From contig MEUD01000001.1 in assembly GCA_001771575.1 (NCBI GenBank), forward strand, positions 1,427,277-1,491,276: a stretch of 64,000 nt of DNA. The letters run 5' to 3'. Both the position numbers and the translations under genes were made by a program. The stretch's first letter is position 1. The number at the start of each line of letters is the position of its first letter. A model generated the notes under the pieces. That model did not search any database. It was not told the origin of the DNA and worked only from the letters and a program-made list of their open reading frames with translations. This DNA is from a candidate division WOR-1 bacterium RIFOXYB2_FULL_45_9 (lineage in GTDB: Bacteria; Margulisbacteria; WOR-1; O2-12-FULL-45-9; XYB2-FULL-48-7). Below, one piece after another: positions 1 through 64,000 of the stretch.

Positions 1-2
1 TT

Positions 3-224
3 CTGGATCAGGGCCGCCTGACTACCGATAAAAATGAACGGAAGAAGATTTACGCCAAAATATGGCAGGAAATTGCCGCCGATCAACCTTATATTTTCCT
101 CTGGTATCCAAAAGCGTTGACCGGGATTCGTGACCGGGTAGGTGGCCTTTCCAAGCCTGGCCCGGCGGGGCTTTTTGTTCACCTGGAAAAAGTATTTATC
201 AGAAATGCGCAAGTTCGTCCTTAA
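3..224 (+). CDS. Extracellular peptide-binding protein of ABC transporter, C-terminal fragment
   Basis: An open frame enters from the left edge and ends at TAA 222-224, giving about 73 residues. It includes KIYAKIWQEIAADQPYIFLW, the usual end of family 5 (DppA/OppA) solute-binding proteins, where the last helix and a Y-I-F-L-W type strand close lobe I. Such proteins capture peptides outside the membrane and deliver them to the permease pair. The next gene, a DppB-type permease, starts inside this frame (20 bp overlap), which supports the assignment by context. The N-terminus, signal peptide and ligand pocket lie outside the window, so substrate cannot be judged. Confidence 0.75.
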   Translation: MDQGRLTTDKNERKKIYAKIWQEIAADQPYIFLWYPKALTGIRDRVGGLSKPGPAGLFVHLEKVFIRNAQVRP

Positions 225-1116
225 CCGACTGCTGCAGATTATCCCACTTTTATTGGGTATTTCGCTCCTTTCTTTTCTGGTTACGCGCCTTGCCCCCGGC
301 GATCCAACCGCCCTTTTTATCGATCCAAATATTGACCCGCTTGAATTAGCCAGGGTAAGAGCGAATTGGGGGCTCGATCAGCCGATTTTTATTCAATATT
401 TGGTCTGGCTGAAGAACGCCCTTCTGCTTGATTTTGGCCGGAGTTACACCACAGGTCTGCCGGTCATAACCGAGATCGGCGAGCGGCTCCCCATGACCCT
501 GCTTTTGATGATCTCATCTTTTATTTTAACCTTACTGATCACTATCCCGGTAGGGGTTATCTCGGCGGTAAAAAAGAATTCCTGGTTTGATAATCTATTT
601 ACATTCATCTCTTTTGCCGGGATGGCGATCCCGACATTTTGGCTTGGCTTGATGTTGATGCTGGTTTTTTCCGTGAAACTTCATTGGTTGCCGGCAGTCG
701 GGAACCTCGCCCTGCCGTTAATTACGATGACGATCGGTAGTTTGGCCGGGCTAACTCGCTATCAGCGGGGTGCGATGCTTGAAGTTTTAAACCAGGAATA
801 TATTCGCGTCGCGCGAGCTAAGGGATTACCGGAAAGAGTGGTAATATTTAAACATGCTTTGCGCAATGCCCTCTTGCCAACGATCACTATCCTGGGTTTA
901 TCGCTCCCCGATCTGTTCGGCGGAGCCTTTGTGATCGAAACGATCTTTGCCTGGCCGGGGATGGGACGGCTGGGGGTCCAGGCGATCTTCCAGCGAAACT
1001 ATCCGACGATCATGGGGATAGTCATGCTCTCCGCGATCTTGATCATTGTCGGCAATCTCCTGGCCGACATTGCTTACGCGATCGTTGACCCAAGGATACG
1101 TTATGAGAAGAAATAA
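205..1116 (+). CDS. dppB: Dipeptide/oligopeptide ABC transporter permease, DppB type
   Basis: A protein of 303 residues that forms one half of the membrane channel of a peptide importer. It begins MRKFVLNRLLQIIPLLLGIS, the standard DppB start with a first membrane helix. It carries the EAA-loop region RVARAKGLPERVVIFKHALRNALLP that docks on the ATPases, and ends in the conserved VDPRIRY. The start at 205 was preferred over an in-frame ATG at 142 because the latter adds a non-homologous arm and overlaps the preceding gene more deeply. It overlaps dppC by 14 bp, as expected for a tightly coupled operon. Family length is about 300-340 residues, so it is complete. Confidence 0.93.
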   Translation: MRKFVLNRLLQIIPLLLGISLLSFLVTRLAPGDPTALFIDPNIDPLELARVRANWGLDQPIFIQYLVWLKNALLLDFGRSYTTGLPVITEIGERLPMTLLLMISSFILTLLITIPVGVISAVKKNSWFDNLFTFISFAGMAIPTFWLGLMLMLVFSVKLHWLPAVGNLALPLITMTIGSLAGLTRYQRGAMLEVLNQEYIRVARAKGLPERVVIFKHALRNALLPTITILGLSLPDLFGGAFVIETIFAWPGMGRLGVQAIFQRNYPTIMGIVMLSAILIIVGNLLADIAYAIVDPRIRYEKK

Positions 1117-1918
1117 AGCGGCCATTTTTGGCCTGGCAATAATGGCCATTTTTTTGGGGCTGGCAATATTCGCGCCGGTGATCGCTCCGTATTCGCCGGA
1201 CGAGATATCTTCAGCCGGGGCGAGCCCACCATCCTGGCAGCACCTTTTTGGGACTGACGACCTGGGGAGGGATGTTTTAAGCCGTTCGCTTTATGGCGCG
1301 CGGATTTCTTTATCGGTTGGCGCGGTCGCCGTGGTGATCGCTTTGCTTCTGGGGACGCTGGCCGGTGCGGTTGCCGGGTATTACGGCGGCTGGGTTGACG
1401 GATCGATCATGCGAGCGGTTGACGTGATGTTTGCTTTCCCGTCAATATTTTTGATCCTGGCGATCCAGGCGATGCTCACCCCGAATATTTACAATGTCAT
1501 GTTCGTGATCGGCCTGACCTCATGGATGGGAGTTGCCCGCTTGGTCCGTGGTGAATTCCTTAGGATTCGCCAGCTTCAATATGTTGAGGCGGCCCGGGCG
1601 ATCGGTTGCGGCGATCTGCGGATAATCTTTCGCCACATGCTTCCCAACGCCCAGGGGCCGATCATTGTTGCCGCGACCCTGGGGATGGCGGGAGCGATCC
1701 TCACGGAATCAGCCCTTTCCTTTTTAGGTATGGGGGTTCAGCCGCCAATGTCTTCCTGGGGAAATATGCTCATGGATTCGCAAGCTTACATGCGCGATGC
1801 TCCCTGGATGTCAATTATTCCCGGATTATTGATCATGGTTACGGTCCTTTCTCTTTATTTTATCGGGGAAGGGGTCAGGGAGACGCTTAGCCCAAAGGAG
1901 AGGCATGCTGGAAGTTAG
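1103..1918 (+). CDS. dppC: Dipeptide/oligopeptide ABC transporter permease, DppC type
   Basis: A 271-residue partner permease of DppB. Starting at MRRNKAAIFGLAIMAIFLGL it shows the N-terminal helix and the HLFGTDDLGRDVLSR motif that marks DppC/OppC proteins. The EAA loop is EAARAIGCGDLRIIFRHMLP, and the SALSFLGMGVQPP motif follows. Five to six hydrophobic segments are visible. The ATG at 1103 was chosen because it gives the family-typical N-terminus and a 14-bp overlap with dppB; the in-frame ATG at 1046 lies well inside dppB. It overlaps dppD by 14 bp. Substrate (dipeptide, oligopeptide or nickel) cannot be told from the permease alone. Confidence 0.93.
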   Translation: MRRNKAAIFGLAIMAIFLGLAIFAPVIAPYSPDEISSAGASPPSWQHLFGTDDLGRDVLSRSLYGARISLSVGAVAVVIALLLGTLAGAVAGYYGGWVDGSIMRAVDVMFAFPSIFLILAIQAMLTPNIYNVMFVIGLTSWMGVARLVRGEFLRIRQLQYVEAARAIGCGDLRIIFRHMLPNAQGPIIVAATLGMAGAILTESALSFLGMGVQPPMSSWGNMLMDSQAYMRDAPWMSIIPGLLIMVTVLSLYFIGEGVRETLSPKERHAGS

Positions 1919-2678
1919 AAACTTATCGGTCAATTACTATGTTGACGAGGGGACTGTCAACGCGGTTGCCGGCGTCACTTTTAATTTAAAAGAAGGGGAG
2001 ATCTTGGGGATTTTGGGCGAATCAGGGTCGGGGAAATCGACCCTTGGTTTTGCCCTGCTCCGTTTGGTTGACCGTCCGGGAGAGATTGTCAGCGGAGAAA
2101 TTATCTTAAACGGCTTGGATATTCTTCTTATGCCGGAAAGAGAGCTCCGGCGGGTCCGGGGGGCGCAGATTGCCATGGTTTTCCAAGACCCGTTTACCGC
2201 CCTTAATCCGGTCCTGACGATCGGGGAGCAGATCATGGAGCCGATCGTCCTTCACCAGGGGGTAAAAAGAGGCGAGGCCAGGGCGAAGGCGGCAGAAGCG
2301 CTCCGCGCCGTGAAGATCGATCCCGCCCGGATCGATGATTATCCCCACCAGTTTTCCGGCGGGATGCGCCAGCGGGTCGTTATTGCCATGGCGCTTGCCT
2401 GTCGGCCAAAGATCCTGATCGCCGATGAGCCGACGACCGCGCTGGATGTGACGATCCAGGCGGAGATTCTGGCTTTACTCCGGGAGATCAAAAACCAATT
2501 TAATTTATCGATAATTTACATCACGCATAACTTTGGAATTATTAGACAGCTTTGCGATCGGGTGGTCGTCATGCATAGAGGGGCGATCGTTGAGGAGGGA
2601 AAAACGCATCTGGTCTTTGACCAGCCGAAAGAGCCCTATACAAAAAAACTAGTTGATTGCCTGCGGGAGTTAGGATGA
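1905..2678 (+). CDS. dppD: Peptide ABC transporter ATPase, DppD type
   Basis: The first of two ATPases that power the importer. Of its 257 residues, Walker A is GESGSGKST (about 38-46), the Q-loop region is [13 protein letters not shown], the signature is FSGGMRQR and Walker B is [12 protein letters not shown], followed by the H-loop YITHN. DppD proteins often carry a C-terminal cysteine cluster for a 4Fe-4S centre and a length near 320. This one stops earlier and lacks that tail, so it is a short version. Its stop overlaps the ATG of dppF (ATGA), implying translational coupling. Confidence 0.92.
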
Positions 2679-3388
2679 TAGAGATCAGTAATTTAACTAA
2701 AAAGTATGGCGAGCTTGTCGCGGTAAATGACGTGTCATTAACGATCAAACAGGGCGAGACCTTGGGGTTGGTTGGCGAATCGGGGTCGGGGAAGTCGACC
2801 CTGGCCAGATTGATCCTAAAGCTGATCGAGCCGGACAGCGGCCGGATCGATTACCAGGGGATCGGCAATATCAGGCGGGAGTGCCAGATTGTTTTCCAGG
2901 ACCCGCAGAACTCGCTTAATCCCCGAATCAGGGTTGGGGAAGCGATTGCTGAACCGATAGTTATTCATCGTTTACTCCCCAAGTCCGCGATCAATGATCG
3001 GGTCGCGGCTCTTTTAGAAATGGTCAAACTTCCAATAGTTTATGCTAAAAGATTCCCGCACGAACTATCGGGGGGCGAGCGCCAGCGGGTTGGGATCGCC
3101 AGAGCCCTGGCCAGTGAGGCGAAGTTCCTGATCCTGGACGAGCCGGTCTCGGCGCTGGATGTTTTTATTCAGGTCGAAGTGTTAAAGCTGTTAAAAGAGC
3201 TAAAAGCTCGGCTGGGCTTAACCTATCTCTTTATCGCGCACGACCTTTCGGTCATCGGTTACTTAAGCGATCGGATAGCGGTAATGAAGGAGGGGAGATT
3301 GATCGAATTGGGTGATAAGAAAGCGGTCCTTATATCCCCGCGTGAAGAGTACACCAGAAAACTGTTGGCCGCGAGCCCCAGGTTTTAA
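2675..3388 (+). CDS. dppF: Peptide ABC transporter ATPase, DppF/OppF type
   Basis: The second ATPase of the importer, 237 residues from the ATG at 2675 that overlaps the dppD stop. It has Walker [10 protein letters not shown], the Q-loop VFQDPQNSLNPR, signature LSGGERQR and Walker B LILDEPVSALD. It is shorter than typical OppF (about 320) and lacks the C-terminal oligopeptide-transporter extension, as does its partner. It is the last gene of the transporter operon and meets tsf tail to tail: the two stop codons share the bases 3385-3388, leaving no room for a separate terminator. Confidence 0.92.
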   Translation: MIEISNLTKKYGELVAVNDVSLTIKQGETLGLVGESGSGKSTLARLILKLIEPDSGRIDYQGIGNIRRECQIVFQDPQNSLNPRIRVGEAIAEPIVIHRLLPKSAINDRVAALLEMVKLPIVYAKRFPHELSGGERQRVGIARALASEAKFLILDEPVSALDVFIQVEVLKLLKELKARLGLTYLFIAHDLSVIGYLSDRIAVMKEGRLIELGDKKAVLISPREEYTRKLLAASPRF

Positions 3389-3984
3389 GAGTTTTCCCCA
3401 AGCTGATAGCGGACGAATCGCCGGACAACGATCTTCTCGCCGATCTTGGCCAGTAACCCCGCCAGCAGGTCCTTGACCATGACTTTTGGGTCTTTGACGA
3501 ATGGCTGTTCCATCAGGCAGACTTCGGAGTAGAACTTTTGCAGGCGCCCCTCAACGATCTTGGGGATGGCGGCGGCAGGCTTCCCTTCTTCTTTGGTTTG
3601 CGCGGAGAGGACCTCTTTTTCTCGTTCAATGATGTCGGCCGGAACGTCTTCCCGGTTGATGTATTGCGGATTGGAAGCGGCGATCTGCATGCAAATATCC
3701 TTGACGAACGCCTGAAAATCGATCCCCTTGGCGACGAAATCGGTCTCGCAGTTGACTTCGACCAGGACCCCGATCTTGCCGCCGATGTGAATATAGGAGT
3801 CAACCAGCCCCTGGCAGGCGGAGCGACCGGCCCGTTTCGTCGCGGCGGCCATCCCTTTTTTACGCAGGAGCTCAATCGCTTTATCAAAATCGCCGGCTGT
3901 TTCGTTAAGCGCGGCCTTGCAGTCCATCATGCCGCAACCGGTTTTTTCTCGCAATTGGGTGATCATTTCAACGGTGATTGCCAT
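3385..3984 (-). CDS. tsf: Translation elongation factor Ts
   Basis: A 199-residue guanine-nucleotide exchange factor for EF-Tu in the cytoplasm. MAITVEMITQLREKTGCGMM is the UBA-like N-terminus with the GCGMMDCK motif. The core has EVNCETDFVAKG, which contacts EF-Tu. The length matches the short EF-Ts class of Cyanobacteria and Thermus rather than the 280-residue enterobacterial form. The ATG at 3984 was chosen over an in-frame ATG at 4053 because AAAGGGG precedes it and the conserved N-terminus starts there. It follows rpsB by 13 bp, the near-universal rpsB-tsf operon. Confidence 0.95.
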   Translation of the reverse strand: MAITVEMITQLREKTGCGMMDCKAALNETAGDFDKAIELLRKKGMAAATKRAGRSACQGLVDSYIHIGGKIGVLVEVNCETDFVAKGIDFQAFVKDICMQIAASNPQYINREDVPADIIEREKEVLSAQTKEEGKPAAAIPKIVEGRLQKFYSEVCLMEQPFVKDPKVMVKDLLAGLLAKIGEKIVVRRFVRYQLGENS

Positions 3985-3997
3985 ATAAGACCCCTTT

Positions 3998-4840
3998 CTA
4001 GAAACCGATCCTCTTCTCTTCCTCTTCTTCTTTGGGGAGGATAATACTGGCAAGAACTTTGTCTTCCAGTTGAACTTCCTGGGAAAGCATCGCTTCTTCT
4101 TCGACTTCCAGCGGTACGGCGATCGCGTCAGGTGCCAATTCGCCTTCCACCGGGGTCGTGGTTGTTTCTCGTCCCGCCATGACCGCGTCGGCCACGAGCT
4201 TGGTCAGGAGCTTGATCGAGCGGATGGCGTCGTCATTCCCCGGGATCGGGTAATCGATCTCATCAGGGTCGCTGTTGGTGTCGACGACCGCAATGACCGG
4301 TACGCCGAGCCGTTTGGCCTCTTTGATCGCGGTTTGTTCTTTAATGGTGTCGACGACGAAGATCGCGCTGGGCAAGCTGGTCATCTGGCGGATCCCGCCG
4401 AGGCCGCGGATCAACTTGCGGTGTTCGCGCTCCAGCAAAATGACCTCTTTTTTCGGGAGCTTTTCAAAGGTCCCGTCCTCTTTCATTTTTTCAATGTCAT
4501 TTAAGCGGGAGATGTTCTTTTTTAAAGTCTTAAAGTTGGTGAGGGTCCCGCCCATCCAGCGCTGGTTAACGTAGAACATGTTGCAGCGTTTGGCTTCTTC
4601 CTCGATCACTTCCTGGGCCTGTTTCTTGGTCCCGATGAAGAGGATCGAACCGGTGGCGACCAGCCCTTTGATAAAACTAAAAGTTTTTTCAATAAGTGGA
4701 ATAGACTTGTGGAGATCGATTACATGGATCCCGTTCCTGGCCGAATAGATGTATCTTTGCATTTTGGGGTTCCATCGCTTGCTCTGATGGCCAAAATGCA
4801 CGCCGGCTTCGAGCAATTCTTTCATTGTAACAACAGACAT
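3998..4840 (-). CDS. rpsB: 30S ribosomal protein S2
   Basis: A 280-residue primary ribosomal protein. Family motifs visible are [41 protein letters not shown] and [20 protein letters not shown]. After the conserved domain (to about residue 225) comes an acidic tail rich in Glu, ending in a Glu run and KRIGF; such tails vary between phyla. An excellent ribosome binding site (AGGAGGAG) lies 5 nt before the ATG. The gene is served by a promoter at 4891-4919 and forms an operon with tsf. Confidence 0.96.
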
Positions 4841-4890
4841 TAAGCTCCTCCTTCTAAGATCTTTGCTTTTTTACGGTCAACAAAGGATAT

Positions 4891-4919
4891 ATTTTAGCAC
4901 AATACTAATTAATTGGCAA
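4891..4919 (-). promoter_or_regulatory. Sigma70-type promoter of rpsB-tsf
   Basis: On the minus strand TTGCCA (4919-4914) is followed after exactly 17 bp by TAAAAT (4896-4891), with an extended -10 (TGC before TAAAAT). The predicted start near 4884 gives a leader of about 44 nt carrying a good ribosome binding site. The -35 overlaps the last codons of the upstream barrel gene. Confidence 0.7.
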
Positions 4920-5898
4920 GCGCGATGAAAGTTTCCGGGGCGATCCGGCGCGGCCACCCCAGCTCGTTATAGGCAATAGAAAAATAATGGGCCTGGGTGG
5001 AGGTATTGTTGACGTTGGGGTGATAGGCGTAATTAAAATTTAGCCCGGCCCAGTTGAAGCTTAGGCCGGAAGTCAGGGTTGAGCGGTCAAGTCCGGCCCG
5101 CAGGCTGATCACGCGGGTGGGGGAGAACTCAATCCCTAAATTGGTGGTTTGCGGCATCGAAGGCTGGAAGTTAATATTGGTGTCGATCGTCATAATTAGA
5201 TCGAGGTTGGAAACGAACGCGGCCGAGTAGCTGCTGCCAAGGAGGTGGATCCTTGCTCCTCCTTTGATCGTTGGAGTTAGGTATTCCTTTTCTCCGTTTT
5301 GGTGGTTGATCGGGCTCAAGCCGAGGATGTTTTGGGCGACGATCCCGAAACTTAGCCATTCCAGACTTTTTTGGGTCACACCCAGATCAAGATTTAACCC
5401 GCTTCCGTTTGAATCCCGGTTCTCGGTTGCTTCGATCCGGTAATATTTTAACGCTCCGCCGACCGAAAAGGTCTCATCGATCTTCCGGCCAAGAGAAACG
5501 AACGCCGCGCTTTTGCCGTATTGGGCGCTTTTGCCGGCTACTCCCCGCAGATCGCGCAGGACGATGTCCGAAACAAAAGCGCCGCAGTAACCGGCGCCGA
5601 GAGCGGTCTGACTGCCGACCGGCAGAGCCCCGCCAATCAGCAAGAAATTAACGTCTTCCATCAGGGACCCGGACATGCTGGAAAAGCGGAAGCCGCTGAC
5701 CTCGCTTAAAGAGGCGGGGTTGTTAAATAGGGCGTCGCCGGCGTCGCTCCTGGCGACAAACGCGTTCCCCATCCCCAGCGCTTGCGCGCCGGTCCCGACT
5801 GCCAAAGGGTCAAATGAGGAAAGAGCGAAAACGGGAGAGAATGAAGCTGTAAGCTTTAAGCTGTAAGCGATAAGACAATAAATGAACAATCTTTTCAT
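4909..5898 (-). CDS. PorV/PorQ-like outer-membrane beta-barrel protein
   Basis: A 329-residue secreted protein. A signal peptide (MKRLFIYCLIAYSLKLTASF...VFA) is followed by GTGAQALGMGNAFVARSDAG and FNNPASLSEV, the opening signature of the PorV/PorQ branch of FadL-like barrels, in which short inward-facing strands repeat to a C-terminal aromatic-rich YFSIAYNE strand. PorV in Bacteroidetes carries cargo of the type IX secretion system at the outer membrane. The start at 5898 overlaps the stop of the upstream gene (ATGA), so the two are coupled. That neighbour is a free-standing sorting-type domain. A homologous barrel lies at 59326-60369 beside further CTD proteins. Function as a CTD-protein partner is inference. 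Confidence 0.72.
   Translation of the reverse strand: MKRLFIYCLIAYSLKLTASFSPVFALSSFDPLAVGTGAQALGMGNAFVARSDAGDALFNNPASLSEVSGFRFSSMSGSLMEDVNFLLIGGALPVGSQTALGAGYCGAFVSDIVLRDLRGVAGKSAQYGKSAAFVSLGRKIDETFSVGGALKYYRIEATENRDSNGSGLNLDLGVTQKSLEWLSFGIVAQNILGLSPINHQNGEKEYLTPTIKGGARIHLLGSSYSAAFVSNLDLIMTIDTNINFQPSMPQTTNLGIEFSPTRVISLRAGLDRSTLTSGLSFNWAGLNFNYAYHPNVNNTSTQAHYFSIAYNELGWPRRIAPETFIALAN
5844..5878. repeat. Degenerate 7-bp tandem repeat, five units, within a signal-peptide code
   Basis: On the plus strand the units are AAGCTGT, AAGCTTT, AAGCTGT, AAGCGAT and AAGACAA. Read on the minus strand they encode the IAYSLKLTAS core of the signal peptide of the barrel gene. The same 7-bp pattern recurs at 19269, 25282, 30961, 34589 and 59361. 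Confidence 0.75.
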
Positions 5899-6221
5899 CG
5901 ATTGATGACCCACACTTTTCCTTTGCCGACCCGGCCTCGGTTTTTATCGGTCAGACAATAGAGGTAGACCCCGCTATTGACCAATTCGTTTTGTTCGGTA
6001 TACCCATTCCAGCCAAAACGATTTGTCCCAACGTTCATCGCGAGGTCTTGCTTAAAAAGAAGCTGGGCCGACATGTCGTAGATATATAGGACGCTGTTAA
6101 ACGCAGTATCGGTCGTGCATTCAAAGGTCGTGGTTTGGCCGGCTTTGGCGTTGAAGGGGTTTGGGTAATTTATTATTGCCACGGTAAATAAAAGAACAAA
6201 CAACCAGCTAGCATTTCTCAT
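5895..6221 (-). CDS. Small secreted protein consisting of a FlgD/type-IX-like C-terminal domain
   Basis: A protein of 108 residues with a short hydrophobic leader (MRNASWLFVLLFTVAII) followed at once by NYPNPFNAKAGQTTTF and ending GVYLYCLTDKNRGRVGKGKV. The N-x-P-N-P-F-N start, a central VLYIYDMSAQLL strand and GVYLY near the end are hallmarks of the FlgD Ig-like/type IX sorting-domain fold that normally ends large secreted proteins. Here there is no passenger. The same domain ends the beta-helix proteins at 53631 and 56699. It is coupled by ATGA to the PorV-like barrel. AGGAG precedes the ATG. It could be a structural subunit or an adaptor; this is inference. Confidence 0.7.
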   Translation of the reverse strand: MRNASWLFVLLFTVAIINYPNPFNAKAGQTTTFECTTDTAFNSVLYIYDMSAQLLFKQDLAMNVGTNRFGWNGYTEQNELVNSGVYLYCLTDKNRGRVGKGKVWVINR

Positions 6222-6300
6222 ATAATTATTCTCCTAGAACCGCAAATTCGCAGGTTCCTGGTTAGCGTTGCCGCTATCATAGCAGAAAAAACGGTTATTA

Positions 6301-6309
6301 TGCTATAAT
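6301..6309 (+). promoter_or_regulatory. Extended -10 promoter immediately upstream of yggS
   Basis: TGCTATAAT at 6301-6309 is a perfect extended -10 (TGn plus TATAAT), with no good -35. The GTG start follows after 10 nt with no ribosome binding site, so the mRNA is probably leaderless or nearly so. Confidence 0.65.
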
Positions 6310-6319
6310 CTATTTTAGC

Positions 6320-7024
6320 GTGTCGATCAAGGAAAATATTGCATTTGTTCGGGGTCGGATTGCGGCCGCGGCTCGAAGGAGCGGACGGTCCGCTAGTGAG
6401 ATCACCCTGGTCGCGGTCGTAAAACACGTTACTCCAGAAAGGATCGCGGAAGCGCTCGCCGCCGGGATAACCGAGATCGGCGAAAACCGGGTCCAGGAAG
6501 CGATCGTTCATTACCAGGCGTTGGCCGAGAAATATCCGCTGGTCAAATGGCATTTGATTGGCCATTTGCAGAGGAATAAAGTTAGACAATCCCTTGACAT
6601 GTTTGATATAATTCAGTCGGTTGACAGCGAGCGTCTGCTGAAAGAAATCGACTCGCGGACGCCGTCTTGCGGCCGGTGGGCCAGTACCCCGGTCCCCATC
6701 ATGATCGAAGTTAACACATCAGGAGAATCATCGAAATTTGGCGTCGCTTATTCGCGGGCGCTTGAGCTGATCGAGTCGGCCTCCAGGTATAGGGTGAGTG
6801 TGGTTGGCCTAATGACCATGGGGCCGTTGACTGAAGAAAAGGATAAGGTCCGCGATAGTTTCAGAACGCTCAAAAAACTGTTTGAGCGAGTAAAAAAGCT
6901 TGATCTGCCGTCGGTTGAAGCGCGTTATCTCTCTATGGGAATGTCAAGCGACTATGAGATCGCGATCGAGGAAGGGGCCAATCTGGTCAGGATCGGCCGG
7001 GCAATATTTACCGAGGGAGGATAA
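6320..7024 (+). CDS. yggS: YggS/PROSC-family pyridoxal phosphate homeostasis protein
   Basis: A 234-residue single-domain alanine-racemase-like TIM barrel that binds PLP and balances the vitamin B6 and amino acid pools. LVAVVKHV holds the PLP lysine (about residue 35). GENRVQEA, WHLIGHLQRNK, LMTMGP and LSMGMSSDYEIAI are all family motifs. The start is GTG, directly behind an extended -10 and without a Shine-Dalgarno. It heads a yggS-sepF-proC cluster, an order seen in Cyanobacteria and in the Firmicute ylm region, linking it to the division gene neighbourhood. Confidence 0.93.
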   Translation: MSIKENIAFVRGRIAAAARRSGRSASEITLVAVVKHVTPERIAEALAAGITEIGENRVQEAIVHYQALAEKYPLVKWHLIGHLQRNKVRQSLDMFDIIQSVDSERLLKEIDSRTPSCGRWASTPVPIMIEVNTSGESSKFGVAYSRALELIESASRYRVSVVGLMTMGPLTEEKDKVRDSFRTLKKLFERVKKLDLPSVEARYLSMGMSSDYEIAIEEGANLVRIGRAIFTEGG

Positions 7025-7029
7025 AAATA

Positions 7030-7470
7030 ATGACTGACAATATTTTAATGCGGGCAAAAAGGTTCATCGGGCTGGAGGGGGAGGATTACGAAGAGATCAG
7101 TGAAAATACCCAGCAGGTCAAACTGGACCATTTTATCCGGGTTAAAAAGGAAGCGCCAAAAAATGAAGGCGAATACGAGATCGGTTTTTTTGAGCCTAAG
7201 ATATACGAAGATTCATTGAATATCGCGACCGGACTCCGCTCCGGAAACCCGATGATCGTCAGCCTGAAGCACCTTGACCCGTCGGAGGGGACCAGGTTGA
7301 TCGATTTTTTGTGCGGGACCGCTTACGCCATCGACGGCCATATGATGAAGATCGGCGAATCGATATTTTTATTTACTCCCAGCGCGATCAGGATAAATTC
7401 AAGCGAGGATCGCGGCAATATTAACGAAGAGGTCGCTGAAGGGAAAAGAGATTCGTTCTTCGCGAGATGA
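7030..7470 (+). CDS. sepF: Cell division protein SepF
   Basis: A 146-residue protein that anchors and aligns FtsZ filaments at the membrane. The N-terminus (MTDNILMRAKRFIGL) can form the amphipathic membrane-binding helix. After a charged linker the SepF core spans about 45-125: PKIYEDSLNIATGLRSGNPM, LIDFLCGTAYAIDGHMMKIG and IFLFTPSAIRI, with the glycines of the dimer interface. SepF is found in Firmicutes, Actinobacteria and Cyanobacteria and is absent from Proteobacteria, so in a genome with LptD it is a lineage clue. It starts 5 bp after yggS and overlaps proC by 4 bp. Confidence 0.92.
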   Translation: MTDNILMRAKRFIGLEGEDYEEISENTQQVKLDHFIRVKKEAPKNEGEYEIGFFEPKIYEDSLNIATGLRSGNPMIVSLKHLDPSEGTRLIDFLCGTAYAIDGHMMKIGESIFLFTPSAIRINSSEDRGNINEEVAEGKRDSFFAR

Positions 7471-8252
7471 AAATAGCTTTTATCGGTTCCGGGAAAATGG
7501 CGGAAGCGCTGATCGCCCGCCTCCCTTCGCGTCAGGTCATAATCTCTGATATTGACCGGGGCCGTTTGGAATATTTGAAAAAAAAATACTCCGTGGCCAT
7601 TGCCGCCGACAATAAGCAAGCCTGGGACGCGGCGGATGTGGTCGTGCTGGCGGTCAAGCCCCAACAAATTTCCGTGATCCTCGAAGAGTTAAAGGGGCGG
7701 AAGAAAAAACTGGTAGTTTCGATCGCGGCCGGGATCCCGTTGTCTTATTTGCGCAAGCGCCTTTCCGGTTCCCCTGTTGTTCGGGTGATGCCGAATAATC
7801 CCTGTCTAATTGGGGCGGGGATATCCGCCCTGGTCAAGGGAAGCGGTGTAACCCCGGGCCAATTCAAACAGGTTGAGAACATTTTTAAACTGGTCGGAGA
7901 AACCGTCGTCGTGCCGGAAAAATGGCTTGACGCGGTCACCGGTCTTTCCGGTTCCGGTCCGGCCTATGTTTACGTGGTAATGGAAGCCTTGATCGAGGGG
8001 GGGAAGAAAAACGGTCTTCCCGTTGCGCTGGCCAAAAAATTGGCCCTGCAAACGGTTTATGGCTCCGCTAAAGCCGCTTTGATGAGCGGGATCGAACCGG
8101 GCGGACTGCGGGAAATGGTCACCTCTCCCGGAGGGACGACGATGGAAGGATTAGCGGTCCTTAAGGACCGAAAAGTTTTTGACGCGTTTGCCTCCGCGGT
8201 TTCCGCCGCGTCCCGGAAGTCTAAGCTTCTCGGCAGGCAGTGGGCAAACTAG
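7467..8252 (+). CDS. proC: Pyrroline-5-carboxylate reductase
   Basis: A 261-residue enzyme that reduces 1-pyrroline-5-carboxylate to proline with NAD(P)H. MKIAFIGSGKMAEALI is the Rossmann nucleotide-binding start. VVLAVKPQQ and VRVMPNNPCLIGAG are family motifs. The C-terminal dimerisation domain carries LSGSGPAYVY and MVTSPGGTTMEGL, which bind substrate. The length is normal. The start overlaps the sepF stop (ATGA). Confidence 0.95.
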   Translation: MKIAFIGSGKMAEALIARLPSRQVIISDIDRGRLEYLKKKYSVAIAADNKQAWDAADVVVLAVKPQQISVILEELKGRKKKLVVSIAAGIPLSYLRKRLSGSPVVRVMPNNPCLIGAGISALVKGSGVTPGQFKQVENIFKLVGETVVVPEKWLDAVTGLSGSGPAYVYVVMEALIEGGKKNGLPVALAKKLALQTVYGSAKAALMSGIEPGGLREMVTSPGGTTMEGLAVLKDRKVFDAFASAVSAASRKSKLLGRQWAN

Positions 8253-8286
8253 CCGCATTAACCGCAACTATTTGGAGGATTGAAAA

Positions 8287-9213
8287 ATGTCTGTTTTAAT
8301 CGTCGGGACGATCGCGCTTGATTCGATCAAAACGCCGTTCGGGGATAAGCGGGATATTTTAGGCGGATCGGCCGTCTATGCCGCTGTCGCTTCGAGCTTT
8401 TTTGCTTCAACGACCATGATCGGTCCGATCGGCCATGACTTCCCCAAAGAGCACCTTGATTTTCTTGGTTCGCGCGACATCAACTTGAACGCCCTGCACA
8501 AAATTGACGGACCGACCTTTCGCTGGCAGGGTTATTATGAATACGACATGAACCAGGCCCATACTGTAGATACCAAGCTGAATATTTTGACGAGTTTTGA
8601 CCCTAAGGTCCCGGAAGGCTTGCGCGATACCCCTTATGTTTTTTTGGCCAACCTTGATCCGGAACTTCAGCTTAAGGTGATCGCCCAATTAAAGCGGCCC
8701 CAATTTATTGTCGCTGACACAATGAATTTTTGGATCGAATCCAAAAAAGATGTTTTACATCAATTAATTAAAAAGGTTGATCTGATGGTAATGAATGAAG
8801 GGGAGATCCGCCAGTTTATGGAAACGCCGAACATTCCTTTGGCCGCCCGCCGCTTGATCGAACTGGGTTGTCGAGGCGTGATCGTTAAAAAAGGGGAGCA
8901 TGGCGCCCTCTTTTTTAATAAGGATGAATATTTTTCCGCTCCTTCTTACCCCCAGGAAGAACTAAAGGACCCGACCGGGGCGGGAGACACCTTCGGCGGT
9001 GCTTTTATCGGTTATCTGGCGAAGAGCGACGATCGAAGTGCCGAAAATATCCGCCGCGCGGTGGTCGTTGGCTCGGTGATGGCTTCTTTTAACGTCGAAG
9101 ATTTCAGCCTGGAGCGGATGAAGCGCCTGAAATTAAAAGAAGTCAGAGCGCGTTTTGAAATGATCAGGGGATGCACCAAATTTAATGAACTGGCCGCTTC
9201 CCACTGGGAATAA
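8287..9213 (+). CDS. PfkB-family sugar kinase
   Basis: A 308-residue ribokinase-fold kinase. The start MSVLIVGTIALDSIKTPFG and GGSAVYAAVASSFF form the N-terminal sugar site. DPTGAGDTFGGAF holds the anion hole and catalytic Asp (about residue 240). Substrate is unclear: in several phyla close relatives of this kind occur near nucleoside or methylthio-sugar genes, but nothing here fixes it. A clean GGAGG precedes the ATG. It is followed 22 bp later by an aldolase-fold protein, which suggests a joint step in sugar-phosphate handling, though that protein lacks the usual metal ligands. Confidence 0.85.
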   Translation: MSVLIVGTIALDSIKTPFGDKRDILGGSAVYAAVASSFFASTTMIGPIGHDFPKEHLDFLGSRDINLNALHKIDGPTFRWQGYYEYDMNQAHTVDTKLNILTSFDPKVPEGLRDTPYVFLANLDPELQLKVIAQLKRPQFIVADTMNFWIESKKDVLHQLIKKVDLMVMNEGEIRQFMETPNIPLAARRLIELGCRGVIVKKGEHGALFFNKDEYFSAPSYPQEELKDPTGAGDTFGGAFIGYLAKSDDRSAENIRRAVVVGSVMASFNVEDFSLERMKRLKLKEVRARFEMIRGCTKFNELAASHWE

Positions 9214-9235
9214 TATTAATTAAAGGAGAAAAAAC

Positions 9236-9889
9236 ATGTTGGCAGAATTCAAAAGGATCGGCAGTTATTTGTTCCAAGAAGGATTGGTTAGTTCTCACTC
9301 CGGGAGCATGAGCGTCCGCCATGGCGACACTATTTTTATCACCAGGCAGGAAGCGATGCTGGGCGATTTGCAGGAAGGGGATATTGTTGAAGTGGGACTG
9401 ACCGGCGATGCCGCCAACGCCTCCGGCGAACTTCCCGCTCATCGGGCGATCTACAAAGATACCAAAGCGGAAGCGATCATCCGGGCTTTTCCCTCGCAAG
9501 CAATCGCCGTTTCGATCACCGATAATAAAATTATTCCACAGGATGGAGAAGGCCTTAGGTTGCTGCATGCCGCGGCGATCGTTAGATCTCACCAGTCGGT
9601 CGGGTCCGAAGAGACTGTCCGCCTGCTTCCCGCCTTTCTGCAGGGATCGAGCGTGGTCGCGGTGGTAAAAGGGCAGGGGAGTTTTGCGATCGGCAAAACA
9701 CTGGAAGAAGCTTATAAATTCACCTCGGTCCTGGAAAGTTCATGCAAGATCCTGGTCGCGATCCGCTCTTCCGGCGGCACCCGTCCGTCGGCCCCAGTGG
9801 TCAATAAGGAGAAGCCGGAACACCACCGGAGAAGCGCCATTCCCCCCGGCATCGGGGTAATGGATCGGAGTCGCTATCATAAACGATGA
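9236..9889 (+). CDS. Class II aldolase/adducin-fold protein lacking zinc ligands
   Basis: A 217-residue protein with the FucA/AraD fold: LVSSHSGSMSVRHGDTIFIT matches the NxG-N-S phosphate-binding start, and SGELPAHRAIYKD retains the glutamate that acts as base in FucA. However, the HxH pair expected in the next strand is replaced (AIIRAFPSQAIAVS), and the third His (QHHG in FucA) is replaced by KGQG. All three zinc histidines are therefore missing. An ordinary zinc-dependent aldol cleavage looks unlikely; it may bind a metabolite or be a non-catalytic relative. The C-terminal 40 residues are basic and Pro-rich. The stop overlaps the rel start (ATGA). Confidence 0.75.
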   Translation: MLAEFKRIGSYLFQEGLVSSHSGSMSVRHGDTIFITRQEAMLGDLQEGDIVEVGLTGDAANASGELPAHRAIYKDTKAEAIIRAFPSQAIAVSITDNKIIPQDGEGLRLLHAAAIVRSHQSVGSEETVRLLPAFLQGSSVVAVVKGQGSFAIGKTLEEAYKFTSVLESSCKILVAIRSSGGTRPSAPVVNKEKPEHHRRSAIPPGIGVMDRSRYHKR

Positions 9890-11838
9890 ATGAGCTGATC
9901 CAAAAGGTCCTGGCGTATAATCCCGGCGCCAACGTCGAACTATTGAACAAGGCTTTTGCCTTTGCCGACAAGGTCCACGCCCCGCACAAGCGCCTCTCCG
10001 GCGAATCGTATATCATCCATCCAATGGCGGTCGCCAATATCCTGGCCGACCTTGAACAGGAAGTCGAGGTGATCGCCGCCGCTTTTCTTCACGACGTCAT
10101 GGAGGACGGAGGGATCACCGCGGAAGAGATCTCGGCCCAGTTCGGCAAAGAGATTGCCAAACTGGTCGAAGGAGTGACCAAGCTTAGTCAGTTCTCGTTC
10201 GTTTCCCGGGAAGAGCGCCAGGCGGAAAACTTCCGTAAGATGTTTGTGGCGATGGGCGAAGACTACAGGGTGATCGTCATCAAACTGGCCGACCGACTGC
10301 ATAACATGCGGACACTTCAGCATCTTTCGCCGGCGAAGCAAAAAGAAACAGCCCTGGAGACCAGGGAAATCTTTGCCCCGCTGGCCCACCGGATGGGGAT
10401 GTGGCGGATCAAATGGCAGCTCGAAGACCTGGCGTTCCGCTATCTTGAACCGGAGCCGTATCAGAGCATTCGGGAAAAAGTGGCGCAGAGCTATGGTGAA
10501 CGGGAAAAGTTCATCAACGACTTTATTGAACAATTGCGGACGCTGGTCGGCACGGTCGGGATAACTCCTGAGCTTAAAGGGCGGGCCAAGCATTTTTTTA
10601 GCATCCACCGGAAAATGGTTGACCAGCGGCTCGATTTTGAAGAGATCTACGACCTTTTTGCCGTCCGGGTCATCGTGGAAAAACTGAAGGACTGTTACGT
10701 CGTCCTAGGTTTGGTTCACGACGCCTGGAAGCCGATCCCGGGACGTTTTCGTGATTACATCGCGATGCCCAAGTCGAATGGCTACCAGTCTCTCCACACG
10801 ACGGTGATGGGGCCTTTCGGCCGTCCGGTCGAGATCCAGATCAGGACCCGGGAAATGCACCGGATCGCCGAATATGGAGTTGCCGCCCACTGGCGCTATA
10901 AGGAAGGGTCGTCGACCGACAAAATGCTTGACCAAAAGATGGCCTGGCTCCGTCAAATGCTGGAATGGCAAAGCGAGCTCAAAGACGCCAAAGATTTTAT
11001 GGAAAGCCTGAAGATCGACCTGGTGATGGAAGAGGTGTTTGTTTTTACCCCCAAAGGAGATGTTTTCAACCTGCCGATCAGCGCCACCCCGGTTGATTTT
11101 GCTTACCGGATCCATACTGAAGTTGGGAATCGCTGTGTTGGGGCCAAGGTCAACGGTTCGATCGTGCCGCTTGATTCCCTTCTCCATCAGGGGGACATTG
11201 TCGAGATCATTACGGGCAAAAAGGATGGTCCGAGCCGTGATTGGCTGGGCTTTATCAAAACGGCCGGCGCCAGGGTCAAGATCAAGAACTGGTTCAAGCG
11301 CCAGCGTCCGGTGGATGAGAAAGAAGCCTTGGCCGAGAAGCCGGCCAAAGAAGTTGTCCAATCCTCTCCCGGACCCAGGCCTCGTCGGGTCAAAGGGAAG
11401 GGGCCGGTGGTGGTGGCCGGTCTGGAGAACATCCTGATCAAAATGTCAAAATGCTGTTATCCCATCCCTGGGGAAGAGATCATCGGGTTTGTCACGCACG
11501 GCCGGGGGATCGCCATTCACCGGAGCGATTGCAAAAATGTTCTGCGGCACGATGTCGCTCCGGAGAAAGTGGTCAAGGTCGGTTGGGACCCCAATATCGA
11601 GCAATATTTCCCCGTGCAGATCGAGATCGAGGCCTTTGACCGGGTCGGGGTCTTAAAAGACATTTTAGCCGAAATTTCCGAGATCGGGACCAACGTGTAT
11701 GGCGCGAAGATCTCGACCAAACGCGGGAGCTTCGCGATCCTGCTTTTGACGGTCGACGTCAAGAACGTTGATCATTTGAACAGGGTGATCGCTTCGATCA
11801 AAAAAGTGACCGACGTGTATACCGTCAACCGGAAGTAG
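9886..11838 (+). CDS. rel: Bifunctional (p)ppGpp synthetase/hydrolase
   Basis: A 650-residue stringent-response enzyme. The HD hydrolase domain has YIIHPMAVA, FLHDVMEDGG and LADRLHNMRTL, so the metal and catalytic residues are intact. The synthetase domain has RFRDYIAMPKSNGYQSLHTT and VEIQIRTREMHRIAEYG. Then come TGS (VFVFTPKGDVFNLP), a zinc-finger-like region with SKCCYPIPG and a C-terminal ACT domain. It should both make and degrade (p)ppGpp. The helical segment between TGS and the CC motif is about 60 residues rather than over 100, which explains the short total length. The start is coupled to the upstream gene. Confidence 0.93.
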   Translation: MNELIQKVLAYNPGANVELLNKAFAFADKVHAPHKRLSGESYIIHPMAVANILADLEQEVEVIAAAFLHDVMEDGGITAEEISAQFGKEIAKLVEGVTKLSQFSFVSREERQAENFRKMFVAMGEDYRVIVIKLADRLHNMRTLQHLSPAKQKETALETREIFAPLAHRMGMWRIKWQLEDLAFRYLEPEPYQSIREKVAQSYGEREKFINDFIEQLRTLVGTVGITPELKGRAKHFFSIHRKMVDQRLDFEEIYDLFAVRVIVEKLKDCYVVLGLVHDAWKPIPGRFRDYIAMPKSNGYQSLHTTVMGPFGRPVEIQIRTREMHRIAEYGVAAHWRYKEGSSTDKMLDQKMAWLRQMLEWQSELKDAKDFMESLKIDLVMEEVFVFTPKGDVFNLPISATPVDFAYRIHTEVGNRCVGAKVNGSIVPLDSLLHQGDIVEIITGKKDGPSRDWLGFIKTAGARVKIKNWFKRQRPVDEKEALAEKPAKEVVQSSPGPRPRRVKGKGPVVVAGLENILIKMSKCCYPIPGEEIIGFVTHGRGIAIHRSDCKNVLRHDVAPEKVVKVGWDPNIEQYFPVQIEIEAFDRVGVLKDILAEISEIGTNVYGAKISTKRGSFAILLLTVDVKNVDHLNRVIASIKKVTDVYTVNRK

Positions 11839-11864
11839 CCAGCCTTTTTTTGCCCCTTTTATTG

Positions 11865-11873
11865 TGCTATAAT
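11865..11873 (+). promoter_or_regulatory. Extended -10 promoter of holB, leaderless arrangement
   Basis: TGCTATAAT (11865-11873) is identical to the yggS and coaX elements. The GTG start codon of holB follows after 7 nt, at or next to the expected transcription start. No ribosome binding site fits between. Confidence 0.72.
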
Positions 11874-11880
11874 TTACAAC

Positions 11881-12567
11881 GTGCATCCCGTGCTTGAGGG
11901 AATAAAGCTTAGTGAGCGGATCGCTTCCGCTTATCTTTTTTTAGGCCCGCCAGGACCGGCCAAGTCCGAGGCGGCCAGGGAGTTTGCCGAAAGTTTGGGG
12001 ACCCGAAAAGTCGATTTGATCGTCTTGAAGCCTGAAGGGGCAACCATCAAGATCGACCAGATCAGAGAGGTCCAGCAGATGGTCAGGTATGGTCCCAGCG
12101 CCGGACCGCGGCTTTTCGCGATCATCGAAGAAGCTGATAAGCTGACCCCGGAAGCTTCGGCCTCTTTTTTGAAAACTTTGGAAGAACCGCCTCCCGGGGT
12201 GGTTTTTATCCTGCTGGTGGAGAGGGACGACCGGCTTCCGAACACGATCATGTCCCGCTGTCAGCGGGTGATCTTTGGCGAAGAGGCGCGACCGCCTTTA
12301 GCGAACGAGGATTTCGCTCATTTCCGGCTCGACTTGAAGAAGGTCCGTGAAAAAGGGGTTCTGGAATTGCTTGATTTTTCCGCCCGGCTCGAAAAGGAAA
12401 AGGAGCGGCTCGAAGAATTGCTCTATGATCTGGTCTATTACGCGCACGAAGAACTGAAAGACGCTAGATTGTGCCGGATCTTGCTCGAAACGATAAAAAA
12501 CATCAAGCGCTACGTCAGCTCCAAGCTCGCGCTTGACGTAGCTTGTTTGAAAATGGGAGAGGCATGA
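11881..12567 (+). CDS. holB: DNA polymerase III delta-prime subunit, short form
   Basis: A 228-residue AAA+ clamp-loader subunit. LFLGPPGPAKSEAAREFA is a Walker A-like loop with the usual Lys-Ser kept. IDQIREVQQMV, ADKLTPEASASFLKTLEEPP and the SRC sequence in LPNTIMSRCQ identify delta-prime. E. coli delta-prime has 334 residues; here the C-terminal collar domain is reduced and no zinc-binding cysteine module is visible between Walker A and B. The GTG start sits 7 nt after a -10 box. The stop overlaps ricT, the holB-ricT order known from Firmicutes. Confidence 0.85.
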   Translation: MHPVLEGIKLSERIASAYLFLGPPGPAKSEAAREFAESLGTRKVDLIVLKPEGATIKIDQIREVQQMVRYGPSAGPRLFAIIEEADKLTPEASASFLKTLEEPPPGVVFILLVERDDRLPNTIMSRCQRVIFGEEARPPLANEDFAHFRLDLKKVREKGVLELLDFSARLEKEKERLEELLYDLVYYAHEELKDARLCRILLETIKNIKRYVSSKLALDVACLKMGEA

Positions 12568-13253
12568 AAGAAAAATTAGGGATCAAATTACGCAAGTTCA
12601 GCCGGATCTGCCCGATCACCGGCTACCGCGAAGAGTCGATCAAGGTCGGCTCTCCCGTTATTGTCCAGACCGATCGCGGGGTGGAGTTCGGCGAGATCAT
12701 TACTTTATCGGCCGGGACCTCCAGGGCGCTCTCCCGTGACGTCAGGCTGAAAAAAGTCCTTCGTTACGCGACGCCGGACGACGTGGAAAAGGAGCGGCAG
12801 ATGCAGGAGAGAGAAGCGCAAGCTCTCCAGGCGGCGGCCCAGAAGATCAAAGAATACGAATTGCCGATCAAGGTGATCAACCTGGAATATCTTTTTGACG
12901 ATAGCCGGCTGATCATTTATTACCGGAACAAAGGGAACAGCGACAAGCCACCGGTCCTGCGGGACCTGGCGCGGGACCTGTCGGTGACCCTGTCGGCGCG
13001 GGTCGACTTGAGGCAGGTTTCACCCCGAGACGATGCTCGCCTGCTTGGCGGGCTGGGCCCTTGCGGCCGGTCGCTATGTTGTTCAGTTTGGCTTGACAAG
13101 CCGAAGCATGTGACGGTCAGGATGGCCAAGGACCAGGGACTGGCCATCTCCCCGACCAAAACGTCCGGGGTTTGCGGCCGTTTGCTTTGCTGTTTGGAAT
13201 ACGAGTATGAAAAACCGACACAGAGAGGAGGAAAAGAGAATGCCAAAAATTGA
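12564..13253 (+). CDS. ricT: PSP1-domain protein RicT (YaaT)
   Basis: A 229-residue protein. In Bacillus RicT works with RicA and RicF in an Fe-S-bearing complex that promotes RNase Y processing and affects sporulation and competence. The PSP1 core carries RVDLRQVSPRDDARLLGGLG, and the two conserved cysteine motifs CGRSLCC and CGRLLCC are present. The start at 12564 was chosen because it overlaps the holB stop (ATGA) and gives the canonical N-terminus, rather than the in-frame ATG at 12543. No ricA or ricF is seen nearby. It overlaps the next small gene by 14 bp. Confidence 0.9.
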   Translation: MKEKLGIKLRKFSRICPITGYREESIKVGSPVIVQTDRGVEFGEIITLSAGTSRALSRDVRLKKVLRYATPDDVEKERQMQEREAQALQAAAQKIKEYELPIKVINLEYLFDDSRLIIYYRNKGNSDKPPVLRDLARDLSVTLSARVDLRQVSPRDDARLLGGLGPCGRSLCCSVWLDKPKHVTVRMAKDQGLAISPTKTSGVCGRLLCCLEYEYEKPTQRGGKENAKN

Positions 13254-13434
13254 GATCCGCAAAGGCGAAGAACTCGATAAGGCCCTGCGCAAGTTCAAAA
13301 TGAAACTGCGCCACGAAGGGACTTTGGACGAGATGAAAAAGCGGGAATTCTACGAAAAGCCTTCGCAGCGCAGGAGGAGAGAGGAAGAGGAGGCCAAACG
13401 GCGGGAAGTAAAACGACGCCGAGATTCCGACTAA
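13240..13434 (+). CDS. rpsU: 30S ribosomal protein S21
   Basis: A 64-residue highly basic protein. MPKIEIRKGEELDKALRKF followed by KREFYEKPSQRRRREEE is the S21 pattern, in which the N-terminal part pairs with 16S rRNA near the anti-Shine-Dalgarno end and the tail is Arg/Lys-rich. The start at 13240 has GAGAGGAGG just upstream; an earlier in-frame ATG at 13207 lies inside ricT and would have no role. The position between ricT and an LPS-transport gene is unusual for rpsU. Confidence 0.88.
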   Translation: MPKIEIRKGEELDKALRKFKMKLRHEGTLDEMKKREFYEKPSQRRRREEEEAKRREVKRRRDSD

Positions 13435-13438
13435 GCCG

Positions 13439-14515
13439 ATGAAGATTCTCGACCGCTACGTCATCCGCGAGATGCTTGGCCCCTTTTTTATTGGGGTGGT
13501 CGGCTTTATCCTGGTGATGACGGTCGATCTGCTCTTCACGATGGCCGACCTGATCATAAATAAGGGAGTTCCCTTTTTTGCGGTCTTGAAGCTGTTGGCC
13601 TATAAACTGCCGTCGATCCTGGTCCTGACCTTTCCGGTCTCGACCCTGTTTGGAACGACCATGGCGGTGGGCCGTTTTTGCAAAGATAACGAAATGGCTG
13701 CCTTCCGGACCTCGGGAGTCAGCCTTTTTCGTTTAGCCCGGCCGATCCTGCTGGTCGGCATGCTGGTCAGTCTCCTGGCTTTTTTTACCAACGAAAAGAT
13801 CGTGCCGCGTGCCAACTTTGTTTCCAGCCAGATCGTCCGCCAGATCATCCAGCGACAGCCCCTTCCCGACGTCAAAGATAACGTCTTCTTTAAGGATTCC
13901 CAGAACCGCTTCTATTACGCCAATCAGGTCAACATGAAGTCCAAGACGATGAGCAAGGTTATGGTCTACGAGATCCAGTCCGGCGCCTATCCCAGGACGA
14001 TCCTGGCGGATAAGGCCAATTTTACCGGCAATATTTGGGAACTGCGCCAGGGCGTGATCCACAAATATGATCAGAGCGGGCACTTAAGCTACGAGGCAAA
14101 ATTCGATAAGATGAAAATATCCGTGATCGAGGACTTAAACCGCTTTAGCGATCAGAAGACATTTGCCGACATGGACCGGAAAGAGCTTCAGGGAATGATC
14201 GATTCTTTGGCCAAAAGCGGCTCCAACACCCGGGCATTGCTGACCGAACTCTATTTGAAATACTCGATCCCGCTCACCTGTTTTATTTTCGCGCTGGTCG
14301 GGATCCCATTTTCCCTTTCTTCCCCGCGTTCCGGACAGACCTGGGGGATCGTCGTGACCATTGTTTTCATGTTCACTTTTTACGTCTTTGCTTCGGTCTT
14401 CCGCTCGCTCGGTAAAGGAGGCCTGGTCACTCCGGAGATCGCCGCCTTCGCGCCGCAAACCAGTTTTATGATTATTGGTTTTGTAATGCTATACTTTCAG
14501 GGAAGGTATCGCTAA
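13439..14515 (+). CDS. LptF/LptG-family LPS export permease
   Basis: A 358-residue inner-membrane protein of the YjgP/YjgQ family. MKILDRYVIREMLGPFFIGV is the family start. Three N-terminal helices are followed by a periplasmic beta-jellyroll (about 135-265) and three C-terminal helices with the LVGIPFSL motif. LptF and LptG form the channel that extracts lipopolysaccharide and passes it to LptC. Only one permease gene is present here, so either the partner lies elsewhere or it forms a homodimer. An lptD-type gene lies two genes downstream. Whether it is LptF or LptG cannot be decided by eye. Confidence 0.9.
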   Translation: MKILDRYVIREMLGPFFIGVVGFILVMTVDLLFTMADLIINKGVPFFAVLKLLAYKLPSILVLTFPVSTLFGTTMAVGRFCKDNEMAAFRTSGVSLFRLARPILLVGMLVSLLAFFTNEKIVPRANFVSSQIVRQIIQRQPLPDVKDNVFFKDSQNRFYYANQVNMKSKTMSKVMVYEIQSGAYPRTILADKANFTGNIWELRQGVIHKYDQSGHLSYEAKFDKMKISVIEDLNRFSDQKTFADMDRKELQGMIDSLAKSGSNTRALLTELYLKYSIPLTCFIFALVGIPFSLSSPRSGQTWGIVVTIVFMFTFYVFASVFRSLGKGGLVTPEIAAFAPQTSFMIIGFVMLYFQGRYR

Positions 14516-16849
14516 ATGGAAACACTCCTCGATCCAATTGAGTTGAAATCTTTGGGGCAAAGAGAGCTGGCGTCCGGCGCGTATAAGAAATCGCAGTCTT
14601 TTTTCGCCCAGGCGGCCCTTCTTTCCCCTCACGTTTTTCCGTACATTTTGCTTGATTATGAGGACTGCATTGGCCGGGACCAGAGTCGGGTCGGGCCGCG
14701 CATGGCACTGGCCGGATTTCTTTTGGCGACCGGGCATCTTGATGCCGCTCTTTTGGAACTGGAAGAGGTCTTGATCGCTGATCCCCAAAATATTGAAGCG
14801 TATAACGCGCTGGGGCGCCTTTTCATTGCGCTTGAGCGGATCGACGACGCCATTTCTCTCCTGGAGCGCTCGATCAAAGAAGGGGTCCGCGATGTCATTT
14901 TGATCGAGATCCTGGCCGGAGCGTATTTGGAAAAAGGGCGGATCAGCGAAGCGATCAAGTTTTACGAAGAGATCCTGACCCACCGTCCGACCGACAAGCA
15001 GACCTTGCGGATTTTGGGGGAATTGCACGCCCGGATCGAAAATTACAAGCAGGCGGCCCGTTACTATCAATTGATGTTTTCCGACGATCCCGAAGTAGTG
15101 CGGGAGGTTGTTGGGCGCCTGGAAGGGCTTCTGCAAAAAGTTGAAGCGAGCATCGAGATCAGGGAGATCCTTTCGGACGTTTACATGCGGACGATCAAGC
15201 CGGAAGCGGCGGTTGAAAAATTGAAGGAGATCCTCCGTTTGGAGCCGTCCAAGCTGGACGAAATCATCGGCCGCTTGCGCTCGGTGCTCAAAAGTTATCC
15301 CAACCTGCCGTCGGCGGCCCTGGCGCTGGCGGAAGCGCTCCGGACCAGAGGGGATTTGAGCGCGGCGGTTGAGCAGTACAATGAATTATTCAAATCACAT
15401 CCGGAAATGGCGGGGGAAGTATCGGACGGTTATCGCTCGATCCTTGGAAGCTGTCCGGAGCAGATCCTTGCCCGGACCTATCTCCTTGATATCCTGCTTG
15501 GCCAGAACCGGACCGAAGAGGCACTGGTCGAGCTGGGGAAAATGGTTGAAATGGACCCGTCGGCGGCGGAGATGGTTATCCGCAGGTGCCGTGAGATCCT
15601 GCGGGCCAAACCCCAGCTTTTATCGGCCCACGTCGTTCTGGGTAAGGCCTGTTTGGCCAAAGGCGATTTTCAGCGGGCCGCGCTATCAGCCGAAGGGGTC
15701 ATAAATATCGACAAGAAATACGTTCCGGCCTACCTGTTGTTGGGAGAGGCCTACGCTAATCTGAACTTGCCCCGCAAATCGGTCGAGACTTTCCGGACCG
15801 CTTTAACTTTGGACCCTTACAATCTGGAAGTTCACGCCAAATACAAGGCGGCCAAAGAAGAACAGCTCGATCAGGAGATCGTTTCCCTGAAAGAGAAACT
15901 GCAGGAGGACTCCTGGAAACTTTCCCAGCATCTTGACCTGGCAAAAGCTTATTTGGAGAAAGGGGAGAGGGAGAACGCCATTCGCCAGCTACAGCTTGGT
16001 CAAAAAGACCAACTTCGCGCTCCGCTCGCTTTCTTAATGCTTGGCGGTGTCCACCGGAGCCTGGGCCGTTTTGATCTGGCGATCGACAATTATCAGCGGG
16101 CGCTTCAGTCGGCCAACCAGGAGCAGGCCAAGATCATCAGGTTCAACATTGGGACGACTTACGAATGCGCCGGCGAACCGCGCAAAGCGATCGAAATATA
16201 TGAAGAGCTGTTGCAGGAAGACCTTGATTTTGCCGACCTGCAGAAGAGGAGCCGGCAGCTACAGGGGGCGAGCCTGCAGAGCATGCGCAACAAGCCGCTC
16301 CGCGCGGTGATCAGCGACTATGGGAAGGCGGATATTACCGCGGTCTGGGGGAGGGAATTGAGGGTCCCCGGTCGGGCGGGAGACGACGTGAGCCTCTCTT
16401 TCGGCCACGAGCACAACCAGAACGGGGTCGAGTATTTTATGAAAGGGATGTGCCAGGCGGCGGAAGAAGAATTCCTCCTGGCGGTCCAGCTTGACCGGCG
16501 TTTTGCCTCTGCGTCCAATAATTTGGGGATCGCTCTCATGAAACAGGGAAAGCTGGAAGAAGCCCGCCTGCGGATCAACGACGCGGTCCACGTTGACCCG
16601 GCGTCGCCGGTTTTTCACAACAACCTGGGGGTGGTCAATTATCTTCTGGGCCGGTTGGAGTTCGCGGTGATCGCCCTGGAGCGGAGTTTCGCGCTTGACC
16701 AGGAGTCTCCAACCATTTTCATTAACCTGGGGGACGCATATTACTTCAGGCAAGAAGGGCAGAAAGCGATCGAGCTCTACCGGCAAGTTGGTTCGTTCGA
16801 TCCGCTGGCCGACCTTGCCAGGCAGCGTCTTCTCTACAAGATTCCGTAA
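14516..16849 (+). CDS. Large tetratricopeptide-repeat protein
   Basis: A 777-residue protein made almost wholly of TPR units, for example PQNIEAYNALGRLFIALERI, DPYNLEVHAKYKAA and SPVFHNNLGVVNYLLGRLEF. At least twelve repeats are visible, with a linker near 575-620. No signal peptide or membrane helix was found, so it is probably cytoplasmic. It starts immediately after the stop of the LPS permease (no gap) and precedes lptD, which hints at a scaffold role in envelope assembly, though TPR proteins are too general to call a function. No enzymatic domain is seen. Confidence 0.82.
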   Translation: METLLDPIELKSLGQRELASGAYKKSQSFFAQAALLSPHVFPYILLDYEDCIGRDQSRVGPRMALAGFLLATGHLDAALLELEEVLIADPQNIEAYNALGRLFIALERIDDAISLLERSIKEGVRDVILIEILAGAYLEKGRISEAIKFYEEILTHRPTDKQTLRILGELHARIENYKQAARYYQLMFSDDPEVVREVVGRLEGLLQKVEASIEIREILSDVYMRTIKPEAAVEKLKEILRLEPSKLDEIIGRLRSVLKSYPNLPSAALALAEALRTRGDLSAAVEQYNELFKSHPEMAGEVSDGYRSILGSCPEQILARTYLLDILLGQNRTEEALVELGKMVEMDPSAAEMVIRRCREILRAKPQLLSAHVVLGKACLAKGDFQRAALSAEGVINIDKKYVPAYLLLGEAYANLNLPRKSVETFRTALTLDPYNLEVHAKYKAAKEEQLDQEIVSLKEKLQEDSWKLSQHLDLAKAYLEKGERENAIRQLQLGQKDQLRAPLAFLMLGGVHRSLGRFDLAIDNYQRALQSANQEQAKIIRFNIGTTYECAGEPRKAIEIYEELLQEDLDFADLQKRSRQLQGASLQSMRNKPLRAVISDYGKADITAVWGRELRVPGRAGDDVSLSFGHEHNQNGVEYFMKGMCQAAEEEFLLAVQLDRRFASASNNLGIALMKQGKLEEARLRINDAVHVDPASPVFHNNLGVVNYLLGRLEFAVIALERSFALDQESPTIFINLGDAYYFRQEGQKAIELYRQVGSFDPLADLARQRLLYKIP

Positions 16850-16851
16850 GT

Positions 16852-19227
16852 ATGTTAAGTAAAGCTTTGCAAACGGAAACCAGCGACAATATCGTCGCGG
16901 TTTCCGTTTTTTGTCTAAGCAAGCTTATTTTGGAAGCCGAGACGATATTGTCTCAGGCTTCCAAAATTATTGTGATTGGGTTTTTATTTGTTCTTCTGGC
17001 TCTGCCTGTTTTTGCCGAAAAAGAGAAGATACCGGTCAACATTAAAGCCGAGGTCCTTAAATATTACGAGGATACCGGCCAGCTTAAAGCGTCCGGTTCG
17101 GTCGAAGTTAAACTAAAAGGAATGACGATCTTTGCCGATGACCTGCTGATGGACGCCGGATCGAATATTGCGACCGCCGAAGGGAACGTCAGATTGTTTG
17201 CCAAAGAGTACCAGGCAAACGCCGCTCACCTGACCTACGATACCAGCGCCGAATCAACCTCTTTCCTTGGCTTTAGTTCGACCGTCGCCCCGGCTTCGCT
17301 CAAAGGGAAAGTCTTTGTCGGCGCGCGGCGTTTGGACGAAAATAAGGGAGATATGCTCGGTGGTCCGGGAGAAATGTCGACCTGCGATCGGGAGCATTAT
17401 TGGCTGGCGGCCGACCGGATTGCTTATTATCCGGACGACCGGTTGGAGGCGTGGAACGTCGTGGTCTGGGTCGGGGAACTGCCGCTCTTTTGGCTTCCTT
17501 ATTACGTTTACGACCTGAAGGGGGAGAAGAAGCGGAACTGGGTATTTGGGACCAACGACGTGGAAGGGAACTACGTTAAAACGACCTGGAATTATCCCTA
17601 TGGTTTGCTCTATATCGACCAGATGGAAAAAAAGGGGTGGGGCTATGGGACGCAGGTTGCCTATGGCTTAGCGGCGTTGGGGGTGGGGACATTATATCTT
17701 TACCATATTGATGAACGGGATACCGCTAGATCGGATTGGGTGACCAGGATCAACAGTAAGCGGAGCCTTAACGCCAGCACGACCTTGGGAATGGAACACC
17801 GCTACTCCTCGATCTACCAGGTACCGTCGGGCCGGAGCGACTATACTTCCTTTAGTTTGAACTTGAACCACGCAGATCAGGACCGCGGTTCGATCGCCCT
17901 GACCACTTTGGACGATCGCTCGGCGGGGACCGAGCGCTTTAGTTTTTCTTTTGACCGGACGGTAGGCGCGACCGCGCTCGCGTATTCGATCAATTACGAT
18001 CAGGCGAAAAATATTCCGGGGTGGGTCCGCAATTCCCAGCGGCTTTATTTCAGCCGCCCGCTCTGGTCGGACTCGGTGGTCCTGCAGACCAGCGCCAATT
18101 ATTATTACAATTTACAGAAAATGGGGGATTCAGGAGAAGAACAGATCACCCCTGACCTGATAATAACCGGCAGAGAAGCCGATTACTCCTGGAAATTCAG
18201 CGAAAATTGGTTCGTCGACCTTCGTCAACCGCTCTACCCCGGCGAGACCCGTTACCAGTTCGTGGAAAAACAACCTGAACTGGAGATCTACCCCAGGACG
18301 TTAGACCTCAAGCTCTTTACCTTAAGCTCGGCGATCGGCTATGGCTATTATCGAGAGGTCAAATGGGTCCCACAACTAAGCAGGAACCGCGATTTCTCTA
18401 CCCAAAGATCGCGGTTGACCCTGGATGCCAGCCAAAGCTATCCCTTTGGGCCGGGAACGACCTTAAGCGTGGGCGCTGGAGGGGACCAGTTCTCTTACGC
18501 GACCGAGGATCAAATGTACGCTTACCGGGAAAGGGCGGGGACCGAAACCGACCTTGGCGGTTGGTTCAGGAACAGCCTGAATTACCGCAAAGGGAGCACC
18601 GACGGCAACTCTCCTTTTTTCTTTGACAAGCTCGGTTATAATTATCACGACATCAGTGACCGGCTGACCTTTTACCGGGGTGATAAGTTCAGCTGGTGGT
18701 TTGAGAGCGGCCGCAACTGGCAGACCGCGACCTGGTTTGACCTGATGTCCGGCCTGATGCTCTCCCCGGACAAACGATGGCGGCTGACCATTGACGGCGG
18801 CTGGGACATTGAGAACCACCGCTATCGCGACCTGTTATCCCGCTTGTCACTCAGCCCGCACAGTTATTTTGGCTGCAGCCTGGCGATCAGCCAGGACCTG
18901 AACGCGGGCGAGATCAGGCAGGGGAGCGCGTATTATGACATCTATTTCCTTGAAAAGGAGCCGAACCAATTGCGCCTGAGCTTTAGCCAGGTGTATGATA
19001 CAGCCAAGAAAGAGGTCCGCCTGCAAGACGTGGCGATCGTTAAGGACCTGCACTGCTGGGAGATGCGCTTTAATTATTCCGACTACCGGAAAGAGTATAG
19101 TTTTGTTTTCAGCGTCAAAGCGATTCCTGACGAGCCCTTTGGCTTCGGCTCCGGCCGCGGTTTTTATTTTGAAGGGTTTGAAAAAGAGATGTACAAGTTC
19201 AAGGGCGAGGATCAGAGGAGATTTTAA
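16852..19227 (+). CDS. lptD: LptD-like LPS-assembly outer-membrane protein
   Basis: A long secreted barrel protein, up to 791 residues. After a hydrophobic signal (GFLFVLLALPVFAEKEK) comes an OstA/LptA-like beta-jellyroll (INIKAEVLKYYEDTGQLKAS, then TAEGNVRLFAKEYQ) and a barrel rich in alternating aromatic residues with the GELPLFWLPYYVYDL motif typical of LptD. It inserts lipopolysaccharide into the outer leaflet. The start is doubtful: from the ATG at 16852 translation would read through two strong hairpins (16871-16967). A GTG at 16972 just ahead of the hydrophobic core is an alternative, though it lacks a basic n-region. The disulfide cysteines typical of E. coli LptD are not obvious. Confidence 0.85.
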   Translation: MLSKALQTETSDNIVAVSVFCLSKLILEAETILSQASKIIVIGFLFVLLALPVFAEKEKIPVNIKAEVLKYYEDTGQLKASGSVEVKLKGMTIFADDLLMDAGSNIATAEGNVRLFAKEYQANAAHLTYDTSAESTSFLGFSSTVAPASLKGKVFVGARRLDENKGDMLGGPGEMSTCDREHYWLAADRIAYYPDDRLEAWNVVVWVGELPLFWLPYYVYDLKGEKKRNWVFGTNDVEGNYVKTTWNYPYGLLYIDQMEKKGWGYGTQVAYGLAALGVGTLYLYHIDERDTARSDWVTRINSKRSLNASTTLGMEHRYSSIYQVPSGRSDYTSFSLNLNHADQDRGSIALTTLDDRSAGTERFSFSFDRTVGATALAYSINYDQAKNIPGWVRNSQRLYFSRPLWSDSVVLQTSANYYYNLQKMGDSGEEQITPDLIITGREADYSWKFSENWFVDLRQPLYPGETRYQFVEKQPELEIYPRTLDLKLFTLSSAIGYGYYREVKWVPQLSRNRDFSTQRSRLTLDASQSYPFGPGTTLSVGAGGDQFSYATEDQMYAYRERAGTETDLGGWFRNSLNYRKGSTDGNSPFFFDKLGYNYHDISDRLTFYRGDKFSWWFESGRNWQTATWFDLMSGLMLSPDKRWRLTIDGGWDIENHRYRDLLSRLSLSPHSYFGCSLAISQDLNAGEIRQGSAYYDIYFLEKEPNQLRLSFSQVYDTAKKEVRLQDVAIVKDLHCWEMRFNYSDYRKEYSFVFSVKAIPDEPFGFGSGRGFYFEGFEKEMYKFKGEDQRRF
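16871..16967. repeat. Pair of inverted hairpins (REP/BIME-like), the first terminator-like
   Basis: Hairpin 1 (16871-16909) has arms AAACGGAAACC and GGTTTCCGTTT plus an inner stem GCGAC/GTCGC around the loop AATATC, and ends in six T. Hairpin 2 (16927-16967) has arms ATTTTGGAAGCC and GGCTTCCAAAAT plus GAGAC/GTCTC around GATATT. Hairpin 2 is a diverged inverted copy of hairpin 1: the loops are reverse complements, stem differences are compensated on both arms, and the single bulged A moves from the 5' to the 3' arm. Hairpin 1 could also serve as an intrinsic terminator for the TPR gene. Confidence 0.8.
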
Positions 19228-19230
19228 GGA

Positions 19231-19896
19231 ATGACCAGTAGAAAAGGCGGTTTATTATTTGCTTTCTTGCTTATCGCTTATAGCTTACTGCTAATCACTG
19301 GCTGCGCCCGAACGGTGACCCAGATCATTCCCAGCGGGGCGGAAATGGTGGTGGAAGCGACGATGCTGGGGACGGTTGAAACAAGCGCCAATCGTTATTT
19401 TATGGTCTTAAGCTCTACTTCCGGTTACAAGGTCCAATTGCCTCTCCCCCAGCCGGGCGGGACGAGGGACGAATTGTTGGAACCGGGAACAACTCCGATT
19501 TACGGTTCGCAGGAAGCGTATTACTCCACCTATTATTCAACCTGGTCCGGTTATATTATCGCGGAGCCCGCCGGGTACTTTCTAGTCAGGGGACCGTTTG
19601 TCTTTGGCGCGACGGCTACCAGAGAGGTGTTGTCGACCACCGCCGCCAGCGGCAACTCTTTGCGGTTTACCTTTCGGCTCGATCAGATCTTTGGCTCGAC
19701 TGTTCCTGACGTGATCTATTTTGACCTGGTCACCGTCCCCTGGCCGGATGGGGGAGAGAAGCTTCCCGCCGACCATTTGCAAATGAGCAATTACGTTTCA
19801 AAAGTCGCCGGTACCGAACTAACGATCGTTGACGATAGCGACTCGGCCGCTCCTCCGGCCCTTGATATAGCCAGGGTAGTGATCAAGATCCAATGA
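19231..19896 (+). CDS. Putative outer-envelope lipoprotein
   Basis: A 221-residue protein starting MTSRKGGLLFAFLLIAYSLL and a lipobox LITGC, so it should be diacylated and cut before Cys25. The mature part shows no family that I recognise; it is rich in beta-prone stretches (YFMVLSSTSGYKVQLPLP, LRFTFRLDQIFG). It lies 3 bp after lptD and overlaps lnt by 4 bp, a position that would suit a partner of LptD (as LptE is in Proteobacteria), but there is no sequence evidence for that. Part of its signal peptide is encoded by a 7-bp tandem repeat. Confidence 0.7.
   Translation: MTSRKGGLLFAFLLIAYSLLLITGCARTVTQIIPSGAEMVVEATMLGTVETSANRYFMVLSSTSGYKVQLPLPQPGGTRDELLEPGTTPIYGSQEAYYSTYYSTWSGYIIAEPAGYFLVRGPFVFGATATREVLSTTAASGNSLRFTFRLDQIFGSTVPDVIYFDLVTVPWPDGGEKLPADHLQMSNYVSKVAGTELTIVDDSDSAAPPALDIARVVIKIQ
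19269..19296. repeat. Degenerate 7-bp tandem repeat, four units, within a signal-peptide code
   Basis: The units GCTTATC, GCTTATA, GCTTACT and GCTAATC encode most of LIAYSLLLIT, the hydrophobic core of the lipoprotein signal. It belongs to the same repeat type as at 5844, 30961 and 59361. Confidence 0.75.
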
Positions 19897-21257
19897 GCTA
19901 TATACTGGCGGGATTATCCGGAATACTGCTGACCCTCTCTTTCCCCAAATCCGGCCTTTGGTGGCTGGCCTGGGTCGGGCTTGTTCCGTTTTTTTTGGCG
20001 CTGGCCGGAGCGAGAACGAGCCGGGAGGCGTATCGATTGACCCTGGTCTTTGGTTTGGTTTATTTTATGGGGGTCTTTTTTTCAATCACCTCATTGTTCC
20101 GTTTTGGCGGGTACTGGATCATAACCGGCTGGCTGCTTCTCGCTCTTTTCCAGTCGCTTTTTTTATTGATCTTTACCGGGGCTTTTATTCGATTGGGGAA
20201 AAGATTTCGGTTTGCGGCGGTCCCATTTCTCTGGATCGGGGTGGAGTGGCTAAGGGGGTGGGGGCCGCTGGGAGTATCGATCGGCGCGGTCGGCTACTCG
20301 CAGACCCCGTTTCTCCCAATTTTGCAGGTTGCCAGCTTTGCCCAGGTCTATGGGGTCAGTTTTTTGGTTGTCCTGACGAACGTGGCTTACGCCCAGCTTA
20401 TCCTTGAGCCCAAGCGGCGGAAACTACCGCTCGCCGCCCTGTTCATTATCACGACAGCGCTGGTTTGGGGAAATTTTGCCCTCTCAAGGCCGGAGGAGGG
20501 GACGGCCAAGGTGTTGACCGTCGCCCTCATCCAATCCAATATCGACCAGTTTGACCGGATGAACCCGCGCCTGACCGACCAAAATTATAAATTGCATGAC
20601 GCCATGAGCCGACAGGCGGGCGAAAAGATCGACCTGATCGTCTGGCCGGAGACCGCGGTTTTCGCCTATATCGCCCAGAACGATCTTTACCTGCCTAAAC
20701 TGCGGGAATTGGCGGCGGAGACCGGGGCGTATCTTGCCGTCGGGACCGCTTACTTTGGGGAAGGGAAGCGCTCTTACAATTCGATCGTGACGATCTCACC
20801 GAGCGGAGAGATCCTGTCTTATTACGGCAAAGAAAGCTTGGTGCCGTTTGGGGAATATCTGCCCCTGCGTCCGCTCCTCTATCCGCTCCTTAGGTCGACT
20901 GGGTACTTTGACTCTGAATTCAGCTCTGACGAGAAGGCCTGCCCGCTGGTCATTGGTTCTTTTGAAGCGGCGGGGGCGGTCTGTTTTGAGTCGACCGTCC
21001 CGGCGCTGATAAAAAAACGGGTCAATGGTCGGACCGCTTTTATTTTAACGGTGACCAACGACGCCTGGTTCGGCTCATCGTCCGCCCCCGACCTCCACTG
21101 GCAGGCGGGGATCCTCCGGGCGGTCGAGAACCGGCGTTATTTTGTCCAATTGGGGAATACAGGTATTTCCGGTTTGATCGATCCGTACGGTCAGGTGATC
21201 AAGCAGAGCGAGCTTAATAAACGGGAAGTGGTAGTCGTTAAAATCCCAGTTCGCTAA
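19893..21257 (+). CDS. lnt: Apolipoprotein N-acyltransferase
   Basis: A 454-residue inner-membrane enzyme that adds the third acyl chain to lipoproteins. The first half has about six membrane helices (from MSYILAGLSGILLTLSFPKS). The nitrilase half carries the catalytic triad in context: Glu in VWPETAVF, Lys in YYGKESLVPFGEYLP and Cys in AVCFEST. TNDAWFGSS is another family motif. The start overlaps the lipoprotein stop (ATGA). Its last codons lie in a 30-bp repeat that recurs at the end of metF. Presence of Lnt supports a diderm cell plan. Confidence 0.94.
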   Translation: MSYILAGLSGILLTLSFPKSGLWWLAWVGLVPFFLALAGARTSREAYRLTLVFGLVYFMGVFFSITSLFRFGGYWIITGWLLLALFQSLFLLIFTGAFIRLGKRFRFAAVPFLWIGVEWLRGWGPLGVSIGAVGYSQTPFLPILQVASFAQVYGVSFLVVLTNVAYAQLILEPKRRKLPLAALFIITTALVWGNFALSRPEEGTAKVLTVALIQSNIDQFDRMNPRLTDQNYKLHDAMSRQAGEKIDLIVWPETAVFAYIAQNDLYLPKLRELAAETGAYLAVGTAYFGEGKRSYNSIVTISPSGEILSYYGKESLVPFGEYLPLRPLLYPLLRSTGYFDSEFSSDEKACPLVIGSFEAAGAVCFESTVPALIKKRVNGRTAFILTVTNDAWFGSSSAPDLHWQAGILRAVENRRYFVQLGNTGISGLIDPYGQVIKQSELNKREVVVVKIPVR

Positions 21258-21268
21258 GGACGGTCGAG
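21239..21268. repeat. Left copy of 30-bp direct repeat bounding a 1.65-kb segment
   Basis: It begins TAAAATCCCAGTTCGCTAAG and is identical to 22891-22920 at 29 of 30 bases (C/T at position 26). This copy contains the last codons and stop of lnt. It may be an attachment site or a target-site duplication. Confidence 0.85.
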
Positions 21269-21480
21269 CAAACCGATCTATTGTTTAATTAAGTATTGGA
21301 CATTTCCTAATATTATGTAACAGAAGCACCCCTATTATCCAGCTGGCAAACGGACTCGTAAATCTTTCTTGGCTTTCGAACGTTCTGTGAAATTTCCGAA
21401 GGGGGGGGGCGATATATATATGAGCCTGTAAGGGCTAATAATGGGCGGGTTTGCCAGCCTAATTTTGAGGAGTTGTATTA
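21269..21480. other. Non-coding leader inside the inserted segment, with G9 tract and inverted repeat
   Basis: These 212 bp hold no convincing gene. They contain a run of nine G at 21401-21409 followed by an AT dinucleotide run, a 10-bp inverted repeat GCTGGCAAAC (21342-21351) and GTTTGCCAGC (21449-21458), and a small hairpin AGCC/GGCT near 21423-21436. GAGGAG before 21481 is the ribosome binding site of the orphan gene. The segment could be a structured 5' UTR. No known riboswitch consensus was recognised. Confidence 0.5.
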
Positions 21481-22893
21481 ATGTCAATCAAACCATCGGG
21501 GTTAGTTAGTTCCCATTATTCTACTACCGCCACTCATCCAGCCGTAAGTGCTTTTATTAAGCGTTGCTCCGGAGTTTTAATGCCCAATGCAGTTGAAGGT
21601 TTGATGCGGTTGAGTCGCGTCAACGTCAAATTAATCGCTAAACTCGAACCACTCCTTATTAGTGCCGCCGCTAAAAATCCTTCTAGTCGCACAATCGGAA
21701 AAATTGTCAAATTAGTTGGATCGTATGATTTTGTCAGGGAGATCAGCCTTCAGCCAATATTTCTTGGCGGCCGCCTGCGGTTGGCCGCGCTTGATGATAT
21801 CAATCAACTGCGAAGTTTGACGGAAATGGGTTCGATGATTGTTGAGAAACATCCTTCCGGTCTTATCGCTTTTACTAAAACCCAAAAAGAGCCCCTCGGT
21901 GCTTACCGGGCGCCGGGCGAAAAACAACCGCTCCCGGTCGATCCGGTCGAAGAGGAGAAGGGGAAGACCGCCCCAGCAATTAAGAAGCATCAGATTGTCA
22001 ACTTGGCAGTCTGCGGCTTAATAGCCGCGGCGAGCACTTGGGCGCTCGCTACTAAAAAGGCGCCAATTGAATTGGACAATCAGGAAGAAGACGTTGTTGT
22101 TGAGCCTAATTTGAAAGAAACAACATACTACCCTTTTGGCTCACAAAATCCCGATGGCATGATGTTCCGATTTCACAGAAGGGACCAAATTACAATGATG
22201 GATCGGACTGGGTCAGTAAATAACCCGGCTCCAACTACTAGTTGCACTTTGGATCTTGAAAACTATCGATTGCGGGTCATCACATCAAATAACTGCGCGC
22301 GGCTGACCGCCCAGCCAGACGGCGTATTCAACCAAGCTTTGGACGATATCTACCGGTTGGACCAATCGGTCCGTTCAGGAAATATGATAGAAGATAAGTA
22401 TGGGAATCGCAAAGGTCCGGCAATTGACTATAAGTTAAGACGGCTGGCGCAAGTGATAGTTAAACATGATCCCTCGGTTGCGGCGCATCCTCTCTTCCAA
22501 ATTGATCGACCGGGGGAAGAGATTGCCGAACTCCCAAATGAAAGCAAATTAGAGCGATTTGGTGGGGGTGCCGCGTTTTTTAGTTTTATGTTCGTGCTTT
22601 CGTCGATAATTAGTTGGCTTATTCGTAGCGAAGTTAAGAAGAGGGAAAAGGGACCTGAAGCTAAAGGTATAGGTGCGGAAGCAAATCTTAAGGTTGGTGG
22701 GAGCGAAAAAACTGATGACACTGGACAGGCAGAGAGGGTTCCTCAAAAACCGATGGAAGAGACTAATCGAAAAGTTAGGGTTGGGCCAATGGTCCAGGTT
22801 GAGGGGAGTGGGGAAACGCCCGAACGCGCGGAACAAGAAGTTGAAACTGTTCCGATCGACGCCGATCTTGACAGACGAAAGATGGGTGGCTAA
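21481..22893 (+). CDS. Orphan protein with two membrane segments, within direct-repeat-bounded insertion
   Basis: A 470-residue protein I do not recognise. Two hydrophobic helices are clear, at about 174-192 (VNLAVCGLIAAASTWAL) and about 362-381 (AAFFSFMFVLSSIISWLI), with an approximately 170-residue loop between them. The C-terminal 80 residues are charged and low-complexity. No signal peptide. GAGGAG precedes the ATG by 8-9 nt. Codon use looks more A/T-rich than that of its neighbours (by eye). The stop codon falls on the first bases of the right 30-bp repeat and overlaps the metF stop. It is the only cargo of the insertion. Function unknown. Confidence 0.65.
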   Translation: MSIKPSGLVSSHYSTTATHPAVSAFIKRCSGVLMPNAVEGLMRLSRVNVKLIAKLEPLLISAAAKNPSSRTIGKIVKLVGSYDFVREISLQPIFLGGRLRLAALDDINQLRSLTEMGSMIVEKHPSGLIAFTKTQKEPLGAYRAPGEKQPLPVDPVEEEKGKTAPAIKKHQIVNLAVCGLIAAASTWALATKKAPIELDNQEEDVVVEPNLKETTYYPFGSQNPDGMMFRFHRRDQITMMDRTGSVNNPAPTTSCTLDLENYRLRVITSNNCARLTAQPDGVFNQALDDIYRLDQSVRSGNMIEDKYGNRKGPAIDYKLRRLAQVIVKHDPSVAAHPLFQIDRPGEEIAELPNESKLERFGGGAAFFSFMFVLSSIISWLIRSEVKKREKGPEAKGIGAEANLKVGGSEKTDDTGQAERVPQKPMEETNRKVRVGPMVQVEGSGETPERAEQEVETVPIDADLDRRKMGG

Positions 22894-23759
22894 AATCCCA
22901 GTTCGCTAAGGACGGTTGAGATCGGCTCCGCCTGGTTCATGACGAAGAAGTGGAAGTAGTTGACCCCGCCGATAATTAATTCCCTCGTTTGTTCCAGCGT
23001 CCATTCGGTGCTGATCCGTTTGATCGCGTCGGGATTTTCCGCGTTCTTTTCGATCTTCTCCAGCAATTCTTTCGGGATCGTCGCGCCGCATTTTTCAGTC
23101 AGCGTTTTGATCTGTTTTGTGCTGGTGATCATCATCTGGCCAGGGATAATGGGAACTTTGATCCCGGCGGCGAGGCATTGATCGACAAAATCAAAATAGG
23201 CCTGGTTGTTGAAAAAGAGCTGGGTGATGACGTATTCGGCTCCGGCGTCGATTTTTTTCTTTAAGTTGGCGATATCTTTTTTGATGGCGGTCGCTTCAGT
23301 GTGTTTTTCCGGATAGCCGGCGACACCGACGCAAAACTTTGGTTGTTCCTCTTTAATGAACTCAACCAATTCTGACGCGTAGCGGAAGCCGTTCTTGGGC
23401 GGGACAAATTTAGTTTCCCCGCTCGGCGGATCGCCCCGCAGGGCGAGAATGTTTTCGATCCCCAGATCGGCGAGTTGTTTTAGCTGGGCGGCAATATCTT
23501 TCCGTTCAGCTCCGACGCAGGTCAGGTGGGCGACCGGTTCGATCTTAAACTTCTTTTTGATCTGTTCCGCCCAGTAAAAGGTCTTTTCCCGGGTCGTTCC
23601 CATCGCTCCGTAGGTGACCGAAACAAAATCCGGACTAAATTTGCCAAGTTTTTCGATCGCCTCGATAAGATGCTCTTCTCCCACCGGTGTTTTGGGAGGG
23701 AAAAATTCAAAAGAGAGGGTCGGCCGGTCGGTCCGGTTCAGGTCTTTACTTACTTTCAT
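22890..23759 (-). CDS. metF: Methylenetetrahydrofolate reductase
   Basis: A 289-residue flavoprotein that reduces 5,10-methylene-THF to 5-methyl-THF for methionine synthesis. LSFEFFPPKTPVGEEHL, DFVSVTYGAMG, HLTCVGAERKDI and ILALRGDPP are MetF hallmarks, and QLFFNNQAYFDF follows in the FAD/folate region. The barrel is complete. The start overlaps the lysS stop region by 14 bp, so it is cotranscribed with lysS. The 3' end lies in the direct repeat. Confidence 0.95.
   Translation of the reverse strand: MKVSKDLNRTDRPTLSFEFFPPKTPVGEEHLIEAIEKLGKFSPDFVSVTYGAMGTTREKTFYWAEQIKKKFKIEPVAHLTCVGAERKDIAAQLKQLADLGIENILALRGDPPSGETKFVPPKNGFRYASELVEFIKEEQPKFCVGVAGYPEKHTEATAIKKDIANLKKKIDAGAEYVITQLFFNNQAYFDFVDQCLAAGIKVPIIPGQMMITSTKQIKTLTEKCGATIPKELLEKIEKNAENPDAIKRISTEWTLEQTRELIIGGVNYFHFFVMNQAEPISTVLSELGF
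22891..22920. repeat. Right copy of 30-bp direct repeat bounding a 1.65-kb segment
   Basis: One mismatch from 21239-21268. This copy supplies the stop of the orphan gene on the plus strand and the last codons of metF (STVLSELGF) on the minus strand. Removing the segment between the copies would leave lnt and metF overlapping tail to tail. Confidence 0.85.
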
Positions 23760-25278
23760 TCTGATCTTTCTTCAGGGTGTCCATTTCTTCGGGTTTTGGT
23801 TGTGTTTTAGCTAGCGGCCGCATATGGGGGAAGAAAATAACGTCCCTAATGGAGGGTGAGTTGGTCAGGAGCATAACCAGACGGTCGATCCCGATCCCCA
23901 GCCCGCCGGCTGGGGGCATCCCGTATTCCAGGGCTCGGAGGAAGTCTTCATCCATCGATTCGGCTTCTTCGTCTCCGGCCGCTTTGAGGTCGGCTTGTTT
24001 TTGGAAGCGTTGCATTTGGTCGATCGGATCGTTAAGCTCGGAGAAGGCGTTGGCCAGCTCCATTCCCGCCATGATCAGCTCAAAGCGTTCAACTTTTCCG
24101 GCTTTTGACCGGTGCTTCTTGGCCAAAGGAGAGGTTTCGAGCGGGTGGTCGATAATAAAGGTCGGCTGGCGCAGGTTAGGCTCAACGAACTTGTCGTAAA
24201 GCTCGTTAATGATCTTGCCGATCCCTAGTTCTTTTGCTCCTTCAATTCCTTTTTCTTTCCCCAAGGTCCGGATCTGGTCGTCGGTCTTGCCGATAATATC
24301 GATCCCGTTCTCTTTGAGCGCGTCTTCAAGCGTTATTTTCTTCCAGGGGGGGGTGAGGTTGATCTTTTCGCCGCGGAATTCGAGCTCAACCGTTCCCAGT
24401 ACCTCTTTGGCGGCATGGACGATCAAATCCTCGGTCAATTGCATGATGTCATGATAATCGACATAAGCCTGGTAGATCTCGATCATGGTGTATTCCGGGT
24501 TATGCTTGAATGACATTCCTTCGTTCCGGAAGACCCGTCCCATTTCAAAAACTTTTTCAAACCCGCCGACCAAAAGCCGCTTCAAATAGAGCTCGGGGGC
24601 GATCCTCATAAATAGGGGCATGCTCAAGGCGTCGTGAAAAGTCTCGAACGGCCGGGCAGCCGCGCCGCCTTGCAGAACGTGGAGGACCGGAGTTTCAACC
24701 TCCAGGAACCCTTTTTCTTCCAGAAAACGGCGGATGAAGGAGACGATCTTGCTTCGTTTTACGAAAACTTCTTTAACTTCCGGGTTGACCATCAGGTCAA
24801 GGTAGCGTTCCCGGTAACGGATCTCCTTATCCTGCAGGCCGTGCCATTTTTCCGGCAGGGGAAGAAGTGACTTGCTCAAGATCTCCAGCTTTTCTACCCG
24901 GACGGTGATCTCGTTTGTCTTGGTCCGGAAAACATGACCGGTTACGCCGATGTAATCCCCCATGTCGAGGTTTTGCCAGAGTTCGTACTGGCTTTCGCCG
25001 ATAACGTCAAGTTTGGCGTAGATCTGGATCCGGCCGAACTCGTCCTGGATCGTGGCAAAAGAAGCTTTCCCATGACCTCTCTTGGTCATGATCCGGCCGG
25101 CGATGGCGACGGTTTCGGCGCTTTCCTGGCCTTCGGCCAATTGGTTGAAGTTTTCCAGGACCTGATTAGAATGGGCGGTCGCCGTGAACTTGTAGGGATA
25201 AGGATTTACCCCTTTATCCCTGATGTTTTGCAGTTTTTCCCGTCTAACTTTTAACAGATCGCTTAATTCTTCTGACAT
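23746..25278 (-). CDS. lysS: Lysyl-tRNA synthetase, class II
   Basis: A 510-residue enzyme that charges tRNA-Lys. An N-terminal OB-fold anticodon domain (VAIAGRIMTKRGHGKASFA) precedes the catalytic core with motif 2 RVFRNEGMSFKHNPEYTM and motif 3 GLGIGIDRLVMLLT. LEVETPVLHVLQGGAAARPF is typical of class II LysRS. The length is normal (about 500). It lies between coaX and metF in a minus-strand run. Confidence 0.96.
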   Translation of the reverse strand: MSEELSDLLKVRREKLQNIRDKGVNPYPYKFTATAHSNQVLENFNQLAEGQESAETVAIAGRIMTKRGHGKASFATIQDEFGRIQIYAKLDVIGESQYELWQNLDMGDYIGVTGHVFRTKTNEITVRVEKLEILSKSLLPLPEKWHGLQDKEIRYRERYLDLMVNPEVKEVFVKRSKIVSFIRRFLEEKGFLEVETPVLHVLQGGAAARPFETFHDALSMPLFMRIAPELYLKRLLVGGFEKVFEMGRVFRNEGMSFKHNPEYTMIEIYQAYVDYHDIMQLTEDLIVHAAKEVLGTVELEFRGEKINLTPPWKKITLEDALKENGIDIIGKTDDQIRTLGKEKGIEGAKELGIGKIINELYDKFVEPNLRQPTFIIDHPLETSPLAKKHRSKAGKVERFELIMAGMELANAFSELNDPIDQMQRFQKQADLKAAGDEEAESMDEDFLRALEYGMPPAGGLGIGIDRLVMLLTNSPSIRDVIFFPHMRPLAKTQPKPEEMDTLKKDQNESK

Positions 25279-25281
25279 TAT

Positions 25282-25316
25282 TAACTACCATCTCCCGACT
25301 AACAACTTACGACTCG
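25282..25316. repeat. Degenerate 7-bp tandem repeat between lysS and coaX
   Basis: The units are AACTACC, ATCTCCC, GACTAAC, AACTTAC and GACTCGG. Here the repeat lies in the intergenic spacer and the 3' end of coaX, just before the lysS start. It is similar in kind to 34589-34616. Confidence 0.55.
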
Positions 25317-26023
25317 GCAATAATCCTTAAGCCCTTCAAGGTTAAATCAGAATCTATTATATCAACAACCGGGGTGTACTTACAAATTAGCTTCGCTAAT
25401 CCCCCAGTCGCGATGACGGTTGCTTTGGCGGCTTTCATTTCCTTTTTTATCCGCCAGACCATCCCTTCGACCATGGCGACATAGCCAAAGACCAGGCCGC
25501 TTTGCAGAGCTTCGGTGGTACTGCGGCCGACCACACGTTTGGGAGGAGCGATCGGGACTGACGGGAGTTTGGCGGTCCGCTGATGCAGGGTATCGCGGGC
25601 GAGGGTGATCCCCGGAGCGATCGCCCCGCCTAAATATTCTCCCTTAGCGGAAACGTAATCGAAGGTGGTGGCGGTCCCAAAGTCGATGATCAATGCCGGT
25701 TTATTATAAAGGGTGTAAGCGGCCAGGGCGTTGACCACCCGGTCGGCGCCGATCGCTTTCTTATCACTAAGCTTGACCTTAATGAGGGGGATATCCGCGG
25801 CCGTAATAAAGCGAGGGACGAGGTGAAAATGCTTTTTGACATCTTTGGCTAATTTCCGATCAATCGCCGGGACGACACTGGCAATGATCACCTTTGAAAT
25901 ATTTCCCATTATTTTAGGAAATATATATGGAGAAGTGGCCGTTCGCCAGCTTGAAACCAAGCTAGGGCCTTTATAAAGGCCATAAACAATGTTAGTATTG
26001 CCGACGTCAACAGTCAATATCAT
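25307..26023 (-). CDS. coaX: Type III pantothenate kinase
   Basis: A 238-residue ASKHA-fold kinase that phosphorylates pantothenate, the first step to coenzyme A. MILTVDVGNTNIVYGLYKG is the phosphate-1 loop with its Asp. GADRVVNALAAY and DFGTATTFDYVS are the substrate and phosphate-2 motifs. VVGRSTTEALQSGLVFGYVA is also conserved. CoaX is CoA-insensitive and often needs a monovalent cation. The ATG lies 6 nt after an extended -10 on the minus strand, so the mRNA is probably leaderless. Confidence 0.94.
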   Translation of the reverse strand: MILTVDVGNTNIVYGLYKGPSLVSSWRTATSPYIFPKIMGNISKVIIASVVPAIDRKLAKDVKKHFHLVPRFITAADIPLIKVKLSDKKAIGADRVVNALAAYTLYNKPALIIDFGTATTFDYVSAKGEYLGGAIAPGITLARDTLHQRTAKLPSVPIAPPKRVVGRSTTEALQSGLVFGYVAMVEGMVWRIKKEMKAAKATVIATGGLAKLICKYTPVVDIIDSDLTLKGLRIIAES

Positions 26024-26029
26024 CTACCA

Positions 26030-26038
26030 ATTATAGCA
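26030..26038 (-). promoter_or_regulatory. Extended -10 promoter of coaX, leaderless arrangement
   Basis: On the minus strand TGCTATAAT (26038-26030) is followed after 6 nt by the coaX ATG. It is the same 9-mer as upstream of yggS and holB. Confidence 0.7.
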
Positions 26039-26039
26039 T

Positions 26040-26384
26040 GTGAAAAGAGAACTTTTAGCTTTAATTATCTGTATTTTTACTTATAATCCGGCGTTTGGCC
26101 TTGATATGGCGCCGCCAGCGCTGGCTTATGATCCCGCCTGTTTGAAGATCACCGCTGAACCTGAAGTTTCAAGGTCAGCTTTTATGAAAGTCGAACAATA
26201 CGTGACTGACTTGAGCTTTCCGTATGATCTGAAATATAATTTAAAGGAGAACACCTGGAAGTTGAGGTTGTTTCCGAAGAGATCTCCTGCTTTGGTTAAA
26301 GGTGACTTGATCGAGCCGACTCTTATGTATGATAATACCGACCGCTATCGGCTTTATTTGATTAATAAAGGGTTCGTGTTTTAA
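26040..26384 (+). CDS. Small secreted protein of unknown function
   Basis: A 114-residue protein with a signal peptide (MKRELLALIICIFTYNPAFG, GTG start) and a mature part of about 94 residues rich in Tyr and Lys. Two Met-rich or Pro-rich patches (LDMAPPALAYDPAC) and one Cys are present. I recognise no family. It is divergent from coaX, with only 16 bp between start codons. No ribosome binding site is visible. It could be spurious, but the signal-like N-terminus and codon pattern favour a real gene. Confidence 0.5.
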   Translation: MKRELLALIICIFTYNPAFGLDMAPPALAYDPACLKITAEPEVSRSAFMKVEQYVTDLSFPYDLKYNLKENTWKLRLFPKRSPALVKGDLIEPTLMYDNTDRYRLYLINKGFVF

Positions 26385-26435
26385 ATTGATTTTTAAAATA
26401 TTTTTGTGTAAAATATTTTTACTGCGATCAAACGG

Positions 26436-26463
26436 TTGACTTCTTTTGGCGTTTTTTAATTAT
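26436..26463 (+). promoter_or_regulatory. Probable sigma70 promoter of the MoxR/Bat operon
   Basis: TTGACT (26436-26441) is followed by AATTAT (26458-26463) with a 16-bp spacer (17 if ATTATT is used). A direct repeat of AAAATATTTTT upstream (26395-26420) makes an AT-rich patch that could act as an UP element. The moxR ribosome binding site follows at 26470-26477. Confidence 0.5.
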
Positions 26464-26483
26464 TTGTAAAGGAGAGGGTGAAA

Positions 26484-27473
26484 ATGAATGACGACATCAA
26501 AATTATCGATGAAAAAGTAAAAGCAAAAAGCGAGTTCGTGGATAAAATTGGACGAGCGCTGGCCGGAACAATTATTGGTCAGAAATCGATTATCGATCGA
26601 ATGATCGTCGCCATGCTTTGTAATGGCCACGTGATGGTCGAGGGGGTCCCCGGATTGGCTAAAACGCTGATCGTCAAAGCGCTGGCCGCCGCCGTTGACG
26701 CCAAATTTGCCAGGATCCAGTTTACCCCGGACCTTCTTCCTTCCGATTTGATTGGAACGATGATCCTCAACCCCAAGAGTGGGGAGTTTACTTCGCGCAA
26801 AGGGCCGATCTTCGCCAATATTGTTTTAGCCGACGAGATCAACCGCGCGCCATCCAAGGTCCAGAGCGCTCTGCTGGAAGCGATGCAGGAGCACCGGGTG
26901 ACAATATCTGATACCACCCATCATCTGCCGGAGCCGTTCATGGTCCTGGCGACGCAAAATCCGATCGAGCAGGAAGGGACCTATCCCCTCCCCGAAGCGG
27001 CGATCGACCGCTTTATGTTCAAGCTAAAGATTACCTATCCGAGAAAAGAGGAAGAGCTTAAGATCATTGACAATGCCCTGATCGGCGAAGAGCCCAAAAT
27101 TACTAAAGTAGTGGGAATCGAAGAGATCCTTTTGACCAGAAAAGTGATCAACGAGATCTATATTGATGACAAATTAAAGCAATACATTATTAATCTGGTC
27201 TCCGCCACCAGGACCCCTCAAGAATACGGGTTAAGCGAGCTCGCCGGAATGATCCAGTTTGGCGCTTCACCGCGCGCTTCGATCAATCTGGCACACGCCG
27301 CCAAAGGACATGCGTTTATCCGCCGGCGTGGATATGTGACCCCCGACGACATTAAAGGCGTCGCGCTCGACGTGATGCGCCACCGCTTGATTTTAACTTA
27401 CGAGGCGGAAGCGGAAGAACAGACCCCGGAAACGATCATTCAGAAGGTGCTGGACGCGGTCGATGTCCCTTAA
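26484..27473 (+). CDS. MoxR-family AAA+ ATPase
   Basis: A 329-residue AAA+ chaperone that in such operons works on von Willebrand factor A proteins. Walker A region is EGVPGLAKT, Walker B IVLADEINRAPSK, sensor 1 ATQNPIEQEGTYPLPEAA (the MoxR insert) and the arginine-finger region EAAIDRFMF. The ATG at 26484 is best placed behind GGAGAGG; a GTG at 26478 is too close. It is the first gene of a MoxR-DUF58-BatABCD operon. Confidence 0.93.
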   Translation: MNDDIKIIDEKVKAKSEFVDKIGRALAGTIIGQKSIIDRMIVAMLCNGHVMVEGVPGLAKTLIVKALAAAVDAKFARIQFTPDLLPSDLIGTMILNPKSGEFTSRKGPIFANIVLADEINRAPSKVQSALLEAMQEHRVTISDTTHHLPEPFMVLATQNPIEQEGTYPLPEAAIDRFMFKLKITYPRKEEELKIIDNALIGEEPKITKVVGIEEILLTRKVINEIYIDDKLKQYIINLVSATRTPQEYGLSELAGMIQFGASPRASINLAHAAKGHAFIRRRGYVTPDDIKGVALDVMRHRLILTYEAEAEEQTPETIIQKVLDAVDVP

Positions 27474-27481
27474 GGAGAGTC

Positions 27482-28366
27482 ATGACCACCGCGGAGATCT
27501 TCAAGAATATACGTCGGATCGAGATCCAATCCCGTAAACCGGTTAACCAGCTTTTTGCCGGCGAGTATCGGAGCGTTTTTAAGGGAGAAGGGTTGGAGTT
27601 TCACGAGGTTCGCGAATACCAGCCAGGGGACGATATCCGTTCGATAGATTGGAATGTCACCGCCAGGCTTGGCCACCCTTTTGTTAAGAAATTCATCGAA
27701 GAGCGCCAGCGGACGATCGTTTTGATGATCGACGTTTCCGGCTCGCAGGACTTTGGGTCGCTCAATAAAAGTAAAAACGAGATCGCGGCCGAGCTGGCGG
27801 CGATCCTGGCTTTTTCGGCGATCAAGAACAACGACCTGGTCGGGCTCCTTCTCTTTACCGACCAGGTCGAAAAATACATTCCTCCAAAAAAAGGAAAAAA
27901 GCACGTCATGCGGATCATTCGCGATATCCTCTATTTTCGGCGGCAAAATCCAGGGACCGATTTAGCCCAGGCTCTCCGCTACTTCAGCAGGGTCCAGCGG
28001 AAAAGCGCCATTGTTTTTTTGATCTCCGATTTTCTGGGCGATGATTACGAGCGGCCGCTGGCGGTGACCAGCCGGCGGCACGATTTGATCCCGGTCATGC
28101 TGAAGGACCGCTTTGAGCGGCAGTTTCCGTCCCACGATGGTTTGCTTCAGGTCGAAGATCCTGAAAACGGCGAGCTGGTTGTCCTGGATGGGGGGGACAA
28201 ATCCCTGCGCGAAAGATACGATCAGCTGGTTGCCGATGAGTATAAGAGAAAAATTAAATACTTTCGTTCGCTCAAAGTCGATTGCCTGGAGATCACAACG
28301 GACGGGGATTATATCAAGCCCTTGAACCTGTTTTTTAAGCGCCAGCAAGGGAAGGCCCGCCGCTGA
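27482..28366 (+). CDS. DUF58 (vWA-like) protein
   Basis: A 294-residue cytoplasmic protein. FHEVREYQPGDDIRSIDWNVTARLG is the DUF58 block (about residues 40-64). A vWA-like domain with DVSGSQDFGS as MIDAS region follows. Such proteins are regular partners of MoxR ATPases. AAGGAG lies just upstream of the ATG. The stop shares a base with the next ATG. Confidence 0.88.
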   Translation: MTTAEIFKNIRRIEIQSRKPVNQLFAGEYRSVFKGEGLEFHEVREYQPGDDIRSIDWNVTARLGHPFVKKFIEERQRTIVLMIDVSGSQDFGSLNKSKNEIAAELAAILAFSAIKNNDLVGLLLFTDQVEKYIPPKKGKKHVMRIIRDILYFRRQNPGTDLAQALRYFSRVQRKSAIVFLISDFLGDDYERPLAVTSRRHDLIPVMLKDRFERQFPSHDGLLQVEDPENGELVVLDGGDKSLRERYDQLVADEYKRKIKYFRSLKVDCLEITTDGDYIKPLNLFFKRQQGKARR

Positions 28367-28896
28367 TGATGACCGAAGATATCCGCGATATCAAAGGAAT
28401 TGTGGGGGTGATCGACTGGGGGACGATGTTATTCCTTGGCCTCTGCCTGATCCTTTGCCTTGGCCTCTTCTATTTAGCTTATCGTTACTATCTTAATATT
28501 AAGGCTAAGGCAAAGGCGGAGCAAAAGGCGGGAAAAATGGCTCCGGCTAAGCCGTTCAATGTTTTTGCCGAAGAGTCGATCCTTGCGTTAGACCCAGTTG
28601 TTTATTTCCAGAAAGGGCTGTTCCGCGATTATTATTTCGAGCTGACCAGGATCGTTCGCCATTTTCTGTCCGATAATTACAAAATTGACGCTTTGGAGAA
28701 GACTTCTTTTGAATTGGTCACCGAGATGGAAAGGGTTGAGCGCGATTATGAAAAGATCAAACTGCTTGACCGTTTTCTGCAAGACGCCGACCTGGTTAAA
28801 TTTGCCAGGGAAAAACCGAGTTTGGCAGTAATGAGGGAATCGAAAGAAAAGGCGCTCGGTTTTATCAAGGAGTTTTACCGTTATGCGGCTGGCTAA
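28366..28896 (+). CDS. DUF4381-like single-pass membrane protein of the Bat operon
   Basis: A 176-residue protein with one membrane helix near the N-terminus (MLFLGLCLILCLGLFYLAY, about 20-38) and a cytoplasmic helical domain (FRDYYFELTRIVRHFLSDNY) resembling the region found between DUF58 and BatA genes in other phyla and the C-terminal part of BatD. It probably bridges the MoxR/DUF58 module and the membrane vWA proteins. It overlaps batA by 14 bp. Confidence 0.7.
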   Translation: MMTEDIRDIKGIVGVIDWGTMLFLGLCLILCLGLFYLAYRYYLNIKAKAKAEQKAGKMAPAKPFNVFAEESILALDPVVYFQKGLFRDYYFELTRIVRHFLSDNYKIDALEKTSFELVTEMERVERDYEKIKLLDRFLQDADLVKFAREKPSLAVMRESKEKALGFIKEFYRYAAG

Positions 28897-29878
28897 CGCT
28901 TTTTGGTTGTTGCTTATTCCAGCCCTTCCTTATTTGTATTATTTAAAAAGGAAGGGGAAACCGGCCGCTCTGCCTCACCCCGACCTGGCTTGGCGGCTGG
29001 CCGAGCGGGGTAGTAGGACCAGTTTTAAGATGGCCTTGCCGTTGATCCTTCGCATGGCGGCGCTGATCTTGCTGATCGCCGCTCTTGCCAGGCCGCAATT
29101 GGGTTTCAAGCTCGACAGCGCCAATCGCTTTGGGATCGATATCATGGTGGCGCTTGATGTCAGCAGTTCCATGACGGCGGAAGATTTTGTTCCCAATCGT
29201 ATAACGGTCGCTAAAAACGACCTGGCCGATTTTATCCGTTCCCGCCGCGACGACCGGATCGGATTGATCGTTTTCGGCGCGCAGAGCTATTTGCAGTCCC
29301 CCCTCACCAACGACCATCGGACCCTTCTCTCTTTCTTAGATGACGTGAGAGTGGGGATGGCGGAAGATGGGACCGCGATCGGCATGGCGCTGGGGAACGC
29401 GGTCAAGCGGTTGAAAGATTCGCGGGCCAGGAGCAAGGTGATCCTCCTTTTGACCGACGGAGATAATAACGCCGGGGCGATCGATCCCGAGACGGCGGCC
29501 AAATTAGCGGCGACTTACGGTATTAAGATCTACGCGATCGGCATTGGCGACCCAAGGGGAGCGCCGATCCCGCTTATCGACCAATTCGGCAACAAGACCT
29601 ACGCTTATAATCCGGACGGGACCCCGTTCTTGACCAAAATGAACGTTGACGGGCTGAAGAAGCTCGCCGCTTTGACCGAGGGTGGGTATTTTATCGCTTC
29701 AGACGGCGGAAAGCTCCGGGAGATATTTCAGCGGATCGACCAAATGGAAAAGACCAGGTTCGACGCGAAGGATAAATATGTGTTTGACGAACTATTCGGC
29801 TTTTTTGCTTTTCCGGCTTTTCTGCTGTTGTTCCTTGAAAGGCTGCTGGTTAAATTTTGGGTGAGGCCTTTGCCATGA
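28883..29878 (+). CDS. batA: BatA-like membrane vWA-domain protein
   Basis: A 331-residue protein with two N-terminal membrane helices (FWLLLIPALPYLYYL; PLILRMAALILLIAALA), a vWA domain with MIDAS motif DVSSSMT and TDGDNN, and a C-terminal helix (LFGFFAFPAFLLLFLERLL). This is the standard BatA layout, with the vWA domain facing the periplasm. The Bat operon takes its name from Bacteroides aerotolerance, and its exact function is unsettled. The stop overlaps the batB ATG. Confidence 0.88.
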   Translation: MRLANAFWLLLIPALPYLYYLKRKGKPAALPHPDLAWRLAERGSRTSFKMALPLILRMAALILLIAALARPQLGFKLDSANRFGIDIMVALDVSSSMTAEDFVPNRITVAKNDLADFIRSRRDDRIGLIVFGAQSYLQSPLTNDHRTLLSFLDDVRVGMAEDGTAIGMALGNAVKRLKDSRARSKVILLLTDGDNNAGAIDPETAAKLAATYGIKIYAIGIGDPRGAPIPLIDQFGNKTYAYNPDGTPFLTKMNVDGLKKLAALTEGGYFIASDGGKLREIFQRIDQMEKTRFDAKDKYVFDELFGFFAFPAFLLLFLERLLVKFWVRPLP

Positions 29879-30858
29879 TCTTTGCCAGAGCGGTTTATTT
29901 GTGGTTATTGCCGGTCTTGTTGATGATCGCCTGGTATGAGTTGAAGCCAGGAAAATGGAGCAATCATTTGTTTGGCCGGGAGTTGAAGCCATTAATGCTT
30001 AGGCTTCTCGACGAGCGGAAACGTTTAATTAAAAAACTTTTATTTTTTGCCGGGATGTTTTTCCTGGTCATTGCCCTCGCCCAGCCGCAGTGGGGAGAGA
30101 GGGGCGAGCTTCTTTCCGTTCCGGGGATCGATATTATTTTTGCTGTCGACGTCAGTAAAAGCATGCTGGCCGGTGATCTTAAACCAAACCGCCTGGAGAA
30201 CGCCAAACAGGCGCTCCGTCTTTTGGCCATGCAAATGGAGGGGAATCGTTTAGGCCTGGTCGCGTTTGCCGGCAGTTCTTTTGTTGAATGTCCTTTGACC
30301 GGAGATGTTGGGGCGGTCCAGCTTTTTTTGGGTTCGCTATCCACCAGTCTGATCCCGGTCCCGGGGACCGACCTGGGGGGGGCGATAGAGAGCGCGGCCA
30401 AAGCTTTTGACCGTGCTCCGACAAGCAAAGCGATCATTTTAATAACGGATGGAGAAGATCTTTCCGGAGGGGGTCGCGCCGCGGCCGAGGTGGCGGCCGG
30501 AGCCGGGATAAAAATATTTCCGGTTGGCATTGGGACGGCGGTGGGGGAGACCGTTCCCGAAGTCGATGAAAATGGGCGGGTTGTCGGTCTTAAACGCGAC
30601 CAGAAAGGAGATCTGGTGGTCTCCAAGCTCGATGTCGACCTGTTAAACGAGATCGCCGGGAAAACCGGTGGCAAAGCGCTATTTGTTGCCGGCGGTGGAT
30701 CGACCCTGCCGGAGTTGATGGCGGCGATCGCTTCTCTCCCAAAAACAAAAATAAGCCAGAAACTCGGCTATCAATATCTTGACCGTTTTCAGATTTTTCT
30801 GTTATTAGCTTTTGTTTGTTTGGTCGCCGAGCTTGTTATGAGCGAGAGGAAAAGATGA
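29875..30858 (+). CDS. batB: BatB-like membrane vWA-domain protein
   Basis: A 327-residue paralogue of BatA: N-terminal helices (AVYLWLLPVLLMIAWYEL; LLFFAGMFFLVIALA), MIDAS DVSKSML, TDGEDLSGGG and a C-terminal helix. The start at 29875 overlaps the batA stop (ATGA); the in-frame ATG at 29857 lies inside batA. The stop codon overlaps the first base of a palindromic element. Confidence 0.88.
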   Translation: MIFARAVYLWLLPVLLMIAWYELKPGKWSNHLFGRELKPLMLRLLDERKRLIKKLLFFAGMFFLVIALAQPQWGERGELLSVPGIDIIFAVDVSKSMLAGDLKPNRLENAKQALRLLAMQMEGNRLGLVAFAGSSFVECPLTGDVGAVQLFLGSLSTSLIPVPGTDLGGAIESAAKAFDRAPTSKAIILITDGEDLSGGGRAAAEVAAGAGIKIFPVGIGTAVGETVPEVDENGRVVGLKRDQKGDLVVSKLDVDLLNEIAGKTGGKALFVAGGGSTLPELMAAIASLPKTKISQKLGYQYLDRFQIFLLLAFVCLVAELVMSERKR

Positions 30859-30921
30859 CCCCCTCTGTCCTCATTTCATTCGGACATCTCCCCCTTATTA
30901 AGGGGGAGATTGAGAGGGGGT
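30858..30921. repeat. Branched palindromic element in the bat operon
   Basis: An outer stem ACCCCCTCT (30858-30866) with AGAGGGGGT (30913-30921) encloses two hairpins: GTCC/GGAC (30867-30870, 30882-30885) and a perfect 11-bp stem ATCTCCCCCTT/AAGGGGGAGAT (30886-30910). The transcript would fold as a three-way junction. The element fills most of the 76-bp gap between batB and batC and looks like a small dispersed palindromic repeat (MITE-like). Confidence 0.75.
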
Positions 30922-30934
30922 ATTAGGAAAACGC

Positions 30935-31576
30935 ATGAAAAAACGAATTATTTTCATAACGATTACTGCTTACTACTTATCACTTATAACTGCCGTCCAC
31001 GCGCTCCCTTTCGAAAGCCGTCTGAATAAAGGGAATGGGTTCTACGATCGCGGGCTTTTCGACCGGGCGCAAAATGTGTATGAATCCATTCTGGCCAGGA
31101 AAAAAGATCCGCTGGCGAAGTATAATCTTGGCAACGCTCTTTACCGCCAGGGAAAATATGCCGAAAGTGAAAAGATCTTTGAGACGGTTAGCGGCGAAGC
31201 GGCCGACAAGGGGTTGGTCCATAAAGCGTTATATAATAAAGGAAATGCCCAGTTCCGCCAGGAAAACTATGAAGGAGCGGTTAACTCCTATGAACAGGCG
31301 CTGAAGTTCAAGGATAAAGACCAGGATACGCTCTATAACCTGGCCTTGGCTAAAAAACTATTAAAAATGCCGAAGAATCAAAGACCCAAACAAAACAAAC
31401 AGAAGCAACAGCAGCAGAAAAAACCGCAACAAAAACAACCGCAAAGCGAGCCGCAGAAGAAAAATGGGTTGAACAAACAGGACGCGGAGCGGATATTGCA
31501 GGGGTTGGGGAATAACGAAAAACATCAAGGGAAGCGGAAGAATGGAAAAGGGGCTGGGAGCGGGGAGGATTGGTGA
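30935..31576 (+). CDS. batC: BatC-like secreted TPR protein
   Basis: A 213-residue protein with a signal peptide (MKKRIIFITITAYYLSLITA), three TPR units (DPLAKYNLGNALYRQGKYAE; HKALYNKGNAQFRQENYEGA; DTLYNLALAKKLL), then a low-complexity Gln/Lys-rich tail (about 148-178) and a short Gly-rich end. BatC proteins in Bat operons have this TPR make-up. Part of the signal peptide is encoded by a 7-bp tandem repeat. Confidence 0.82.
   Translation: MKKRIIFITITAYYLSLITAVHALPFESRLNKGNGFYDRGLFDRAQNVYESILARKKDPLAKYNLGNALYRQGKYAESEKIFETVSGEAADKGLVHKALYNKGNAQFRQENYEGAVNSYEQALKFKDKDQDTLYNLALAKKLLKMPKNQRPKQNKQKQQQQKKPQQKQPQSEPQKKNGLNKQDAERILQGLGNNEKHQGKRKNGKGAGSGEDW
30961..30995. repeat. Degenerate 7-bp tandem repeat, five units, within a signal-peptide code
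   Basis: The units GATTACT, GCTTACT, ACTTATC, ACTTATA and ACTGCCG encode ITAYYLSLITA of the BatC-like signal peptide. Confidence 0.7.
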
Positions 31577-31593
31577 ATGGGTGGCCTAAAATT

Positions 31594-33390
31594 ATGAAAA
31601 AGACAAAAAGCCGTGGACTTGTGGTTGCCTTAACTTTAGTTTTATTGGGTTTGCCGTTATCTGCAGGGGAGTTATCCATCAAGGCGACGGTTGATAAAAC
31701 CACGGTCTCTTTGGACGACACGGTTAGTTACACGGTTACCCTCTCCGGGGGGAACGAAGATGTTCCAGCCCCATCTTTGCCTAAATTTGTAAATTTGTCT
31801 TTGGTCTCTAATTATCGCTCCTCGAATATTTCAATTATTAACGGCCAGGCGAGCGTTTCTTCTTCAGTTACTTATATTTTGAAACCGCAAGCGGTCGGTG
31901 CCGCCTCAATCGGCGCCGCTTCGCTGGTATTCAATGGCAAGACTTACTGGGCTGATCCGATCGAGGTCAAAGTCACCCCGGCAACCGGGGTCAGCCGGTC
32001 GCGCCGGAGCCTCCCCCCCACCGGGTTAGGGGTCGATCCCTGGGAAGAGGTGTTTGATAAGTTTTTTAAGGAGCCGGTTTTTGTTAAACCGGACCCGGTC
32101 AAAGACCCGATCAAAGTAAAAATGTCGGTTTCAACCAACGCTCCATACGTGAACCAATTGGTCTTATTAACTTTTACTTTTTACCGCCGGGTCAATCTCC
32201 TGGAGGCTCCGATCTATATGCCGCCGTCGACCACCGGTTTTTGGGCGGTTAATTTGCCGGTCAGCAGTGAACAGCGACGGGAGACTATCGATGGGGTGAC
32301 CTATCTGGCCCAGGATTTTCGGACCGCGATCTTCCCAATTTCCAGCGGTCGGCAGGTGATTAAAGAAGGCTCTCTTCGGGCGCGGCTTGGGGCTGGAGCG
32401 CCGGATTTGTTTAAGACTAAGCCGGTGGCTTTGCTGGTTAAGCCTTTGCCGGAGGCGGGCAAGCCGGTTGACTTTGGCGGTTCAGTCGGCCGCTATCAGC
32501 TGTCTGTCGCGTCAAATGTTAAAGAGGTTGAACGGGGAAAACCTTTTACCATTACCGCCAAGGTTTTTGGCGAGGGGAATATTCAATCGGTCGCGGAACC
32601 TGTTTTAGCTTCGGGCGATGGATATAAAAGACTTTCCAGCTCTTCGACCGAAAAGGTTGTCCCGGGCAACGCTTTAGTCTCCGGTTCCAAAACCTTTGAG
32701 ATTGCCATTTTGCCCCTTAAAGAGGGAAAGCTAACCTTGCCGCCATTAACCTTTAGCTACTTTGATCCAAATCAAGCGAAATATGTCGCGTTAAAGTCAC
32801 AGCCAATTACCATTAATGTCCTACATTCCGACGCGCCGCTGCCTAAGGATTTGGCGGCGGCGGAGAAGAGCGGGCCGGAAGGATCGGTTAAAATTGATTT
32901 TAATTGGAAAACGCCGCTGAAAAAAATAATCAGGACTTTTTTGGCCCCGCTGTTGCAATTGATTTTTTGGTCAATGACAATCCTGCTGGTTAGCGCCGTT
33001 TTTTGGCGGCGTCTCCAGCAGTTGCGAGGAGCTGATCCAATTAAGCTTCGCCAATCCCGCGCTCTCCGGGTCGCCCGCGATCGTCTAAAGAAAGGGGAGC
33101 GTTTGCTAAAGGCCCAGAAGCTCAAAGAAGGCGTTAATGAGCTCCATGAATCAGTCAGCCATTATTTAGGGGATAAGTATAACTTTTCCGCGACCGGGGC
33201 GACAACCGATGAGATTAAAGTGCTTTTGGCCGGCAAGGGGATTGCGACTGAAGAACAGAAAAAAATTGAGTCCTTTTTAGCTGAATGTGATTTGATTCGT
33301 TTTACCCCGGCAACGCTGGATATAACAAAAATGGAAGAATTACTGGAATTAGCTAAGGAGATGATCTTGACGGTTGAATCCGCCCCTTAA
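31594..33390 (+). CDS. batD: BatD-like membrane-anchored protein
   Basis: A 598-residue protein: signal peptide (MKKTKSRGLVVALTLVLLGL), a periplasmic part of repeated Ig-like beta-domains (VDKTTVSLDDTVSYTVTLSG; VSTNAPYVNQLVLLTFTFYR), a membrane helix near 470 (LLQLIFWSMTILLVSAVFW) and a cytoplasmic helical tail that resembles the DUF4381-like protein. The start is uncertain: GGGGAGG at 31562-31568 fits a GTG at 31573 better, but the ATG at 31594 gives a normal signal peptide. It ends the operon. Confidence 0.83.
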   Translation: MKKTKSRGLVVALTLVLLGLPLSAGELSIKATVDKTTVSLDDTVSYTVTLSGGNEDVPAPSLPKFVNLSLVSNYRSSNISIINGQASVSSSVTYILKPQAVGAASIGAASLVFNGKTYWADPIEVKVTPATGVSRSRRSLPPTGLGVDPWEEVFDKFFKEPVFVKPDPVKDPIKVKMSVSTNAPYVNQLVLLTFTFYRRVNLLEAPIYMPPSTTGFWAVNLPVSSEQRRETIDGVTYLAQDFRTAIFPISSGRQVIKEGSLRARLGAGAPDLFKTKPVALLVKPLPEAGKPVDFGGSVGRYQLSVASNVKEVERGKPFTITAKVFGEGNIQSVAEPVLASGDGYKRLSSSSTEKVVPGNALVSGSKTFEIAILPLKEGKLTLPPLTFSYFDPNQAKYVALKSQPITINVLHSDAPLPKDLAAAEKSGPEGSVKIDFNWKTPLKKIIRTFLAPLLQLIFWSMTILLVSAVFWRRLQQLRGADPIKLRQSRALRVARDRLKKGERLLKAQKLKEGVNELHESVSHYLGDKYNFSATGATTDEIKVLLAGKGIATEEQKKIESFLAECDLIRFTPATLDITKMEELLELAKEMILTVESAP

Positions 33391-33397
33391 ACGCGAG

Positions 33398-33661
33398 CTA
33401 TTTTTTTATGTCGGCAGACCAGGCAAAAAGCTTTTCTTCTTCGTTAATGCCACTTGAGGAATGTGCTCTGCCGGAAAGAATCCCAGGATAAAGTGTTAAT
33501 ATTTGGTCAGCCATGTCTTGGCTGGATCCCTTAAGGAAATCTTTAATCGCCAAATTAATCGCTTGCGGGGCTGTCTTTCCTTTTTTGATCGATGACTTAG
33601 CTACCCTCCAAACTGCTTTTCGATATCTAATAATATTAATCATGCTTGCTATGCCGGTCAT
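33398..33661 (-). CDS. Small hypothetical protein
   Basis: An 87-residue, mildly basic protein (MTGIASMINIIRYRKAVWRV...) with no recognised domain. The ATG at 33661 has AAGGAG at a 6-nt spacing; the in-frame ATG at 33676 contains that ribosome binding site and is therefore less likely. It converges on batD (7 bp between stops). Helical content looks high. No function proposed. Confidence 0.5.
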   Translation of the reverse strand: MTGIASMINIIRYRKAVWRVAKSSIKKGKTAPQAINLAIKDFLKGSSQDMADQILTLYPGILSGRAHSSSGINEEEKLFAWSADIKK

Positions 33662-33739
33662 TATACACTCCTTCATTGAAATGTTCTGTGTAATGATCGA
33701 TAGGTTTTGATTGAAATTTCAGGGTGGTTAATTGTTTGA

Positions 33740-34110
33740 GGGCAAATTGGAAAGAATGTCGCTCCTGTTCGTCAATATGCCCTTTCGCTGGGCTGGCAGG
33801 AGGGGTCTCCCTCGCCCAATCAGTTGTTTTATGCCGACGGTGAGTATGGCGGGCTCAAGGTACGCCTTTTGATTGAATTTGTTTTGCTTGGCAGTATTGC
33901 CGCTTCGCACCAAAGGCGCATTGAGAAGAGCGGCAGATCAATGAGATTGGGGTCTTGGCTAGAGCGGAGATTGTTTCCATGGAAGATAAGCAGGTCGTTT
34001 TAAATAAAATGTATTACGGGGTGAAGTTGTATTTAAAAGTTTATCCCAGTGACGGGACGGCTCCGTTTATTGAAGAGCTGAAAAGAATAAAAAAACTGCA
34101 AGCTAAATAA
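33740..34110 (+). pseudogene. Degenerate coding remnant in the 480-bp gap before nfnA
   Basis: The stretch 33677-34157 has no intact gene. Two overlapping open frames look like pieces of one decayed gene: 33740-34003 (includes VAPVRQYALSLGWQEGSPSP and FYADGEYGGLKVRLLIEF) has no start codon, and 33925-34110, in a different frame, reads RAEIVSMEDKQVVLNKMYYG and ends KRIKKLQAK with codon use like real genes. A frameshift near 33890-33925 would join them. An ATG at 33979 could still start a 43-residue peptide. I cannot name the parent family. Confidence 0.4.
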
Positions 34111-34141
34111 TCGGCCAATTCTATTATTTCAGCTGTTCCCC

Positions 34142-34150
34142 TGATATAAT
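34142..34150 (+). promoter_or_regulatory. Extended -10 promoter of nfnAB, leaderless arrangement
   Basis: TGATATAAT (34142-34150) is an extended -10; the nfnA ATG follows after 7 nt with no ribosome binding site. Confidence 0.65.
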
Positions 34151-34157
34151 TGTTGTC

Positions 34158-34997
34158 ATGAGTGAGATTTTATCCCGTAAATCTTTGTCGCCAAATGTTT
34201 TTCAAATTACCGTGGCCGCGCCGGCTATCGCCGCTGGGGCGCGCGCCGGGCAGTTTGTGGTGATTATTCCGGCTACCCAAGCGGAGCGGATCCCCCTGAC
34301 CATTGCCGATAGCGACCAAGCGAAGGGGACAATCACGATCATCTTCCAATTGGCTGGGGCGACAACCAGGCTCCTTACTTCGCTTCAGGTTGGCGAGAAA
34401 ATTCCCCACATACTGGGCCCGCTTGGCGTCCCTTCGGAGATCGAAAAATTCGGTCGGGTGGTGGTGGTTGGTGGTGGAGTGGGGATCGCCGAGATCTATC
34501 CGGTCGTCAAAGCGCTGACCGCTGCCGGAAATGAAGTGGTTACAATTGTCGGGGCGCGCAATAAAGAATTATTGATCTTTCAGTCAGAGTTGTCAGTCGT
34601 TAGTTGTCAGTTGTTAGTGGCCACCGACGACGGCTCAAGCGGCCGCAAAGGGTTCGTGACGGAGTTGCTGGCCGAAGCGATCAAAGAGAGGCCGGTCCAG
34701 CGGGTGATCGCGGTCGGTCCGGTCCCGATGATGAAAGCATGCTGTGATCTGACCAGAGAGGCCGGGATTAAAACGATCGTTTCCCTGAACACTTTGATGC
34801 TTGACGCGACCGGAATGTGCGGCGTCTGCCGGGTGAAGGTCGGCGGCGAAAATCGGTTTGCCTGCGTTGAAGGGCCTGATTTTGACGGTCACCTGGTTGA
34901 TTTTGCCGACCTGACCAGCCGGCTGGGAACTTACAAGGACCTGGAAAAAAAAGCCGACGACCATGTCTGCCGGCTCTTAAGAGGAAAAAATGGCTGA
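34158..34997 (+). CDS. nfnA: Ferredoxin:NADP oxidoreductase small subunit (NfnA/SudB-like)
   Basis: A 279-residue FAD-binding protein of the ferredoxin-NADP reductase superfamily: GQFVVIIPATQAERIPLTIAD binds flavin, VVVVGGGVGIAEIYPVVKAL binds nucleotide, and a C-terminal 2Fe-2S site is in MCGVCRVKVGGENRFACVEG. With the following gene it forms NfnAB, which bifurcates electrons between NADH, ferredoxin and NADP in anaerobes, or the related sulfide dehydrogenase. The ATG lies 7 nt after a -10. A 7-bp tandem repeat sits within the gene at 34589-34616. It overlaps nfnB by 8 bp. Confidence 0.85.
   Translation: MSEILSRKSLSPNVFQITVAAPAIAAGARAGQFVVIIPATQAERIPLTIADSDQAKGTITIIFQLAGATTRLLTSLQVGEKIPHILGPLGVPSEIEKFGRVVVVGGGVGIAEIYPVVKALTAAGNEVVTIVGARNKELLIFQSELSVVSCQLLVATDDGSSGRKGFVTELLAEAIKERPVQRVIAVGPVPMMKACCDLTREAGIKTIVSLNTLMLDATGMCGVCRVKVGGENRFACVEGPDFDGHLVDFADLTSRLGTYKDLEKKADDHVCRLLRGKNG
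34589..34616. repeat. 7-bp tandem repeat inside nfnA
   Basis: The units GTTGTCA, GTCGTTA, GTTGTCA and GTTGTTA form two 14-bp tandem copies with one mismatch. They encode part of ELSVVSCQLLV, a variable loop where homologues have unrelated residues of similar length. Confidence 0.7.
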
Positions 34998-36372
34998 AGA
35001 CAAAACAAACGCGCGGATGCGGGAGCGTCCGGTCGCCGAGCGGATCCGGGACTTTGAGGAGGTTCCTCTTGGGTATACGGCCCAACAAGCGGTCGCTGAA
35101 GCCAAGCGATGTCTGCAGTGCAAAGACCCCAAATGCGTCAAGGGATGTCCGGTCGAAATTGATATCCCCGCTTTTATTAAGCTGATCGCTCAAGGCTTGC
35201 CGGCGGAAGCGGCCAGCAAGATCAAGGAAACCAACTCTCTTCCGGCGGTTTGCGGACGGGTCTGTCCGCAGGAAGAACAGTGCGAGCTAACGTGTATTTT
35301 GAACGCGAAAAAGGCACCTATCGCCATCGGGAGCCTGGAGCGTTTTGCGGCCGAAGCCGAAAGCAAGGAGAATACGGAGCCGCGGCGTTCAGCCGCAGGT
35401 TCCGCCAGCATAGCCGTGATCGGTTCCGGTCCGGCCGGTTTAACCTGCGCGGGAGACCTGGCCAAGCTTGGGTATCAGGTGACTGTTTTTGAATCGCTTC
35501 ATGTCATCGGCGGTGTTCTGCAGTACGGGATCCCCGAGTTCCGTCTCCCGAAAAAGATCGTCGACCTGGAAGTGCAGTATGTTAAAAGCCTTGGCGTTAA
35601 GATCGTTTCAGACCATTTGGTCGATGAGATCGATGGGTTGTTGAAGGAATATCAGGCGGTCTTTGTTGGTTCCGGGGCCGGCTTGCCAAACTTTTTGGGC
35701 GTTCCCGGAGAAAATTTGCCGGGAGTTTATTCGGCCAATGAATTTCTTTTTCGGGTCAATATGATGAAAGCCTACAAGTTTCCGGAATATTTAACTCCGG
35801 TCAAGATTGGCAAAAAGGTCGCGGTGATCGGAGCGGGGAACGTCGCGATGGACGCGGCCCGTGTTTCACTCCGTTTGGGGGCGGAAGAAGTGCTGATCGT
35901 TTATCGGCGTTCCAGGGGGGAGATGCCGGCCCGCCGGGAAGAGATCGTCCGCTGTGAAGAAGAAGGGGTGAAGTTCCATTTGTTGACCGCTCCGATCGCT
36001 CTTTATCCGGACCAGTCCGGCTGGGTAAAGGAAATGGAGTGCGAAAAAATGGAACTGGGGGAACCGGATCAGAGCGGCCGCCGCAGACCGATAACGGTGC
36101 CGGGTTCCGAGTTCAAACTACCGATCGACACGGTTATCGTCGCGATCGGCAATTCGCCAAACCCATTGATCATTCGCCGCAACCCGGGAGTTCGCGCCAA
36201 CGATCGCGGCGGGATAATTGTCGATGATCGGCAGGCGACCTCGTTGCCGGGAGTTTTTGCCGGGGGGGACATCGTCCGCGGTTCGGCTACGGTTATTTCG
36301 GCGATGGGGGACGGCAAACGGGCGGCTCGCCGGATTGACGAGTATTTGCGGGCGGCTGGTCAGCGCCTTTGA
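34990..36372 (+). CDS. nfnB: Ferredoxin:NADP oxidoreductase large subunit (NfnB/SudA-like, GltD family)
   Basis: A 460-residue protein of the GltD family. The N-terminal cluster region has CLQCKDPKCVKGCP and CGRVCPQEEQCELTC for two 4Fe-4S centres. The FAD site is VIGSGPAGLTCAGDLA and the NADPH site AVIGAGNVAMDAARVSLRLG. AGGDIVRGSATVISAMGDGK is the C-terminal FAD motif. Pairing with the PyrK-like gene upstream distinguishes it from true GltD, a separate copy of which is at 52132. Confidence 0.87.
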   Translation: MAEDKTNARMRERPVAERIRDFEEVPLGYTAQQAVAEAKRCLQCKDPKCVKGCPVEIDIPAFIKLIAQGLPAEAASKIKETNSLPAVCGRVCPQEEQCELTCILNAKKAPIAIGSLERFAAEAESKENTEPRRSAAGSASIAVIGSGPAGLTCAGDLAKLGYQVTVFESLHVIGGVLQYGIPEFRLPKKIVDLEVQYVKSLGVKIVSDHLVDEIDGLLKEYQAVFVGSGAGLPNFLGVPGENLPGVYSANEFLFRVNMMKAYKFPEYLTPVKIGKKVAVIGAGNVAMDAARVSLRLGAEEVLIVYRRSRGEMPARREEIVRCEEEGVKFHLLTAPIALYPDQSGWVKEMECEKMELGEPDQSGRRRPITVPGSEFKLPIDTVIVAIGNSPNPLIIRRNPGVRANDRGGIIVDDRQATSLPGVFAGGDIVRGSATVISAMGDGKRAARRIDEYLRAAGQRL

Positions 36373-36379
36373 TATCAGG

Positions 36380-36385
36380 TATAAT
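36380..36385 (+). promoter_or_regulatory. Putative -10 box of nadE, leaderless arrangement
   Basis: TATAAT (36380-36385) lies 8 nt before the nadE ATG, and no ribosome binding site is present. There is no TGn extension and no clear -35, so it is weaker support than at yggS, holB or coaX. Confidence 0.5.
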
Positions 36386-36393
36386 TCCAGTTC

Positions 36394-37992
36394 ATGAAAC
36401 TGGCCTTGGCCCAGATCAACCCAATTGTCGGCGATCTTGAGGGAAATACCCGTAAGATAATTGAAAATATTGATCGGGCAAAAGCGGCCGCGGCCGATCT
36501 GGTGATCTTTCCGGAATTGGCGGTCACCGGTTATCCGCCGGATGACCTTCTCTTGAAACCTCAATTTATTGATGACAATTTAACCCGGCTAAAAACAATT
36601 GCCGCCTCCGCTAAAGGGATTGCGGTATATCTTGGTTTTGTTGATCGTCAGGGTCGGAAGCTTTATAATGCCGCTGCTTTTATTATTGACGGAAAAATTA
36701 AGACCGTCTATCGCAAGATCAATCTCCCCAATTACGCGGTCTTCGATGAGAAAAGGTATTTTTCGGAAGGGAAGGTCCCGGCGATCGTTGGTTTTCGGGG
36801 GACAAAGATCGGTTTTTTGATCTGCGAAGATCTTTGGGTAGATTCAGGGCCGTATCTGGCCGAAGCTCGTCTGGGCGCTAAAATTATTATTAACATTAAC
36901 GCTTCCCCATACCATCGCGGTAAAGCCCGAGAGAGAGAAAAACTGGTCAAAGCTCGTGCCAAGAGGACCGGCGCACACGTTGTTTACGTCAATATGGTCG
37001 GCGGGCAGGACGAGTTGGTATTTGACGGCGGGAGCATGGTCGCTTCCCCGCGGGGGAAGCTGATCGCCGCGGCCGGGCAGTACTGTGAAGAGCTTCTTTT
37101 GGTCGATCTTGCCGAAGAAGCCGTTGCTCCGCCGTGGCAAGACGATGAAGAAGAGATCTATGGCGCCCTTCTGCTTGGGGTCAAAGATTACGTTCGCAAA
37201 AATGGTTTTTCCGACGCGGTGATTGGCTTGTCCGGGGGGATAGATTCCGCCCTGACTTTGGCGATCGCTGTTGACGCGCTGGGGAAAGAGAGGGTCCACG
37301 CGGTTTTTATGCCTTCCGATTACACGGCCAGGCGGAGTTATGACGACGCGAAAGAGGTTGCCGGCCGCCTTGGAGTAAAAATGGATGTTCTGCCGATCAA
37401 AGAACCATTAAAGAGGATGCTGGGTGAACTTCGTCCTCTTTTTAAGGGTGAAGCCGAGAACCTTGCCGAGGAAAATCTGCAAGCCAGGATCCGCGGCAAT
37501 TACTTAATGGCCTTGTCCAATAAGTTCGGCTGGCTGGTCTTAACGACCGGGAATAAGTCGGAGATGTCGACCGGCTATTGCACGTTGTATGGAGATATGG
37601 CCGGAGGATACGCGGCGCTCAAGGATGTTCCCAAGACCTTGGTGTATCGTTTGGTCGATTGGCGCAACGCCGAACGGGAGGTTATTCCCGGCTCGATCAT
37701 TGATCGGCCGCCGACCGCCGAACTTAAGCCGAACCAGCGCGACCAAGATACCCTGCCTGAATATGAACTGCTTGATCGGATCGTCGATGAATATGTCGAA
37801 AAGAATAGAAGTATCGACGAAATCATAAAACTCGGCTTGCCCAGGGAGACGGTCATTAAAGTTGTCCGGATGATCGATCGGGCCGAATATAAACGACGCC
37901 AGGCCCCTCCCGGGCCCCGGATCACAGCGCGGGCTTTTGGCAAGGATTGGCGCTTGCCGATAACTAATCATTATAAAGAGAAGGTGAAATAA
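36394..37992 (+). CDS. nadE: Glutamine-dependent NAD synthetase
   Basis: A 532-residue two-domain enzyme making NAD from deamido-NAD with ammonia from glutamine. The nitrilase-type glutaminase (about 1-250) has Glu in IFPELAVTGYPPDDLL, Lys in YRKINLPNYAVFDEKRY and Cys in LICEDLW. The synthetase domain has the P-loop GLSGGIDSALTLAIAVDALG and TTGNKSEMSTGYCTLYGDMA. The product links glutamine supply to NAD. It is followed by three regulatory-looking genes with one-base overlaps. Confidence 0.94.
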   Translation: MKLALAQINPIVGDLEGNTRKIIENIDRAKAAAADLVIFPELAVTGYPPDDLLLKPQFIDDNLTRLKTIAASAKGIAVYLGFVDRQGRKLYNAAAFIIDGKIKTVYRKINLPNYAVFDEKRYFSEGKVPAIVGFRGTKIGFLICEDLWVDSGPYLAEARLGAKIIININASPYHRGKAREREKLVKARAKRTGAHVVYVNMVGGQDELVFDGGSMVASPRGKLIAAAGQYCEELLLVDLAEEAVAPPWQDDEEEIYGALLLGVKDYVRKNGFSDAVIGLSGGIDSALTLAIAVDALGKERVHAVFMPSDYTARRSYDDAKEVAGRLGVKMDVLPIKEPLKRMLGELRPLFKGEAENLAEENLQARIRGNYLMALSNKFGWLVLTTGNKSEMSTGYCTLYGDMAGGYAALKDVPKTLVYRLVDWRNAEREVIPGSIIDRPPTAELKPNQRDQDTLPEYELLDRIVDEYVEKNRSIDEIIKLGLPRETVIKVVRMIDRAEYKRRQAPPGPRITARAFGKDWRLPITNHYKEKVK

Positions 37993-38591
37993 TGGCGATA
38001 ACAAAACAGGCGGCGGATGAGTTGATGAAAAAATATTCAGGCGAAGTGCGCGGGGTCGCTATTTTGACCGACGCGGAATTTGTCAGGAAAAAATGGGGGG
38101 TTGAAGGGCTAAACAAGATTAAGGCGGTCGCGTCTGATCTTGGCTATCCGATCGAATACGAAAAGATCAAGGCTCTGGCCTGGTATCCTCTTGCCTTAAG
38201 GATGCTTTCGCTTTTTATTATTACCGACACTTTTAATATGTCCGGTGAGCAGGTTGAAGAGATGGGTTATACCGCCCCCAAGTTCTCTTTTTTAATGAAA
38301 TGGCTGGTCAAGTATTTCGCTTCAACTAAAATGACGATCGACCAGGCGCCGTCGGTCTGGAGGAAACATTACACGATCGGCAGCCTTGAAACCCAATATA
38401 ATGAAGGCGATAATTTTGCCTTGGTGCAGGTCAAAGGTTTGGCTTTCCCAGAAATGGGGATCAAATATCTACAGGGTTATTTTCGTAGAGTGACTGAATT
38501 CTCCGTTGGAAAACCGGTTTATTGCGAATTAACTGAAACTCCTGGTGAAGAGAGCAAATATTATGCGTTTAAGGCGTGGTGGGATAAATAA
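37992..38591 (+). CDS. Conserved-looking protein of unknown function in a sensor gene cluster
   Basis: A 199-residue soluble protein with an alpha-rich first half (ELMKKYSGEVRGVAILTDAE) and a beta-rich second half (YNEGDNFALVQVKGLAFPEM; KPVYCELTETPGEESKYYAF). The layout loosely resembles small-molecule-sensing domains such as heme-NO-binding/V4R relatives, but I cannot place it in a family and no conserved His ligand can be assigned. TAATG overlap with both nadE and the next PAS gene implies coupling. It probably supplies a signal or partner to the PAS protein and the sigma54 activator. Confidence 0.6.
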   Translation: MAITKQAADELMKKYSGEVRGVAILTDAEFVRKKWGVEGLNKIKAVASDLGYPIEYEKIKALAWYPLALRMLSLFIITDTFNMSGEQVEEMGYTAPKFSFLMKWLVKYFASTKMTIDQAPSVWRKHYTIGSLETQYNEGDNFALVQVKGLAFPEMGIKYLQGYFRRVTEFSVGKPVYCELTETPGEESKYYAFKAWWDK

Positions 38592-39478
38592 TGACCGACA
38601 GTGAAGAACTACTGCTGATCAGCGATTATCTGGAGGATATGTGGGAGTTTCTGCCGATCCCGATTGTTAATGTCAGTATGGTCGGGATAATCACCGATAC
38701 TGATCGGGCGACTGCCAATGTTTTTGGCTGGTCGAAAGATGAAATTATCGGCCGCCGTTTTGATGACTTTTTTAATGATAAAGACCAGGCTGGCGCGATC
38801 TTAAGGGAGACAATAGGGATTGGGTCGGTCGGTAATCGGGAACTAACCGCGAAAAATAAGGATGGGGCGGTTTTCCCCACGCTCGTAAACAGCCTGTTAA
38901 GAAAGGACGAGAACGGGGAGATCGTCGGTCTGCTGGTCTCGTTGGTTGACATGACCGAAACGAAAAAAGCGGCCGAAAAACTGGCTAAACTGGAAGAGCG
39001 ATATCGCAACACTCTTGATTCGATGCTTGAAGGGTTCCAGATCATCGGATATGACTGGCGCTACCTCTACGTTAACGATGTTTGCGCCAAACAGGGGAAA
39101 CGAAAAAAAGAAGAACTATTGGGTCATTCCCTGATTGAGATCTATCCGGGAATTGAAAAAACCGAAATGTTTACGAGACTTAAGCGTTGTATGGAACAGC
39201 GTCTCCCTCACCGGATGGAGACCGAGTTCATTTTTCCTGATGGGAGCCGGGGATGGTTTGAGCTTAATATCCAGCCGATGGCTGACGGTATTTTTGTGGT
39301 CTCGCAGGACATTTCCGAGCGACGCCGCGCCGCGACGGAGCTGGAAAAAAAGGTCAAAGAGCTTGAGGAGTTTCATTCGCTGGCGGTTGGCCGCGAGCTT
39401 CGGATGATCGAATTGGAAAAAGAGATCAATAAGCTCCTGGCCGAGCTGGGCCGTTCCCAAAAATATTCCACCTCTTGA
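38591..39478 (+). CDS. PAS-PAS sensor protein without output domain
   Basis: A 295-residue protein with two PAS domains: residues about 20-125 (IPIVNVSMVGIITDTDRATA; PAC segment LVSLVDMTETKKAAEKL) and about 130-245 (LDSMLEGFQIIGYDWRYLYV; FVVSQDISERRRAA). A coiled coil (ELEKKVKELEEFHSLAVGRE) ends the protein where a histidine-kinase domain would normally begin; no HisKA or ATPase domain follows. It directly precedes the sigma54 activator and may act on it as NifL acts on NifA, by contact; this is inference. Confidence 0.8.
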   Translation: MTDSEELLLISDYLEDMWEFLPIPIVNVSMVGIITDTDRATANVFGWSKDEIIGRRFDDFFNDKDQAGAILRETIGIGSVGNRELTAKNKDGAVFPTLVNSLLRKDENGEIVGLLVSLVDMTETKKAAEKLAKLEERYRNTLDSMLEGFQIIGYDWRYLYVNDVCAKQGKRKKEELLGHSLIEIYPGIEKTEMFTRLKRCMEQRLPHRMETEFIFPDGSRGWFELNIQPMADGIFVVSQDISERRRAATELEKKVKELEEFHSLAVGRELRMIELEKEINKLLAELGRSQKYSTS

Positions 39479-39503
39479 TATAGCAACAAAGATGTAGTAC
39501 AAT
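39475..39503 (+). promoter_or_regulatory. Sigma70 promoter of the sigma54 activator gene
   Basis: TTGATA (39475-39480), a 17-bp spacer and TACAAT (39498-39503). The expected start near 39510 lies within an operator palindrome. Confidence 0.75.
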
Positions 39504-39517
39504 CTACAATATTGTAG
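39504..39517. promoter_or_regulatory. CTAC-N6-GTAG operator on the activator's own start site
   Basis: CTACAATATTGTAG, a perfect 14-bp palindrome, follows the -10 directly and covers the expected start and the edge of the ribosome binding site (GTAGGAG). Occupancy would block transcription, pointing to autorepression. Confidence 0.75.
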
Positions 39518-39527
39518 GAGTGAACAC

Positions 39528-41036
39528 ATGCCGCAAACTTTTGTTGAAACTTTGATCGAGGTCAGCGCCGCGCTGGCCGCCTCGCTTGATCTGGAGAAAA
39601 CCCTTAATTCCATTTTAAAGGTTTTGGCCGATTCGCTGGAGATGCAACGCGGGACGATTACCCTGGTCGATCCCGCGACCAATGACCTGCGGATCGAAGT
39701 CGCCTCGGGTTTGACCAGGGAAGAAAAGGAGAGAGGCCGCTATAAGATCGGTGAAGGGATCACCGGACGCGTCGTGGCGACCGGTCAGGCGATGGTTATC
39801 CCCGACATTGAGGCAGAGCCCCTGTTTTTAAACCGCACCCAGGCCAGGCGCAATCTCAAAGAGAGAAAATTTGCCTTTCTTTGCGTGCCGATCAAGGTTG
39901 GCAATAAAGTGATCGGCGCCCTGTCGGTCGACCGGTTGTTCAAGGGGACGGTCTCTTACGAAGAAGATATCCGGGTCCTGACGATCATTGCCGCGATGGT
40001 CGGGCAGGCGGTCAAACTTCGCGAGCTGGCGGAAAAGGACAAGGAGATCGTCGTTTCCGAGAATATTAAATTAAAAAGAGAGCTGAAGGGGAAGTATAAG
40101 TTCGGCAACATTATTTACGGTTCTTCGGTCATGGAAGCGGTTATGGCGGGGGCGGTCCAGGTCGCCGACAGCGCCGCGACCGTCCTTTTGGGTGGAGAGT
40201 CGGGGACCGGCAAGGAGTTGGTCGCTTCCGCCATTCATTACGCCAGCCCGAGGCACGAAAAGCCTTTTATCAAAGTCGCTTGCGCCGCCCTGCCGGAAAA
40301 TCTGCTTGAGTCGGAACTGTTCGGTTATGAACGAGGGGCTTTTACCGGTGCGATGGAGAGGCGGAGCGGTCGGTTTGAATTAGCCAATGGAGGGACGATC
40401 TTTCTGGATGAGATAGGGGACTTGTCCGTCGCGACCCAGGTCAAGCTTTTGCGGGTCCTGCAAGAGAGGGAGTTCGAGCGGTTGGGTGGCTCTCAGACGA
40501 TCAAGATCGACGTTCGGGTTATTTGTGCCACTCACCGCGACCTTGAGGCGATGGTTAAAGAGGGAAAATTTCGCGAGGACCTCTATTACCGGATCAATGT
40601 TTTCCCGATCATTCTCCCTCCCCTGCGGGAGAGAAAAGAAGATATTCCTCTCCTGGTCGATTATTTTATCGATAAATACACCAGGATAAACAAGAGAAAA
40701 ATCAAGGGGGTCAACCGGGCCGCGCTGGATCATTTGATGGCGTATGGCTTTCCCGGAAACGTCCGTGAGCTGGAGAACATTATCGAGCGGGCGGCGGTTC
40801 TTTGCCAGAAGGAGATTATTACCCCGAAGGAGCTTCCCGCTAACTTGACCGCCCATAAAGAGTTTGACCTCAATATCCAGGGGGCTTCCCTGCCGGATGT
40901 CGTCGCCTCGCTGGAAAAGCAAAAGATCGAAGAAGCCCTTAAGCGCTTTAAAACCCAGCGCCTTGCCGCCAGGTCGCTTGGCTTGACCGAACGGATGCTT
41001 GGGTACAAGATCGTTAAATATAAGATCATTGATTAA
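39528..41036 (+). CDS. Sigma54-dependent transcriptional activator, GAF-AAA+-HTH (NifA-like)
   Basis: A 502-residue enhancer-binding protein. The GAF domain (about 1-170, LIEVSAALAASLDLEKTLNS) may sense a small molecule. The AAA+ domain has Walker A GESGTGKE, the sigma54-contact motif GAFTGA, Walker B GGTIFLDEIGDL and the FREDLYYRINVF block. The C-terminal Fis-type helix-turn-helix ends in RLAARSLGLTERMLGYKIVK. Domain order matches NifA. No nif genes are in the window; the downstream sigma54 promoters serve ammonium transport and glutamine synthetase, so general nitrogen control is more likely. Its promoter carries the same palindrome found at its targets. Confidence 0.9.
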   Translation: MPQTFVETLIEVSAALAASLDLEKTLNSILKVLADSLEMQRGTITLVDPATNDLRIEVASGLTREEKERGRYKIGEGITGRVVATGQAMVIPDIEAEPLFLNRTQARRNLKERKFAFLCVPIKVGNKVIGALSVDRLFKGTVSYEEDIRVLTIIAAMVGQAVKLRELAEKDKEIVVSENIKLKRELKGKYKFGNIIYGSSVMEAVMAGAVQVADSAATVLLGGESGTGKELVASAIHYASPRHEKPFIKVACAALPENLLESELFGYERGAFTGAMERRSGRFELANGGTIFLDEIGDLSVATQVKLLRVLQEREFERLGGSQTIKIDVRVICATHRDLEAMVKEGKFREDLYYRINVFPIILPPLRERKEDIPLLVDYFIDKYTRINKRKIKGVNRAALDHLMAYGFPGNVRELENIIERAAVLCQKEIITPKELPANLTAHKEFDLNIQGASLPDVVASLEKQKIEEALKRFKTQRLAARSLGLTERMLGYKIVKYKIID

Positions 41037-41043
41037 CTGCCGA

Positions 41044-41073
41044 TTTAACAGCGCACTTAAGTGCGCTGTTAAA
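41044..41073. repeat. Perfect 30-bp palindrome after the activator gene
   Basis: The arms TTTAACAGCGCACTT and AAGTGCGCTGTTAAA form a 15-bp perfect hairpin 8 bp after the activator stop. It ends in AAAA rather than T on the plus strand, so it would be a better terminator for minus-strand transcription; it may still stall or protect the activator mRNA. Confidence 0.75.
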
Positions 41074-41080
41074 ATGATAG

Positions 41081-41113
41081 CTACAAAAAAGTATTATAAC
41101 TACAAAAAAGTAG
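41081..41113. promoter_or_regulatory. Two CTAC-N6-GTAG-type operators upstream of the porin-amt1-PII operon
   Basis: CTACAAAAAAGTAT (41081-41094) and CTACAAAAAAGTAG (41100-41113) lie with centres 19 bp apart, about two helical turns, centred near -85 and -66 of the sigma54 start. This is a typical enhancer position. Confidence 0.72.
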
Positions 41114-41144
41114 AGACTTCTCCTGTTAGCCTGTCGATTATCTC

Positions 41145-41162
41145 CTGGCAATAGCATTGCTT
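41145..41162 (+). promoter_or_regulatory. Sigma54 (-24/-12) promoter of the porin-amt1-PII operon
   Basis: CTGGCAATAGCATTGCTT: GG (41147-41148) and GC (41159-41160) are separated by exactly 10 bp, with TGGCA and TTGCT blocks. The start is predicted near 41172, 16 nt before the first ATG, leaving room for the AAGGAGG ribosome binding site. Confidence 0.85.
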
Positions 41163-41187
41163 ACTAACTGGCTAAGGAGGAACGAAT

Positions 41188-41877
41188 ATGAAAAATAAAT
41201 TGGTACCCATCGCTGTCGCTGTCTTGTTTCTTGCCGGGGTTTCCTTTGCTACCCCTTCGACCCAGATTTGGAACCCATCGACCGATGTTCAGGGGGTGGG
41301 GGGCTGGCATTTTGGTGTCGACGATTATTTTACGGTCGAGGATCGGACTTCCGGCGGCTATTCCTTTCCGACTGATCTTGGTTTGACCTATGGCCTATTA
41401 CCTGGACTTGAGATCGGAGTTGACGCTTTTTTGCCGCAAGCTGTGCCGACGAGTTCACTGGTGTTGAATGCTAAATATGGTATTCCAGAGAAGGATTCTC
41501 TCCCGGCAATTGCGATTGGCGGGTTTGGCTTTGGCCTGCAGACTAACGTGACCGACCAGAATGTCCTTTATGGGGTAGTTGCTAAAACTTTCCCGATCGG
41601 ACGTTTTTCAGCCGGTTATTTTATGGGGAACGAGAAGCTTTTGCTCGATCCAAACGGCAACAAAGACAATACCGGTTTGATCCTGACCTGGGATAAAGCG
41701 ATCTCCGACAAACTTTGGCTCTGCGTCGATTACGCGGGGGGCAAATCGGCTTTAGGCGCCGCCTTTGCCGGGTTTTCTTACGCTTTCTCGGCAAACACGT
41801 CGGTGATTTTCGGTTATGGAAGGTATAATAATGACTCCAGGCCGACAATTACGACCCAGTTGGATATTAATATTTAA
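41188..41877 (+). CDS. Outer-membrane beta-barrel protein of an ammonium-transport operon
   Basis: A 229-residue protein with a signal peptide (MKNKLVPIAVAVLFLAGVSFA), then amphipathic beta-strands such as GGWHFGVDDYFTVEDR, TDLGLTYGLLPGLEIGVDAF and NTSVIFGYGRYNNDS. About 10-12 strands and an aromatic-rich C-terminus suggest a small outer-membrane barrel. It is the first gene behind the sigma54 promoter and lies 17 bp before amt1, so it should be induced under nitrogen limitation and may admit a nitrogen source. The family is not recognised by name. Confidence 0.75.
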   Translation: MKNKLVPIAVAVLFLAGVSFATPSTQIWNPSTDVQGVGGWHFGVDDYFTVEDRTSGGYSFPTDLGLTYGLLPGLEIGVDAFLPQAVPTSSLVLNAKYGIPEKDSLPAIAIGGFGFGLQTNVTDQNVLYGVVAKTFPIGRFSAGYFMGNEKLLLDPNGNKDNTGLILTWDKAISDKLWLCVDYAGGKSALGAAFAGFSYAFSANTSVIFGYGRYNNDSRPTITTQLDINI

Positions 41878-41894
41878 GTAAGGAGGAGAATTGT

Positions 41895-43106
41895 ATGATA
41901 AACGCGGGAGACACGGCTTGGGTTTTGATTTCAACGGCGCTGGTCATCCTAATGACCCCGGCGGTCGGCTTTTTTTACGGCGGGATGGTCCGTAAGAAAA
42001 ACATTTTATCTACCATCATGATGTGTTTCGCGGCCCTGATGGTGATCAGCATCCAATGGGTCCTTTTTGGCTACACTTTGGCTTTCGGGCCGACCCAGGG
42101 GGGGATAATTGGCGGGTTTGACTGGCTGGGACTGATTGGGGTCGGGCAGGCCCCTAACGCCGATTACGCGGCGACGATCCCGGCTCTCGCTTTTATGATC
42201 TTCCAGGCCGCTTTCGCGATCGTGACCCCGTCCTTGATCGTTGGAGCGTTCGTGGAAAGGATCAAATTTTCTTCGTTCCTTGTTTTTTCCGTCATTTGGG
42301 CGACGATCGTTTACGATCCGGTCGCGCATTGGATCTGGGGGGTTGGGGGCTGGCTCCGTAACCTGGGAGCTCTTGACTTTGCCGGAGGGACGGTTGTGCA
42401 CGTGACCGCTGGTTTCTCGGCCCTCGCTATTGCCCTGGTCATTGGCAAACGGCTGGGCTACGGGAAGGACAATATGGAGCCGAGCAATATCCCGATCGTG
42501 GTTTTGGGGGCGGTCCTGCTTTGGTTCGGCTGGTTCGGTTTTAACGGCGGTTCCGCGCTGGCGGCCAACGGCCTGGCGGTTTCCGCTTTTGTCGTGACCA
42601 ATACTGCGGCGGCCGCGGCGGCGGTTGTCTGGATGCTTTTAAGCTGGCTCCACCGACGGCCTAGTGTTTTGGGGGTGGCGACCGGCGCGGTTGTCGGTTT
42701 GGTTGCGATCACTCCGGCTTCCGGGTTTGTTGATCCGCTCTCGGCGATCGCCATCGGAGGGATTGCCGCTGTTATTTCATATTATATGATCGTTCTCCGC
42801 ATGAAACTGCGGATCGATGAATCCCTTGACGCTTTTGCTTGTCACGGTATGGGCGGGGCCTGGGGAGCTGTCGCGACCGGTATTTTTGCCAGTAAGGCGA
42901 TAAATCCGGCCGGCGCTGACGGGCTGATCTTCGGCAATCCAGGGTTGGTCTGGACCCAGTTCCTGACGGTCGCCGTGACCGGGGCCTTTGCTTTTGGCGT
43001 GACGATCGTTATCGCGAAAATAGTTGACGCGACCATGGGGTTGCGGGTCGCGGGGAACGAAGAATTGGTCGGGCTCGATATTTCACAGCACGCGGAGACC
43101 GCGTAA
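41895..43106 (+). CDS. amt: Ammonium transporter (first copy)
   Basis: A 403-residue inner-membrane channel protein with 11 helices. MINAGDTAWVLISTALVILM opens the family core without a signal peptide. The DFAGGTVVHVTAG signature holds the first pore His, and FACHGMGGAWG the second. It moves ammonium into the cell and is blocked by an unmodified PII protein. AAGGAGGAG precedes the ATG. Next comes a PII gene 10 bp away, the classic amtB-glnK pair. Confidence 0.94.
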   Translation: MINAGDTAWVLISTALVILMTPAVGFFYGGMVRKKNILSTIMMCFAALMVISIQWVLFGYTLAFGPTQGGIIGGFDWLGLIGVGQAPNADYAATIPALAFMIFQAAFAIVTPSLIVGAFVERIKFSSFLVFSVIWATIVYDPVAHWIWGVGGWLRNLGALDFAGGTVVHVTAGFSALAIALVIGKRLGYGKDNMEPSNIPIVVLGAVLLWFGWFGFNGGSALAANGLAVSAFVVTNTAAAAAAVVWMLLSWLHRRPSVLGVATGAVVGLVAITPASGFVDPLSAIAIGGIAAVISYYMIVLRMKLRIDESLDAFACHGMGGAWGAVATGIFASKAINPAGADGLIFGNPGLVWTQFLTVAVTGAFAFGVTIVIAKIVDATMGLRVAGNEELVGLDISQHAETA

Positions 43107-43116
43107 GGAGGGGGCC

Positions 43117-43455
43117 ATGAAAAAAATTGAAGCGATCATTAAACCAGAAAAGCTAGAAGACTTGCGGGAGGCCTTGGATGCCAAGGGGTTTTCCGGGATG
43201 ACGATCACCGAAGTTAAAGGGCGGGGGATTCAGCGGGGGATAACCCTGGAATGGCGGGTGGGGGAGTATCGGGTCGAGTTTCTCCCCAAGATCAAGGTTG
43301 AGCTGGTGGTCGACGACAAGAAGTCGGCCGAGGTCATAGCGATTATCATCGGCGTCTGCAAGACCGGGAGCATTGGCGATGGGAAGATCTTTGTTTCGCC
43401 GATCGAAGAAGTGATCAGGATCAGGACCGGCGAGCGGGGGGAAAAGGTCTTATAA
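43117..43455 (+). CDS. glnK: PII signal-transduction protein (first copy)
   Basis: A 112-residue trimeric regulator that reads 2-oxoglutarate, ATP and [23 protein letters not shown] is the PII start; the T-loop reads [18 protein letters not shown]. By alignment to E. coli GlnK, Gln39, Arg47 and the uridylylation site Tyr51 are kept, while Tyr46 is Trp and Arg38 is Ile. TGSIGDGKIFVSPIEEVIRI is the C-terminal signature. The ATG at 43117 follows GGAGGGGG. Pairing with amt suggests it plugs the transporter when nitrogen is plentiful. Confidence 0.93.
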   Translation: MKKIEAIIKPEKLEDLREALDAKGFSGMTITEVKGRGIQRGITLEWRVGEYRVEFLPKIKVELVVDDKKSAEVIAIIIGVCKTGSIGDGKIFVSPIEEVIRIRTGERGEKVL

Positions 43456-43457
43456 AA

Positions 43458-43471
43458 CTACAAATATGTAG
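43458..43471. promoter_or_regulatory. CTAC-N6-GTAG operator upstream of amt2
   Basis: CTACAAATATGTAG, centred about 65 bp before the predicted sigma54 start, lying just after the PII stop codon. Confidence 0.72.
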
Positions 43472-43502
43472 CGCGTAAGCTGTTTTTTCTTGAGGCCGCC
43501 TC

Positions 43503-43520
43503 ATGGCAATAAGGTTGCTC
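43503..43520 (+). promoter_or_regulatory. Sigma54 (-24/-12) promoter of amt2-PII
   Basis: TGGCAATAAGGTTGCT: GG (43505-43506) and GC (43517-43518) are 10 bp apart. The start is predicted near 43530, one base before the amt2 ATG, so this sigma54 transcript would have almost no leader. Confidence 0.85.
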
Positions 43521-43530
43521 ATGTTGTGGC

Positions 43531-45085
<1,555 letters not shown>

Positions 45086-45086
<1 letters not shown>

Positions 45087-45129
45087 TACAATATTGTAGA
45101 AAACAGGTCGTTTTACTACAATAATGTTG
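45086..45129. promoter_or_regulatory. Two CTAC-N6-GTAG-type operators upstream of GSIII
   Basis: ATACAATATTGTAG (45086-45099) and CTACAATAATGTTG (45116-45129) each have one mismatch to the palindrome. Their centres are 30 bp apart, near three helical turns, and lie about 117 and 87 bp upstream of the predicted sigma54 start. Confidence 0.68.
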
Positions 45130-45182
45130 GAAATAATTGACCGCTAGAAACAAAAATGCCTGATTTATAGGCAAATATTGTT

Positions 45183-45200
45183 TTGGCAAATAAGTTGCTA
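45183..45200 (+). promoter_or_regulatory. Sigma54 (-24/-12) promoter of glutamine synthetase III
   Basis: TTGGCAAATAAGTTGCTA: GG (45185-45186) and GC (45197-45198) are 10 bp apart. The start near 45210 gives a 55-nt leader with AGAAGGAG before the ATG. Confidence 0.85.
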
Positions 45201-45264
45201 TATAAATTCTTGTAATACACAACGTTTGGACTGCCAGACTTAAATTTAGAAGGAGTAGATAATA

Positions 45265-47358
45265 ATGGTAAAAACGGCAAGTCAGATTTTTGGTGAGTTA
45301 ACTTTTAATAAAAAAGCAATGAAAGACAGACTTAGTAAGGAGGTCTTTGCCAAATTACTGGCTACAGTAGAAAGAGAGGAATCCCTGGACGAGACGATTG
45401 CCAGCGATGTTGCTCACGCGATGAAGGAATGGGCGATGGAAAATGGCGCGACCCACTTTACCCACTGGTTCCAGCCGCAGCGCGGCGGCACCGCCGAAAA
45501 GCACGATGCTTTCCTAAGTTACGGAAGCGATGGGGAAATGATCGAACGATTTAGCGCCAAGCAATTGATCCAGTCGGAACCGGATGCTTCAAGTTTTCCT
45601 TCCGGCGGCATCCGTTCGACCTTTGAGGCGCGCGGGTATACCGCCTGGGACCCGACTAGTCCGGCTTTCCTGCTCGAAGCCGGCGATACCAAGACTTTGG
45701 TCATCCCGACCGTTTATCTCTCCTGGACCGGTGAAGTTCTTGACATGAAGACCCCGCTTCTTCGCTCTATGAAAGCCCTGACCGACTCCGCGATCAAACT
45801 GCAGAAACTGTTGGGCAATACTAGTGTTAAGAAAATGAAAGTTTATGGCGGTCCGGAGCAGGAATATTTCCTGGTCTCCAAGAAACTCCACGACACGCGG
45901 CCCGACCTGTGCGTTGCCGGGCGGACCTTATTTGGCGCGCCACCTGCCAAAGGACAGCAGTTGGAAGATCATTATTTCGGCGCGATCAAAGACAAGGTTA
46001 TGATGTTCATGGAAGACTTCGACACAGAGCTTTATCGCCGCGGGATCCCATCGAAAACCAGGCATAACGAGGTTTCACCAAATCAGTTCGAGGTCGCCCC
46101 GCTATACGAAGAAGTGAATATGGCGGTTGACCATAACCTGCAGTTGATGGAGATCATTCGGAAAGTAGCGGAGAAGCACGGCTTGGTCGCGTTGTTGCAC
46201 GAAAAACCGTTTGCCGGCGTTAACGGGTCCGGTAAACACTTTAACTGGTCGCTTGGCGACGACAGCGGGACCAACTACCTGGAACCGTCCGATTCGCCGA
46301 TCAAAAATATTAATTTCTTGCTGACGTTGGGGGCAATTCTGCTTGGCGTCGATAAATATGGCGGATTACTCCGGGCAGTGGTGGCGGATGCCGGGAATGA
46401 TCACCGCTTAGGAGCGAACGAGGCCCCGCCGGCGATCATCTCGGTTTATCTCGGTGAATACCTGGCTCGTATCATGGACGAAATCGAAGGGATTGGGACC
46501 AATGTCAACGAAAAGAGCCTGGCCAACATCAACCTTGGCGTGAAAAATCTGCCAAAAGTTGCCAAGGATACTTCAGACCGGAACCGGACCTCACCGGTTG
46601 CCTTTACCGGGAACAAGTTTGAGTTCCGCGCGGTCGGTTCTTCGCAGAACTGCTCCGAGGCGGGGACCATGCTTAATTTGCTCGTTTCTTACGGTTACGA
46701 CGAGATCTCCCGCCGGCTCTCGGCCAGGAAGGGGGGCAACGTTAAGGAAAAAGCGATCCTGGTAATGAAGGATGTTCTGAAGGAGACTAAGCGGGTTCGC
46801 TTCGAAGGGAATAACTATTCGGAGGCCTGGCACAAGGAAGCGGCCAAGAGAGGTTTGCCAAACGCTAAGAATACGCCGGAAGCGCTCGACCTGATGCTGG
46901 ATAAAGAGAGCGTTGAGCTCTTTGAAAAATACGGTGTTTTATCGAAGCGGGAATTGCACTCGAAGGTGGAAATCAAACTTGACGCGTACATCAAGATAAA
47001 AGATGTCGAACTGAAAGCAGCTCTGAACATTACCAGGACACTGGTCCTGCCGTCAGTTTTGGAACAGATCAAATCATTGGGTGAGGCGGGCAAAGCTTCC
47101 AAATCCAGCGCGATAGGGGCCGACCTTAAAGTTGTCTCCGGCCTGTATGGCGATATCAAAGTGGCAATCGCCGGGCTTGAAAAAGCGATCGCACTTTGTG
47201 AAAAGGAAGAGAACCTGGAAAAGAAAGCTAAGCTCTATGCTAAGAATGGGGCCAATGCTTTGTCGGCTTTGCGCACCAGTGTCGATGAAGCGGAAACGCT
47301 GGTGGCTGACGCCTTCTGGCCGATGGCAAAGTATCAGGAATTGCTCACGATTTTATAA
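45265..47358 (+). CDS. glnN: Glutamine synthetase type III
   Basis: A 697-residue ATP-dependent enzyme joining ammonia to glutamate. The length and the N-terminal THWFQPQRGGTAEKHDAFLS block are diagnostic of GSIII. Other motifs are GGPEQEYFLV, RHNEVSPNQFEVAPLYEE, GVNGSGKHFNWSLGDD and NDHRLGANEAPPAI, with catalytic Glu and His residues in place. GSIII is common in Bacteroidetes and in some Cyanobacteria, where it is induced by nitrogen starvation. It stands alone between a sigma54 promoter and a terminator. Confidence 0.96.
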   Translation: MVKTASQIFGELTFNKKAMKDRLSKEVFAKLLATVEREESLDETIASDVAHAMKEWAMENGATHFTHWFQPQRGGTAEKHDAFLSYGSDGEMIERFSAKQLIQSEPDASSFPSGGIRSTFEARGYTAWDPTSPAFLLEAGDTKTLVIPTVYLSWTGEVLDMKTPLLRSMKALTDSAIKLQKLLGNTSVKKMKVYGGPEQEYFLVSKKLHDTRPDLCVAGRTLFGAPPAKGQQLEDHYFGAIKDKVMMFMEDFDTELYRRGIPSKTRHNEVSPNQFEVAPLYEEVNMAVDHNLQLMEIIRKVAEKHGLVALLHEKPFAGVNGSGKHFNWSLGDDSGTNYLEPSDSPIKNINFLLTLGAILLGVDKYGGLLRAVVADAGNDHRLGANEAPPAIISVYLGEYLARIMDEIEGIGTNVNEKSLANINLGVKNLPKVAKDTSDRNRTSPVAFTGNKFEFRAVGSSQNCSEAGTMLNLLVSYGYDEISRRLSARKGGNVKEKAILVMKDVLKETKRVRFEGNNYSEAWHKEAAKRGLPNAKNTPEALDLMLDKESVELFEKYGVLSKRELHSKVEIKLDAYIKIKDVELKAALNITRTLVLPSVLEQIKSLGEAGKASKSSAIGADLKVVSGLYGDIKVAIAGLEKAIALCEKEENLEKKAKLYAKNGANALSALRTSVDEAETLVADAFWPMAKYQELLTIL

Positions 47359-47370
47359 AAAATATATTTT

Positions 47371-47400
47371 GGGCGGGACAAAGAGGTCTCGCCCATATTT
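47371..47400 (+). terminator. Intrinsic-like terminator after GSIII
   Basis: The stem GGGCGGGAC/GTCTCGCCC (one G-U pair) with a 6-nt loop is followed by ATATTT, 12 bp after the stop. Confidence 0.65.
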
Positions 47401-47433
47401 TGCTGTTATATGCACAAAATATAGGCATTTGAT

Positions 47434-47646
47434 ATGTTTGAAAAAGAAATAAACGAAATTGATGAGTTTTTTATTGCTGAAAACACCGGAAAAATATACC
47501 GGGGTTTGTTGGAGGCGCTTGAAAAACCGTTAATTTCCAAGTTTTTGTTATATACTAGAGGAAATCAGTTGCAAACAGCTAAGATTTTGGGTATAAATAG
47601 AAACACTTTAAGAGGGAAAATCAAGAAGCTTGGGATAGGGAGATAA
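47434..47646 (+). CDS. Small Fis-type DNA-binding protein
   Basis: A 70-residue protein. The C-terminal half, GNQLQTAKILGINRNTLRGK, is the Fis/NtrC-type helix-turn-helix, and the N-terminal helix (EIDEFFIAENTGKIYRGLLE) could dimerise. There is no sigma54-activating AAA+ domain, so by itself it cannot drive sigma54 transcription; it may bend DNA or repress. It lies 2 bp before gltB and is probably cotranscribed with it. No clear ribosome binding site precedes the ATG; a possible -10 (TATAGG, 47420-47425) lies 8 nt upstream. Confidence 0.8.
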   Translation: MFEKEINEIDEFFIAENTGKIYRGLLEALEKPLISKFLLYTRGNQLQTAKILGINRNTLRGKIKKLGIGR

Positions 47647-47648
47647 AT

Positions 47649-50600
47649 GTGCGCAAACCAGAAAATACGGTCGGATTATACGATCCGGCCTATGAACATG
47701 ACAGTTGCGGAGTGGGGTTTCTCTGCGATATTAAGGGAAAAAGAACCAATAAAATAGTTCAGCAGGGGCTTGAGGTGCTACGAAGGCTTTCCCATCGCGG
47801 AGCGACCGGAGCCGACCCCAAGACCGGGGATGGTGCCGGGATTATGTTCCAGATGCCGCACAGTTTTTTTTCCGCTGTCGCCTCTCAATCGAACATCATC
47901 CTTCCAAAACACGGCGAATACGGGAGTGGGTTGGTCTTTTTACCTACCGACGAAAAAGAAAAAGACGACTGTAAAAAAGCAATTGAAAAGATCATTAATA
48001 GTGAAGGCCAGCTTTTTCTTGGCTGGCGAAAAGTTCCGGTAAACAATAGTGATATCGGCGTTTCCGCCAAAGAAAGCCAGCCCGAGATCGAGCAGGTTTT
48101 TATTGGCAAAGCCTCGTCATTGGATCAGCCGGCGTTTGAAAGAAAATTATTCGTCATCAGAAAAATAGCTGAAAATGAGATCAGGGGATCAAAGATCAAG
48201 CAGAAGTCGTTCTTTTATATCCCCAGCCTTTCTTCGCGGACCTTTGTCTATAAAGGGTTATTAATGCCCGAGCAGGTTGATCTTTTTTTTCCCGACCTGA
48301 GGGATCCCCGGATCGAGAGCGCCATTGCCCTGGTCCACTCCCGCTACAGTACCAATACCTTTCCAACCTGGGACCTGGCCCAGCCGTTCCGCTTTTTAGC
48401 CCATAACGGAGAGATCAATACCTTGCGCGGAAATATAAATTGGATGGCGGCCAAAGAAAGCCTGCTTGCCAATCCGCTCTTTGGGGATGATCTGGCCAAG
48501 ATCCTGCCGGTTATTGTCCAGGGGGGGAGCGATTCAGCGATCTTTGATAATGTGTTTGAGCTTCTTCTCCTTTCCGGGCGATCTTTGCCTCACGCGATGA
48601 TGATGATGATCCCCAGCGCCTGGGAACAGCATCGCTTAATGCCTTCGGAGTTAAAGGATTTCTATCGTTATCACGCCTGTTTGATGGAACCCTGGGATGG
48701 GCCGGCGGCGATGGCGGTGACCGACGGGACCTGCGTCGCGGCGGTCCTTGACCGGAACGGTCTGCGCCCCGCCCGCTACATCGTGACCAAGGAAGGGATC
48801 GTAGCGATGGCTTCTGAAGTAGGCGTTCTCGATATTCCAGCGGAAGAGATCGCCGTTTCCGGACGACTGGAGCCGGGGAAGATCTTTTATATTGATACGG
48901 CGGAGGGGAAACTTTTCAATGATGAAGAAGTCAAGAAAGCGGTTTCGACCGAACAGCCGTATGGCCAATGGTTAGCCGATAATTTGGTCGACCTAAGCGC
49001 GCTTTCCCCCGGGGGGAAAGAAGAAAAGGTCGCGGATAAACTGACCGCCTTAAAGGCTTTTGGCTATTCCCGCGAAGATCTTAAGGTGATCATTAAGCCG
49101 ATGGCGGAAACGGGGAAAGAGCCGATCGGTTCGATGGGGAATGATACCCCTCATGCTCTCCTTTCCAACAATCCCCAACCACTGTATTCATATTTTAAAC
49201 AGCTTTTCGCGCAGGTGACCAATCCGGCGGTCGATTTTATCCGCGAAGAGCTGGTCATGAGCCTTGATAGTTTTATTGGGCCGCAAAAAAACCTGCTGGA
49301 CCAAACGCCGGAGCACGCAAGGCGTCTCTACGTTAAAGAGCCGATCCTGACTAACGGCGATCTGGAAAAGGTCAGGGGGATCAAGGCAAAGGGTTTTAAG
49401 ACCAAGACGATCTCGATCCTTTTTCGGGCAGACGATATTAAAGACTTCTCCGTCAGGCTTGATGAGATCTGCGCGGAAGCGGGGAAAGCGATCGACGAAG
49501 GGTATTCCTTTGTTATTTTGAGCGACCGAGGGGCGACCCAAGACAGAGCTGCTATTCCTGCCCTGCTTGCGGTCGGTGCGGTCCATCACTATTTAGTCCG
49601 CAAGACCCTGCGCTCCAGGATCGGCATTATTATCGAGAGCGCGGAGCCTCGTGAAGTCCATCATTTTGCTCTATTGTTCGGCTATGGCGCCGATTGTGTC
49701 AACCCGTATCTTGCCTTTGAAGCGATTGATCAGTTGATCGCCGAAAAGGAATTAGCGACCGATCCGGGGACCGCTCTAAATAATTACCGCCACGCCGTCA
49801 ATCTGGGGATATTAAAGATCATCTCAAAAATGGGGATCTCTACCCTGCAAAGCTACCGCGGCGCCCAGATCTTTGAAGCGCTGGGAGTCGGCCCGGAGGT
49901 CATTGAAAAATGTTTTGTCGGGACGGCGTCTCGTGTTGGCGGAGTTGGTTTTACCGAGATTGCCCGGGAGACCTGCCTGCGGCACCGTCAGGCTTTTCCG
50001 AAAAACGTGGTCCTTTTGCCCTATCTTGGCACCGGCGGGCACTATCAGTGGAAAAAGGACGGCGAATTCCACCTCTGGAACCCGGAGAGCATTGCCGCCC
50101 TTCAGGATTCGGTCCGTGATAACGACTATGGACGCTATCAGGAATTTGCCGCGCTGATCAACGATCAAACAAAACAGCCGGCAACCTTGCGCGGACTGCT
50201 TAAGTTTAAAAAGAGCGCGCCGATCCCGCTTGACGATGTTGAACCGATAGAAAAGATCTTTAAACGTTTGGCTACCGGAGCGATGAGTTTCGGCTCGATC
50301 AGTCGCGGCGCCCACGCGTCGCTGGCGATCGCTATGAACCGGATCGGCGGACGTTCTAATACCGGTGAGGGGGGAGAAGACCCGGGCCGCTTTACCCCTC
50401 TGCCCAACGGCGATTCCAAGCGGAGCGCCATTAAACAAGTTGCCTCCGGCCGCTTTGGAGTGACTACGAACTATCTGGTCAATGCCGACGAGATCCAGAT
50501 CAAGATCGCCCAGGGAGCAAAACCTGGGGAAGGGGGCCAGCTCCCCGGCCATAAGGTCAGCGCAATCATCGCTAAGACCCGCTATACGACCCCCGGAGTG

Positions 50601-52139
50601 ACTTTGATCTCACCACCGCCGCACCATGATATTTACTCGATCGAAGATCTGGCCCAGCTGATCTTTGACCTAAAAAACACCAACCCGGCCGCTCGGATCA
50701 GCGTGAAGCTGGTTTCAGAAATTGGGGTGGGGACGGTTGCCGCCGGGGTCGCCAAGGGTCATGCCGATATGATCCTGATCTCCGGAGGGGACGGTGGGAC
50801 CGGCGCGTCTCCGATCAGTTCCATCAAGCATGCCGGGCTTCCTTGGGAGCTTGGGCTTTCCGAAACGCACCAGACTTTGGTGCTGAACGACCTGCGAAGC
50901 CGGGTCCGCTTGCAGACCGACGGCCAGATGAGGACCGGGCGGGACGTGGCGATTGCCGCTCTGCTTGGGGCCGAAGAATACGGCTTTTGCACCGCCGCGT
51001 TGATCGTTATGGGGTGCGTGATGCTCCGGCACTGCCACCTGAACAATTGTTCGCTTGGCGTGGCGACCCAGGACGAACTGCTGGAAAAACGTTTCCGGGG
51101 AAAATCGGAGCACGTCGTCGCCTATTTTAATTTTATCGCCAGGGAACTGCGCGAGGTCATGGCCGGGCTCGGGGTCAGAACGATCGACGAGATGATCGGC
51201 CGGACCGATCTTTTGGAGCTAAACAATGCGATCGTCCCGTGGAAGGCGCGCAAGATCGATTACTCGAAGATCCTTCACCGGCCGAAAGTATCGGCGGAGG
51301 TAAAGACCCGCTGTGTTGTTTCCCAGGACCATAATATCGACAAGATCCTTGATCGCAGGTTGATAGAATTAGCAAAGCCGGCCCTGGAAAAAGGGGAGGC
51401 GGTCTCGCTTGATCTGGAGATCAGGAACTTTAACCGGACGACCGGCGCGATGCTAAGCGGAGAAATTTGTAAGCGGCTGGGGGAAACCGGCTTGTCCGAA
51501 GAGACGATCAAAGTCAAATTTAAAGGGATCGCCGGACAAAGCTTTGGCGCCTGGCTGGCCAAAGGGGTCTCTTTTGAGCTGGAAGGGTTAGCCAACGATT
51601 ACGTCGGCAAAGGGCTCTCCGGCGGCAGGATCGTAATTTATCCGGACAGGAAAGCGACTTATCAGGCCGATAAAAATATATTGATCGGCAACACGACTTT
51701 TTACGGAGCGATCTCCGGCGAGGCCTTTATAAATGGAGTGGCCGGTGAGCGCTTTTGTATCCGTAATTCCGGCCTTTTCGCGGTAGTCGAAGGGGTTGGT
51801 GACCATGGCTGCGAATACATGACCGGCGGCCGGGTCGTTATTTTAGGTGAGACCGGACGCAACTTTGCCGCCGGGATGTCGGGGGGGATCGCCTACGTCT
51901 ACGATGAATCGGGCGATTTTAAGAATAAATGCAACCTTGAGATGGTCGAATTGCAGTCCCTGGAGAATGACGATCGGGAAACGATCCAAAGCCTGCTTCG
52001 TGACCATGTTAGGCTGACCAAAAGCGTTAAAGGGGAGAGGGTCCTGGCTAATTTCCACAAAGAAAGCGAGAAATTCGTTAAAGTGATGCCGTTGGAATAC
52101 AAGCGGGTCTTGAAAGGGGAGGAGGTCGCAGATGGCTAA
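47649..52139 (+). CDS. gltB: Glutamate synthase large subunit
   Basis: A 1496-residue enzyme that transfers the glutamine amide to 2-oxoglutarate, giving two glutamates. After a 19-residue propeptide comes the catalytic Cys20 (HDSCGVGFLC) of the class II glutaminase domain. The FMN/2-oxoglutarate barrel includes GAMSFGSISRGAHASLAIAM and SGGDGGTGASPISS. The 3Fe-4S site is CVMLRHCHLNNCSLGVATQ. The C-terminal alpha-subunit beta-helix has GGRIVIYPD and YMTGGRVVILG. The start is GTG with GGGAG upstream. It overlaps gltD by 8 bp. Confidence 0.97.
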   Translation: MRKPENTVGLYDPAYEHDSCGVGFLCDIKGKRTNKIVQQGLEVLRRLSHRGATGADPKTGDGAGIMFQMPHSFFSAVASQSNIILPKHGEYGSGLVFLPTDEKEKDDCKKAIEKIINSEGQLFLGWRKVPVNNSDIGVSAKESQPEIEQVFIGKASSLDQPAFERKLFVIRKIAENEIRGSKIKQKSFFYIPSLSSRTFVYKGLLMPEQVDLFFPDLRDPRIESAIALVHSRYSTNTFPTWDLAQPFRFLAHNGEINTLRGNINWMAAKESLLANPLFGDDLAKILPVIVQGGSDSAIFDNVFELLLLSGRSLPHAMMMMIPSAWEQHRLMPSELKDFYRYHACLMEPWDGPAAMAVTDGTCVAAVLDRNGLRPARYIVTKEGIVAMASEVGVLDIPAEEIAVSGRLEPGKIFYIDTAEGKLFNDEEVKKAVSTEQPYGQWLADNLVDLSALSPGGKEEKVADKLTALKAFGYSREDLKVIIKPMAETGKEPIGSMGNDTPHALLSNNPQPLYSYFKQLFAQVTNPAVDFIREELVMSLDSFIGPQKNLLDQTPEHARRLYVKEPILTNGDLEKVRGIKAKGFKTKTISILFRADDIKDFSVRLDEICAEAGKAIDEGYSFVILSDRGATQDRAAIPALLAVGAVHHYLVRKTLRSRIGIIIESAEPREVHHFALLFGYGADCVNPYLAFEAIDQLIAEKELATDPGTALNNYRHAVNLGILKIISKMGISTLQSYRGAQIFEALGVGPEVIEKCFVGTASRVGGVGFTEIARETCLRHRQAFPKNVVLLPYLGTGGHYQWKKDGEFHLWNPESIAALQDSVRDNDYGRYQEFAALINDQTKQPATLRGLLKFKKSAPIPLDDVEPIEKIFKRLATGAMSFGSISRGAHASLAIAMNRIGGRSNTGEGGEDPGRFTPLPNGDSKRSAIKQVASGRFGVTTNYLVNADEIQIKIAQGAKPGEGGQLPGHKVSAIIAKTRYTTPGVTLISPPPHHDIYSIEDLAQLIFDLKNTNPAARISVKLVSEIGVGTVAAGVAKGHADMILISGGDGGTGASPISSIKHAGLPWELGLSETHQTLVLNDLRSRVRLQTDGQMRTGRDVAIAALLGAEEYGFCTAALIVMGCVMLRHCHLNNCSLGVATQDELLEKRFRGKSEHVVAYFNFIARELREVMAGLGVRTIDEMIGRTDLLELNNAIVPWKARKIDYSKILHRPKVSAEVKTRCVVSQDHNIDKILDRRLIELAKPALEKGEAVSLDLEIRNFNRTTGAMLSGEICKRLGETGLSEETIKVKFKGIAGQSFGAWLAKGVSFELEGLANDYVGKGLSGGRIVIYPDRKATYQADKNILIGNTTFYGAISGEAFINGVAGERFCIRNSGLFAVVEGVGDHGCEYMTGGRVVILGETGRNFAAGMSGGIAYVYDESGDFKNKCNLEMVELQSLENDDRETIQSLLRDHVRLTKSVKGERVLANFHKESEKFVKVMPLEYKRVLKGEEVADG

Positions 52140-53580
52140 AGATCCAAGAGGCTTTCTCAAGGTCAAGCGCGACAAGACCGAATACCGTCCGGTCTGCCAG
52201 CGAGTCAAGGATTACGATTTGGTCTTTGATCTGCGGAGCGACGAGAAAACTATTGACCAGGCGGTCCGCTGTATGGATTGCGGGACCCCATTCTGCCATT
52301 GGGGATGTCCGCTGGGCAATCTGATCCCCGAATGGAACGAACTGATGGCCCGTGGCCTCTGGGCTAAAGCGGCAACGATGCTTAATGCGACCAATAACCT
52401 GCCGGAAGTTACCGGCCGGATCTGTCCCGCCCTGTGCGAATACTCCTGCGTTTTGGGGATCAATGACGATCCGATCACGATCAGGGAAAATGAACTTGGT
52501 ATCATTGAACATGCTTTTAGGGAAGGGATGATAGCGGCCAATCCCCCCTGCGAGCGGACCGGGAAAAAAGTCGCGGTGGTCGGCTCCGGGCCGGCGGGGC
52601 TTTCTTGCGCCGCCCAGCTTAACCAGGCCGGGCATATCGTCACTGTATTTGAGAAAGATGAAAGGATCGGCGGGATCATGCGTTTTGGGATCCCCGACTT
52701 TAAGCTGGAGAAAAAGGTCCTGGACCGGCGCCTGGCCATTTGGGAGCGGGAAGGGATAAATTTTAAGACCGGAGTTAATGTCGGGGTCGACCTGCCGGCC
52801 GAAAAACTACTCAAGGAATTTGACGCGGTCGTCTTGTGTGGCGGGTCGCGCCAGCCGCGCGACCTCAAAGTTGAAGGGCGGGAGCTCAAAGGGATCTATT
52901 TTGCCATGGAGTATTTGACCCAGTCGAATCGCCGAGTCGCCGGAGAAATGATCCCTGCCGACCGATTGATCGACGCGAAAGGGAAAAAAGTCGTCGTTAT
53001 CGGCGGTGGCGACACCGGATCCGACTGCGTTGGGACCGCCAACCGTCAGGGGGCCGCTTGCGTGGTTCAAATAGAACTGATGAGCAAACAGCCGGAATGC
53101 CGGACCGGATTCCAGCCGTGGCCCAAATTTCCCCTCTTGCTCAAAACAACGACCAGCCACGAAGAAGGGGCACAGCGGCAGTGGCAGATCGCGACCAAGA
53201 AATTTGGCGGCGAAGAAGGCCGGGTCAAAAAGTTGATTTGCGCCCGGGTTGATTTTTCTAAAAAGGATAAAAACAATTGTGCTATAATGCAGGAGGTTTC
53301 CGGATCAGATTTCGAAATTGAAGCTGACTTGGTTTTTTTAGCGCTTGGGTTTGTTCAGCCGGAAAGGATCGGTCTGCTGGAATCGCTCAAGGTTGCTTTT
53401 GACCAGCGTGGGAACGTTAAAACTGACGATAAATACCAAACTTCCGTGAGAGGAGTTTTTTCCGCCGGTGACATGAGGCGCGGGCAGTCGCTGATTGTTT
53501 GGGCTATCTCCGAAGGGCGCAAAGCGGCCCGAGCGGTGGACGAATATTTATTCGGGTTTTCCTCCCTCCCTGTTATGTAA
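52132..53580 (+). CDS. gltD: Glutamate synthase small subunit
   Basis: A 482-residue NAD(P)H-dependent subunit. The N-terminal clusters are CMDCGTPFCHWGCPLGN and GRICPALCEYSC. FAD and NADPH sites are VVGSGPAGLSCAAQLNQAG and VVVIGGGDTGSDCVGTANRQ. FSAGDMRRGQSLIVWAISEG closes the FAD domain. It passes electrons from NAD(P)H to GltB. The tail-overlapping gene order gltB-gltD is standard. Confidence 0.96.
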   Translation: MAKDPRGFLKVKRDKTEYRPVCQRVKDYDLVFDLRSDEKTIDQAVRCMDCGTPFCHWGCPLGNLIPEWNELMARGLWAKAATMLNATNNLPEVTGRICPALCEYSCVLGINDDPITIRENELGIIEHAFREGMIAANPPCERTGKKVAVVGSGPAGLSCAAQLNQAGHIVTVFEKDERIGGIMRFGIPDFKLEKKVLDRRLAIWEREGINFKTGVNVGVDLPAEKLLKEFDAVVLCGGSRQPRDLKVEGRELKGIYFAMEYLTQSNRRVAGEMIPADRLIDAKGKKVVVIGGGDTGSDCVGTANRQGAACVVQIELMSKQPECRTGFQPWPKFPLLLKTTTSHEEGAQRQWQIATKKFGGEEGRVKKLICARVDFSKKDKNNCAIMQEVSGSDFEIEADLVFLALGFVQPERIGLLESLKVAFDQRGNVKTDDKYQTSVRGVFSAGDMRRGQSLIVWAISEGRKAARAVDEYLFGFSSLPVM

Positions 53581-53630
53581 CCTCGGCTTCTCAATCGTTT
53601 CCAATCACCAGAACTCATAAGGAGTCAGAG

Positions 53631-56600
53631 ATGATAGATTTAAAATTAGATAAGCTTAAAATATATACCTGTGTAGTAATTGTTTTATCATATATTGCCT
53701 CTTCCCAAACGGCTGGCGCCGCTCTTTCCAGGACGGTAACCAACTGTGCTGATTCTGGTGCAGGGTCGCTCCGTCAAGCGGCGACCGATGCTCAAGATGG
53801 CGACCAGATAGTTTTTGCTATAACCACCCAAGAGGCGGGATATTCAGTCGGCGCGAACTCTCCTGGTTTAGTGGTTGGTGAAGTTCCTGGAAAAAAATGG
53901 TTTCGTATTATTTTGAATTCCGGGTTGCCGGTCTTGACCGCCAGTGGTGTGTCAATCAACGGCCAAACTCAAGCCGGAGAAGCGGATAATGGCGCCGGGC
54001 CGGAAGTGGAAGTCCGGGCCGCTGTTTCCTCGTTTACCGATGTTTTTACCATAAGTGGCAGCAACAACACGATCGAGGGATTAGCGATTAATAAATATGG
54101 ATCAGGTAACGGCAAGTTAGGGAGTTTGATCAACATTTTAGGTGGGCAGGGGAACATGGTTCGAAGCTGTTATATAGGTACAAGCGCGAGCGGCTGCCAA
54201 GCGGCTCCGCTGGCTTCAGATACAGGGATTTATATCGCCAATGGCGCCAATAACATCATTGGCGCCGCTGGATTTGGCAATGTTATTTCCGCTAATGGTT
54301 TATATGGGATTTGTGTTGCCGCCGGTCAGAGCAATAAAATTGCCGGCAACTTTATTGGGACAGATCCAACTGGATCAATAGATTTGGGAAATACTTATTA
54401 TGGGATTTGGCTTTATGATGGGGCTAATACCAATAAAATTGGAGGAGAGAACCCGGGCGAAGGGAATGTTATTTCCGGCAACGATAATCTTGGGGTTTAC
54501 ATCAGCGGGAGCGGAAGCAACAGCAATGAAGTTTATGGAAATATTATTGGTCTTGACCAGACCGGGCGGTTTGATTTAGGCAATAATCAGGAGGGGGTCT
54601 CCGTTTACAATGGGGCCAGCTACAACTTGATTGGCAACGGCCAAAGCGCCGGACGCAATATTATTTCAGGGAACAATCGTTATGGGGTGGCGATCGGAGC
54701 CGATGGCAACGTGGTTGCCGGCAATTATATTGGGAAGGCTATTGATGGCTTGTCATCGATTGGTAATGATTGGGGGGGTGTTTCATTATATAGCGCCGCA
54801 AAGCATAACCGAATCTGCGCCGGCAATGTTATTTCCGGCAATAATGAGGCGGGAGTGTCAATTGTTGGCAACGGGGTTAACAGCAATGAAGTTAACGGGA
54901 ATACGATCATCGGGAACTCGGGCGACGGAGTAAATGTCAGACAGGGGGCTAAGTATAACCGGATTGGTGGGGTTGGGAATGTTGTCGTCAATAATGGCCG
55001 CAACGGAATTTACCTGGTTGATCCCGGCACGAACTACAATGAGATATCTAATAATTTTATCGGGATCGACGCGGTCAGCGCTGAAGCCGGCAACGGCTGG
55101 TTTGGGGTTTACATTGACAATAAAGCTGGGGCGAACATAATTGGCTCGGCAAATGTTATTGCTTACAATGGCGATTTTATGCATCCGGCAGGGATTTGCT
55201 TGAATAGTTCTCAGGTGACCCAGGAGTTGATCAGCAGAAATTCGATTTATGAAAATTATGGACGGGGAATTCTGCTCCTTAATGGCGCAAACAATATGAT
55301 CCCGGCCCCGGTGATCAGCGCCGCCAGTTATAATCAGCCGACCGGTGAATTGGCGCTGACTGTTGCCGCCTCACCCAATGCCCAAGTTGAAATATTTAAA
55401 GCGCGCGGCGGTCAGGGAGAGTGTTATCTGTGGAGTTTTGCCGCTTCTTCCAGCGGAGAGGTTAATAGTTTAATCACCTATCCTGGATTATTGGCCGGCG
55501 ATACCTTGGTTGCCACCCAACGCGATACTTGGCAGAACTCGTCGGAGTTTTCGCCGGCCCAAACGGTAAACATTACTGTTCCTTTTGTTTATCAACCAGA
55601 AGTAAAAATCGGCACAACCGGGGTTGATTATGCGGTTGACAGAGCGACTTTGACGGTAACATCTAAAGAAACGGCGGTTTTTTATTTTTTATTAAAGAAT
55701 ACCGGTAATGTCGCCGATCAATATCACTTTTTAGTCAGCGGACCAGGCAGTGAACACAGCTTGAGAATATTTGACGCTAAAAGCGGCGGCAACGAGATAA
55801 CTGCCGTGCTCCAAGCCGGTGGTTATTCCTGTTCCCTTCCCCTTGGCGGTGAGATGGAAGGACGGATCGAGATCAACTGCTTGAGCGACCACACTATTAC
55901 CAGCGAAACCATCCTGATTGTAAATTCAATAAATGATCCCGGTAAAATTGACCAAATAAACGCAAAATCAACTTTTGTTTTTCCCGATCCACCGGCCCCA
56001 CTAACTGTGGTTTATTCTGAATCAGACCTTGGCATGCCCGGAACAAGTATTTCAATCCCCGGGGATGCGATGGTTCATATTCCGGTTATTTCTATTGTGG
56101 AAACGGAGAGCCCTGGCTCCCCTCCCGCTGGCTATCAGCTTGGCGGAAAAGTTTTGAGCGTCGTTTCCTCCGTCAAAGCATTTTCTAGGCCGATTACCAT
56201 GACCGTGCCGATTAATGGCTTGCTTTCCGCTCCACGCGTGTTTTATTGGGGGCCTGGCGGTTGGAGTTGTGAAGGAATTGAAATCACTTCCGCTACAAGC
56301 CGATCGATAACTTTTAATGTTTCTCACTTCTCAATTTTAGCTCCCATGGGCGCGCTGTCCAGCAACCTCGTCCGCATTGGGCCGAATCCATATAATCCAA
56401 ATGGCGGGACTCCGGCTAAGATTTGGTATTGGCTTGACGCCGCCGCCGCGACCAGTGTTTATATTGTTGACTTATCAGGCGCTGTTGTTTGGCAGCGGAG
56501 CTTTACCGCGGGCGCTCCCGGCGGCAGTGTTGGGGAGAACAACCTGGACTTTGACGGGAAAGATAAATGGGGACAGGTCTTAGGGGATGGGGTTTACCTT

Positions 56601-56660
56601 TACAAGATTGTCCAGGGCGGGAAAGTGATCGGCGGTGGGAAGATGGGGATAGTCAAATAG
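53631..56660 (+). CDS. Secreted beta-helix protein with FlgD/type-IX-like C-terminal domain (first copy)
   Basis: A 1009-residue protein. A signal peptide (KIYTCVVIVLSYIASSQTAG) is followed by the RTVTNCADSGAGSLRQA block common in surface beta-helix proteins, then a right-handed parallel beta-helix to about residue 560 with repeated N-x-I-x-G and NVISGN units. An extra Ig-like domain lies at about 650-780 (absent in the second copy), then a ZU5-like sandwich (VVYSESDLGMPGTSISIPGD) and a C-terminal domain starting GPNPYNPNGG and ending GVYLYKIVQGGKVIGGGKMG. The start at 53631 follows ATAAGGAG. It may adhere to or act on polysaccharide; no catalytic residues can be assigned. Confidence 0.82.
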   Translation: MIDLKLDKLKIYTCVVIVLSYIASSQTAGAALSRTVTNCADSGAGSLRQAATDAQDGDQIVFAITTQEAGYSVGANSPGLVVGEVPGKKWFRIILNSGLPVLTASGVSINGQTQAGEADNGAGPEVEVRAAVSSFTDVFTISGSNNTIEGLAINKYGSGNGKLGSLINILGGQGNMVRSCYIGTSASGCQAAPLASDTGIYIANGANNIIGAAGFGNVISANGLYGICVAAGQSNKIAGNFIGTDPTGSIDLGNTYYGIWLYDGANTNKIGGENPGEGNVISGNDNLGVYISGSGSNSNEVYGNIIGLDQTGRFDLGNNQEGVSVYNGASYNLIGNGQSAGRNIISGNNRYGVAIGADGNVVAGNYIGKAIDGLSSIGNDWGGVSLYSAAKHNRICAGNVISGNNEAGVSIVGNGVNSNEVNGNTIIGNSGDGVNVRQGAKYNRIGGVGNVVVNNGRNGIYLVDPGTNYNEISNNFIGIDAVSAEAGNGWFGVYIDNKAGANIIGSANVIAYNGDFMHPAGICLNSSQVTQELISRNSIYENYGRGILLLNGANNMIPAPVISAASYNQPTGELALTVAASPNAQVEIFKARGGQGECYLWSFAASSSGEVNSLITYPGLLAGDTLVATQRDTWQNSSEFSPAQTVNITVPFVYQPEVKIGTTGVDYAVDRATLTVTSKETAVFYFLLKNTGNVADQYHFLVSGPGSEHSLRIFDAKSGGNEITAVLQAGGYSCSLPLGGEMEGRIEINCLSDHTITSETILIVNSINDPGKIDQINAKSTFVFPDPPAPLTVVYSESDLGMPGTSISIPGDAMVHIPVISIVETESPGSPPAGYQLGGKVLSVVSSVKAFSRPITMTVPINGLLSAPRVFYWGPGGWSCEGIEITSATSRSITFNVSHFSILAPMGALSSNLVRIGPNPYNPNGGTPAKIWYWLDAAAATSVYIVDLSGAVVWQRSFTAGAPGGSVGENNLDFDGKDKWGQVLGDGVYLYKIVQGGKVIGGGKMGIVK

Positions 56661-56689
56661 TTGACAATCGTGAAATATTTGGATATTGT
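56661..56689 (+). promoter_or_regulatory. Sigma70 promoter of the second beta-helix gene
   Basis: TTGACA (56661-56666) begins right after the stop of the first copy; a 17-bp spacer leads to TATTGT (56684-56689). The ATG at 56699 is only 9 nt beyond the -10 and has no ribosome binding site, again a near-leaderless layout. Confidence 0.7.
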
Positions 56690-56698
56690 TACAAATAA

Positions 56699-59329
56699 AT
56701 GAACTGGCAAAACATTTTTTATGCCGCCCTATTGATTGTTTTTTTCTCTTCTTCAGGTCAGGCTGTTACTCGGACGGTCACTAACTGCGCTGATTCCGGC
56801 GCCGGTTCTCTCCGCCAGGCGATCACGGATGCGGCGGCCGGAGACCAAATTGTTTTTGACATTACTTTGGCTAATGCCGGCTACTCCACCGGAGAATCCG
56901 GACCCGGGCTGGTGACAACCGAAGCGGGGAGTAACTGGTGGTACAGGATCGTTCTTCGGTCAGGCTTGCCGGATATCACGGTCAATAATTTAACGATTGA
57001 TGGATCGACCCAAACCCGCGAAGCCGAAAACAGCCAGGGCCCGCAGGTAGAGGTCAGGGCGAGCGTGGAGGCATATACTATTGTTTTTCATGTCAAAGGG
57101 GATAACAACGTTATTCAAGGGCTTGCGGTCAATAAGTGCGGGCCTATTGGCGGTCGTGGCGGGGCTTTGATCATCATTAATGATTCAGATGGGAACATTA
57201 TTAAGGGATGTTATGTCGGCTTGTCGGCCAGCGGGGATGCGACTGCGCCGCTGACCTGCTACGATGGTATTTATTTGGTTAACGACAGCAACAATAATTA
57301 TATTGGCGATGGGACCTCTGCCGGCCGCAACGTGATCTCCGGCAATTATTCGAGCGGCGTTTACTTGTATAGTGGCAGCGGGAACACAAGCAATAGAATA
57401 TTAGGGAATTATATTGGGACCGATCGGACCGGAGCGATTGATCTTAGCGGCGCCCAAAATGGCGTTGTTATTTATAATGTTTCCGGCAATCATGTGGGAG
57501 ATGGGACGGTTGGCGGACGTAATATTATTTCCGGCAACGAAGATGGCGTTTATATTTATTCCGATGCCTCGACCAACGAAGTCAAGGGAAATTATATTGG
57601 CGTAAACGCTTCCGGCTCGGGCCTTCTTGGTAACGAGTATTACGGCGTTATTCTTTCAAGCGGCGCTTTTGGCAATATCATTGGCGGTACTGATTCTGGG
57701 GACAGGAATATTATCTCCGGGAATAATTTGGGGATTTATATTTCAAATTCCAATAGCAATGAGGTCCTTGGGAATTATATTGGCTTGAACGCCGCGGGGA
57801 CGGCGAAAATCGCCAATAATTATGGAGTGCGGATCAGCGGGACTTCCGTTAGAAATAAGATCGGCAATGGAACGGTTGGCGGCCGCAACGTTATTTCGGG
57901 CAATAGTAATCACGGTGTTTATCTGTATGGATCGTCAAGCAACGAAGTTTTAGGAAATTATATCGGCCTAAGCCCGAATGGGCTAAGTTCAATCGGCAAT
58001 ACCGTCCATGGAGTAGGGCTTTATAACGGCACCCACCATAATTATATCGGCGATGGGACCACCGGCGGCAGGAACGTTATCTCCGGCAACCAGATGTCGG
58101 GGATCGCGGTGGTCTCGTCGGACAATAATTATATTATGTTGAACTACATTGGGCTTGGGAGCGACGGGCAAACTAACGTAAAAAACGAGCATTTTGGGGT
58201 ATACAGTCTGACCGGCAGTCATGACAACTATTTTTATAAAAATACCGTTGCTTATAATGGTAATAGCACCTATCCAAACGGCATCCAGATAAAGGATTCC
58301 AACACGACCCATGAAACCATCTCCCAAAATTCAATTTTTGAAAACTTTGGAGAGGGGATAAAATTGTATCTTGACTCAAACCTTGGGATCCCATCGCCGG
58401 AAGTTATAACCAACGAATATAATCAGACTGCCGGTGCCCTAAGGGTGACCGGGTCCGCTTCACCAAACGCGACTGTCGAATTTTTTAAGGCCTATGGCGA
58501 CGAAGGGATAACTTATCTTGGCGCTTTATCGGCCGACTCTTCCGGCGCGTTTAACGGGACGATAACCTACAGCGGCTTGCTTTCCGGGGACTACTTGACG
58601 GCGACCCAGACCGGACAATTGGGGGACACTTCCCAATTTAGCGCGTCCATGGAAGTGCTGGTCGTGACTTCAACCAAAGAATACTCCAGCTCCGACCTTG
58701 GCATTCCCGGGATGACGATCACTATTCCCGCCGGGGCGAGCGCGACCGATCCGACGATCGCGGTGACTGAAGTCGCCAGTCCGGGGAACCCGCCGGTCGG
58801 GTATATGATCGGCGGCAAAGTATATGATATTGTTTCATCGATCACCAGTTTTACCCTGCCGGTGACCGTAACTATGCCGATTAACGGACCGCTGGCCGAT
58901 CCACGGGTCTACTACTGGACCGGAAGCGGCTGGAGTCGAGACGGGATTGTGGTCGTTTCTTACACCGACGCCTCAATCACTTTTACCACGACCCATTTTA
59001 CGATCTTTGCTCCGATCGGGGCCCTTTCCAGTAATGTGGTCCGCTTTGGACCCAATCCCTATAATCCGAACAGCGGAGCGGCCGCCAAGATCTGGTACTG
59101 GCTTGATTCTGCCGCGGCGACGAGCATTTATATTGTTGATCTGACCGGGACGATCGTTTGGCAGAATAGCTGGGCTGCTGGAGTCCCAGGAGGCAGTGCC
59201 GGAGAGAACAATATCGATTTTGACGGCAAGGATAAATGGGGGAGCGTTTTGGGCGATGGGGTTTATTTATATAAGATCGTCCAGGGTGGAAAAATCGTTG
59301 GTGGCGGAAAGATGGGGATTGTCAAATGA
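56699..59329 (+). CDS. Secreted beta-helix protein with FlgD/type-IX-like C-terminal domain (second copy)
   Basis: An 876-residue paralogue of the preceding gene: signal peptide (MNWQNIFYAALLIVFFSSSG), RTVTNCADSGAGSLRQAITD, a long beta-helix with units such as GRNVISGN and NEVLGNYIGL, a ZU5-like sandwich (EYSSSDLGIPGMTITIPAGA) and the C-terminal domain (GPNPYNPNSG to GVYLYKIVQGGKIVGGGKMG). The C-terminal domains of the two copies are nearly identical while the helices have diverged. The stop overlaps the start of a PorV-like gene (ATGA), tying cargo and barrel together. Confidence 0.82.
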   Translation: MNWQNIFYAALLIVFFSSSGQAVTRTVTNCADSGAGSLRQAITDAAAGDQIVFDITLANAGYSTGESGPGLVTTEAGSNWWYRIVLRSGLPDITVNNLTIDGSTQTREAENSQGPQVEVRASVEAYTIVFHVKGDNNVIQGLAVNKCGPIGGRGGALIIINDSDGNIIKGCYVGLSASGDATAPLTCYDGIYLVNDSNNNYIGDGTSAGRNVISGNYSSGVYLYSGSGNTSNRILGNYIGTDRTGAIDLSGAQNGVVIYNVSGNHVGDGTVGGRNIISGNEDGVYIYSDASTNEVKGNYIGVNASGSGLLGNEYYGVILSSGAFGNIIGGTDSGDRNIISGNNLGIYISNSNSNEVLGNYIGLNAAGTAKIANNYGVRISGTSVRNKIGNGTVGGRNVISGNSNHGVYLYGSSSNEVLGNYIGLSPNGLSSIGNTVHGVGLYNGTHHNYIGDGTTGGRNVISGNQMSGIAVVSSDNNYIMLNYIGLGSDGQTNVKNEHFGVYSLTGSHDNYFYKNTVAYNGNSTYPNGIQIKDSNTTHETISQNSIFENFGEGIKLYLDSNLGIPSPEVITNEYNQTAGALRVTGSASPNATVEFFKAYGDEGITYLGALSADSSGAFNGTITYSGLLSGDYLTATQTGQLGDTSQFSASMEVLVVTSTKEYSSSDLGIPGMTITIPAGASATDPTIAVTEVASPGNPPVGYMIGGKVYDIVSSITSFTLPVTVTMPINGPLADPRVYYWTGSGWSRDGIVVVSYTDASITFTTTHFTIFAPIGALSSNVVRFGPNPYNPNSGAAAKIWYWLDSAAATSIYIVDLTGTIVWQNSWAAGVPGGSAGENNIDFDGKDKWGSVLGDGVYLYKIVQGGKIVGGGKMGIVK

Positions 59330-60369
59330 GAAAGAGCTCATATATATTTTTTTGTTTAATGCTTACAGCTTACAGCTTACAGCTGTTTTACCCTGCTTCC
59401 GCCTCCCAAGTCGTCGACCTGACCGAGATCGGCATTGGGGCCAAGCCGCTGGGGATGGGGAGCGTGTTCAATCCGGAGGATAACAGCGGTTCGCTTTTTC
59501 AAAACCCGGCCGCTCTCGCCAACATCGGGAAATACAGCCTGACCAGCATGAGTGGGAACGTTATGGGAGAGGTCCCGTACCTGATGTTTGGCGGAGCTTA
59601 TCGGACAAATTATGGGACGATCGGCGTCGGATATATTAATGCTTCGGTCGGTGGGATCAAAGAAGCGACCCTGGTCAACGGAGTGCCGGAGATAACCGGG
59701 AACGAAGCGAATTATGGGAGTGGGACCCTGCTTATTGGTTTTGCTAAAGATGCAAAATGGAACACCAAGGTTGGCGCCAGCCTGAAGTTTATCAACCAGG
59801 GATTTAGCGGAGCGCCCAGTTTTGAGGGGGCGGGTGGGGGTGGTTTTGACCTTGATCTTGGAACGATTATCCCGATAAATGAACGACTGACCGGGGCGTT
59901 GACGCTCAAGAACATAATTCCCGGCAGTAATATGCGCGGGGATGAACTGCCGCTGGCGATCGTCGGCGGCCTTGCTTATAAAGTACCCGATAGGAATTGG
60001 CTGGCTGCTGTTGACCTCGCATCCACGACCCGAGGGCTCTTGTTCCATTTGGGGGCGGAGTGGAACCCGTTCAAACAGTTCTTTTTACGCGCCGGTCTGG
60101 ACCAAAAACCGGATAACATTAACTATTCGCTCGGGGTTGGAACACGAGCGAGAGGTTTTAATTTTGACTACGCTTATCATACTTATGCCGGATTAGGAGA
60201 AATGACGACCCATTATTTCTCGATCGGTTATGTTGGGGAAGAGCCCAAAGTTGAATCACCGCCACCCGTTGCTCCGAAGCCGGTTATCGTTAAGCCGGCA
60301 GTTAAAAAACCGGGTAAAGCCCCGGTCGTAATAAAGAAGAAAGTTATTATCCCTCCGAAGAAAAAATAA
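59326..60369 (+). CDS. PorV/PorQ-like outer-membrane barrel with Pro/Lys-rich tail
   Basis: A 347-residue homologue of the barrel at 4909-5898. A signal peptide (MRKSSYIFFCLMLTAYSLQL) precedes EIGIGAKPLGMGSVFNPEDN and LFQNPAALANIGKYSL, the PorV/PorQ opening, and strands run to THYFSIGYVGEE. A 40-residue tail rich in Pro, Lys and Val follows (VAPKPVIVKPAVKKPGK), absent from the other copy and unusual for the family; it might bind the cell wall. It is coupled to the beta-helix gene by ATGA. Confidence 0.75.
   Translation: MRKSSYIFFCLMLTAYSLQLFYPASASQVVDLTEIGIGAKPLGMGSVFNPEDNSGSLFQNPAALANIGKYSLTSMSGNVMGEVPYLMFGGAYRTNYGTIGVGYINASVGGIKEATLVNGVPEITGNEANYGSGTLLIGFAKDAKWNTKVGASLKFINQGFSGAPSFEGAGGGGFDLDLGTIIPINERLTGALTLKNIIPGSNMRGDELPLAIVGGLAYKVPDRNWLAAVDLASTTRGLLFHLGAEWNPFKQFFLRAGLDQKPDNINYSLGVGTRARGFNFDYAYHTYAGLGEMTTHYFSIGYVGEEPKVESPPPVAPKPVIVKPAVKKPGKAPVVIKKKVIIPPKKK
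59361..59381. repeat. Perfect 7-bp tandem repeat, three units, within a signal-peptide code
   Basis: Three perfect copies of GCTTACA encode LTAYSLQ in the signal peptide of the PorV-like protein. It is the cleanest case of the pattern seen at 5844, 19269 and 30961. Confidence 0.85.
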
Positions 60370-60416
60370 ACCCCGTTCGTCTATTCATTGTGCAGTCTGG
60401 CGCGAACTTGCTCATG

Positions 60417-60445
60417 TTGCATAATAACTAATCATTTACTATAAT
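60417..60445 (+). promoter_or_regulatory. Sigma70 promoter of glnA
   Basis: TTGCAT (60417-60422), a 17-bp spacer and TATAAT (60440-60445), with a start near 60452. The glnA GTG at 60478 has GAGGAGGG before it. Confidence 0.75.
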
Positions 60446-60477
60446 ACATTAACAATTCATACGAGGAGGGCTTTTTT

Positions 60478-61821
60478 GTGACTTTAGACGCGGCGGCCAA
60501 AGATGTTCTGGCAAAAGCTAAATCGGATAACATCAAGTTTGTTTACCTTCAATTTACCGATATCATGGGGGCGATCAAATCGGTCGCGATCCCGCTCAAC
60601 CGGGTTTCCGATGTTTTAGAGAAAGGGCTCTGGTTTGACGGCAGTTCCATCCTTGGTTTCGCCAGGATTTGCGAATCGGACATGTTTCTCAAGCCCGACC
60701 CCAGCACCTATCAGGTGATCCCCTGGACGGTAGAAGGGCGCAAATGTGCCCGGTTTATCTGTGATATCTTTACCCCGGAAGGGAAACCGTTTGAGGGGGA
60801 TCCCCGCTATATATTGCGGAAAGCGATCGCCGAAGCGGAAGAGCTGGGGTATAAGTTCTACACCGGGCCGGAAGTTGAATTTTACCTTCTTAAGAAGGAG
60901 AACGGCAAGATCACCACTGTCCCCCACGATATTGGCGGCTACTTTGATTATTCCCCCAGGGACATGGCTTCCGATGTTCGCCAGGACATAATCTTCGCCC
61001 TGGAAGGTATGGGGATGGTCTCGGAGATGTCCCATCATGAAGTCGGTCCCGGACAGCACGAGATCGACGTTCGCTATTCCGACGCCCTCACTTCGGCCGA
61101 TAACACGATAACCCTTAAATACGTTATCAAAGCGATCGCCAACCAGCATGAGCTTTATGCTTCGTTCATGCCCAAGCCGCTCTTTAATCAAGCTGGTTCG
61201 GGGATGCACGTTCACCAATCATTGTTCGACAAAGAGGGGAAGAACGCGTTTTTTGATCCGAACGACAAATACAAATTAAGCAAACTGGCTTATCAATACA
61301 TGGCCGGCCAGCTTAAGCACGCCCGCTCCCTGGCGGCGATCGTCGCGCCAACAATCAACTCTTATAAGCGGCTGGTCTCCGGCTATGAAGCGCCGGTCTA
61401 TATCTGCTGGGCGCAGATCAACCGCTCCGCCCTGATCAGGATCCCTCGTTATTCTCCGGGCCGCGAGCAGTCGACCAGACTGGAGCTCCGCTGTCCCGAT
61501 CCTTCCTGCAACCCGTATTTGGCCTTTGCCGCGATGCTTAAAGCGGGACTGGATGGGATCAAAGGGAAGATGACCCCGCCGGCCCCGGTTGAAGAAGACG
61601 TTTACGAACTAGCTCCCTCCCGGCTTGCCGAGCTTAATGTCGGGATGCTGCCGTTCTCGCTGAAGCGTTCCGTTGAAGAATTAAAAGCCAACAAAGTGCT
61701 CCAGGAAGCGCTGGGCAAACACACTTACGAGAAGTTTGTCGAAGCAAAACTGGCGGAGTTTGACGAGTACCGGATGCAAATAACGCCATGGGAGATAGAC
61801 AAATACCTGGAAGCGCTGTAA
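60478..61821 (+). CDS. glnA: Glutamine synthetase type I
   Basis: A 447-residue GSI subunit. WFDGSSILGFARICESDMFL, GPEVEFYLL, GSGMHVHQSLF, NRSALIRIPRYS and RLELRCPDPSCNPYLAFAAM are conserved active-site blocks. The length and C-terminus fit the GSI-alpha type, which lacks the insertion and adenylylation site of GSI-beta, so covalent control by an adenylyltransferase is unlikely. The start is GTG behind GAGGAGGG. It abuts an ANTAR regulator with no gap, suggesting one operon with a housekeeping promoter, unlike the sigma54-driven GSIII. Confidence 0.96.
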   Translation: MTLDAAAKDVLAKAKSDNIKFVYLQFTDIMGAIKSVAIPLNRVSDVLEKGLWFDGSSILGFARICESDMFLKPDPSTYQVIPWTVEGRKCARFICDIFTPEGKPFEGDPRYILRKAIAEAEELGYKFYTGPEVEFYLLKKENGKITTVPHDIGGYFDYSPRDMASDVRQDIIFALEGMGMVSEMSHHEVGPGQHEIDVRYSDALTSADNTITLKYVIKAIANQHELYASFMPKPLFNQAGSGMHVHQSLFDKEGKNAFFDPNDKYKLSKLAYQYMAGQLKHARSLAAIVAPTINSYKRLVSGYEAPVYICWAQINRSALIRIPRYSPGREQSTRLELRCPDPSCNPYLAFAAMLKAGLDGIKGKMTPPAPVEEDVYELAPSRLAELNVGMLPFSLKRSVEELKANKVLQEALGKHTYEKFVEAKLAEFDEYRMQITPWEIDKYLEAL

Positions 61822-62520
61822 ATGGCTCCGAATAAAACCGCCAAGCACATTAACGGCCTCCTGGAGATCAGCCGGGCGATCACTTCAGATATTTATCTTG
61901 AGGATATCCTGGGATTGATCGTTACCGTGACCGCCTCGGTGATGCATTCTAAGATCTGCTCGTTGATGCTGCTAAATAAAGAGAACGAGCTTGAGGTCAA
62001 AGCGACCCAGTCAATCAGCCCGGCCTATAAACGGAAGCCGAACCTAAAAATGGGGGAAGGGATCGCGGGCCTGGCCGCTCTTGAAAATACCCCGATCCAG
62101 GTCTCGGATGTCCGCAAAGACCCAAGATACCTCAATCGCGAGCTCGCGAAAAAAGAAAAGCTCTGTTCTCTCCTTTCCGTTCCCATTTCCCTGAAAGGGA
62201 AGGTCAAAGGGGTGATCAATTGCTACACTTCACAACCGCACCGTTTCAGCAAGGAAGAGATCAGCCTCCTCCAAACCGTTGCCAATCAGGCGGCGGTGGC
62301 GATCGAAAATACCGAGTTGATGGTCGAGACCAAGGTTATTTATGAAGAACTGGAGACCAGAAAAATTGTCGAGCGGGCGAAAGATATTCTGATGAGAAAG
62401 ATCGGCGCCTGCGGCAGTGAAGCGTTCCGCATGATCCAGAAGCAGAGCATGGACAACCGTAAGCCGATGAGAGAAGTGGCTGAAGCGATCATCCTGGCCG
62501 AGAGTTTTCATAAAGTTTGA
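61822..62520 (+). CDS. GAF-ANTAR antitermination regulator
   Basis: A 232-residue protein. A GAF domain (about 15-165: EDILGLIVTVTASVMHSKIC; VNCYTSQPHRFSKEE-like end) is followed by a short coiled coil and an ANTAR domain (ETRKIVERAKDILMRKIGAC; REVAEAIILAE), the RNA-binding module of NasR and AmiR that stabilises antitermination hairpins. The start codon follows the glnA stop directly. A hexaloop hairpin of the ANTAR-target type lies 51 nt after its stop, before a glutamate synthase gene. What the GAF domain senses is unknown. Confidence 0.87.
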   Translation: MAPNKTAKHINGLLEISRAITSDIYLEDILGLIVTVTASVMHSKICSLMLLNKENELEVKATQSISPAYKRKPNLKMGEGIAGLAALENTPIQVSDVRKDPRYLNRELAKKEKLCSLLSVPISLKGKVKGVINCYTSQPHRFSKEEISLLQTVANQAAVAIENTELMVETKVIYEELETRKIVERAKDILMRKIGACGSEAFRMIQKQSMDNRKPMREVAEAIILAESFHKV

Positions 62521-62534
62521 CATTTATCCGGGTA

Positions 62535-62587
62535 TTTAGTAAAGTAGTTTTGCTGAACCTCATTTTTGCCTCGCACAAAGAAGTGCG
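62535..62587 (+). promoter_or_regulatory. Putative ANTAR-responsive two-hairpin leader
   Basis: The second hairpin is CGCAC-AAAGAA-GTGCG (62572-62587), a 5-bp stem with a hexaloop having A at position 1 and G at position 4, as known for ANTAR targets. A weaker 9-bp hairpin TTTAGTAAA/TTTGCTGAA (62535-62557) lies 14 nt upstream but has a 5-nt loop. CAAAG/CTTTG (62576-62580, 62589-62593) can form an alternative fold. A T6 run follows near 62619. Confidence 0.6.
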
Positions 62588-62642
62588 GCTTTGACGATGA
62601 CGTCCTCTAGAAGGTTACATTTTTTAGAAGGAGTGTATACAA

Positions 62643-64000
62643 ATGGGTAATTTAATGCGTCCCAATGGCTCGACCGCGACCGATTCCAAGAACCGGATCT
62701 CTGAAGTCGCTCCTTGTTCAGGCATTTGCTCGGTCTGTCTTGACGGCTGTGCCGGCAATTGCGAGGTTTTCCGTTCGTCACTGCGCGGGCGCGAAGTGAT
62801 CTATCCCCAGCCTTACGGCAAGACCACTTCCGGCTCGACCAAGGATTATCCGGTCGACTATTCCCATCTCAATATCATGGGGACCGCGGTCGGCGCGGTC
62901 GGCGTGGCTCCCGATCCGGACGTCGCCAAATTTCCCAACGTTAACGTTGAATCGGCGGTCGGTGCCCCCGGCAAGCCAAAGATCAAAATGAAAGCACCCG
63001 TCTTCACCGGCGCGCTCGGGTCGACCGATATCGCCCGGGTTAACTGGGAAGGGTTTGCCATCGGCGCGGCGATCTCCGGGATCATGATCGTGGTCGGAGA
63101 GAACGTCTGCGGCATGGACCCGAAATCAGAGATCAAGAACGGCCGGATCGTTCATTCTCCGGAACTGGAACGCAGGGTCAAGCTTTATCAAGAATGGAAA
63201 GGGGAATACGGCAATATCCTGGTCCAGTACAATGTTGAGGACGGGCGCCTTGGCGTGCCGGAATACGCTATTGAGAAGCTTGGCGCGGAAGTGATCGAGA
63301 TGAAATGGGGGCAAGGGGCCAAGGACATTGGCGGAGAAGTGAAATTGCCGACGATCGAGAGGGCTCTCCAGCTAAAATCCCGCGGCTATATCGTTGCTCC
63401 GGACCCGGAGGATAAAGCGATCGAAGAGGCTTATGAAGATGGGGCGATCAAAGAGTTTGAGCGCCATTCCCGCCTCGGGATGGTTTCCGAAGAAGGGTTT
63501 GCCGGCGAAGTCGCCCGCTTGCGCAAAGCGGGGGCAAAATACGTCACGCTCAAGACCGGCGCTTACCGGCCGGCCGATCTGGCCCGGGCGATCAAATTTT
63601 CTTCCGACCATCAGATCGACCTTCTCACCATTGATGGAGCGGGGGGTGGGACCGGGATGAGCCCCTGGCGGATGATGTGCGAATGGGGTATCCCGACGAT
63701 CTATCTGCAGGCGATGGCTTACGACATGTGCGAAAAACTGCGGGCCAAAGGGAAGTTTGTTCCCGATCTCGCGATCGCCGGCGGTTTCTCCCTGGAAGAC
63801 CATATTTTTAAGGCTATCGCCATGGGGGCGCCGTACGTTAAAGCGGTCTGCATGGGCCGGGCGACGATGATCCCGGGGATGGTCGGCAAGAACGTGGAGC
63901 AGTGGATCAAGGAAGGGAAGCTTCCCAACACCGTTTCCAAATATGGCAAAACCGCGGAAGAGATCTTCGTGAAATACGAAGAGCTCAAATCGATCTATGG
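62643..64000 (+). CDS. Archaeal-type glutamate synthase FMN-domain protein, 5' part
   Basis: An open frame runs from the ATG at 62643 to the right edge (452 codons, no stop). The N-terminus has a cysteine-rich block (CSGICSVCLDGCAGNCEVF), then the GltB-type FMN barrel: VFTGALGSTDIARVNWEGFA, DLLTIDGAGGGTGMSPWRMM and MGAPYVKAVCMGRATMIPG. It lacks the glutaminase domain of GltB, so it would act with separate amidotransferase and beta-helix partners or use ammonia, as proposed for archaeal-type GltB2. AGAAGGAG precedes the ATG. The gene follows the ANTAR leader, so readthrough control is likely. Confidence 0.85.
   Translation, partial: MGNLMRPNGSTATDSKNRISEVAPCSGICSVCLDGCAGNCEVFRSSLRGREVIYPQPYGKTTSGSTKDYPVDYSHLNIMGTAVGAVGVAPDPDVAKFPNVNVESAVGAPGKPKIKMKAPVFTGALGSTDIARVNWEGFAIGAAISGIMIVVGENVCGMDPKSEIKNGRIVHSPELERRVKLYQEWKGEYGNILVQYNVEDGRLGVPEYAIEKLGAEVIEMKWGQGAKDIGGEVKLPTIERALQLKSRGYIVAPDPEDKAIEEAYEDGAIKEFERHSRLGMVSEEGFAGEVARLRKAGAKYVTLKTGAYRPADLARAIKFSSDHQIDLLTIDGAGGGTGMSPWRMMCEWGIPTIYLQAMAYDMCEKLRAKGKFVPDLAIAGGFSLEDHIFKAIAMGAPYVKAVCMGRATMIPGMVGKNVEQWIKEGKLPNTVSKYGKTAEEIFVKYEELKSIY

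Follow-up and report, generated by a model that had tools for sequence, protein, structure and literature searches.

Descriptions of the type IX secretion system (T9SS) and of SprA confine them to Bacteroidota or the FCB group. SprA is the channel in the known systems, and PorV serves only as a carrier (PMC10994853). Two T9SS proteins, PorU and PorZ, are known to be retained on the cell surface by PorV and PorQ (PMC5562754), and PorP plus PorE link some of the type B cargo of Bacteroidota to the cell wall (PMC9143113, PMC12618676). Another kind of attachment is found in the OmpM-type tethers, whose S-layer homology (SLH) domains bind the cell wall (PMC10628300). Our literature search returned no paper that mentions PorV and S-layer homology together, or Margulisbacteria and type IX secretion.

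The locus considered here lies in a 64,000-nucleotide stretch of DNA (the window) from a WOR-1/Saganbacteria genome of the Margulisiibacteriota, which is a single 1.67-Mb contig; the analysis draws throughout on sequence and predicted structure, mostly from MAGs. Three ORFs on the same strand are packed closely together between gltD and glnA (Table 1). The first two encode proteins whose passengers are both beta-helices with 45% identity; their C-terminal domains (CTDs) are more alike, with 81% identity over 106 aa (GPNPYNPN to GGGKMGIVK). The first-pass annotation had described two beta-helix proteins with nearly identical CTDs and an overlap of four bases between the second of them and a PorV-like gene, and both descriptions hold. 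It overlooked a further CTD/PorV pair, which the window carries on the minus strand (4909-6221). The upstream member of this pair is a CTD-only gene with counterparts in two further genomes (L201, L173) and a slightly longer form in a third (L195), and for this reason we consider a decayed remnant unlikely. Genes of this kind suggest that the CTD is a barrel partner in its own right and more than an export tag.

Table 1. Positions of the features discussed; unprefixed numbers refer to the window.
Feature	Position	Strand	Remarks
Beta-helix protein 1, 1009 aa	53631..56660	+	N-terminal signal-like stretch, right-handed beta-helix, Ig-like spacer, CTD
CTD of beta-helix protein 1	56349..56657	+	
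Beta-helix protein 2, 876 aa	56699..59329	+	Architecture as beta-helix protein 1
CTD of beta-helix protein 2	59018..59326	+	
ATGA overlap, 4 bp	59326..59329	+	Shared by stop of cargo 2 and start of barrel
PorV-type 14-strand outer-membrane barrel (predicted), 347 aa	59326..60369	+	Pro/Lys-rich C-terminal tail
CTD-only gene, 108 aa	5895..6221	-	Hydrophobic signal-like stretch and CTD, nothing else
Second PorV-type barrel	4909..5898	-	ATG overlaps stop of CTD-only gene by 4 bp (5895-5898)
C-terminal SLH fused to PorV-type barrel	L024 5828-7792; L022 5875-7836; L022 9620-11542; L027 6198-8429		
CTD-bearing subtilisin	L237 1350-3560; L021 1065-5138		Convergent with SprA-like gene
lepA-adjacent PorV-type gene	L026 5662-7425		Counterparts L043, L048, L051, L054, L057, L058, L059, L062, L163, L178, L202
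Second SprA-repeat protein, 996 aa	L020 3610-6600 (G000:C1:1377609-1380599)		Near ruvC
9118-aa ORF ending in CTD	G000:C1:656430-683786 (L257, L258)		Uninterrupted

Assignment of the barrel was made from both family models and predicted fold. Against the NCBIfam model PorV_fam (NF033709, the PorV/PorQ family), the window barrel gives an E-value of 5e-16 and 59 bits, which falls below the curated cut-off of 90 bits; the second window barrel reaches 83.8 bits against the same cut-off, and three paralogues in the genome exceed it (92.8-104.6 bits). A sequence search of the PDB with the window barrel alone gave nothing useful, and a search of the genome contigs with it gave no matches. The AlphaFold model has 14 strands (mean pLDDT 81), and Foldseek, run against 350,542 PDB chains, places two PorV chains from T9SS translocon complexes at the top (6h3i_F and 8gl6_F; E 3e-10, TM 0.65), with FadL and TodX ranking after them. 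The predicted structure is that of a 14-strand FadL-type barrel nearest to PorV. Since the best structural matches are PorV, they give no reason to place the barrel outside PorV/PorQ, and the PorV/PorQ-like identity proposed by the first-pass annotation is upheld.

The window CTDs score 15.6 and 14.0 bits against TIGR04183 (T9SS type A CTD), under the curated cut-off of 23, and the CTD of a paralogue (L024) scores 23.0 bits, right at the cut-off; the window CTDs also match FlgD_ig of Pfam, below its cut-off. When a profile of the family, built from eight CTDs all of this genome, was compared with the PDB, PorU came first (E 1.2e-7), followed by PorZ (E 5e-5) and then FlgD (1e-4 and weaker). 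A lysine is found near the C terminus in 52 of 65 CTDs. It may be structurally equivalent to the lysine, almost invariant and likewise close to the C terminus, that is a hallmark of type A CTDs (PMC10994853).

The window locus is one case of a lineage-wide rule, and the CTD-then-PorV adjacency is far beyond chance. In the class genomes sampled, a CTD gene lies directly upstream on the same strand for 65/111 testable PorV-family genes (those with a visible upstream ORF) and for 2/370 other genes (Fisher test, p about 2e-47), a rate that applies to PorV genes sampled as best matches to the window barrel and so is not a percentage for every PorV-like gene of the class. Most of the 65 pairs are close (59 within 30 bp), and 24 have the 4-bp overlap. 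The earlier proposal that cargo and carrier are made together can be extended from one locus to the whole class. In the present genome we count about 14 genes of the PorV family and 17 good CTDs; eight of the PorV genes are directly downstream of a CTD gene, and eight CTD genes are without a PorV neighbour.

Paired passengers vary, from beta-helices and Ig/TIG repeats to giant proteins (3395, 4412, and 9118 aa). The ORF for the largest takes up approximately 1.6% of the genome, and downstream of it is a PorV barrel of 743 aa with four SLH domains. We note that a distant member of the phylum (L255), read by eye, has a CTD gene followed by a PorV-SLH-like gene in the same order. A PorV-type gene that has no CTD partner, mostly with SLH, is divergent from lepA in 12 genomes. 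By analogy with F. johnsoniae, where one orphan SprF-like carrier serves the orphan CTD proteins (PMC12618676), it could be a candidate general carrier for orphan CTD proteins.

In a mirror-tree comparison, CTDs and barrels correlate with r = 0.47 (within-genome shuffles, 0.05 +/- 0.04). We rejected this correlation as proof of CTD-barrel binding, because cassettes are inherited whole and because matching of CTD and barrel where the passengers are unrelated is only slightly above chance (104/376 vs 83.5 expected), which amounts to little sequence evidence for partner-specific co-adaptation. Most of the correspondence between CTD and barrel sequences from genome to genome reflects cassettes passed on as units.

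About half of the paired barrels run on into SLH-containing extensions, many with TRAE-type motifs, and 16 of the 19 SLH repeats in the genome sit on PorV-family ORFs. Those fusions that we scanned have a Glucodextranase-B-like linker; in the window barrel, a basic Pro/Lys tail takes the place of the SLH domains of its paralogues. Of 30 genomes, 27 have CsaB, the enzyme family responsible for the pyruvylated SLH ligand. We suggest, by analogy with the OmpM-type tethers, that the SLH-bearing barrels anchor the cargo complex to the cell wall.

The first-pass annotation had also raised a T9SS-like or PorV-dependent route outside Bacteroidetes and named SprA, PorU, and PorK/L/M/N as the components to look for. 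Class-wide CTD-PorV pairing speaks for such a route; the genomes do not appear to contain a complete T9SS. The C25 peptidase domain of PorU (PF01364) is in no class genome searched, and the same search detected C25 in a distant phylum member (G034, 1e-51). GldM, GldL, and GldN were not detected in 38 class genomes, which does not prove their absence since the control genomes likewise gave no match. No full-length SprA was found, only shorter SprA-like barrels: the SprA model matches protein families of ~1000 aa and ~1360 aa, together in 36/38 genomes, and the matches never reach its 200-bit cut-off. As phage-tail models also match the repeat domain to which the sequence similarity is limited, we rejected SprA HMM matches alone as proof of SprA.

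A sequence search of the PDB with the SprA-like protein alone gave nothing useful. When the structural model of the ~1360-aa protein (residues 158-1357, pLDDT 82, pTM 0.43) was compared with the PDB, the three best matches were SprA chains (8.9e-12 to 6e-10), with a TM of only ~0.3, and Deinococcus SlpA and LptD ranked below these. This protein may be a functional counterpart of SprA, an assignment about which our doubts slightly outweigh our confidence. Its gene is convergent with that of a CTD-bearing subtilisin (S8) in 15/15 genomes measured, and this synteny may reflect passive inheritance. It is possible that the subtilisin is a maturation protease in place of PorU. The other, 996-aa protein carries a single repeat of the SprA type, and its C-terminal part resembles a barrel.

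In the end, we consider it probable that the locus serves a sortase-less, apparently motor-less, T9SS-like surface-display route as a dedicated cassette of cargo and carrier. Each CTD cargo would have its own dedicated PorV-type carrier, which would bind the CTD and keep the cargo on the surface. Because a PorU-type sortase is absent, the CTD would not be cut off, and the cargo would remain on its own barrel much as PorZ does on PorQ or type B substrates on PorP/SprF. In the sister cassettes the SLH domains of the barrel would tie the complex to the wall, so that one chain would do the jobs of PorP plus PorE. The candidate translocon is the conserved ~1360-aa SprA-like barrel that adjoins the subtilisin gene. 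Without a motor, release of carrier and cargo would need another route; we suggest that a one-to-one, one-use carrier would make recycling unnecessary. Of course, the F. johnsoniae T9SS stalls in the absence of GldL with the substrate stuck on the translocon (PMC10994853), which makes the energy source of a motor-less route a difficulty and counts against this explanation.

The same components could also be read as a separate Margulisiibacteriota branch of CTD-directed outer-membrane export with a short SprA-type translocon, no proton-driven motor or sortase, and one-use, co-translated PorV-type carriers that complete the export and are often SLH-anchored to the wall. If so, the CTD-only genes would imply a CTD-barrel complex that functions in the absence of cargo. 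We view this as possible and are inclined to doubt it. A reduced but true T9SS would leave cargo and carriers as described, with the SprA-like barrel a genuine orthologue and with a motor and sortase so highly diverged that they were undetected. The SprA-like barrel is indeed conserved with SprA as its top structural matches, and the adjoining S8 protease could replace PorU; however, C25 is absent from the class, the SprA match is limited to a widespread repeat, and GldM, GldL, and GldN went undetected in the 38 genomes (though, as noted, the controls were silent too). Taken together, we judge a reduced T9SS unlikely. Pairing one to one and overlap of the reading frames are reminiscent of two-partner systems, in which case each PorV-type barrel would itself both export and hold the CTD protein encoded with it and a separate translocon would be superfluous; the SprA-like protein is in any event no more than a candidate translocon. 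However, the modelled barrel is a 14-strand FadL/PorV-type with no POTRA domains, a narrow passage for a polypeptide that includes a folded Ig domain, and known T9SS use SprA for the channel and PorV as carrier only (PMC10994853), so export by the barrel itself is quite improbable. Equally improbable, in our view, is that secretion is not involved and FadL-type uptake barrels are simply co-transcribed with periplasmic proteins bearing a FlgD-like Ig domain, since the curated Pfam match to FlgD_ig, the sub-threshold T9SS sorting models, and the appearance of FadL and TodX after PorV in the fold search are set against a CTD profile that prefers PorU and PorZ over FlgD, a PorV match that outranks FadL, and passengers of typical cell-surface kinds (beta-helices, Ig/TIG repeats, giant proteins, subtilisins).

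Judged from sequence, the combination of PorU/PorZ-like CTD cargo with dedicated, often SLH-bearing, putative PorV-type carriers outside the FCB group is real, strongly conserved, and apparently undescribed. A conserved CTD-plus-PorV system in Margulisiibacteriota would imply that CTD-directed display is more widespread or older. If the surface-display route is as we propose, PorV-type carriers would operate without the usual motor and sortase, and surface display and SLH wall tethering would be joined in one protein. The system would also open a test of whether the motor is required for translocation itself or just for carrier release and recycling. The order CTD gene, ATGA, PorV could provide a genomic marker for surface proteins of uncultured lineages.

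In its cargo-carrier logic the arrangement appears to resemble type B of T9SS, with its identity as a T9SS putative. As with the type B CTD and PorP/SprF of F. johnsoniae and P. gingivalis (PMC12618676, PMC9143113), the carrier gene is directly downstream of the cargo gene and there is one cognate carrier per cargo; retention on the carrier is the likeness that we propose. Some type B units are wall-tied via PorE, whereas the tie proposed here is the SLH fused to the barrel. The carrier also differs in being of the PorV family, the CTD is PorU/PorZ-like, the phylum is another one, and the motor is undetected. By sequence and fold, the nearest CTD and barrel families are those of PorZ:PorQ and PorU:PorV of P. 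gingivalis (PMC5562754), but that organism has one pair of each and the present lineage has many paralogous pairs and no C25 sortase. The OmpM/SlpA-type tethers of Terrabacteria (PMC10628300) likewise have SLH on an outer-membrane barrel. OmpM combines an N-terminal SLH with a porin barrel, whereas here C-terminal SLH triplets are found on a PorV-type barrel that is paired with a putative surface protein.
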